Assembly (NCBI GenBank): GCA_029260075.1
Contig: JAJDDY010000037.1
Coordinates: 1-33,174 of the forward strand
DNA length: 33,174 nucleotides
DNA from: Phycisphaerae bacterium
GTDB lineage: Bacteria > Planctomycetota > Phycisphaerae > UBA1845
Direction: 5' to 3'
The position numbers were made by a program, and so were the translations under genes. Each line of letters opens with the position of its first letter. Within the stretch, counting starts at the first letter, position 1. The notes under the pieces are model-generated. The model ran no database searches, was not told the origin of the DNA, and worked only from the letters and a program-made list of their open reading frames with translations. This document shows positions 1 to 33,174 of the stretch, in pieces.

Positions 1-136
1 TGACGCATGGCCGAATGTTCGCATCATCTTTCGCGGTGATTCAGGATTCTGCCGCTGGAAAACCCTGAAATACTGCGACAAGAACGACATCGGCTACGTC
101 GTAGGCATCGCAAAGAATGCGACACTCAAACGGCAC
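1..136 (+). pseudogene. IS1380-family transposase fragment
   Basis: Translation from base 2 gives residues typical of the DDE catalytic core of IS1380-type transposases: VRIIFRGDSGFCRWK followed by IGYVVGIAKNATL. The second catalytic Asp of that family lies in the RGDSGF motif. The 5' part lies outside the window. Similarity stops near base 131; the frame then runs on without meaning to a stop at 212, antisense to the MscS remnant. This is therefore an internal or 3'-truncated piece of an insertion sequence, not a working transposase. The family call rests on the motif as remembered from the family. Confidence 0.75.
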
Positions 137-768
137 GCAAATGGGATACTAATACTCGCTTCGTCAAATCTATGCTTTACCGCTTCAACAATGTCAAAAC
201 GCACATTCCAGTAGTCTTCCGTACGCACCCAAGGCCTAACTACGAAATTCACGCTGCTGTCCGCAAGCTCCGCTACCGCGACTGTTGGGAGGGGCTCCTT
301 CAGCACACGATCGTGGTGCGCCAGTACCTCCGCAAGCACCGCCTTGGCCTTCCGGATGTTATCACCGTAACCGATCCCGAAAACCATATCGATCCGCCTC
401 GTAGCGTTGACGGAATAGTTGGTAATTGTCCCGTTGGTAATCGCAGAGTTCGGTACCGTGACACGCTTGTCATCCGGAGTCTTCAGGACCGTCGCGAAAA
501 CCTGAACTTCCTCTACGGTTCCGCTCACCCCACCGACTTCGACGAAATCGCCGGCCTTGAATGGGCGAAAGATGATCACCATGACGCCAGCCGCAAAGTT
601 CCCAAGCGATCCCTGCAGCGCAAAGCCAATCGCCAGACCGGCTGCGCCCACCACGGCGACAAACGACGTGGTAGGAACCCCCAGCTTTTAGACGGCGGAA
701 ATCACTACCAGCGTCATCATCAGCGCGTACGACAGGTGGGTCGTCAAACAACTAAAGAAGGTGGGATA
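94..768 (-). pseudogene. MscS-type mechanosensitive channel, truncated and stop-interrupted
   Basis: The minus-strand frame ending at 94 encodes the pore helix and beta domain of a small-conductance mechanosensitive channel. The pore-lining TM3 shows GAAGLAIGFALQGSLGNFAA, followed by FRPFKAGDFVEVGG and the conserved TVPNSAITNGTITNYS. The frame contains TAA at 688-690, within the membrane segment, and TAG at 769-771. Channel-like residues (a TM helix ending LVVISAV, then KLGVPTTSFVAVV) continue through the TAA, so it is a nonsense codon in a formerly longer gene. TM1 and TM2 are not recognisable upstream. At the C-terminus similarity ends at the ISIPF motif, next to the IS1380 remnant. A protein starting at base 654 would lack the first helices and probably cannot form a channel. 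Confidence 0.8.
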
Positions 769-781
769 CTACCAACGCCTG

Positions 782-982
782 ATGGGCTACTTCATGGGCG
801 CTATTCGCTGGTCGTTCGCACTGGCCGCACTCAGCGCGTTCGGCTTGCTGGTCGACTTCCAGACTGACAAGCAACCGCATCCGTTTTCGTTCGCCCTGTG
901 GGTATTCACCCTCGTGGGGACCGGGGCATGTAGCTACCGAGTCATCCATCTTTTCACACGCATTCTCCGCGCGGCGGATTGA
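782..982 (+). CDS. Small hypothetical membrane protein
   Basis: This is a 66-aa reading frame from ATG 782; a GTG at 761 would add seven residues and has a purine-rich AAAGAAG just before it. Two hydrophobic stretches (around WSFALAALSAFGLLV and FALWVFTLVGTGA) suggest two short membrane helices separated by a polar loop, with a basic C-terminal end. Codon use resembles its neighbours. I do not recognise a family. It begins where the MscS remnant on the other strand ends, so it could be part of a decayed neighbour or a chance frame. Confidence 0.35.
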   Translation: MGYFMGAIRWSFALAALSAFGLLVDFQTDKQPHPFSFALWVFTLVGTGACSYRVIHLFTRILRAAD

Positions 983-1140
983 TGGAGGGGAACCGCGGGC
1001 TTTGGCAATCCGGGTCGAGAGCCTAGCGGCAAAGAACGCTGAGGGCGTGCGAACTGCGCCGGCTTCGTCTAAGATGCACCGGGTGGTTGCAGGGTGCGGT
1101 CCCGACAGGCGTGGAACTCAAGTTCTCATGGAGGAGACAA
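983..1140. other. Intergenic stretch, nothing recognised
   Basis: No convincing gene, RNA or repeat is visible between the small membrane ORF and the GGAGGAG site at about 1131. A promoter for the restriction-modification cluster is expected here, but I see no clear -35/-10 pair. Confidence 0.4.
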
Positions 1141-1304
1141 TGCTGGATCGGCAATCGAATGACGCGTGCATGTGGGGTGCGTTCCTCTACGCCCTCAGTT
1201 TGCCCGTCAAGCCCGTTCCCCGGACGGCGATAAGGCGGGGGTCCAGCACAGTAGGCGCCAGGGGCGACAATCGGGAGCAAGCCCGAAGGCGAGGTGCTTC
1301 ATGA
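1141..1304 (+). CDS. Possible short leader ORF before the methyltransferase
   Basis: ATG 1141 is preceded by a strong GGAGGAG Shine-Dalgarno sequence and opens a 54-aa frame (start MLDRQSNDACMWGAF). The frame ends in an ATGA overlap with the methyltransferase start at 1301, an arrangement that suggests translational coupling. The Arg-rich, low-complexity C-terminal half does not look like a folded domain and I recognise no family. It could be a decayed upstream gene or a chance frame under a good ribosome-binding site. Confidence 0.3.
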
Positions 1305-2554
1305 GCGGTCGCATGGGCCACCGGAAGCGATTGATCTGCATCAGCGCTGCCAACATCCGCCAGAACCACCTGTACCTCACGGGGCACACCGACTTCTTTC
1401 CGGCGGACTCGTTCGGACCTTCTTCGAGCAAGAAAGGAACCGGGAAACTGCTCAGGCTAGATGTCGTCGGTCTTGATGCCCCTGTTCTAACCGACATTCC
1501 ATGCGACGCTCGCACGGGTAAGCCTCGTCGTTTCTTCCGTCGTCGGTCATGGGTGCGGGAGTTCTTTGCCAAGCACCGGGTCCAGCCGGGCGATGTCGTC
1601 GTGGTCGAGAGAGTCACCCCGCACAAGTACCGAGTCAGCCCTTTTGAGGTGACAGGCGAACGACAACACAACGGCCTCTGTCACTTCGGCAAGATTCCCG
1701 AAGGCGATGGGCCTACGATCATCGAGCTTTTTGCGGGCGGCGGCGGTATGGCGCACGGTTTCAAGGACGCTGGCTTCCGCACAGTGTTCGCTAACGAATG
1801 GGACAAGCACGCCTGCGATACCCTGCGGGCAAACATCACGGACCGCGCGCTGAACTGTGCCATTCAGGAAATCGAGTCCTTCCCCACAGCGGATATTGTC
1901 GTCGGCGGGCCACCCTGCCAAGGATTCAGCAACCTCGGCGAGCGCGTCCCGAACGATCCGCGAAATCAACTCTGGCGTCATTACATGCGCTGCGTGGAAC
2001 AGGTCCGGCCCAAGGTCTTCCTTCTTGAGAATGTCCAGCCTCTTCTGCGCTCGGCAGAGTATCAGGAACTGCGACGGCTTGCCGAGTCATTCGGATACGA
2101 GGTTGAGGCACGGGTCTTGAACGCAGCGGACTACGGCGCCCCCCAACAGCGGCGACGCGCGATTGTCATCGGCTCGCTGGTTGGAACGCCATCGTTTCCG
2201 AAGCCAACGCATGTCGATCCAGCGAAGCGCGACCTGCAATCGGTGGACCTCCAACCGTGGCGCACCGTCCGTGATGCAATCGGCCACATGCCCCTGGCAC
2301 CCACGGAAACGGATTGGCACATAGGTCGTAACCCGACACCGAAGTCGCTCAAGCGCTATCGTTGTGTTCCCCCCGGCGGAAACCGCTGGGATCTGCCACG
2401 GCGTTTGATGCCTGAATGCTGGAAAAAGAAGACGAAGGGCGGCACCGATCTGTTCGGCAGGCTATGGTGGGACCGACCGTCCGTTACTATACGAACGGAG
2501 TTCTACAAACCTGAGAAGGAACGGAGATGCACTCAGACACAGACCGCCGCATAG
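1301..2554 (+). CDS. C5-cytosine DNA methyltransferase with N-terminal DNA-binding-like domain
   Basis: The 417-aa product transfers a methyl group from S-adenosylmethionine to cytosine C5 in a specific DNA site. Residues 15-115 (NHLYLTGHTDFFP, FFRRRSWVREFF, GDVVVVERVTP) resemble the B3/EcoRII-N-like pseudobarrel found in front of some type II methyltransferases. The catalytic domain starts at about 138: motif I FAGGGG (144-149), motif IV GGPPCQGFS with nucleophile Cys206, motif VI ENV (243-245), motif VIII QQRRR (282-286), and the target-recognition region to about 395. The start at 1301 has GGCGAGG seven bases upstream; ATG 1313 is an alternative. After FYKPEK (401-406) the frame slips. One base added near 2517 restores a poor motif IX-like reading (RRIVRRKAAGRL), but motif X (QxGNxVP) is absent. 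The enzyme is thus C-terminally truncated and may be inactive. First gene of the R-M cluster. Confidence 0.85.
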   Translation: MSGRMGHRKRLICISAANIRQNHLYLTGHTDFFPADSFGPSSSKKGTGKLLRLDVVGLDAPVLTDIPCDARTGKPRRFFRRRSWVREFFAKHRVQPGDVVVVERVTPHKYRVSPFEVTGERQHNGLCHFGKIPEGDGPTIIELFAGGGGMAHGFKDAGFRTVFANEWDKHACDTLRANITDRALNCAIQEIESFPTADIVVGGPPCQGFSNLGERVPNDPRNQLWRHYMRCVEQVRPKVFLLENVQPLLRSAEYQELRRLAESFGYEVEARVLNAADYGAPQQRRRAIVIGSLVGTPSFPKPTHVDPAKRDLQSVDLQPWRTVRDAIGHMPLAPTETDWHIGRNPTPKSLKRYRCVPPGGNRWDLPRRLMPECWKKKTKGGTDLFGRLWWDRPSVTIRTEFYKPEKERRCTQTQTAA

Positions 2555-2633
2555 TGCGTCGCAAAGCGGCTGGACGCCTCTGTCAATTCGATCCGTCCGT
2601 GTCCGCTAGATGGCATCCACTGAGGCGCATCCA

Positions 2634-3407
2634 ATGACTCCTCGGGCGGAGAAGTATGGTGCTCCCTGGTCACGCGACGAACTCATACTCGCGTTCGAGC
2701 TGTACTGCCGGATTCCCTTCAAAGCCACGAGAGCTTCCAATCCCGATGTGCAGCAACTTGCCACGTTGCTGAAGCGAACACCGGCGGGAGTTGCTCGCAA
2801 ACTCGGCAACTTCGGCGCGTTCGACCCTACTCTCAAGAAGCGCGGCATAACGGGCCTTGTTCATACAAGCAAGCTTGATCGCGCGATCTGGGACGAGTTC
2901 CACCGTGACTGGCCCACTCTGGTTTCCGCGGCATTCAAACATCGAGAAGTTCTTGAGTGTGAAATGAAGGTCACGCGAAAGGAATTGCGGCACCCTGCGG
3001 GGCCATCCGAACGTGTGATCGTGACGCGCCGACGTTTGCACCAGTCGTTCTTTCGCGAGGCAGTACTCAGTAGTTACGAGCAGTGTTGTTGTGTGACAGG
3101 TGTTCCGGTGATTGAAACCCTCATCGCGTCCCATATAATTCCATGGAGCGTCAACCGGAGGCTTCGTGCGGATCCTACGAACGGTCTTTGCCTGACAGCG
3201 ACGTTCGATCGACTCTTTGATACAGGACTGATGTGCATTGAGGACGACTTATCGATTCGTCTCTCACACCGAGTTCTACGCTACCACCGGGATCCTGTTG
3301 TCCGCCTTATCGGCGTTTACCATAAGAAACCCCTGCGCCCGCCCACTCGGTTCTCGCCCCGCAGTGACTGCCTACGATGGCACCGCGACAACGTTTTCGT
3401 TGGCTAA
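2634..3407 (+). CDS. HNH endonuclease (HNH_2-like), probable restriction component
   Basis: This is a 257-aa protein with an intact C-terminal HNH nuclease module. C151-C153 are followed by TGVP, then ASHIIPW (His167 as probable general base), NGLCL (183-187) and FDRLFDTGL (191-199). That spacing is the usual one for HNH_2-type nucleases that act as restriction or defence enzymes. The N-terminal 60 residues (WSRDELILAFELYCRIPF, TPAGVARKLGNFGAFD) form a helical domain seen in front of similar nucleases, possibly for DNA binding. ATG 2634 is preferred over ATG 2610 because GAGG lies eight bases before it. The gene sits between the methyltransferase and a broken restriction-enzyme gene, so it is either the effective nuclease of the system or a later insertion. 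Confidence 0.75.
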   Translation: MTPRAEKYGAPWSRDELILAFELYCRIPFKATRASNPDVQQLATLLKRTPAGVARKLGNFGAFDPTLKKRGITGLVHTSKLDRAIWDEFHRDWPTLVSAAFKHREVLECEMKVTRKELRHPAGPSERVIVTRRRLHQSFFREAVLSSYEQCCCVTGVPVIETLIASHIIPWSVNRRLRADPTNGLCLTATFDRLFDTGLMCIEDDLSIRLSHRVLRYHRDPVVRLIGVYHKKPLRPPTRFSPRSDCLRWHRDNVFVG

Positions 3408-3418
3408 CGGAGAATGAT

Positions 3419-4045
3419 ATGAAATCGGAAAGGTGCGGAATAAGGAAGTCCCAATTGCAGCAGCGAGCGACGGATTGTGTGGATGCCATGGGAGACATCT
3501 TCTGGGACGCGCATTCGTGGACGCGCCCGGGCGAAGAATACTCCGAGCCCCAAGCCGTCGCTATCAACGATGTGACGGATGCAATGACGGGCCTTGTGCG
3601 ATCGCTTGGTGTTCAGGTCGATCTCGACGTGCAGGACCTACCAAGTCACGTCTTGCGAAAGTAACATTGCGCGTATTACCGTTTGGCGTCTGGTCATCCT
3701 GCATCGCGCAATGATCCAAGCGTCCTTCATGCGGCCCTTCCTTGCAGAACGATCCGAAGCGACCGGGCGCAGAACACGCGGACTGAAGCCCTGAACTTGG
3801 TGCGCCACCGAAAAGGCAACGCCCCGCACATCGTTGTTGTCACGCTTGAGCCGCTCCCTCTGAGGCTTGCCTCGATTGCAATGGGGACGGGAGACATTGA
3901 CTGCACCTACCATGCCGCGTTGCACGAGTTACTTGCCGGCGCGGCCGAAGTCGGTCGGGACGATCAGCTCGAATGTCTACGAACGCTGGTGGACGGCCAA
4001 CGGCTTCGTGACGTCAGTGATCTGCCGCTCGACTTGGCGATCTGA
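3419..4045 (+). pseudogene. Type II restriction endonuclease-like gene, broken by two compensating frameshifts
   Basis: Reading 3419-3660 in one frame gives MKSERCGIRK...DIFWDAHSWTRPGEEYSEPQA. Moving to the frame beginning at 3642 gives SNIARITVWRLVILHRAM and ASFMRPFLAERSEATG. Returning to the first frame near 3775 gives TEALNLVRHRKGNAPHIVVV, EPLPLRLASIAMGTGDID, CTYHAALHELL and a C-terminus RLRDVSDLPLDLA. The three pieces join into one plausible protein of about 208 aa. Its C-terminal half resembles, from memory, restriction endonucleases of the NgoPII/NgoBV type, which cleave double-stranded GC-rich sites. GGAG at 3409 precedes ATG 3419, 12 bases after the HNH gene. As written the gene stops at 3663 (TAA) and cannot give the full protein. 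The family name is tentative; the frame reconstruction is seen in the sequence. Confidence 0.6.
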
Positions 4046-4061
4046 GTAAGGTCGTTGGAAC

Positions 4062-4469
4062 ATGGACACGCTCACCGCTGAACAACGCAGTAGAGTCATG
4101 TCGCGCATTCGCGGCAAGGACACTCAGCCGGAACTCGCGGTGCGCAGCTTGGCGCACAGGCTGGGATTCCGGTTTCGATTGAATCGGAAAGACCTGCCCG
4201 GCAAGCCCGATCTTGTCTTTCCCCGGCTACGCAAAGTGATCTTCGTACATGGATGTTTTTGGCATACGCACTCATGCCGTCGTGGCCAATCCACACCGAC
4301 AACCAACGCGAAGTTCTGGAAGACGAAGCGGCAGTCGAACGCCGTCCGAGACCGCAGCAACCTTCGCGCACTTCGGCGAGCAGGATGGAAGGTGCTGGTT
4401 GTTTGGGAATGCCAGATTCGCAAACTCGGTTCGCTTGAGAAGCGGCTGACGACCTTCCTTGCGAAGTAG
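4062..4469 (+). CDS. vsr: Vsr very-short-patch mismatch endonuclease
   Basis: This 135-aa protein has the full length of the Vsr family. Vsr nicks next to T:G mismatches that arise when 5-methylcytosine deaminates, starting very short patch repair; it normally accompanies a C5-methyltransferase gene. Visible landmarks are the N-terminal DTLTAEQRSRVMSRIRGKDT, the catalytic core LPGKPDLVF with Asp50, FVHGCFWHTHSC with the zinc-binding and catalytic His/Cys residues, KFWKTKRQSN, and GWKVLVVWECQIRK at the C-terminus. No frame disruption is seen, unlike its two restriction neighbours. It starts 17 bases after the broken restriction gene and probably closes the operon. Its presence implies that the methyltransferase has been active at some time. 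Confidence 0.95.
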   Translation: MDTLTAEQRSRVMSRIRGKDTQPELAVRSLAHRLGFRFRLNRKDLPGKPDLVFPRLRKVIFVHGCFWHTHSCRRGQSTPTTNAKFWKTKRQSNAVRDRSNLRALRRAGWKVLVVWECQIRKLGSLEKRLTTFLAK

Positions 4470-4665
4470 TTGGCCGTGAAATGGTTGCTTCGCTATCACG
4501 ACCTGCTATCTGCATGGCCGCGAACAAGTGTGCGGCGGCGGGGTCCAGGGTCCTGAGAGCCGTGGCCCTCTCCTCGTTCGGCACGGGCGCGTGGATGCCG
4601 TCGCAAAAAACGGGTATGATGTGTTGAGTGGGTGGCTGGTTTCGCCGCTCACGGGAGGTTCTGAA
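4470..4665. promoter_or_regulatory. Intergenic, possible promoter for mntA-hepT
   Basis: The stretch between vsr and mntA contains TATGAT at 4615-4620, a fair -10 hexamer. Only a weak -35 candidate (TGGATG, 4592-4597) lies 17 bases upstream. A GGGAGG ribosome-binding site precedes ATG 4666. No other feature was recognised. Confidence 0.25.
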
Positions 4666-4986
4666 ATGGTCGCTCAGCAGATTCTGGATCAAGCAACCCA
4701 ACGACTGGTCGAGCGATTCGCGCCGACCCGGATCATCCTGTTCGGATCGCAGGCACGCGGGACGGCCGACGACCGTAGTGATGTTGATCTGCTCGTCGTC
4801 TGTGCGGTCGCCGGCCGGAAGCGCGACCTGATGGTGGCAATGGACCGCGCTCTTGGTGGACTCGGAATTGCGCGGGATGTGATCGTGCTGACGCCGGAGG
4901 AGTACGAGCGGGATCGCAACATTCCAGGCACCGTGGCCCGTCCAGCTTCGCTCGAAGGGAAGGTTCTGTATGACAGCGCCGCCTGA
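4666..4986 (+). CDS. mntA: MntA-type minimal nucleotidyltransferase (antitoxin)
   Basis: This 106-aa protein of the DNA polymerase beta-like minimal nucleotidyltransferase fold carries the signature FGSQARGTADDRSDVDLLVV: Gly27-Ser28 then Asp39 and Asp41. Asp71 in ARDVIVL is placed as the third carboxylate. Proteins of this kind act as antitoxins in MNT-HEPN pairs; well-studied members modify the HEPN partner by adding AMP to a tyrosine. The start at 4666 is chosen for GGGAGG about nine bases upstream; a longer frame from 4528 has no such site. The 3' end overlaps the HEPN gene by 17 bases, so the two are co-translated. It lies directly beside the R-M cluster, consistent with an accessory defence region. 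Confidence 0.88.
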   Translation: MVAQQILDQATQRLVERFAPTRIILFGSQARGTADDRSDVDLLVVCAVAGRKRDLMVAMDRALGGLGIARDVIVLTPEEYERDRNIPGTVARPASLEGKVLYDSAA

Positions 4987-5389
4987 CGAAATCGTAGCCA
5001 AGGTCCGCGAGTGGGCCGGACACGCCGACGACGATCTGCGAGTCGCCGAGCATACGCTTACCCTGCCGGAAGAATGTCCCTATCGCCTCGTAGCCTATCA
5101 CGCCCAGCAGTGCGCCGAGAAGTACCTCAAAGCCTTCCTCGTGCTTCGCGGTATCGACTTCCCCTTCACGCACAACATCGCACGGCTGCTGGAGCTTTGC
5201 TCCGAACACGCTGGCTGGACCGACGCCATCAAGGATGCCGAAGAGTTGACACCTTTCGCAATAACGGCCCGCTATCCGGGTGACGACGAACCCGTGAGCG
5301 AACCAGAAGCCCGCAGGGCCATCAAAACCGCAGCGCATGCGCGCGATACGGTTCGCACAGCCCTCGGTGCGGAAAATGTCATCTTGTAG
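4970..5389 (+). CDS. hepT: HEPN-domain protein (HepT-type toxin)
   Basis: This 139-aa all-helical HEPN protein starts inside the end of mntA. The HEPN core reads AYHAQQCAEKYLKAFLVLRG (about 42-61), followed by FTHNIARLLELC, a typical pattern for HEPN partners of minimal nucleotidyltransferases. HEPN toxins are usually ribonucleases using an RX4-6H motif. R39-L-V-A-Y-H44 fits RX4H by spacing, but in many active HepT toxins the motif is nearer the C-terminus, so I cannot say whether this is the active site. Some members of this HEPN branch have no known RNase activity. The pair is most simply a toxin-antitoxin or phage-defence module. Confidence 0.85.
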   Translation: MTAPPDEIVAKVREWAGHADDDLRVAEHTLTLPEECPYRLVAYHAQQCAEKYLKAFLVLRGIDFPFTHNIARLLELCSEHAGWTDAIKDAEELTPFAITARYPGDDEPVSEPEARRAIKTAAHARDTVRTALGAENVIL

Positions 5390-5527
5390 GCACTGCAACT
5401 CGAACATGCGCGGGCGAGTTTCCATTCGTCAGCAAAACGGTCGGAATCTCGGTCGAATGCAACAAACCCAGATTATCGGACCTTGGTTCGTTGCCGTTTG
5501 CGGGTTGTTGACGGGAGCGCCGATTGC

Positions 5528-5779
5528 TCAGGCACCGCCGAGAGGACGGCCCGCGTTCACGAAGTAACTCGTGTCAAGCCGACGGCCTTGAGTTAGGAGT
5601 TTCTCCAAGCCGTGGATCATGGCGACGGCAAGGCGAGCCGACGGTCGTTTCTTGCCAGCCAGCGTGAGGCTGAGCATGGCTGGGCTGATGTTGGACGAAC
5701 GAGATAGTTCGCCCTGGGTGATTCGGAACATCGTGAGAACGGCCCTGAGCCGTGCCGTATCGAGGTCAAGGGATTCCAT
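5528..5779 (-). CDS. Small Xre-like helix-turn-helix regulator
   Basis: This 83-aa protein contains a lambda-repressor-like HTH: ITQGELSRSSNISPAMLSLT followed by LAGKKRPS, where the second helix and turn give the DNA-recognition unit. The start at 5779 is preferred because GGAG lies about nine bases upstream; a longer frame to 5812 has no better site. No toxin-like partner is encoded on the same strand within 400 bases upstream, and downstream lies the convergent hepT. It could be an orphan antitoxin, a regulator of the neighbouring mobile element, or a leftover of a HigBA-like pair. Confidence 0.65.
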   Translation of the reverse strand: MESLDLDTARLRAVLTMFRITQGELSRSSNISPAMLSLTLAGKKRPSARLAVAMIHGLEKLLTQGRRLDTSYFVNAGRPLGGA

Positions 5780-6060
5780 GCGGGCGCTCCACAAGTGAAT
5801 GCTGGTAAACACTCACATACGCCGGTTTGGTGGTGCCTACGGAAAACCACCCAGACCCCGTTCGCCGTGCCAGCAATCGGGTTGACAGGAGCCGTCGGCC
5901 TGGGACAATTGGGTCCGCTTTGGGGCCACTATACGCCGAGAATGCCTTTTGCGTTAGTGCAGGAGTGCGCGAATTACAGGGCGTGCGGCATGGACCGGTA
6001 AGTCTGGGTAGTCTCGGTAGTCAGGGTAGACAACGAGTAGGGCACACGGAATTCGAAAAC
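5780..6060. other. Intergenic, repeated GGTAGTC motifs before tRNA fragment
   Basis: No gene was recognised. Just before the tRNA-Ser fragment, 5998-6040 carries closely spaced near-repeats of GGGTAGTC/CGGTAGTC/AGGGTAGAC. These could be recombinase arm sites or degraded sequence. A minus-strand frame here is only the antisense of the tRNA fragment. Confidence 0.3.
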
Positions 6061-6109
6061 CAGTGTACGGGAAACTGTACCGGGGGTTCGAATCCCCCCC
6101 CTCTCTCCG
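6061..6109 (+). tRNA. tRNA-Ser 3' fragment (likely attachment-site remnant)
   Basis: The variable arm (GTGTACGGGAAACTGTACC) and T arm (GGGGG-TTCGAAT-CCCCC) of a tRNA-Ser, most like the GCU isoacceptor, are followed by an acceptor-like TCTCTCCG with two extra bases. No matching GGAGAGA acceptor 5' strand, D arm or proper anticodon stem is found upstream. It is therefore a 3' fragment, not a working tRNA. Such 3' copies mark ends of elements that integrate into tRNA genes, and a tyrosine integrase remnant follows 110 bases later. A run of T residues follows immediately. Confidence 0.65.
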
Positions 6110-6221
6110 ATTTTTTGGCCTGGAAGGACCGTAAGTACTCGGTTCTTCGTGGCTTGTGCTTTTCGAGAACTTCCGTTTGTGCACACAATTGTGCACGTTT
6201 GTGCACGGGAGGTTCTCCGGC

Positions 6222-6700
6222 ATGTCTCAGGCTACGAGCAAATGGAGGCGGCGAGTCGGTCGTGTTAGCGTCTACCGATGCGGCCAGCAGTCTTGGATCT
6301 ACTACCGACAGGGACGGCAAATCCGTCGCCCCGCAGTACCTGTCGCGACGCGGCACCGGCCTTGGCAGCAAGGGTCAACGCCCAACTCTCTGAGGGCGCG
6401 CCGACAGGGGTGGCCTTCCGGCCCATCCCACTTGATCAGCTAGTCACTCGCTGGCTTGGCCAACACGAACACTTCCGGCGTTCATCGCTGCGCACCGTCC
6501 AACGTTATCGAACGGCCGTCGGCCGCCTGCTTGATTTCGCCAAGAGTCAGAGCACCTCCGGGCGAGCCGACCGCTTTTCTTTGAACATGGCTGAGGACCT
6601 AGTGCGATATCTCCGCACAACGCATGTGTCGCCGAATGGCCACGCGAACACGAGAAAACGACTCATGCGCGACAAAGGCGTGATCTTCATTCTCGGAGCG
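6222..6700 (+). pseudogene. Tyrosine recombinase/integrase, frameshifted, catalytic domain lost
   Basis: From ATG 6222 (GGGAGG about ten bases upstream) the frame reads MSQATSKWRRRVGRVSVYRC and SWIYYRQGRQIRR, a typical integrase N-terminus. Near 6340-6355 it must shift to another frame to continue as LAARVNAQLSEGAPTG, LDQLVTRWLGQHEHFRRSS and TVQRYRTAVGRLLDFAKSQ, which is the SAM-like core-binding domain. VRYLRTTHVSPNGHANTRKR and RDKGVIFIL then lead toward the catalytic domain, but similarity ends near base 6697. The Arg-His-x-x-Arg...Tyr catalytic residues are missing. The gene is thus frameshifted and truncated. Its position beside a tRNA-Ser 3' fragment fits an integrated element that has lost most of its body. 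Confidence 0.75.
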
Positions 6701-6999
6701 CGCCGGAGGCGTTGCCGGCTCGGACTACGGTGAGTACAACACCGCCAACCCAAGTAACCCGGCCAGCAATCCACAAGCCGACGGTGACCTCAACGGCAAG
6801 GTGGACTCGCGGGATCATGCCCCGTTGTTCACCGTGGTCGAGGACGCGCAATTCGGGCGTCCAACCTGTACCAGGAATTCGGCAAATACATCTTGTTTGG
6901 CGCCTCGGTCGCATCGAGCTTGTCATCGAGGATCGCGATCGAAACAATTCTTTCGGCGCACCGTTGAATGATTTCAATCACGGATATGGCGAGGTCTAT
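6701..6999 (+). other. Unassigned stretch, possible gene fragment
   Basis: One frame just after the integrase break reads GGVAGSDYGEYNTANPSNPA and QADGDLNGKVDSRDHAPLF, protein-like with an Asp/Asn-rich DxNxxGxVDxxD pattern reminiscent of dockerin-like calcium loops. It then loses sense. It has no start and no clean end. It may be a piece of a secreted protein gene brought in by the deletion that removed the integrase C-terminus. Confidence 0.25.
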
Positions 7000-7332
7000 A
7001 TGTTGACGAGAAGAGCTCAACTTGAGTGCACCGTGAAGGCAGGACTATCGGGCGCCGTCCTCTTCCTTGTGACGGAGTATTCCATCGCAGCGGCGCTTAT
7101 TGATTAACGCGCCATATATCTTGGGGGCTACGACCCGAGATTTTCTCGAACGGGGATATTCGTTCTCTCGGCTTTCGTACTGCTTCCTGGACTTCTGGCG
7201 TCCACGCTCTTTCTGCGAGTTTTTGAGAAAAAGGCACTTCGATATCACAGCGAGACGCTGTGCGGAAAGTGCGGAAATGTCCTTCAGGAGCTCGAACTGG
7301 CCAAGTGCCCTAGTTGCGGAAGCGATTTTTGA
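7000..7332 (+). pseudogene. Small two-helix membrane protein with C-terminal zinc ribbon, in-frame stop
   Basis: ATG 7000 has GGCGAGG five bases upstream and opens MLTRRAQLECTVKAGLSGAV with a first membrane helix (to SIAAALID), then hits TAA at 7105-7107. The same frame continues as RAIYLGGYDPRFSRTG, a second strong helix (IFVLSAFVLLPGLLAS), then FEKKALRYHSETL and the ribbon CGKCGNVLQELELAKCPSCG, ending SDF and TGA at 7330. The layout of two helices and then CxxC-x10-13-CxxC at the very end is common among small planctomycete membrane proteins of unknown role. The downstream part has no start of its own, so the TAA most likely interrupts one 110-aa gene. Confidence 0.55.
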
Positions 7333-7693
7333 GGTCTAGGTTCGGGCGGTTCGGCGTCTCGTGCGATCGGTGAGTTTCGATGCTTAGAGATAGCGACGCC
7401 CCACCGAAAGCGCTGCCGACCGGGGCCACTACTTCTCCGGATATGCCTCAGTAATCATCCGACAATGCGAAATGGCTGCCGGAGGCGATGGGGACTCGAA
7501 ATGCTGTGAGGGTATGACATCGAAGTTGATCAATCGTCACAGCCGCGTGGCTGCCCAGCGTCATTTCTACGTCACTCTTCACCACGTCAGCGCCGTGTTC
7601 TCACTCTGTAGCCAGTTTCGCTCACTGTGCATCGCGGTTTTCGCCGAAGTAAGCGCCTATAAGTTTTTGTCAAGGAACGACTTACATGGGAAC
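7333..7693. other. Intergenic, nothing recognised
   Basis: About 360 bases without a supported gene. The plus-strand frame from 7472 has no family-like features and runs into the tRNA fragment, so I treat it as chance. The sequence GGGGCCACTA...ATGCCT at about 7432 resembles one near 5926, but the match is short. Confidence 0.4.
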
Positions 7694-7742
7694 ATTCGGT
7701 TTCCTAGACCGGGGGTCGCAGGCTCGAATCCTGCCGGGCGCG
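7694..7742 (+). tRNA. tRNA-Arg(CCU) 3' half
   Basis: The anticodon stem-loop is CGGT-TTCCTAG-ACCG (7697-7711), anticodon CCT at 7703-7705. The T arm is perfect: GCAGG-CTCGAAT-CCTGC (7718-7734). The acceptor 3' strand is CGGGCGC (7735-7741) with discriminator G7742. The partner GCGCCCG strand and the D arm are absent in the 80 bases upstream, so only the 3' half is present. This is the part usually duplicated at the far end of elements integrated in tRNA genes. The minus-strand PEP-CTERM gene ends inside it. Confidence 0.75.
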
Positions 7743-8418
7743 ATGACGGTAACCAACCACTAGCGAGAGAATCGACAGTAGCAATAGGGTCGACAGGGTC
7801 GACGGTTCCGGCGTAATGCGTACGTTGTCGATGGAGCCCAGGAAGATGCCTTGTTGCTCCGGTCCTTCACCGCGCAGTGTGAGTGTGTCAAACTGCACAT
7901 CTCTGACGATCAAGGTGTCATGTTGGAGGCCGGACGAACTGAGCAAATCTTCATCGGAGGCGACGAGGTCATCGCCGAGGTATGCCTCGAAGACGATGCT
8001 GTTCCCAAGCGTCACCAAGCCACGACCATAGAACACATCAACGCTGGCGAAATCCTCGATCTGCCCCGTCGTCATACGAAGCTCACCAAACCGACCAAGA
8101 CCACCGGAAGCCGGGGCCGCTCCCTATCCCCACCATGCTCAGTACATTCGGCCCCGAGAAGAACGGGGTGTAGTCAGGAAACAGCGGAAATGCTTCGCTG
8201 ACATCGTCGATCGCAAGGATGCCTGATGGCTTCGGGCCAAACCGGCTATCCGCATCGAAGAACGTGATCCCACCATCGACCAGAGGACCGCTGTAAAACC
8301 CTTCTTCAAGGGAATCGAACGTAGCCAGCGAACCACGCACGAATCCCGGCGCTGCCATGAGAACAACAGCGATGACGCAGGCGCCGATTGGGATATTCAG
8401 CGAGTGTACGAAACGCAT
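7704..8418 (-). pseudogene. PEP-CTERM sorted secreted protein, one frameshift
   Basis: ATG at 8418 follows AGGAGGAATCGCC, an excellent ribosome-binding site. It opens a signal peptide (MRFVHSLNIPIGACVIAVVL ending near FVRGS) and a mature part ATFDSLEEGFYSG, VDGGITFFDADSRFG, PFFSGPNVLSMVGIG. Near 8110-8120 the frame must slip to continue as GGLGRFGELRMTTGQIEDFA, VVFYGRG-like beta strands and TLRGEGPEQQGIFLGSIDNV. The C-terminus is a PEP-CTERM anchor: TPEPSTLS, a hydrophobic helix LLLLSILSLVVG, and the Arg-rich tail YRHRARQ. The tail recruits the exosortase export and sorting pathway to the outer surface. As written the reading stops near 8083. The restored protein would be about 237 aa. The stop codon lies antisense to the tRNA-Arg anticodon loop. 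Confidence 0.7.
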
Positions 8419-8519
8419 GGCGATTCCTCCTGCACTGTTCGGCCCGCGCGGTTTTACGCGTCCCTGTGTGCTTGGGACCGGCGTCATACTCGCGTCGCTC
8501 TTCACCATGTTCGGGTGAC

Positions 8520-8702
8520 TCATATTTTCCCGTCGTGCCAAAGTGCCCAACCGGAATGCGTATTCGTTTCGATGCGTTCGATCTTCTTGATCTTGTACAG
8601 GCTCCAAGCCACCGTCAAGAGCCTGACCAGCTTGCGGCGTTTTGTGCCAGGGAACCTGCACGTATCCGGTTCAAATTCGTCCGATCTTTTCGGGTTGGGC
8701 AT
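8520..8702 (-). CDS. Short basic hypothetical protein
   Basis: This 60-aa frame starts 17 bases after the stop of the upstream lipoprotein gene and is preceded by GAGGAGAA at suitable distance (eight bases). The product is very basic (MPNPKRSDEFEPDTC, KRRKLVRLLTVAWSLYKIKK). It shows no membrane segment or motif I recognise. The spacing and ribosome-binding site suggest that it is a real small gene in the operon running from 10832 downward. Confidence 0.4.
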   Translation of the reverse strand: MPNPKRSDEFEPDTCRFPGTKRRKLVRLLTVAWSLYKIKKIERIETNTHSGWALWHDGKI

Positions 8703-8719
8703 GACTCACGTTCTCCTCG

Positions 8720-9757
8720 TTATTTCGTGATGCGTTCGATGTAGTATTGAAGAGCCTGCTTGGCTGCTGGGCTCGTAGATACCTTGCGTTCCAGGTCTCC
8801 AAGAAGCGGCTTTTGAACCGACACGTCGTTGAGTAGTGCGTCTATGTCAGCGGTAACGACCTCGCGTGCGGCGGCGCCTGACACCTCAATCTGAAACGAC
8901 AACCCACGAAGATTCGTTCCGTTCTTCGCGGCGAAGGTGTTCATCTGCCCCAGATTCCAAACGGACGATTCCAGATCACCCAGATATGCAGCCAGTCGGA
9001 GGAACTGTTCATTCCCGCCCGCGACAAATTGCGGTACGGCCCTCGCTTTCGTACTGAGCGTCTTCGTCGGACCGTTCCAAATATATTTGGTAAAGGGTTG
9101 TAGGGTCGGGGCAAGTGTAACCGCAAAGCCATCGAGCGCGTCCACGTGACGCTGAGCCACGGGGTCTTCTTCTCTTCCTTCCGCAATCGGATCAGCAAGT
9201 TCCAGTAGATTGTCGTAGATGAACGAGATGGTCGATATGGCTGCACTCGCCAATTCGCCGTCGAGCGGACGTAGGTTCTTCGCCGCCCGCGTCATGTTGG
9301 CCAGCCCGGTTGGTGACCCTGCAAGGATCTTCGCGGCCTTACCCGTGCCGAACACCTGGACGATGGTCGTTCGTTCTAGAAACTTGCTCTCGAAATCCAG
9401 CGCGGCGAAGACAGAGTAGGCCTTGCTGCGGATCTTTTCGTGCTCGGTGCTGGCGCCCGTTGGATTCGAAGGCGCCGGTGTCTTTGGGTTCTTGGTTTTG
9501 TCTTCGTACACCGTGGGCACGAGTGCGCCTTCATACCGCTTGAAGCCTACGATGAAGCGCTGCTCCATACCTTCTGCAGTTGTGGCTTCGACACCAATGA
9601 TCGTGCCGGTTGCGAACACGAGCGGACGAGCACGGTTCGTACATGCAGCAATCGACAGCGTCGCGCCGATCAAGCACGACCAAAATATAGGAAGGCGTAC
9701 GAATCGGCTGCGTGCCTTCGTTCCGAAGGAAGTCTGGACTTCGCTTGCCTTAGCCAT
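8720..9757 (-). CDS. Hypothetical lipoprotein, paralog of the upstream gene
   Basis: This 345-aa protein has a lipoprotein-type leader: a basic start, a hydrophobic segment (PIFWSCLIGATLSIAAC) and a lipobox Cys at about residue 39. The first mature region shows LVFATGTIIGVEAT, GFKRYEGALVPTV and later IVQVFGTGKAAKI. The remaining 200 residues are rich in Ala, Leu and Thr and look helical, with no catalytic motif. The upstream gene has the same three landmarks, so they are paralogs. The start overlaps the upstream stop by eight bases, implying coupled translation. Families with a FATxTxLGVxV...RYEGA core occur as hypothetical lipoproteins in bacteria; I know no function. Envelope location is inferred from the leader. 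Confidence 0.7.
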   Translation of the reverse strand: MAKASEVQTSFGTKARSRFVRLPIFWSCLIGATLSIAACTNRARPLVFATGTIIGVEATTAEGMEQRFIVGFKRYEGALVPTVYEDKTKNPKTPAPSNPTGASTEHEKIRSKAYSVFAALDFESKFLERTTIVQVFGTGKAAKILAGSPTGLANMTRAAKNLRPLDGELASAAISTISFIYDNLLELADPIAEGREEDPVAQRHVDALDGFAVTLAPTLQPFTKYIWNGPTKTLSTKARAVPQFVAGGNEQFLRLAAYLGDLESSVWNLGQMNTFAAKNGTNLRGLSFQIEVSGAAAREVVTADIDALLNDVSVQKPLLGDLERKVSTSPAAKQALQYYIERITK

Positions 9758-10187
9758 TGTCTGAGCTCCCTTCTGTCCTTGTTCCTATTTCCGCCGCCGC
9801 CGCGTCCAACGCATTGGACAAAGGCCCTCGCTTGCCGTCGTCGGCTGCGTTCTTCTCCGTTTTCGCTGCAATATCCGCCGCTTCGCCCGTCGCGAAAACT
9901 TGCTTCACGCTCACCGCGAACGGTTTTTGCGTTGCGTTGATGCTGCCGAGCACGGAATGGGCTGAAGCGTTCTCGTCTCCTGGTTGCACGGGAATGATCG
10001 CCCCCTCGTAGCGCTCGTAGGCCAGCATCACAGAAGTGGGGATGCCGTCCTTACCCTTCACTTCGACGCCAAGTGTCGTGTGCGTAGCGAAGATCAAATC
10101 CTTCGTACAGCTGGGCGCGGCCACGACCATGATGAGCGCCGTAGTCACCCTGATCGTCGGCATGGACCTAGTGAGTTTTGGGTACAT
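9750..10187 (-). CDS. Hypothetical lipoprotein, short paralog
   Basis: This 145-aa protein has a short hydrophobic leader ending in a Cys (TALIMVVAAPSC, a weak lipobox). It shares LIFATHTTLGVEVKGKDG, MLAYERYEGAIIPVQ and VKQVFATGEAADIAAKTEKN with the N-terminal part of the next gene, but lacks that gene's long helical C-terminal region. ATG 10187 directly follows the TGA of the upstream gene (10188-10190), and its end overlaps the next start by eight bases, so the three are read as one operon. Function unknown. Confidence 0.65.
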   Translation of the reverse strand: MYPKLTRSMPTIRVTTALIMVVAAPSCTKDLIFATHTTLGVEVKGKDGIPTSVMLAYERYEGAIIPVQPGDENASAHSVLGSINATQKPFAVSVKQVFATGEAADIAAKTEKNAADDGKRGPLSNALDAAAAEIGTRTEGSSDNG

Positions 10188-10832
10188 TCAGTTGTCTCCC
10201 TCATAACGTTGACACAGCGTCTGCATCGGTTTATCCGATTCGTAGCGAACGGTGTAGGCCGCACTCTTGTCCGGCGGTGCTTCGACATAGGTCTTGGACG
10301 AATAGCCAATTACGACGCCACGATCACGCGGCGACATCATAACGCCCGCACCGATCAGGCTGCGCTGACGAAACGCCACCTCGCCCGGACTCGGAACCGT
10401 TGTGGCTATCAAGCCGAGTTCGTGAATGATCCCGGACGTCGCGTCTGTCCATGCAATTCCGAGTGGCGGTCGGAATTTGAACGTGAATGGCGGTGTTTCA
10501 ACGTGTATCGTCTCCCTTGGGAACGCCGTCGTGGTTGTTGATAGGCCCAGCGTCGCGCCGTCGTCACCCGTTCCGAAACGAACATCGAGACCGAGGGTGT
10601 GCTGAGCGACGACGATAGACTCAGCGGTGTGGCGCCGCGCGATATGGCACATTCCGAAGACCGAGTTGGTTCCGTCTGCACTCCCAACAGAAATCGCGCA
10701 CCCGGGCACGCATAATAGTAGCGACGCGAAAGCAAGTGTGCGGCGTCGCGGGGATTGTTCTTGAGGGCACCGCCCAATGCGGGCGTGGGTTGTTCTTTCG
10801 CTGAAGCGAATGATGACGTCCTTTCGATTCAT
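10188..10832 (-). CDS. Hypothetical lipoprotein, first gene of the operon
   Basis: This is a 214-aa protein. Residues 29-46 form an Arg-led hydrophobic leader (RRRTLAFASLLLCVPGC) with a plausible lipobox Cys. The body contains IVVAQHTLGLDVRFGTGDDG, which resembles the LGVEV core of the two following genes, and a C-terminal part GVMMSPRDRGVVIGYSS, beta-rich in appearance. The start codon at 10832 sits only two bases after GAGG, so a slightly later start is possible, although no better ATG precedes the leader. It is the promoter-proximal gene behind the TTGACA/GATAAG promoter. Function not recognised. Confidence 0.6.
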   Translation of the reverse strand: MNRKDVIIRFSERTTHARIGRCPQEQSPRRRTLAFASLLLCVPGCAISVGSADGTNSVFGMCHIARRHTAESIVVAQHTLGLDVRFGTGDDGATLGLSTTTTAFPRETIHVETPPFTFKFRPPLGIAWTDATSGIIHELGLIATTVPSPGEVAFRQRSLIGAGVMMSPRDRGVVIGYSSKTYVEAPPDKSAAYTVRYESDKPMQTLCQRYEGDN

Positions 10833-10918
10833 CCCCTCACCGGGTCTCCGCGAGTACCGCGAATTCGATCCATCTTCTTCGACATGAGATTGATGAACCG
10901 AGAAGACAACGGTTAGCG

Positions 10919-10947
10919 CTTATCCTCCATTCCCATATCCTTGTCAA
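10919..10947 (-). promoter_or_regulatory. Sigma70-like promoter for the lipoprotein operon
   Basis: On the minus strand a perfect -35 box TTGACA (10942-10947) is followed after exactly 17 bases by GATAAG (10919-10924), four of six matches to the -10 consensus. Transcription would begin near 10912, about 80 bases before the first start codon at 10832. Confidence 0.5.
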
Positions 10948-11559
10948 TAAGGGGGCGACTGAACGTCTTGACCTATTGAACGACAAGTCCAAATCGGAAA
11001 TCAAGCGGTCCAGCCGCTTGTGCTAGGAGATGCGCCTCATGGATGCTGCGTCGGGCTTGCGCTACCAACTATTCGAATTCGTAGCAGAGGCGCCTCGTTT
11101 GCGAGCGGAACACTTGGTCGGATTCGTCACGAGGTGACACTTTCATGCTCTGTGTCGGCAGAAGAACAAGGCAACACGCTGATAGGCGCAGTGTCGACGC
11201 GACGCACCCACGAATGACGGCGTCCGTCCGACCGGTAGCAGCCTGTGGAAAAAGCGTGAACCCGGTTTCCAGCCGGTGATCCGTCCGCGACTTCGCCGTC
11301 TTGATGGGACCGCAGTACGCCTTCACGTGCGGGTTCGCGGAATGCCTGCATTGTTCAACACCCTGATTGCCATCGTCAGGCCAAAGGTCGCGTCTCGGGC
11401 TGCAAATCTTTGCGCAATCTTCACAAACGCTTCGCATCCACCTAACACGCGTTCGGTATCGTTCTGCCAAGACAGCACGGGAAAGGGCAACGGCCGACAG
11501 TGGTATTGGCGAGCACTTGTCCAGGAGATCACCGGATGGAACCAACCAGGAGGATGAAC
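10948..11559. other. Intergenic region ahead of the phosphate block
   Basis: No supported gene. It contains repeat copy A at 11241-11340. The phosphate-regulon promoter is expected between 11340 and 11550, but I could not identify a convincing Pho box pair. AGGAGG at 11548-11553 serves the porin. Confidence 0.5.
11241..11340 (+). repeat. Dispersed ~100-bp hairpin repeat, copy A (most diverged)
   Basis: Begins GCCTGTGGAAAAAG and contains CCCGGTTTCCAGCCGGTGATCC, the diverged form of the hairpin core CACCGGCTTCCAGCCGGTG seen in copies at 13090, 20396 and 30418. The following GCGACTTCGCCGTCTTGATG and CACGTGCGGG parallel the tail of the other copies. All four copies share the same orientation and lie between genes. 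Confidence 0.65.
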
Positions 11560-12993
11560 ATGAGTCGAATCGTCACCGTGATGTTCGGAGCGGCGTTGTT
11601 GTGCGTTACCGCAGCCGCTTCGGCACAACAGCCATCAGAAAGGGAGCGTGAACTTGAGGATTTGGTCCGCAAGCTGGCGGACAAGGTGGACAACCTGGAA
11701 TCCCGTCTAGGCGAAGTGGAAGGGGAGAAGTTTGCCGGTAGCACATCCGCTCGCGTCGAGCAGTTGGAACAGAGTGTCAAGCAAATCAAGGACGAACGTC
11801 CACCGGCAGCGGATTCTGAGGAGTGGGCCAAGATTCAGAAGTGGGTTAACGCCAGCAATACGATGTGGCCGCACTGGAAGGACGGCTTGCGATTCGCGTC
11901 CAACGACGGTTCTGTCAAGCTGAAAATCGGTGGTCGACTCCAAAACGACTACGGTTACTTCGCCGAGGACAGTGGTGTCGAGCGCCGTTTGGATGAGAAC
12001 TTTGATGACGGCACGGAGTTCCGCCGTGCCCGGCTCTATTTTTCCGGGCAGATTTACGACGACATTGACTTCAAGGTTCAATACGACTTTGCGGGTGGCG
12101 ACGCCGACTTCAAGGACGTCTATCTAGGTATGAAGAACGTTCCGTTTGTCGGCCACGTTCGGATCGGGCAGTTCAAAGAGCCCTTCAGCCTCGAAGAACT
12201 CACCAGCAGTAACTACATCACCTTGATGGAGCGCAGCCTGGTCAACACCTTTGCTCCGGGTCGGAATACCGGTTTCATGTTTCACGACACCCTGTTGAAC
12301 AAGCGGATGACCTGGGCGGCTGGAGTCTTCCGTCAGACGGACAGCTTTGGCGATGGCACCGGCGGGCGCGACTACGACGTGACGGCCCGGCTGACCGGAT
12401 TGCCACTGTACAAGGATGGCGGCAAGAAGCTCGTACACCTCGGTCTCTCCTACTCACACCAAAACTATGACGACGGCACTGCCCGTTTTCGCGCTCGGCC
12501 GGAGTCGCACCTATCCCCACGTCTTGCAGACACCGGGAACTTCTCGGCGGACTATGGGGACTTCATTGGCGCGGAAGCAGCCTGGGTCAATGGGCCGTTT
12601 TCGTTGCAGGGTGAATACGTTCAAGCCTTCGTCCAGGGGGAGAAGAGTACGGATGGCGATCCGAAGTTTTGGGCTGCCTCTGTGCAAGCGAGCTATTTCC
12701 TGACGGGCGAGCATCGCCCCTACAAGACATCGTCCGGGGCCTTTAACCGTGTCAGGCCGCTCAAGAACTTCGGCAAAGACGGCGGACTGGGTGCATGGGA
12801 ACTCGCAGCGAGACTTTCCTACCTCGACCTCAACGATGACGGTGTGAATGGCGGGCGTCTTCAAGACTTGACGCTCGGTTTGAATTGGTATCTGAATCCC
12901 AATGTTCGCACGATGTGGAATTATGTGCTGGCCGACCCGTCCGACGGTGGAGACGTAAGCGCGTTTATGTGGCGATTCCAGGTCGCATTCTAA
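11560..12993 (+). CDS. oprP: Phosphate-selective outer-membrane porin (OprP/OprO family)
   Basis: This 477-aa protein would form a trimeric anion channel for phosphate or polyphosphate in the outer membrane. ATG 11560 lies six bases after AGGAGG; ATG 11554 touches the site and is less likely. A signal peptide (MSRIVTVMFGAALLCVTAAA, cleavage after SAQ) is followed by a coiled coil (about 24-75, RERELEDLVRKLADKVDNLE), as usual in this family. A 16-strand-type barrel with KIGGRLQNDYGYF, FRRARLYFSGQIYDDIDFK and VRIGQFKEPFSLEELTSSNY comes next, ending in the barrel signature MWRFQVAF with terminal Phe. Its position ahead of pstSCAB-phoU-phoBR supports phosphate as substrate and control by PhoB, though no Pho box was found. 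Confidence 0.88.
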   Translation: MSRIVTVMFGAALLCVTAAASAQQPSERERELEDLVRKLADKVDNLESRLGEVEGEKFAGSTSARVEQLEQSVKQIKDERPPAADSEEWAKIQKWVNASNTMWPHWKDGLRFASNDGSVKLKIGGRLQNDYGYFAEDSGVERRLDENFDDGTEFRRARLYFSGQIYDDIDFKVQYDFAGGDADFKDVYLGMKNVPFVGHVRIGQFKEPFSLEELTSSNYITLMERSLVNTFAPGRNTGFMFHDTLLNKRMTWAAGVFRQTDSFGDGTGGRDYDVTARLTGLPLYKDGGKKLVHLGLSYSHQNYDDGTARFRARPESHLSPRLADTGNFSADYGDFIGAEAAWVNGPFSLQGEYVQAFVQGEKSTDGDPKFWAASVQASYFLTGEHRPYKTSSGAFNRVRPLKNFGKDGGLGAWELAARLSYLDLNDDGVNGGRLQDLTLGLNWYLNPNVRTMWNYVLADPSDGGDVSAFMWRFQVAF

Positions 12994-13089
12994 TCCGGTT
13001 TGTGACCAAAGGAAGATGGAAGATGCGATTGTGGAAACGGTAATGGTGGTTTGTATGCGTTGCGTAGAGGAGTTGCGATTGGCTAGCGT

Positions 13090-13192
13090 GCCTGTTGAAA
13101 AGTGTGGCACCGGCTTCCAGCCAGTGATCCATTAGCGATTTCCGCCTCTTGGAGGGGACAAATCCCGTTGTCACGGGCGGAAGACGGGAGTT
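13090..13192 (+). repeat. Dispersed hairpin repeat, copy B
   Basis: GCCTGTTGAAAAGTGTGGCA leads into the hairpin CACCGGC-TTCCA-GCCAGTG, then GATCCATTAGCGATTTCCGC and a second hairpin-like CCCGTTGTCACGGG. Closest to copy D at 30418. It lies between the porin and pstS, where it could act as a transcript-processing or attenuation structure. Confidence 0.75.
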
Positions 13193-13208
13193 CAACATCG
13201 ATTCGAGT

Positions 13209-13231
13209 CCCCCACGGCTGAAGCCATGGGC
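13209..13231 (+). repeat. Small palindrome CCCACGGCT..AGCCATGGG
   Basis: A near-perfect hairpin, CCCACGGCT-GA-AGCCATGGG, lies directly downstream of repeat B and about 80 bases before pstS. It has the look of a REP-like unit, or it may be part of the same intergenic structure. There is no T-run, so it is not a classic terminator. Confidence 0.4.
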
Positions 13232-13312
13232 CATCCAATTTGTCAGATAGAAAATCCGATTGCGGATACGGAATGAGCGGTTGAAACTTAGCAAGAATCC
13301 AAGGAGAAGAAG

Positions 13313-14338
13313 ATGAATCAGAAGAGAAGGTTTACAAGCAAGCATCGTGTGGGTTGTGCGTTCGTTGCACTAGCGATGACGCTAGTGATGCGACCGGCCA
13401 TTGGGGGGGAACAACTCTCGGGCAGCGTGAAGTTGGATGGATCGAGCACGGTGGCGCCAATCACGATGGCGGCGGCGGAGATGTTCATGGAGCAGCAGCC
13501 TCGCGTTCGCGTCATGGTCGGCATATCCGGTACCGGCGGGGGGTTCAAGAAGTTTCTCGACCAAAAGCCGAGTCTTCGCACGGATATCAGCGACGCCTCG
13601 CGGTCGATCAAGCCGTCGGAACTGGAGCGTGCCAAGAAGTTGGGCATCGAGTTCATCGAAGTACCCATCGGTATCGATGGCATCGCCGTGATGGTTCATC
13701 CGTCCAACACGTTCTGTGACCATCTGACGGTTGCGGAGTTGAAGCGCATCTGGGCGCCGGGCAGCGCGATCACGAATTGGAGTCAGGTGCGCGAGGGATT
13801 TCCCAGCTTGTCGCTCAAACTCTACGGACCCGGAACGGACAGCGGAACGTTCGATTACTTCACGAAGGCGATTTGCGGCAAGGAAAAATCTTCCCGCAGC
13901 GACTATACAGCCAGTGAAAGCGACAACGTGCTCGTTCGTGGAATCGCTGGCGACAAGGGATCGTTGGGATATTTCGGATACTCCTACTACGAAGCCAACC
14001 ACGACAAGCTCCGATTGGTCGGCGTCGACAATAACAATGGCACCCCGGTGAAACCGAGCTTGGATGTGATCCGTAGCGGAACGTACAAGCCACTGTCACG
14101 CCCGATGTTCCTGTATGTGAACAAGACCGCCTACGAACGCCCGGAAGTCAAAGCTTTCCTGCGTTTCTTCTTTGAGAACGCGCGGATGATCGTGGAGCAT
14201 CCGAGGGTCAACTACGTCGCGCTGAGCGAAGAGCTATACAGGATCGGCCTCAATCGTCTCGACGCAGGAACGACCGGCTCGGCGATGGCTTCGGCGGGCA
14301 CGCACACCACCAACTTGGTGAATCTGTTCAGTAAGTAG
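13313..14338 (+). CDS. pstS: Phosphate ABC transporter substrate-binding protein PstS
   Basis: This 341-aa periplasmic phosphate-binding protein follows AAGGAGAAGAAG before ATG 13313. A signal peptide spans about residues 1-32 (ending PAIGG). The phosphate-binding landmarks are [47 protein letters not shown] in the hinge region and [12 protein letters not shown]; the C-terminal lobe has [15 protein letters not shown]. This is the high-affinity receptor that delivers inorganic phosphate to PstCA. It belongs to the broader PstS branch with the SDASR motif. It is separated from the porin by two repeat structures, so its level could be set independently, and from pstC by 13 bases. Confidence 0.95.
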
Positions 14339-14351
14339 CGGGGGACTATCA

Positions 14352-15251
14352 ATGCTCGGAGCACGCAGATTCATGAGCGTCAAGGAACGCGTCATTCACA
14401 GTGCGCTCGTGTTCTGCGCTTTTATCTCCGTAGCCACGACGGCGGGAATCATTTGGGTTCTGTCCATCGAGTCGTTCAGCTTCTTCTCGGAAGTGTCGCC
14501 GATGGAGTTCCTGTTCGGTGTGCGATGGGCGCCGCTGCTGGAGCCGAAGAGTTTTGGTGTTCTTCCGCTCGTTTGCGGTACGTTTCTCGTTGCGGGTGGA
14601 GCCTTGCTCGTTGCGGTTCCTATCGGCCTCGGCTCGGGCATTTTCTTGAGTGAGTACGCGCCGCCCGGTGTGCGCTCGGTCGTCAAGCCGATCCTTGAAG
14701 TATTGGCCGGAATTCCCACTGTGGTTTACGGCTACTTCGCACTGATCTTCGTCACGCCGAAGATCATCCAACCGCTCGTTCCCGATGCCGACATTTTCAA
14801 CGCCGCCAGCGCCGCGATCGTTGTCGGCATCATGATTATTCCCACGATCGCCTCGCTTAGCGATGACGCCTTTCGAGCTGTTCCACGATCTCTGCGCGAA
14901 GGCGCGTATGCACTCTCCGCTACGCGTCTTGAGGTCTCGACGCGCGTCGTGTTTCCAGCGGCGATGTCCGGCGTCGTAGCTGCGGTAATTCTGGCGTTCG
15001 CCCGTGCGATCGGCGAAACCATGGCCGTCACGCTCGCAGCCGGGGCCATGGCCCGTCTGACGCTCGACCCGTTCGTCAGCATCCAGACCATGACCAGCTA
15101 CATTGTTCAAGTGAGTTTGGGCGACACGCCGCATGGTACGATCGAATACCAAACCATCTTTGCCGTCGGTATGCTGTTGTTCCTCATCACTCTAGCCTTC
15201 AACGTCATCGCCCAGCGCGTGCTGCATCGATTTCGGGAGGCGTATGAATGA
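14352..15251 (+). CDS. pstC: Phosphate ABC transporter permease PstC
   Basis: This 299-aa inner-membrane permease has six predicted helices. The first is at about 19-40 (VFCAFISVATTAGIIWVL). A periplasmic segment with FLFGVRWAPLLEPKSFGVLP follows, as is usual for PstC. The permease EAA-type loop is seen in LREGAYALSATRLEVSTRVV followed by AFARAIGETMAV. GGGGGAC lies just before ATG 14352; ATG 14373 is an alternative. The end overlaps pstA by four bases (ATGA). With PstA it forms the channel for phosphate energised by PstB. Confidence 0.95.
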   Translation: MLGARRFMSVKERVIHSALVFCAFISVATTAGIIWVLSIESFSFFSEVSPMEFLFGVRWAPLLEPKSFGVLPLVCGTFLVAGGALLVAVPIGLGSGIFLSEYAPPGVRSVVKPILEVLAGIPTVVYGYFALIFVTPKIIQPLVPDADIFNAASAAIVVGIMIIPTIASLSDDAFRAVPRSLREGAYALSATRLEVSTRVVFPAAMSGVVAAVILAFARAIGETMAVTLAAGAMARLTLDPFVSIQTMTSYIVQVSLGDTPHGTIEYQTIFAVGMLLFLITLAFNVIAQRVLHRFREAYE

Positions 15252-16132
15252 CGTCGCCCGATGAAGTGTTCAGGCCCAGGCTTGCTCGGCGTCGCCGCCT
15301 CGGAGCGCTCTTTGCTATCGCGTGCGGTAGCATGATCGTTCTGGCCATCATTGTGCTCGGCGTACTCCTCGCCAGTCTTGCGCAACAAGGCTGGCGTTGG
15401 CTATCGCTTGATTTCCTCAATCATTTCCCGTCACGACTCACGCCGGAGAAGGCGGGCGTCAAGAGCGCGTTGTTCGGTACGCTTTGGTTGATCGGCCTGA
15501 CGGCTGCGGTGTCGGTACCGATCGGATTGGCTGCGGCGATCTACTTGCACGAGTACGCGAAAAAGAACCGGTTGACACGATTCATTGAGTTGAACATCGC
15601 GAATCTCGCCGGCGTTCCTTCGATCGTCTACGGCATACTGGGTCTCGCCGTGTTCATCAGGCTGTTCGATCTTGGTAGAAGTGTAATCGCCGGGGCGCTG
15701 ACACTCAGCCTACTCATTCTCCCGGTGGTCATCATCGCCAGCCGTGAAGCACTCGCCGCCGTTCCGGACTCCATCCGGCAAGCTGCGTTCGCACTTGGCG
15801 CGACTCGATGGCAGACCGTTCAATCACACGTGTTGCCCGCCGCGTTACCCGGTATGATGACGGGCGTGATTCTGGCGCTTTCGCGCGCGATTGGAGAAGC
15901 GGCGCCGCTGATTATGATCGGCGCGTTGACCTTTATCGCCTTCGTTCCGGAAGGTCCGATGGACTCCTTCACGGCGATGCCGATTCAGATTTACAACTGG
16001 TGCGATGAACCCGATGCAATCTTTCAAGAGTTGGCTGGGGCAGGCATCCTCGTGCTACTCGGATTGCTCTTGCCAATGAACGCCGTGGCGGTTGGCATCC
16101 GGGCGTGGCATCAGAGGAGAAGGGCGTGGTAA
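15248..16132 (+). CDS. pstA: Phosphate ABC transporter permease PstA
   Basis: This 294-aa permease partner of PstC begins in an ATGA overlap with it. It has a long first helix near residues 20-45 ([20 protein letters not shown]), a periplasmic [20 protein letters not shown] typical of PstA, the motif [16 protein letters not shown], and the loop [20 protein letters not shown] followed by [16 protein letters not shown], which contacts the ATPase. It ends in TAATG, overlapping the pstB start. No damage was seen. Confidence 0.95.
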
Positions 16133-16983
16133 TGGTGTCCGAGACAAGGCTAGATCTAAAGGAGGCTGGAGTTCCAGCCCGCATTTCGCCATCGGGTAAA
16201 GAGCAGGATGCGTTGTCGCCGCGCGCCGAAGTCTCCGAGGCTGTCATTCGGGCGGACGGCGTCACCATCCGATACGGCGAGTTTGCAGCGGTTCGAGATG
16301 TGACGCTCGACATTCCCGATCGTCAGGTCACGGCCATCATCGGGCCCTCCGGTTGTGGAAAAAGTACCCTCCTGCGGGCGATCAACCGCATGAACGACTT
16401 CATTCCCAGCATGTCCCTAAGTGGTTTATTGACCTATCGCGGTGCGGACATTTACGCCCCAAAGAGCGACCCTGTCGACCTTCGTCGGCGAATCGGCATG
16501 GTGTTCCAAAAGCCCAACCCATTCCCCAAGACGATCTTCAAGAACGTCGCTTGGGGAGCGACCATCAACGGCTATCGCGGCGATATTCACGAACTCGTCG
16601 AGAGATCGCTTCGGCAAGCTGCGCTTTGGGACGAGGTCAAGGACAAGCTTCACCAAAGCGCGTTCGCTCTTTCCGGTGGTCAACAGCAGCGACTTTGCAT
16701 TGCCAGGGCGATTGCGTTGCAGCCTGATGTGCTGCTCATGGATGAGCCTTGTTCCGCGCTAGACCCGATCGCCACGGCCAAGATCGAAGACTTGATTGGC
16801 GAACTCAAGGCGCACTACACGGTCATTCTTGTTACGCACAACATGCAGCAGGCGGCGCGGGTTTCAGATCTTACGGCGTTCATGTATATGGGCGAGTTGA
16901 TCGAATTCGACGTGACCTACAGAATCTTCACCAAACCCAGCAAGCAACGTACCCAGGATTACATCACCGGACGATTCGGATAA
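16132..16983 (+). CDS. pstB: Phosphate ABC transporter ATP-binding protein PstB
   Basis: This 283-aa ATPase powers PstSCA. Walker A is GPSGCGKST (71-79), followed by [10 protein letters not shown], which is typical of PstB. The Q-loop is VFQKPNPFP, the signature LSGGQQQR, Walker [13 protein letters not shown] and the H-loop VTHNMQQA. The start is placed at the TAATG junction with pstA because AGAGGAGAAGGG lies just upstream; a frame to 16105 would overlap pstA more. The N-terminal 35 residues before the ATPase fold are longer than in E. coli PstB and poorly conserved. phoU follows after five bases. Confidence 0.95.
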
Positions 16984-16988
16984 CGCAC

Positions 16989-17666
16989 ATGACCACCCAC
17001 TTCGTCAACCTGCTTGAAGAACTTCGTCGTCGCGCCGCAAGGATGGCCAGTCTTGTCGAGGACATGGTCCAGGAGGCGTGCGAGTCGGTGATCGACGCCA
17101 ATGAGGCGCTCGCCGGACGCGTGATTCGACGCGACAACGATGTGGACACTGAGGAGGTCGCTGTGGAGTCGGAAGTGATTCGCCTCATGGCGCTCTATCA
17201 ACCGGTTGGTTCTGACCTGCGATTGCTGTGTGCTGTCCTCAAGATCAACAACGACCTGGAACGTATCGCGGATTGTGCTGTAAACGTAGCCGAGCGAGCG
17301 CGACACATGGAGCGAGGTACGTTGGCCCGCCACCGCGCCACCGTCACGGAGATGGCGACGTTTGTCCGCACTATGCTGAGAAACGCGGTTCAATCCTTCG
17401 CGGTTGAGGATGTCGACATGGCGCGCAAGGCGTTTGCCGAGGAAGAACACGTCGATGCCCTCTATGAACAGATCATCAAACAGATTGTCGCGGAAGGTGC
17501 GACGTCTTCAGAAGGCATGGCCGCCCGGCTTGATGTATTGTCGGTAGCTAAAAATCTTGAGCGAATTGCCGACCACGCGACGAACATCGCCGAGGATGTA
17601 ATCTTCCTTGCTACCGGTGAGATCGTCCGACACACCGATGGCGTACCGCTGTCGAGCGAAGGCTAA
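16989..17666 (+). CDS. phoU: Phosphate signalling protein PhoU
   Basis: This 225-aa all-helical protein is built of two similar three-helix bundles. It contains the family signatures RLMALYQPVGSDLRLLCAVL, KINNDLERIADCAVNVAE in the first repeat and LSVAKNLERIADHATNIAED in the second; the Asp/Glu residues in these bind metal clusters. PhoU links the Pst transporter to PhoR and silences the Pho response when phosphate is ample. The start at 16989 comes five bases after pstB. The end lies 90 bases before phoB. Confidence 0.95.
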   Translation: MTTHFVNLLEELRRRAARMASLVEDMVQEACESVIDANEALAGRVIRRDNDVDTEEVAVESEVIRLMALYQPVGSDLRLLCAVLKINNDLERIADCAVNVAERARHMERGTLARHRATVTEMATFVRTMLRNAVQSFAVEDVDMARKAFAEEEHVDALYEQIIKQIVAEGATSSEGMAARLDVLSVAKNLERIADHATNIAEDVIFLATGEIVRHTDGVPLSSEG

Positions 17667-17756
17667 GGCGCTGTCGCCGCGCATTTGGATCCGACGAGAA
17701 GGGCATGTAGCGGTTTTGTCTTGCTGGTCGGTGTAACGGCGGTTAGCGTAGAATCA

Positions 17757-18467
17757 ATGAAGACGCCGAAGATAATCATGGTTGTTGAAGACGAAACTGA
17801 TCTTCGTGAGTTGATCGGCTTCAACCTTGAGCGAGAAGGATACACGTGTCGCCAAGCCGCCGATGGCGACGAGGCGCTTGCGCAGATGGCCCGAGAGATT
17901 CCTCACTTGGTTATTCTCGATAGAATGCTCCCCAACACGTCGGGTGACGAAGTTCTGGCACAACTGAGACGAGATCAGAAGACCGCTGCGATTCCCGTGC
18001 TCATGCTGACTGCGAAGGCTGACGAGTCTGACGAACTGGTCGGCTTCGCGATGGGCGTTGACGACTATGTAACGAAGCCGTTTTCGATGAAGGCTCTAAT
18101 CGCCCGCGTCGCGGCGTTGCTTCGTCGTTCACGAGAGGGGGTATCGCACGAGGCGAAAGCGCTGTTATCGTCCGGTCCGGTCACGCTGGACCCTGAGCGA
18201 CACAGCGTGAGGGTCAGCGGCGCGGCAATCACGCTCACGGCGACGGAGTTCCGGCTGCTCCAAGCCATGATGTCTGCTGACGGTCGTTTGCGCTCGCGCG
18301 AACAGTTGATCGACGCGGCGCTCGGCGTGGACGTAGCCGTCGTCGATCGCACCATCGACGTTCATATCGCCGCCTTGCGGAAGAAGCTCGGATCCGCAGC
18401 GACCTGGATAAGGACTGTACGCGGCGCGGGTTACCTCTGGCGAGCGCCGGACCAAGGTGACGACTAA
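17757..18467 (+). CDS. phoB: PhoB-type response regulator
   Basis: This 236-aa OmpR/PhoB-family regulator has receiver-domain residues E11-D12, phospho-acceptor Asp55 in LVILDRMLP, Thr in MLTAKAD and Lys107 in DDYVTKPF. The winged-helix DNA-binding domain is at about 140-230, with LTATEFRLLQAMM, VVDRTIDVHIAALRKKLG and IRTVRGAGYLW. ATG 17757 is chosen because the receiver fold begins there; the ribosome-binding site is weak. It is followed after five bases by phoR. It is expected to activate the phosphate block when phosphorylated. Confidence 0.93.
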   Translation: MKTPKIIMVVEDETDLRELIGFNLEREGYTCRQAADGDEALAQMAREIPHLVILDRMLPNTSGDEVLAQLRRDQKTAAIPVLMLTAKADESDELVGFAMGVDDYVTKPFSMKALIARVAALLRRSREGVSHEAKALLSSGPVTLDPERHSVRVSGAAITLTATEFRLLQAMMSADGRLRSREQLIDAALGVDVAVVDRTIDVHIAALRKKLGSAATWIRTVRGAGYLWRAPDQGDD

Positions 18468-18472
18468 CACTC

Positions 18473-20404
18473 ATGGCCCCACGTCTCGGACGCTACTTCT
18501 GGAAGCTCTTTCTGGCCAACGCCGTCGTAATGGCGGTTGTGTTGGCCTGCAGCGTCTGGGTTGTAGTTGCGCAGTTGGATCGGTTTCGCCAGGAAGAATT
18601 GTCCCACCATCTTGCGGCGCAGGCGTCGGCGTTGGAAGTGGCTGTGCGCGACCGGTTCGACCCGGCGCACGCCGGGGAATTGAATGCTTTGGCCCAGCAG
18701 GTCGGCTCGACCGAACTCGAGGGCGTCCGAGTCACGTTCGTTCTTGCCGATGGTACGGTCGTAGGCGATTCGGAGGCCATCGCGAGCAAGATGGAGTCGC
18801 ACGCGGACCGACCGGAGATTCAGGAAGCCCTGGCGTCGGGTTCCGGCGAGAGCGTTCGCTGGTCTCATACTGTCGCGAAGAATATGAAATATGTGGCGGT
18901 TCGAGTTGGTGATGCTGACGAGCCGCTCGGGGTGGTACGTGTGTCGATGGCCGTTCAGAGCATCGCCGCCCGCGCCCAACCCGCACGACGCTTGGCCGTT
19001 GCGATTGCTGTGCTGTCGGTTCTTGCTGCGATCGTGTTGGCGTTGGCGCTTGCCCTTATGTGGAGCCGTCGAATTCAACGCATCACCGAGGCGGCGCGTA
19101 GCATCTCCGGCGGAGACCTGTCAGCCCGCGTTGACGCGACGGGTCATGACGAAGTGGCCTTGCTCGGTAAATCACTCAACGAAATGCGAGAAAAGCTGTC
19201 CGCGCAGCTCGGTACAATCGACCGGCAGCGCCGCACGCTCGATTCGCTCGTGTCTCAACTCCGAGAAGGTGTAGTCGTCGCAGACGCCGATGGGCGGATC
19301 GTTCTCATCAACTCTGAGGCCGTGGAGTTGTTGCAGCTTTCGTCGGACGAGGCGGTCCATTCGCGTATCGGCCAAACTGTCGAACAATGCGTACCGCAGC
19401 ACAAGCTCCAAGGCTTGCTACGGCGAACGACGAGCGTGGCGCCGTCGGCAACCGACGGTCCCTTCCCTCAATCTACGGACCGCATCGCCGACCGCCTCGA
19501 ATCGAACACTCAGGAAATCGAGTTGCAACTCACCACAAGGGCCGGCGTCCGGTCGGTGCTAGCACGCGCGTTCGACCTTCGTCTTCCAGACGCCATAGAT
19601 TCCAACGCGTCGTCGGCTAAGAGCGGTCACGTTGGTCGCACCCTCGTCCTGACTGATGTTACAGAACTGACCAGGGTGATGCAGGTCAAGGCGGATTTGG
19701 CCGCCAATGCGTCGCACGAGTTGCGGACCCCATTGTCGGCGATCCGCGCCGCCGTCGAAACGCTCCGTACCGTAGATTGGTCGAGGGATGGCAAGACGGC
19801 GTCGCGATTCGTCGATGTTGTCGATCGCCACAGCGGCCGAATGGAAGCCATGATCGGCGACTTGCTCGACCTGTCCCGGATGGAATCAGGGGCGAACCGT
19901 TTCGACGCGACGCCCATCTCGACGAAGAAGCTCGCGGAAGAACTCCGAATGACATACAGCGGCGCGGTGACTGCAAAGAGTCTGAGCTGGAAGACGTCGT
20001 TCCCCGGTGAGGATGTCACGCTCACCACCAATCCTGAGCTGCTCCGAATGATCTTGCGCAACCTCATCGACAACGCCGTAAGATTCACCGATCCTGGGGG
20101 AAGCATCGTCCTTTCTGTTTCACCGGACCCCGAACATATCGTTATTGAAGTAGCCGACACCGGGTGCGGCATCGCGCTGGCGGATCAACCGCGTGTGTTC
20201 GAACGGTTTTATCAGGTGGGCCAAGCGCGATCTGGTCCCGACCGGGGGACGGGCCTCGGCCTGTCGATCGTTCGTCATGCGGCATCCGCGATCAATGCCC
20301 GCGTAGAACTGCAAAGTGTACCCGGCCAGGGTACAAGCGTTTCGGTTCGGATCCCACTTCTGAATCTCCGTCAGAGCACGAAGTCGCCACAGAAGCCCTG
20401 TTGA
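18473..20404 (+). CDS. phoR: PhoR-type sensor histidine kinase
   Basis: This 643-aa membrane kinase is longer than E. coli PhoR because it has a periplasmic domain. TM1 is at 11-33, the extracytoplasmic sensor region at 34-172 and TM2 at 174-196, followed by HAMP (about 197-248). A PAS-like segment (about 258-400, LREGVVVADADGRIVLINSE) precedes the HisKA dimer with phospho-acceptor His415 in ASHELRTPLSAIR. The ATPase has an N box NLIDNAVRFTDPGG, DTGCGIA and GTGLGLSIVRHAASA. The last residues (TKSPQKPC) and the stop codon lie within repeat copy C, so the natural C-terminus may have been replaced. It presumably phosphorylates PhoB when phosphate is scarce. Confidence 0.9.
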   Translation: MAPRLGRYFWKLFLANAVVMAVVLACSVWVVVAQLDRFRQEELSHHLAAQASALEVAVRDRFDPAHAGELNALAQQVGSTELEGVRVTFVLADGTVVGDSEAIASKMESHADRPEIQEALASGSGESVRWSHTVAKNMKYVAVRVGDADEPLGVVRVSMAVQSIAARAQPARRLAVAIAVLSVLAAIVLALALALMWSRRIQRITEAARSISGGDLSARVDATGHDEVALLGKSLNEMREKLSAQLGTIDRQRRTLDSLVSQLREGVVVADADGRIVLINSEAVELLQLSSDEAVHSRIGQTVEQCVPQHKLQGLLRRTTSVAPSATDGPFPQSTDRIADRLESNTQEIELQLTTRAGVRSVLARAFDLRLPDAIDSNASSAKSGHVGRTLVLTDVTELTRVMQVKADLAANASHELRTPLSAIRAAVETLRTVDWSRDGKTASRFVDVVDRHSGRMEAMIGDLLDLSRMESGANRFDATPISTKKLAEELRMTYSGAVTAKSLSWKTSFPGEDVTLTTNPELLRMILRNLIDNAVRFTDPGGSIVLSVSPDPEHIVIEVADTGCGIALADQPRVFERFYQVGQARSGPDRGTGLGLSIVRHAASAINARVELQSVPGQGTSVSVRIPLLNLRQSTKSPQKPC

Positions 20405-20470
20405 GCACGTGTGGCACCGGCTTCCGGCCGGTGATCCGTTGGCGATTTCCTCGCCGTGAACAGCGTCGGC
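20396..20470 (+). repeat. Dispersed hairpin repeat, copy C
   Basis: GCCCTGTTGAGCACGTGTGG leads to CACCGGC-TTCCG-GCCGGTG, a perfect 7-bp stem, then GATCCGTTGGCGATTTCCTC. The copy is shorter at its 3' end than B and D. It contains the TGA stop codon of phoR (20402-20404). Confidence 0.75.
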
Positions 20471-20798
20471 GAAAGACATGGAACAAGCGAGGCCCGCGCG
20501 CGTTTCGATCGACGTGTGCGACTCTCAGAACGTGTGTGAAATGCCTCTTACCGAACCGCGCCCGTGAGGAAGCGCTCCGGGTTCGCGGGTGAAAACCCCG
20601 TCCTCACGGGCGCGGCTCGGTTCGTCGTAAACCCTCTAATACGCCTTTTCGCACACGTTCTCAGAGTGTCACGCAGGGCTCGTCCATGGTGCGAAGGGTC
20701 CATTTCAACGCCACACCGCACGTAAGGCCATCACTCACTCTTACTCGTCGCCTGGTCGTTGCCTATGGTGACGTTGTCGACACGACGACCGCGTTTCG
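20405..20798. other. Intergenic between convergent phoR and kinase gene
   Basis: Apart from repeat copy C and the MITE-like element, nothing else was recognised. The stretch 20668-20798 has no gene or obvious terminator. Confidence 0.5.
20521..20667. mobile_element. MITE-like element with terminal inverted repeats
   Basis: The left end ACTCTCAGAACGTGTGTGAA (20521 on) matches the reverse complement of the right end, ACTCTGAGAACGTGTGCGAA (20647-20667), at 19 of 21 positions. Inside is a second inverted repeat: CCGAACCGCGCCCGTGAGGA (20551-20570) against 20601-20620, 19 of 20 matches, with a 30-base loop. There is no coding capacity. The element is 147 bp and could fold end to end. It could be mobilised by a transposase with related ends. 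Confidence 0.65.
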
Positions 20799-23342
20799 TC
20801 ATTGACCATGGGCACGAGCCTGGCTCGTCTTGGCCTGTTGCTTGTGCAGCGCCTCAAGTTGGCCGCGGACCAACTGCGTAAGCTCGTGGTTCGATCCCAA
20901 CGTCCTCTTGCGCACGTCGAACGTCTTACTGTAGTAGGGTTCGGCCGTGTCAAGGTCGCCGCGCGCCCAGTGGGCCCAGCCGATATCGACGAACGACCTA
21001 AGCGTTTCCGAGTGCTCTTCGCCAAGTGCGCTGCGCCGGATCCTCCAGGCCTCCTCGAACAGGGGCGTGGCCTCGCCCGGTCGCTTCGTGATCATCAGCA
21101 GTTCACCGATGTTATTGAGCGACTGGGCGATACTCGGATGTCCCTCCCGTAAGGTTGCTCGTCGGATGATAAGGGCTTCGCGATAGACTGCTTCCGCGCG
21201 CGACCACTCAGACATATCGTGCAACATGGCGCCGAAGTTGTTGAGCGTGTTCGCGACCGACGGGTGCATGTGGCCAAGGTTTGCGCGTTTGATGCGTATG
21301 GCTTCCTCGAACAGGGTGGCGGCTCGCTCATAGTTCTTGGTGCTGCGCAACAGCCCCGCATAATTCTGCAGCGTGGTCGCGAGTGCTGGGTGTTCCGGTC
21401 CCAGCACGCGCTCTTGTATGCCCTTCGCTCGCCGGAACAGACGCTCACCTTCGTCGTATCGTCCCGAAGCATGCATCATCAGTGCGAGATCGTTCAGACT
21501 CTCTGCGACGCGCGGGTGATCTTGGCCGAACAGCTTCTCGCGGATCGCGAGTGCTTTCCGAATGAGCGGCTCTGCCGAGTCGATGTCCCCCGCATCATAC
21601 TTCAACAGGGCTAGGGTCGTGGACGTTCGGGCTACGGCCGCTTCGTGACCAGCGCCCGACGAACGATAGATCGCCAGCGCTCGCTGCAGGTTTCGCTCGG
21701 CGACATCGTTGCGCTTCTGTTGGACCTGAACTTCGGCCAGCAAAGTGAGACTCTCCGCAACGTCTGGATGTTCCGGGCCGAGCACTCGTTCCCGGATTCC
21801 TACGGCCTGCTCCAGTTGCTCGATTCCTTGGTCGTACAGCCCGAGGTTCCTGTAGACGTGCCCGATCGTCGTCAACAGTGACGCGCGCACTTCCGGTTGT
21901 GCTCCGAGCTCGCGTTCGAGCTGAGCGGCTCCGCGATCAAGTATATCTCTCGCCGTGACGGTGGCGCCCGAATCGCGATTGCTTTGCGGATCGGCCAAGG
22001 GGTCGGCCATCTCGAACATTTTAGTTAGGAACTCAGTGGTGGTCTTAGCCGTAGTCGCTTCCTTCGCCGCAAGCCGCTGCGCCTCGGTCGCCACTTCCAA
22101 GTGTTTTTTGGCGGCCCTTTGCTGTCGTTTCGCGTCTCGGTAAAGCAGGGTCATCACAACGGCACTTGTCGACACGACCGCGAACATTAGCGCCGCCGCT
22201 GCGACGGCGGCTTTGTGGCGTGCGATAGTCTTCCGGAGCACATACCACGGCCGATCGCGTTTGGCGTCGATGGGTTCTTGATTGAGAAGGTGACGCAAAT
22301 CTCGGGAAAGATCGTCGACGGACTGGTAGCGGCGATGGCGGTCCTTCTCCAGGGCTTTGTGGACTATCGTGTCGAGGTCACCGCGCAGATTCGGATCGAA
22401 GGTCGATAGGCGAAGCGGTTCGACGTCGCGAATGACCCGCAGGATGTCATACGGCGTTGACGTGGTGAGATCGTAGGGAAGCTGTCCGGAAAGTACCTCG
22501 AACAAGACGACACCGAGGGCATAGACGTCGCTTCGCACGTCGAGATCGGCCGCTTCTCCTTGCGACTGTTCCGGGCTCATGTATCGGAGCGTGCCCACGA
22601 GCTTTCCGAAATCGGTTTCGCAGGTTGCTCGGGTCAGATCGGCATCCATGGCCCGGGCGACACCGAAGTCGATGACCTTGGGTTCCCCAGATGGTAGAAC
22701 CAAAATGTTTCCGGGTTTGAGGTCTCGATGAATGATGCCGCGCTGATGGCCATGCTGAACAGCATCGCATACCTTGACGACCAGCCGTACGCGATCGCTC
22801 ATCGACAAGTCGGCCGCGTGAACATAGGTCGTGATCGGTTTTGCGTCCGGAAGAAATTCCATCGCGAAGTACGGGACACGAAACCACTCGGATTCATAAA
22901 CACCGGCTTGGTATACGTGGGCGACGTTGCAGTGCTCCACACGCGAAAGAATCTGCGCCTCATGCGCGAAGCGTCGGAGCGTGGCTTCCGACGTGAGCCC
23001 CTCACGCAAGACTTTCACCGCGACCGTCCGCCGGGGCTCGTCCTGCTCAGCTTCGTACACGACGCCCATGCCTCCTGCGGCGATGAGGCGCTTGATCAAG
23101 AAACTATCGATTCGCTTGCCGATGAGCCGATCGTACTCAGCCTTCTCCTTCGGGTCGTCGTTCGCGAATGGAGAATCGAGAAACCCGGTCGCGCGGTGAT
23201 CGGCCTTCAGAAGTTCCTCGATGTTGCGGCGAAGTGTTACGTTCGCACCGCACGCCTGCGCGACGAACGCGGCCCTATCTTTCGGCGGTCGATCGAGCGC
23301 CAGGTTGAAGAGTTCCTCGGCTTGGCGTGTTTCATGGGTCAT
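20799..23342 (-). CDS. Membrane Ser/Thr protein kinase with C-terminal TPR repeats
   Basis: This is an 847-aa planctomycete-type kinase. Residues 1-60 are a short helical region common ahead of these kinases (ALDRPPKDRAAFVAQAC). The kinase domain runs from about 78 to 353, with the Gly loop AAGGMGVVYEA, catalytic Lys110 in VAVKV, HRDLKPGN (Asp207), DFG (225-227) and the activation-segment end SPEQ. All catalytic residues are present. One membrane helix lies at 378-400, then a charged coiled coil with Ala/Lys repeats. From about 475 to the end come roughly eight 42-residue tetratricopeptide repeats of the RALAIREKLFGQDHPRVAES type, which bind partner proteins. It lies six bases behind the ECF sigma gene, so the two form an operon. 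Confidence 0.92.
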   Translation of the reverse strand: MTHETRQAEELFNLALDRPPKDRAAFVAQACGANVTLRRNIEELLKADHRATGFLDSPFANDDPKEKAEYDRLIGKRIDSFLIKRLIAAGGMGVVYEAEQDEPRRTVAVKVLREGLTSEATLRRFAHEAQILSRVEHCNVAHVYQAGVYESEWFRVPYFAMEFLPDAKPITTYVHAADLSMSDRVRLVVKVCDAVQHGHQRGIIHRDLKPGNILVLPSGEPKVIDFGVARAMDADLTRATCETDFGKLVGTLRYMSPEQSQGEAADLDVRSDVYALGVVLFEVLSGQLPYDLTTSTPYDILRVIRDVEPLRLSTFDPNLRGDLDTIVHKALEKDRHRRYQSVDDLSRDLRHLLNQEPIDAKRDRPWYVLRKTIARHKAAVAAAALMFAVVSTSAVVMTLLYRDAKRQQRAAKKHLEVATEAQRLAAKEATTAKTTTEFLTKMFEMADPLADPQSNRDSGATVTARDILDRGAAQLERELGAQPEVRASLLTTIGHVYRNLGLYDQGIEQLEQAVGIRERVLGPEHPDVAESLTLLAEVQVQQKRNDVAERNLQRALAIYRSSGAGHEAAVARTSTTLALLKYDAGDIDSAEPLIRKALAIREKLFGQDHPRVAESLNDLALMMHASGRYDEGERLFRRAKGIQERVLGPEHPALATTLQNYAGLLRSTKNYERAATLFEEAIRIKRANLGHMHPSVANTLNNFGAMLHDMSEWSRAEAVYREALIIRRATLREGHPSIAQSLNNIGELLMITKRPGEATPLFEEAWRIRRSALGEEHSETLRSFVDIGWAHWARGDLDTAEPYYSKTFDVRKRTLGSNHELTQLVRGQLEALHKQQAKTSQARAHGQ

Positions 23343-23348
23343 TGCGAG

Positions 23349-23933
23349 TCAACTATGATTACCGTCGTGGCTCGGTTCGTCCGAGAGCATCCTGAACAGA
23401 ACGGCCCGGGCGTACCGCCACTCGCGCTCCACTGTCGCGGTCGAAATATCAAGCACTGTCGCCGTGTCTTGGATCGTCATCCCGCCGAAAAACCGCGCCT
23501 CAATAATTCGTGCGTGTCTGGGGTGCGTATCCGCAAGCTTGCGGAGCGCTTCGTCCAGCGCGAGCGTATCGATTGATCGCTCGAACGAGGCGATCAAACG
23601 CTCGTCGAGACTGAGCTTGGTGCGACCGCCGCCTCGCTTGAGGCTGTTCTTCTGGCGCGCATGGTCCACGAGAATCCGTCGAATTGCTTGAGCTGCCACC
23701 GCGAAGAAGTGCGCACGGCCCTGCCATTCGACGCGCGTCTGATCGATGAGCTTGAGGTAGGCCTCGTGGACCAGTGCTGTGGGTTCCAGCGTGTGGTCAG
23801 GTCGCTCGGCGCCCATGAGGTGACCGGCCGCGCGACGCAGCTCGCCATAGACCAATGGCAGCAGCGCGCTCGCGGCCGACGAATCGCCCGCCGATGCGGC
23901 CCTAAGTATCTGTGTCACGTCCACGTCTTGCAT
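23349..23933 (-). CDS. ECF-type RNA polymerase sigma factor
   Basis: This 194-aa protein starts MQDVDVTQILRAASAGDSSA. The start at 23933 is chosen for GGAGAGAGGGATGGG upstream. Region 2 shows LPLVYGELRRAAGHLM, LEPTALVHEAYLKLID and RAHFFAVAAQAIRRILVDHA. Region 4 has the HTH MTIQDTATVLDISTATVERE followed by WRYARAVLFR. This is the planctomycete and acidobacterial ECF group normally encoded next to a Ser/Thr kinase, where no classical anti-sigma factor is present and phosphorylation is thought to control activity. The kinase follows immediately. The divergent large secreted-protein gene is a possible target. Confidence 0.9.
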   Translation of the reverse strand: MQDVDVTQILRAASAGDSSAASALLPLVYGELRRAAGHLMGAERPDHTLEPTALVHEAYLKLIDQTRVEWQGRAHFFAVAAQAIRRILVDHARQKNSLKRGGGRTKLSLDERLIASFERSIDTLALDEALRKLADTHPRHARIIEARFFGGMTIQDTATVLDISTATVEREWRYARAVLFRMLSDEPSHDGNHS

Positions 23934-24207
23934 GGCATCCCATCCCTCTCTCCGAAACTGAGAGTCGCGGATCGGGCTTAGTGATTCATTATTACGTGCG
24001 GTACCGGCTAACTCAACCGTTCGAGCACGATTCAGTCCCATAAGACGGAATCCGCGAACAGACGTATCGGAATCATGATGGACTTCAGGCATGGTTTTCG
24101 CGTTTGAGACCACGTGGGGATGGCTCGAAACGTGAGGCTCACGCATCGGGCCGGATTTCCGCCGTTTGTACCCGTGCGGCATTTGGAGCATAAGGAGCAA
24201 GAGCGTG
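23934..24207. promoter_or_regulatory. Divergent intergenic region, sigma factor / secreted protein
   Basis: About 270 bases between oppositely directed genes must hold both promoters. I see no clear sigma70 hexamers for either; an ECF-type promoter is possible. TAAGGAGCAA at 24191-24200 is the ribosome-binding site for the secreted-protein gene. Confidence 0.35.
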
Positions 24208-27200
24208 ATGAGAACATCCCGATCCTTCGTTGTGGTGACCGTTCTGGGCGTAGCTGGACTCACCGGGTTGGCGTGGGCGGGCGACTTTCAGCCCATCGTC
24301 GCAGCCGGCGGCGTGAATTGGAGCCGACTTGATTTTCGGAGGTTGGGGATGTCAGCCGACGGACTCACGGTCGTCGGTGGTGGCGCGTCGCCTGCGCCGG
24401 GAGACATCGAGGCGTTTCGCTGGTCGCCTGCTTCGGGGCTGCAGTGGCTAGGGTTCTACAATCGTGTGGGTGACGACACTCCGGAATCTACTGCCTACGC
24501 CACATCGGACGACGGCTCGATCATCGTGGGCTCGTCGTACGTCAGCCACTACAACGTCATCAATTTGCGCGTGACGGAGGTATCCGGTTTTCGTTGGGAG
24601 AACGGAGTCTACACGGGCTTGCCCTGGGCCTCCGGTGACGACGAGGCGTATCCGTTGGATGTCACCGGTGACGGTGTCGTACCGGTGGGAGCGAGTTACG
24701 AGCTGGATGTCGGTCCGTTTTGGATCGATTCGTGGTTCAGTGCGGTCAAGTGGGTCAGCAACGCACCGCGGGGTATTGGAGGGCTTGGGGGAGACGACGA
24801 CCACTATGCCATCGGCGTGTCGCACGATGGATTCGTCATCGTCGGCCAGAGTGGCGAAGTGAGCGACTACTGGCGCCCCTACGCGCTTTGGAACAACGGC
24901 GCAAGGCTCCCGCTCGGTTTGCTGCACCAGGGGTCCTGCCCTGGCCCCGTGTACGGCCCCCACAGTTGCAACGAGGTCGAGGATGTTTCCTATAGCGGTG
25001 CCTGGGCCGTCGGGCATCTCTACAACGGCGCTGAAATCGTTCCGGTGCGGTGGGAGTTGAGCACGCAGCAGCCAACCGCCCTTCCGTTGTTACCGAGTAA
25101 CATAGCGGGCAAAGCGTATTGCGTGTCAATGAACGGCGCTGTGATAGGCGGATCGTCCGACGGGCGTGCCGTGCTCTGGCGTAACGGTCCCGCCGCCCCG
25201 CCGATTCTCGTCGATACGCTACTCCAGACTCTGCGTCTGGGCACAAAGATTGCGGGCTGGGATCTGACGGCGGTCACACGTGTATCGAGTGACGGCAAGC
25301 GCATCGCCGGCAGGGGAAAGCACCCCAACGGACGCCAGTGGTATTGGTACGCCGACCTGACGAATGCGCCGATCAACGATGCATGCACTAGCGCGCAGGT
25401 GATTTCCCAAGGCGTGCTCCCGCCGCCGTATGTGGAGCCGTCGATGCGCACGAGCCGCGGCACGACGTTGGAAGCTACCGTCGATGGTGCCCCGGCCTGT
25501 ACGAGCCCCGACGGACCGGATGTATGGTACAAGTACACCGCGCCGGTGGACGGACACCTCTACCTTGATTTGTGCGGTACGACGCTCGAAGATCCGGCTA
25601 TTTCGGTCCACGCGAACTGTCCGGGCGGCAGCGCTAATCAGATCTTTTGCAGCACTTCGTGTCCGTCGGCGACATGCGGCGGCCCCTGCATCGAACCGCC
25701 GTGGGTGCCCATGAGCGCCGGGCAAACGTACTATATCCGTGTCGCGAGCAAACCGGGTGGAACCGGCGGATCCTTTGATCTGCACACGCGGTTCTTCCCG
25801 AACAACGATACTTGCGACGACGCGTTCCTCGTCGATGTGCCTTCGACTACGCCTGGGCGCACGTCCGGAGCGACGGTCGACAATGCTCCCACCTGTCAGG
25901 GGGTCACAAACACGGCGCCGGGCGTCTGGTACAGGGTCATTGGCTCGGGCACCACCATGACGGCGGCCACGTGCGACTTCGCTGACTTCGACACCAAGAT
26001 CAGCGTCTATTGCAGCGGATGCGGCGGACAGACCTGCATCGCCGCAAACGACGACGGATGTGGTCAGCTCGTTACCAACGATCGTGCGAAGGTTTCGTGG
26101 TGCTCCGCGCCGGGTGCGGTGTACCACATCCTCGTACACGGAGCCGGTAGCGAAACAGGATCCTTCGACCTTGACGTGTCGAAGGATGGGACGGCCTGCG
26201 GATTGACGCTCAGTTGTCATCCCGTGAATGAAGAGTGCGGCCGCGCGATTCCGCTCGAAGAGGGTACGATCATGGTGGACAACACCGGTGCCAATTCGAG
26301 TGCGAGCACCTCGACTTGCTCCGCGAGCAGCCACGACATCTGGTTCACCTATCCCACGGCCTGCGATGGGGAGATTACGATCGACACCTGCCAGGGTGGG
26401 ATCGGGTCGCTCGATGACACTGTCGTGAGCGTGTTCGACGCCTGCGACGGTTTTGAACTCGCGTGCAACGACGATTTCTCAGACGCCACAGTTGATTGCG
26501 GGTTTCGCTCGGCCGTTGTCATGCCCACCGCGCCGGGGCAACAGCTTCTCATCCGCGCCGCGGGCTTCGGCGGCGTTACGGCCGAAGGTAGTTTCCCTCT
26601 GCGCGTGACGGAAGTGCCTGGAACTATGACGCTCTATGGCGGCGGAGCTCTGCCGGACACGGCGCAAGATCAACCCTATTTCCAGAATCTGCCCATCGGC
26701 GGTGGATGCCCGTTCTTCATCGTCAACGGAATACCCTATTACTCCGTGAGCGCATTTCCGCTGCCACCGGGGTTGACCATCGATGGGTCGGGATTGCTGT
26801 CCGGAACACCCACAGTCAGCGGCAGGTATGAATTCCAAGTGGATGTGGGCGATCGCGACATCTCGACGCCTGGAGACAGTGCCACCTTTACGCTGACCGT
26901 GCTGCCGAGCAACGACGATTGCGGCAACGCGACACCGGTTGCTGAAGGCGGCTATGCCTTCGGCAACGTGGGTACCACCACTGACGGTCCGGACGAACCG
27001 AGCGCATGCGACGTCTCCGGTGACACAAACGTCAAGTCTGACATTTGGTATCGGTACACGTCGGCGTGTGATGGTATCGCCACGGCGAGTCTGTGCGGCA
27101 GTGCGTATGACACGAAGCTCGCGGTGTACTCCGGCGGAATCTGCCCAACGACCGAGTCGGCGCTCGCGTGCGACGACGACTTCTGTACACTGAGGTCACG

Positions 27201-28950
27201 CCTCGACTTCCGTGTCGCTCGCGATGGAAAATATCTCATCCGCATCGGCGGATTCGATGGAGCACAAGGAAACGGCGAACTGCTACTGACCTGTATCGAC
27301 GATTGTAATCGCAACAATATCGACGATGCGATTGAGCTCGCCGACGCCACCGCGACCGACTGCAACAGCAACCGGGTACTCGACGAGTGCGAAATCAATT
27401 CAGCCACGAGCTTGGACTGCAACGCCAACGGCCTTCCCGACGAGTGCGACATCCGCACGGACGCAGCCCCGGGTTTCCACATGATCGGTTTCGGCAGCAG
27501 TTACAATGCGAACATCTCGGATGTAGATGCCGCGTTTCCAGTCGGTCTTGTTACGCTCGGCGGGGTTCCCTTCAACATTCCGGCGACGGGCCGCAACTTC
27601 TGGCACAGTGTGTCCGCTGCTGGTCCGAATCCACGATCGATCGATATCACGCCAAGCCGCCCCGGCGTGGTCGAGGTACACACGCTCATCAATACCTATT
27701 GGGGGCAGCCCGGTCCCGCGAGCTATGCTTGGCTTGAGTTCTTCGGTTCCGACGGGGCCTACTTCCGGAAGAATTTGATCGGAAACGTTGACATACGCGA
27801 TTTCAATCAGCTCTTCTTCACGAACAACATTAACGGCACGACCACGACCAACGTGTTTACTGTCGGTTCGCATCGGTTGGACAAACAGCGAATCGATCTG
27901 CCTGCCGATTTCCACGACGAGACCCTCGTTAAGATCAGGCTGAGCGACAATGGCAGCGATGGATCAACACGTGTATTCCTTGCGGGTGTCACCGTCCGCA
28001 TCGGCGGCAGTACCGACTGCAACGCCAACAACGTCCCGGACGAGTGCGATGTCGCCGCCGGCGCGGCGGACTGCAACACGAATGGTCTACCCGACACGTG
28101 CGATCGGCCGGGCGACGCGAACGGAGACGGGTTGATATCTCTTGCCGACGTCAGTTTCCTCAACGCGTGCAGTACCGGACCGTGCGCCGGCACAAGCTGC
28201 ACGCCCGCGCTATACACCAATTCGTGCTGTGCTACCGTCGATATGGACTCTGACGGAGATGTCGATCTCCCGGATTTTGCCGAGTTCCAGAAGCGATTCA
28301 ACACGACGTCAGAGTTGGGTTGTGCGGAACCGGGGGCGGGGCTCGTTGGTTGGTGGCCGGGCAACGCTACGACCGACGACATCATCGGCGGCAACGACGC
28401 CGTGTTGGTAAATGGCGCTACGTTCGTCCCTGGGATCGTTGGTTCGGCTTTCCAGTTTGGGCCCGGTGGCAGCTACGCTGCTACGATCGCGAACATCGCC
28501 CTCACCGGTAATTCCCCGAGGACTCTTTGCGCTTGGGTCAAGAGCGCAAGCGACTATTCATCAAGCTGCTGCGCGACACCGTTTAGCTTTGGCGCGCCGT
28601 TCGCGGGAGGAGGCTTCGGCGCGTTTATCTCGGGCGGCAAGTGGTGGTTCTGGGGCTATCAGAACGACATCCTCACGGACGTGGATACCGACACGGATTG
28701 GCACCACCATTGCGTCACGTACGACGGTGCTGAAGTTGTCTACTACCTAGATGGAGCAGTTATTGCATCGCAAGCCAAGAGCCTGAACACGGCGAGTTCG
28801 CCCTTGGTATTGGGAGACGGATTCGATCACCGACAAGAAACACGTTTTGAAGGCCTCGTCGATGAAGTCATGATCTGGGATCGAGCGCTTACTCCGGAGG
28901 GCGTGCTTGCACTCGTGCAGGCTGGCACCGAAGGCGCATGCAATCCGTAG
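24208..28950 (+). CDS. Very large modular secreted protein (HAF-like repeats, PPC-like modules, dockerin-like, LamG)
   Basis: This 1580-aa protein has a signal peptide (MRTSRSFVVVTVLGVAGLTG, cleavage near AWA). About 30-395: repeated GxSxDGxxVVG units with RW/LW strands, like HAF repeats forming a propeller-type fold. About 400-900: three similar Cys-rich modules beginning NDACTSAQV, NNDTCDDAF and NEECGRAIP, each with VWYKYTA/IWFTYPT-type strands, resembling prepeptidase C-terminal-type domains. An Ig-like segment (LPPGLTIDGSGLLSGTPTVS) follows, then a fourth module from SNDDCGNATP. About 1040-1100 and 1270-1300: DCNxNxxxDxC calcium-loop-like repeats flank a beta-sandwich (FHMIGFGSSYNANISDVDAA). 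Dockerin-like loops GDANGDGLISLADV and DMDSDGDVDLPDF follow, then a C-terminal LamG domain (LVGWWPGNAT, WDRALTPEGVLALVQ). The role is probably surface binding or matrix; no enzyme motif was found. Confidence 0.85.
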   Translation: MRTSRSFVVVTVLGVAGLTGLAWAGDFQPIVAAGGVNWSRLDFRRLGMSADGLTVVGGGASPAPGDIEAFRWSPASGLQWLGFYNRVGDDTPESTAYATSDDGSIIVGSSYVSHYNVINLRVTEVSGFRWENGVYTGLPWASGDDEAYPLDVTGDGVVPVGASYELDVGPFWIDSWFSAVKWVSNAPRGIGGLGGDDDHYAIGVSHDGFVIVGQSGEVSDYWRPYALWNNGARLPLGLLHQGSCPGPVYGPHSCNEVEDVSYSGAWAVGHLYNGAEIVPVRWELSTQQPTALPLLPSNIAGKAYCVSMNGAVIGGSSDGRAVLWRNGPAAPPILVDTLLQTLRLGTKIAGWDLTAVTRVSSDGKRIAGRGKHPNGRQWYWYADLTNAPINDACTSAQVISQGVLPPPYVEPSMRTSRGTTLEATVDGAPACTSPDGPDVWYKYTAPVDGHLYLDLCGTTLEDPAISVHANCPGGSANQIFCSTSCPSATCGGPCIEPPWVPMSAGQTYYIRVASKPGGTGGSFDLHTRFFPNNDTCDDAFLVDVPSTTPGRTSGATVDNAPTCQGVTNTAPGVWYRVIGSGTTMTAATCDFADFDTKISVYCSGCGGQTCIAANDDGCGQLVTNDRAKVSWCSAPGAVYHILVHGAGSETGSFDLDVSKDGTACGLTLSCHPVNEECGRAIPLEEGTIMVDNTGANSSASTSTCSASSHDIWFTYPTACDGEITIDTCQGGIGSLDDTVVSVFDACDGFELACNDDFSDATVDCGFRSAVVMPTAPGQQLLIRAAGFGGVTAEGSFPLRVTEVPGTMTLYGGGALPDTAQDQPYFQNLPIGGGCPFFIVNGIPYYSVSAFPLPPGLTIDGSGLLSGTPTVSGRYEFQVDVGDRDISTPGDSATFTLTVLPSNDDCGNATPVAEGGYAFGNVGTTTDGPDEPSACDVSGDTNVKSDIWYRYTSACDGIATASLCGSAYDTKLAVYSGGICPTTESALACDDDFCTLRSRLDFRVARDGKYLIRIGGFDGAQGNGELLLTCIDDCNRNNIDDAIELADATATDCNSNRVLDECEINSATSLDCNANGLPDECDIRTDAAPGFHMIGFGSSYNANISDVDAAFPVGLVTLGGVPFNIPATGRNFWHSVSAAGPNPRSIDITPSRPGVVEVHTLINTYWGQPGPASYAWLEFFGSDGAYFRKNLIGNVDIRDFNQLFFTNNINGTTTTNVFTVGSHRLDKQRIDLPADFHDETLVKIRLSDNGSDGSTRVFLAGVTVRIGGSTDCNANNVPDECDVAAGAADCNTNGLPDTCDRPGDANGDGLISLADVSFLNACSTGPCAGTSCTPALYTNSCCATVDMDSDGDVDLPDFAEFQKRFNTTSELGCAEPGAGLVGWWPGNATTDDIIGGNDAVLVNGATFVPGIVGSAFQFGPGGSYAATIANIALTGNSPRTLCAWVKSASDYSSSCCATPFSFGAPFAGGGFGAFISGGKWWFWGYQNDILTDVDTDTDWHHHCVTYDGAEVVYYLDGAVIASQAKSLNTASSPLVLGDGFDHRQETRFEGLVDEVMIWDRALTPEGVLALVQAGTEGACNP

Positions 28951-29403
28951 TAACGAATGGCGTAGGGTATCAATTCTCGGCCGAAGTCGGGAATCTCTTG
29001 TCGGAACAATTCAGCGCGACACGATCGATGCGAGGCTCGCTCTACATTCTTGGCGGTTGGGGCTAGGCTTTGTCCTAAGACTCGTTTCAAGTACACGAGT
29101 CGCTGCAAGACGACACTCTTTTCCCGCGAGAAACGACCCGTTAGCATCGTCGTGGGTGGCTGGCCGGGAGTTTTGGGACAAAGCCTAGGATCGTGTAGTG
29201 GGTCAGCGATTCTTGCGCTGGCAGTTGGTCAGCATTTTTTCGTATACGGCGGTAGGCTGTTGCGGCAATTAGCTGTTTTTCGAGCTTTCGGAACGTCGCT
29301 CACTGGGATTCGGAAGCGAGAATTACTGATACACGCGTTGTGGGGCGCGCTTGCCGCGCGAGCTGCTCGACGTCGCGCGTTCGCCTTACCCACTGCGTCG
29401 CGC
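28951..29403. other. Intergenic region with MITE-like element
   Basis: No supported gene in about 450 bases between convergent genes. The plus-strand frame from 29050 has no family-like features. The inverted-repeat element at 29063-29188 occupies the first part. The remainder shows no clear structure. Confidence 0.5.
29063..29188. mobile_element. Second MITE-like inverted-repeat element
   Basis: The left end CTAGGCTTTGTCCTAAGACT (29063-29082) matches the reverse complement of 29169-29188, CTAGGCTTTGTCCCAAAACT, at 18 of 20 positions. An internal small hairpin GACTCG...CGAGTC lies at 29080-29101. The element is 126 bp and encodes nothing. Its ends differ from those of the element at 20521, so another transposase would be involved; GGCTTTGTCCCAAAACT-type ends are familiar from IS4/IS5-like sequences, from memory. 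Confidence 0.6.
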
Positions 29404-30321
29404 TCATTCAAAATCGTACTTGAAACCGTCCGGCTTGACGGCCAGAACGGAACAAGGTGACTCTCGCACAATGCGTTCGGCCACCGTACCAAGTAGAATG
29501 GCCCTCATACCGGTGCGACCGCGCGTTCCGACAACGACTAGGTCTGCCGACGTGTCCCCGGCAAACTTGATGATGCCATCCGACTCGCGCGCGTTCTCAA
29601 CGATGTTCGTCTCAACCTTCAGTGCATGCATCTCGTTCTCGAAAGGTTCAAGAGCTAGCTTGATGCGGTCGGTCAAAGCGTCCGAGTGGCTGCGTTGATC
29701 CTCCGCTGATGGTTGTGGAACGTAGCTGGCCCCTTCCCACGGCGCCGAGACCACATGGAGTAGGTGCAGCGTTGCTTCGTCCTGTTGGGCGACACGAATC
29801 GCTTGCTCGATGACGCGATGCGACGTCTCCGAGAAGTCGATGCACGCGACGACGTTTTTGTAGGGCTCTACATGATCCGCGCGAACGAGTAGCACTTTTG
29901 TGGCCGCCTTGCGCACACATTTGGTGGCGAGCACACCGGCTCCCTTTGACGGATCGGATGATCCGTTCGATCCCAGAACCAACAGATCGGCCGAGTTGTC
30001 CCTGACGCGGCGCAGCAATTCAATGAAAGGTGTACCGGTCATAGTATCAACATGTGGACTTGCGTTCTCCACGGTGCCGACCGCATCTTCGAGCTGCTCC
30101 TGCGCGGATTCGCGGATCTGCTCGACGGCTTTCTCCGAACCGATCAGTGGCCGTCTACACTCCCAGAATTCCTTCAGGTGGTTGACCACGGAAGTGTCGA
30201 CTACATGGAGGACGTGCATCTTGGCTTGATTCCACGCGGCTATCCGGGCGGCTTGCTTGAGGGCGCACCGAGAGAAATAGGAAAAATCTACGCCGACGAC
30301 TATGTTCTTGAGGCAGTCCAT
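29404..30321 (-). CDS. Tandem universal stress protein (two UspA domains)
   Basis: This 305-aa protein is made of two UspA folds. Domain 1 starts KNIVVGVDFSYFSRCALKQA and ends ATKVLLVRAD; domain 2 starts KNVVACIDFSETSHRVIEQA and ends SPCSVLAVKPD. Domain 2 keeps the ATP-binding pattern G-2x-G-9x-G-(S/T) in GTRGRTGMRAILLGTVAER. In domain 1 the corresponding GSNGSSDPSKGAGVLATK is irregular, so nucleotide binding there is doubtful. Such proteins support survival in stress or energy limitation. It lies on the same strand as the carbonic-anhydrase-like and hibernation genes but is separated from them by repeat copy D, so it is probably transcribed separately. Confidence 0.92.
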   Translation of the reverse strand: MDCLKNIVVGVDFSYFSRCALKQAARIAAWNQAKMHVLHVVDTSVVNHLKEFWECRRPLIGSEKAVEQIRESAQEQLEDAVGTVENASPHVDTMTGTPFIELLRRVRDNSADLLVLGSNGSSDPSKGAGVLATKCVRKAATKVLLVRADHVEPYKNVVACIDFSETSHRVIEQAIRVAQQDEATLHLLHVVSAPWEGASYVPQPSAEDQRSHSDALTDRIKLALEPFENEMHALKVETNIVENARESDGIIKFAGDTSADLVVVGTRGRTGMRAILLGTVAERIVRESPCSVLAVKPDGFKYDFE

Positions 30322-30596
30322 TATTGATCTCCGTTCGTGATAGCTTGAATGCGTTTCCTTACCGTCGCGGCTCGGATAGGTCGAACCCTGCCGCCCGGTT
30401 CGTTACAAAGCGCGAGCAGCCTCTTGCAAAAGTGTGGCACCGGCTTCCAGCCGGTGATCCATTCGCGATTTTCGCCGCTTGGTGTGGACAAGTTCCGTGG
30501 TCACGGGCGGGCTCGCGGCGACGTAATTGAATACCAGCCTCGTTCTACGAGCTGTTAGTGCATCGCCACCGAAGGGGTTGAGTTTCATCGAGTTCA
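30322..30596. other. Intergenic with repeat copy D
   Basis: The stretch between the stress protein and the carbonic-anhydrase-like gene contains repeat copy D (30418-30520) and no supported gene. A promoter for the stress-protein gene is expected near 30330-30420, but none is clear. Confidence 0.45.
30418..30520 (+). repeat. Dispersed hairpin repeat, copy D
   Basis: AGCCTCTTGCAAAAGTGTGG leads to CACCGGC-TTCCA-GCCGGTG, a perfect stem, then GATCCATTCGCGATTTTCGC, GTGTGGACAAGTTCCGTGGT and CACGGGCGGGCTCGCGGCG. With copy B it defines the consensus. Here it stands antisense to the flanking minus-strand genes. Confidence 0.75.
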
Positions 30597-31295
30597 TCAC
30601 CGCGCTTCACCGACTCTCTGTTCAATCGTGCCATGGTCGGTCGCTGTTGACGGTCGTTGATCGGTAACCTGACAGAGACTCCGATCGTCAACTGAATAGA
30701 CGAGCGGGGCCACACTTAACCCCACGTATTCTCTCCGCAGTCGCTGCGCTTCCAGCCAAACAAAACTCGCGACATCACCGAATTCATATCGCGAGCAGTT
30801 GGCGTCGAAGTGTTCTTCCGCTCGACGGTGGTCCCATCCCGCGTCTTCGACCAGCCCAGAGACAAACGCTTGGCGCTTGAATGCTACGTCGACCATGCGG
30901 CATCCATCATGCCCGATCAGACAAATGCTCCGAACACCTCCGACCGCGATCGCGAAAGACATATCAAACGCCAACCTGCCAAGATTCGCGCCGGCGCAGC
31001 GCAGAACAAACGCAAAACCGGAGGGGATTTGGAGGTGTACCCGGGGATCCATGCACATCCCGATCAACAGCTCAGGTTCCGTGTGATGGCGGTGTGGCGC
31101 GCGAAGGTTGTGATAGGCCAAGAGATCGCCAACAGGTGTTCCGCGATAATCGGGAAGAATATTGCTCACGCTGCCGACCGGAACAAGAGAAAGTTCCAGC
31201 TTGCTTTGTCTCGGTACGCTATCCATGCTGCCTGCCGCTCCGCAACGCCCGCGCTGACTCGTCGTAGGCGCTGTTCGTGTTTCGTCGCACGTCAT
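30597..31295 (-). CDS. Beta-carbonic anhydrase-like protein
   Basis: This 232-aa protein shows the beta-carbonic anhydrase pattern. CMDPRV gives zinc ligand Cys81 and the Asp83-Arg85 dyad. FAFVLRCAGANL corresponds to the RNAGN region, and LIGHDGC gives His129 and Cys132. These are all the residues needed to bind zinc and hydrate CO2, but the family also contains members with other roles. The start is uncertain: ATG 31295 lies seven bases behind the hpf stop codon with GAAGAGGA upstream, while ATG 31226 (AGGCAGC upstream) would remove 23 poorly conserved residues. The C-terminal 30 residues are likewise unconserved. It probably shares a transcript with hpf. Confidence 0.7.
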   Translation of the reverse strand: MTCDETRTAPTTSQRGRCGAAGSMDSVPRQSKLELSLVPVGSVSNILPDYRGTPVGDLLAYHNLRAPHRHHTEPELLIGMCMDPRVHLQIPSGFAFVLRCAGANLGRLAFDMSFAIAVGGVRSICLIGHDGCRMVDVAFKRQAFVSGLVEDAGWDHRRAEEHFDANCSRYEFGDVASFVWLEAQRLRREYVGLSVAPLVYSVDDRSLCQVTDQRPSTATDHGTIEQRVGEAR

Positions 31296-31299
31296 CCAC

Positions 31300-31662
31300 T
31301 CAAAGATCCTCTTCCACCGGTTCGTTCCCGTTTGTCGGGACGCTCGGTCGCGTTTGCATGGTACGCTTGCGATCGAGGGCATCGCGTACCCGACGCGCCA
31401 CTCGTTCCGCCGCGCGGCCGACCGCTGCTGCCACGTCGGCGCTGGTTGCCTCGGCGATGATCGACCCGGACGGTACGAGGCTGACCTTGATCCGGCAGCG
31501 TTGGTCTTCACCTCCGCGCGGACCGTTAATGTCTTCCAGGAGTGCGCTGATGCGCCGGATTCGACCGCCGAACTTAGCCAGTGCGAACCAGACGCGCCGT
31601 TCCAACAGCTCTTCAAGGTTACGGCTTAGCCGGCCGCGCCTCGCTCGAATATCCACATGCAT
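31300..31662 (-). CDS. hpf: Short ribosome hibernation-promoting factor (HPF/RaiA family)
   Basis: This 120-aa protein starts MHVDIRARRGRLSRNLEELL behind GGGAGG. The fold pattern is beta-alpha-beta-beta-beta-alpha: RVWFALAKFGGRIRRISALL, CRIKVSLVPSGSIIAEATSA, then a basic helix VGRAAERVARRVRDALDRKR. This matches the small RaiA/HPF ribosome-binding domain that occupies the decoding channel of idle ribosomes. The C-terminal tail is short and acidic (GNEPVEEDL), and the dimerisation domain of long HPF is absent. It is followed within a few bases by the carbonic-anhydrase-like gene and is divergent from the LysR regulator gene, which may control it. Confidence 0.75.
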   Translation of the reverse strand: MHVDIRARRGRLSRNLEELLERRVWFALAKFGGRIRRISALLEDINGPRGGEDQRCRIKVSLVPSGSIIAEATSADVAAAVGRAAERVARRVRDALDRKRTMQTRPSVPTNGNEPVEEDL

Positions 31663-31789
31663 TGAGACCTCCCTTTCACGTAGCGGCTTGACCTGTCGCC
31701 GCCCATACATATATACGACGCAAATCTAACGATAGATATATAGAAAATATCGTGTGGAAACATAGACTAAACCGATGTATACTGGCGGC
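31663..31789. promoter_or_regulatory. AT-rich divergent promoter region, hpf / nhaR
   Basis: This is a short, markedly AT-rich gap (ATAGATATATAGAAAATATC, 31731-31750) in an otherwise GC-rich window, between divergent genes. LysR regulators commonly bind such gaps and control the opposite gene. Candidate TATATA-type -10 boxes exist on both strands, but no single pair stands out. Confidence 0.45.
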
Positions 31790-32716
31790 ATGCAATGGCT
31801 TAACTACCATCATCTGCTGTACTTCTGGGTCGTAGCCAAGGAAGGCACGATCGCGGCGGCGTGTAAGGAGTTGAACCTGGCGCAGCCAACGATTTCCGCG
31901 CAGCTTCGGTCTTTGGAGCGCTCGCTCGGGGAGAAGCTGTTCACGCGCGTCGGGCGCAACCTGGCGCTCACGGAGATGGGTCGCGTAGTCTTCCGTTACG
32001 CGGATGAGATTTTCTCGCTGGGACGTGACCTTGTGGATACCGTCCAGGGTCGACCAACCGGCAGACCGCTACGGTTCAACGTCGGCGTGGCTGACGTGCT
32101 ACCCAAGCTTGTGGCCTACCGGCTTCTTGAGCCCGCGTTGCACCTGCCAGAGCAAGTCCAGCTTGTCTGTCACGAGGGTAGCCCGCAAGAGTTGCTCACG
32201 AGGTTGGCGGTGTATGAATTGGATCTTGTCTTGTCCGACAGCCCGATTGGCCCGGACGTCAAAGTGCGTGCTTTCAACCACTTGCTTGGAGAGTGTGGCG
32301 TGTCGATCTTTGGTACCAAGGATCTAGCGGCGACGTACCGACGTCGGTTTCCCGAGTCGCTCGACGGCGCACCGTTCATCGTCCCCACGGCCAACACAGC
32401 GCTTCGGCGTGCGATAGATCATTGGTTCGAATCCCACGACATCCGACCGTCGGTGTTCGGCGAGTTCGAGGATAGTGCCCTTCTCAAAGTGTTCGGTCAG
32501 GCTGGGGTTGGATTGTTTGCCGCGCCGACGGTGATCGAGAAGGAAGTGCAGCGCCAGTACGGTGTCAGAGTGGTCGGCCGCGTGGAGTCTGTTCGGGAAC
32601 GGTTCTATGCGATCTCGGTCGAAAAAAAGGTCAAGCACCCGGCGGTTCTCGCCATTGCAGACCAAGCCCGTCAGAGGCTGTTCGGGTTCGGCGCCCCGCC
32701 CGGGAAGCCGACGTGA
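31790..32716 (+). CDS. nhaR: NhaR-type LysR-family transcriptional regulator
   Basis: This 308-aa protein starts MQWLNYHHLLYFWVVAKEGT. The HTH is AACKELNLAQPTISAQLRSL, and the next stretch LGEKLFTRVGRNLALTEMGR is the usual LysR pattern. The body follows E. coli NhaR closely in layout: FNVGVADVLPKLVAYRLLEP, LDLVLSDSPIG, LLGECGVSIFGTKD, FGEFEDSALLKVFGQAGVGL, VGRVESVRERFYAISVEKK and HPAVLAI. NhaR responds to sodium and activates nhaA in E. coli, but no antiporter gene is present here, so its target may be the divergent hpf and carbonic-anhydrase-like genes. The start at 31790 is preferred over 31775 because similarity begins there. Confidence 0.88.
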   Translation: MQWLNYHHLLYFWVVAKEGTIAAACKELNLAQPTISAQLRSLERSLGEKLFTRVGRNLALTEMGRVVFRYADEIFSLGRDLVDTVQGRPTGRPLRFNVGVADVLPKLVAYRLLEPALHLPEQVQLVCHEGSPQELLTRLAVYELDLVLSDSPIGPDVKVRAFNHLLGECGVSIFGTKDLAATYRRRFPESLDGAPFIVPTANTALRRAIDHWFESHDIRPSVFGEFEDSALLKVFGQAGVGLFAAPTVIEKEVQRQYGVRVVGRVESVRERFYAISVEKKVKHPAVLAIADQARQRLFGFGAPPGKPT

Positions 32717-32889
32717 TTCCGAGACGTGATCGCGTGAAACCCGCAGGCATGACGGTCAGCATGAATTGAAGTCGAGCCGCACGGCGACGTCGTCCTACGA
32801 AGGAAAACATTTTCCAAATGCGGGTGACGTTCTCCCCATATCCTGATCCATTCAAAATGAGAGTTTTCGGGTAGACTTTGGTCATCAGG

Positions 32890-32906
32890 CCCGGCCTTCG
32901 GCCGGG
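32890..32906 (+). promoter_or_regulatory. Hairpin just before the IS3 OrfA ribosome-binding site
   Basis: CCCGGCC-TTC-GGCCGGG forms a perfect 7-bp stem directly followed by AGGAGGA and the OrfA start. Its place suggests control of OrfA translation, for instance limiting expression from transcripts entering from outside; this role is inferred. Confidence 0.4.
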
Positions 32907-32918
32907 AGGAGGATACTG

Positions 32919-33174
32919 ATGAAGAAGTCCAGATTCACAGAGGAGCAGATCGCCTTCGCGCTTCGGCAGACAGAGTCGGGCACGGCGGTCCAGGAGATCA
33001 CGCGCAAGCTTGGGATCAGCGAGCAGACCTTCTACCGGTGGAAGAAGAAGTATGCCGGCTTAGGCGTTGCGGAGCTACGCAGGTTAAAGCATCTCGAAGA
33101 AGAGAACCGCAAGCTCAAGCAGCTGGTCGCCGACCTCAGCCTTGACAAGCAGATTCTACAGGATGTGCTGTCAA
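32919..33174 (+). CDS. IS3-family transposase OrfA (partial, 3' end outside window)
   Basis: ATG 32919, behind GGGAGGAGG, encodes MKKSRFTEEQIAFALRQTES, an HTH of the Tnp_8 type (VQEITRKLGISEQTFYRWKK), then a leucine-zipper-like coiled coil (LRRLKHLEEENRKLKQLVAD, LSLDKQILQDVLS). This is the classical OrfA of the IS407-like branch of IS3, which binds the element ends and fuses to OrfB by programmed frameshifting. The frame is open to the end of the window with no defect. Confidence 0.9.
   Translation, partial: MKKSRFTEEQIAFALRQTESGTAVQEITRKLGISEQTFYRWKKKYAGLGVAELRRLKHLEEENRKLKQLVADLSLDKQILQDVLS

Follow-up and report, generated by a model that had tools for sequence, protein, structure and literature searches.

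Does this Phycisphaerae bacterium carry a restriction endonuclease gene that two frame changes could repair, or only the remains of one? The question is raised by three short open stretches that lie downstream of an HNH gene on contig C31 of a 4.92-Mb assembly in 93 contigs; the window analyzed here comprises 33,174 nucleotides of this contig. To judge by sequence comparison, the locus is very probably a non-functional remnant of a type II restriction-modification (R-M) cassette, with the order methyltransferase (MTase), NgoMIV-type endonuclease, and Vsr, that was probably gained horizontally and then lost. A first-pass annotation had proposed that a type II endonuclease gene was lost in an R-M cluster beside an HNH gene, and this much holds: all that can be recognized is the C-terminal part, which has an in-frame stop codon before it and another residue in place of the catalytic lysine. 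The details of that annotation fare differently. The features of the locus are collected in Table 1.

Table 1. Features of the R-M locus and the evidence for each.
Feature	Position	Strand	Evidence
C5 cytosine DNA methyltransferase, broken	1301..2554	+	417-aa open frame stopping after motif IX, without motif X; PF00145 E 7.5e-49
Out-of-frame MTase remnant, 22 residues, precedes motif X	2527..2592	+	aligns to L003
Apparently intact gene for an HNH_2 endonuclease (ATG at 2634; 257 aa)	2634..3407	+	PF13391 E 1.1e-10; PADLOC PDLC04132 E 3.3e-77
Open stretch (piece 1 of the first-pass annotation), no recognized relative, coding-like	3419..3661	+, frame 2	codon use, family searches
In-frame TAA between both frame-2 stretches	3662..3664	+	sequence, ORF lists
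NgoMIV-family endonuclease C-terminal relic (piece 3, whose frame opens further upstream)	3701..4045	+, frame 2	PF09015 E 1.8e-51; PDB 1fiu
Vsr mismatch endonuclease, apparently intact, 135-aa open frame	4062..4469	+	TIGR00632 E 1.8e-42; PF03852

Soon after the Vsr gene, a nucleotidyltransferase gene (PF01909, 4666-4986) overlaps a gene for a HEPN-domain protein (PF05168, 4970-5389), a pair that we take to be a likely MNT-HEPN toxin-antitoxin. At 94-654 on the minus strand of the window, the open frame of an MscS-type channel holds the second and third domains only; the first may be absent or lie in another frame.

Which of the three open stretches belongs to an endonuclease?

The open reading frame lists give one stretch in frame 2 (3377 or 3419 to 3661), one in frame 3 (3588-3791), and one more in frame 2 (3665-4045), called stretches 1, 2, and 3 below. 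A single TAA is all that parts stretches 1 and 3, which share a frame, so no opposite frame changes are needed to connect them. The three pieces do exist, but their union into one protein is not supported: homologues match only one of them, stretch 3, which is an outcome that the first-pass annotation had named as refuting it. Neither stretch 1 nor stretch 2 has a match in Pfam, NCBIfam, or PADLOC at E values up to 0.1. Both also stay unmatched at E values up to 50 when profiles made from 62 NgoMIV rows are run, with no filters, against six-frame translations of the window (translated stretches of 15 aa or more). Stretch 2, for which no homologue was found, overlaps DNA that the homologues read in frame 2. 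The middle piece had been read in frame 3 with a switch back at 3770-3785, and this is contradicted by NgoMIV similarity that is already in frame 2 from about 3701-3713.

Stretch 3 is of the NgoMIV type. It scores 175.5 bits against PF09015, where the curated cut-off is 23.2, and the match covers model positions 162-275 of 275, far above chance level. It also matches the PADLOC model REase_II PDLC03527 (E 1.4e-38) and aligns to residues 174-286 of NgoMIV in PDB 1fiu. The C-terminus had been likened to NgoPII and NgoBV enzymes, and Pfam includes models of both; the Pfam scan (E up to 0.1) returned NgoMIV_restric alone for stretch 3, and neither NgoPII nor NgoBV for any of the three pieces.

How much of the enzyme is left?

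The recognizable endonuclease is limited to the C-terminal 114 or so residues. Among 62 homologue rows, some of them near-duplicates, 72 columns are conserved in at least 90% of the rows. The surviving part contains 52 of these columns and keeps 49. The three changes affect one Ile and two residues of the SCK motif; of the latter, the catalytic Lys and the Ser, each found in 62/62 rows, are Arg and Pro in the window, and one residue adjoining the Lys position is missing as well. In NgoMIV, the catalytic lysine is K187. The remaining 20 conserved columns belong to the region upstream of the surviving part and include both residues of the PD motif (P and D). The column comparison aligned stretch 3 alone, and the absence of the N-terminal part rests on the six-frame search, on shuffled sequences, and on length. 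In the profile search, the region of the PD motif, whose P and D each occur in 61/62 homologue rows, appears in no frame of the window; in the all-frame search and the shuffle test, some 180 N-terminal codons are absent or unrecognizable. The available space agrees with this loss. From the ATG at 3419 to the C-terminal part at 3713 there are about 98 codons (about 0.3 kb) compared to about 180 or more in the intact genes of two other Planctomycetota loci, L003 and L006, a shortfall of some 80 codons.

The active site of the CCGG family is described in PMC6344858 as PD...K...D/E, with D140 and E70 in NgoMIV, and the same paper gives an R-(D/E)R recognition motif for the family. The corresponding RSDR stretch is kept in the relic. 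The relic thus shares with NgoMIV (PDB 1fiu, 4abt; PF09015, CCGG family) its C-terminal region and RSDR; it differs in its N-terminal 180 or so residues, which are absent or unrecognizable, in that no PD was found, in the replaced Lys and Ser of SCK, and in the stop upstream. This copy is not expected to cut. For a repair by two frame changes, too little is left, given the N-terminal loss and the missing catalytic lysine.

The relic has also diverged more than its relatives. A tree of the C-terminal part was made from 107 columns and 63 aligned rows, of which 62 were long enough and 59 distinct, the window included. The window has the longest end branch of the 59, 1.12 compared to a median of 0.22. 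Its best identity to any homologue is 69%, whereas every homologue row is at least 72% identical to its nearest other row. At 107 columns, the tree is too short to place the relic with MTase-linked or HNH-linked genes.

What happened to the methyltransferase and the neighboring genes?

The MTase gene is damaged too. Over residues 1-408, its protein is 73% identical to the MTase of L006 (480 aa), and it has motifs I, IV, VI, and IX. Motif X (GNAVP), which L006 and L003 have, is absent; in the three plus frames of 2500-4199, the sole match to a GNAVP pattern is GNAP at 3815, inside the NgoMIV relic. Motif VIII was left unused since the simple pattern for it missed both the window and L003. In-frame homology stops at PEKER (2510-2524). 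The out-of-frame remnant that follows aligns to L003 with a score of 42, reached by 1/1000 dinucleotide shuffles, and the alignment to L006 stops short of it. Elsewhere in the genome, there are five further C5 MTase-like matches on contigs C36 (114736-117435) and C74 (1434-1934, 19879-20700); three of them lie close together on C36.

The HNH gene appears from its sequence to be open, conserved, and intact. Across 32 relatives, 38 columns are at least 85% conserved, and it keeps 36 of them; the core residues SHI, NG, and D..FD are present. The third motif position is Phe, which might suggest a dead enzyme, but the 32 relatives have H, Y, L, F, or A there, and that idea was dropped. The Vsr gene scores 144.4 bits against TIGR00632 (cut-off 97.85), over model positions 2-119 of 119.

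Is the HNH gene the only nuclease of an R-M cluster, as had been suggested? The MTase is broken, Vsr is a second open nuclease gene, and in most loci with related HNH genes no relative of these R-M genes was detected, so this description is not supported as it stands. Matches to the HNH protein (E up to 0.001) occur in 103/392 genomes of the phylum, its own included, although many are weak or cover the HNH half only. In 24 of 32 loci with such a match, no relative of the window MTase, Vsr, or the NgoMIV part was detected nearby; in the other eight, an NgoMIV part is present in three, an MTase in three, Vsr in one, and both MTase and Vsr in one. These loci were not drawn at random: they comprise the best matches in the phylum and three loci that came from the NgoMIV searches. 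Most have about 1.5 kb of flank, and relatives of the window MTase, not other MTase kinds, were sought. In one locus (L014), a frame resembling an N4/N6-type MTase was seen by eye upstream of the HNH relative.

A mobile HNH gene with flanking repeats was considered and rejected: no direct repeat flanks the gene, and the one inverted pair that does is compatible with chance. This pair is a perfect 11-nt match at 2610-2620 and 3479-3489, and it may be fortuitous; by our own estimate about 0.2 such pairs are expected in 1.4 kb. A search of viral contigs returned no relative of the HNH protein. Plasmid records with an NgoMIV relative number 16; an HNH match occurs in 214, and in 5 of these it covers at least 80%.

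Do intact cassettes exist elsewhere?

The same gene order, MTase-NgoMIV-Vsr, is found with full-length open frames of 480, 297, and 156 aa in L006 and of 484, 289, and 139 aa in L003; in L062, similarity searches match the same three genes. The MTase in L003 and L006 adjoins the endonuclease with no HNH gene between them, whereas the window has one. A Nitrospiraceae MAG locus (L007) resembles the window in another way, with a full-length HNH relative (43%) directly before NgoMIV. It differs in that its 10.3-kb locus has no relative of the window MTase and in that its NgoMIV frame is open, with PD and SCK. At 3730-5336 of that locus, the HNH gene overlaps the start of the NgoMIV frame, and the middle of NgoMIV is shortened.

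The NgoMIV family is rare around this genome: 1/60 relatives, that one being the organism's own genome, and 8/392 genomes of the phylum, its own included. Such patchy occurrence fits a horizontal gain and later loss. Another NgoMIV gene (L060, L063, and L111; contig C35 of genome G298, reverse strand) looks like a second broken copy in the phylum. Model positions 1-38 and 39-274 match separately and one base out of step, a TAA is reported, and the remainder is 235 aa long.

NgoMIV recognizes GCCGGC, and by analogy an intact relative of the relic would be expected to cut the same site. R-M loss is rather frequent according to PMC4687349, which points to the many R-M genes in REBASE that are corrupted. 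Recognition-site avoidance serves in that paper as a trace of lost R-M systems; GCCGGC is not avoided here. In 679,113 bases of the 4.92-Mb genome (the window plus 40 stretches, L112-L151), GCCGGC has an observed/expected ratio of 0.87 and ranks 33 of 64 palindromes, so site usage gives no separate sign that an active system was resident for long. Three other sites, CTCGAG, GTGCAC, and CAGCTG, are very scarce in the same 679 kb (0.35-0.38 of expected), which might mean that further R-M systems have long resided in the genome.

Could the pieces be read differently?

The stretch before the stop codon is the counterpoint to a reading of decay, as a coding-like stretch of 243 nt sits in frame 2 where the N-terminus of the endonuclease would be. 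Its codon log-odds are +0.169 per codon, and the other two plus frames are negative. For the 12 codons at 3665-3700, the score is +0.25 in frame 3 and -0.24 in frame 2, which makes them more coding-like in frame 3. Both results favor a reading of the three pieces as a single diverged endonuclease gene with two opposite frameshifts, and by eye the LVxxLG and LPS of stretch 1 looked promising as an NgoMIV N-terminus. The scores are no better than those of shuffled sequences. Against a profile of 58 N-termini, 1448/2000 shuffles score at least as well as the real stretch (HMMER listed 1566 shuffles); against a profile of 13, 500/2000 do so (1552 listed); and in pairwise comparison to NgoMIV N-termini, 294/300 do so. 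Stretch 1 occupies the place expected of the N-terminal region with glutamate E70 and bears no better resemblance to it than shuffles do. With stretches 1 and 2 both lacking NgoMIV similarity, with frame-2 homology spanning 3713-3780, where the first-pass annotation read frame 3, and with the summed pieces too short for the NgoMIV family, we regard two frameshifts in one gene as highly unlikely. As another gene, stretch 1 finds nothing convincing in Pfam, NCBIfam, PADLOC, PHROGs (best E 0.17), plasmids, or 51 genomes of the family, where its best match outside the organism's own genome has an E value of 0.011 and 28% identity. It may come from another gene or be a piece of the endonuclease that has diverged strongly, and in the latter case it could be one that the profiles missed.

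Could an intact gene have been split by assembly or sequencing indels, leaving the organism with a working enzyme? The assembly is indeed fragmented, and indels had been offered as a cause. They are unlikely because some 80 codons are missing before the C-terminal part, because the Ser and Lys found in every homologue row are replaced, and because the MTase is damaged too, yet the HNH and Vsr genes nearby are open; an artefact is, on this evidence, most improbable. Hardly any more credible is the idea that the C-terminal frame (120 aa from the TTG at 3683) is still expressed as a non-catalytic DNA-binding protein. The frame is open, and the 49 conserved columns that it keeps include RSDR. However, its branch in the tree is the longest, it retains just part of the fold, and no homologue row is so short, the shortest open frames being of 227 aa (L048) and 235 aa (L015).

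How might the cassette have been lost?

Under the preferred reading, the remains of a lost R-M cassette, the 3' end of the MTase gene and the 5' end of the endonuclease gene would have disappeared when the HNH gene arrived, or through a deletion at that site, after which both relics would have drifted. That the entry of the HNH gene and the loss of both gene ends were the same event is plausible from the arrangement of the genes. A more elaborate history seems rather doubtful to us: a nuclease exchange caught part-way, in which the HNH gene, from a family often located apart from R-M genes, entered an MTase-NgoMIV-Vsr cassette, the methylase lost its end and the endonuclease its start in one step, and the HNH protein survives with no need of the methylase, for example, by cutting modified DNA, with Vsr being kept. 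HNH domains in modification-dependent enzymes are treated in a review (PMC12707154). In literature searches on HNH/Vsr neighborhoods and R-M decay, none of the papers listed dealt with the gene arrangement of this locus.

The locus is a case of ordinary R-M decay. The annotation should be corrected to an NgoMIV-type pseudogene and a broken MTase, neither a repairable endonuclease nor an active R-M system. If any part of the locus has functional interest, it would be the HNH gene alone, which is open and conserved and is flanked by two broken R-M genes.
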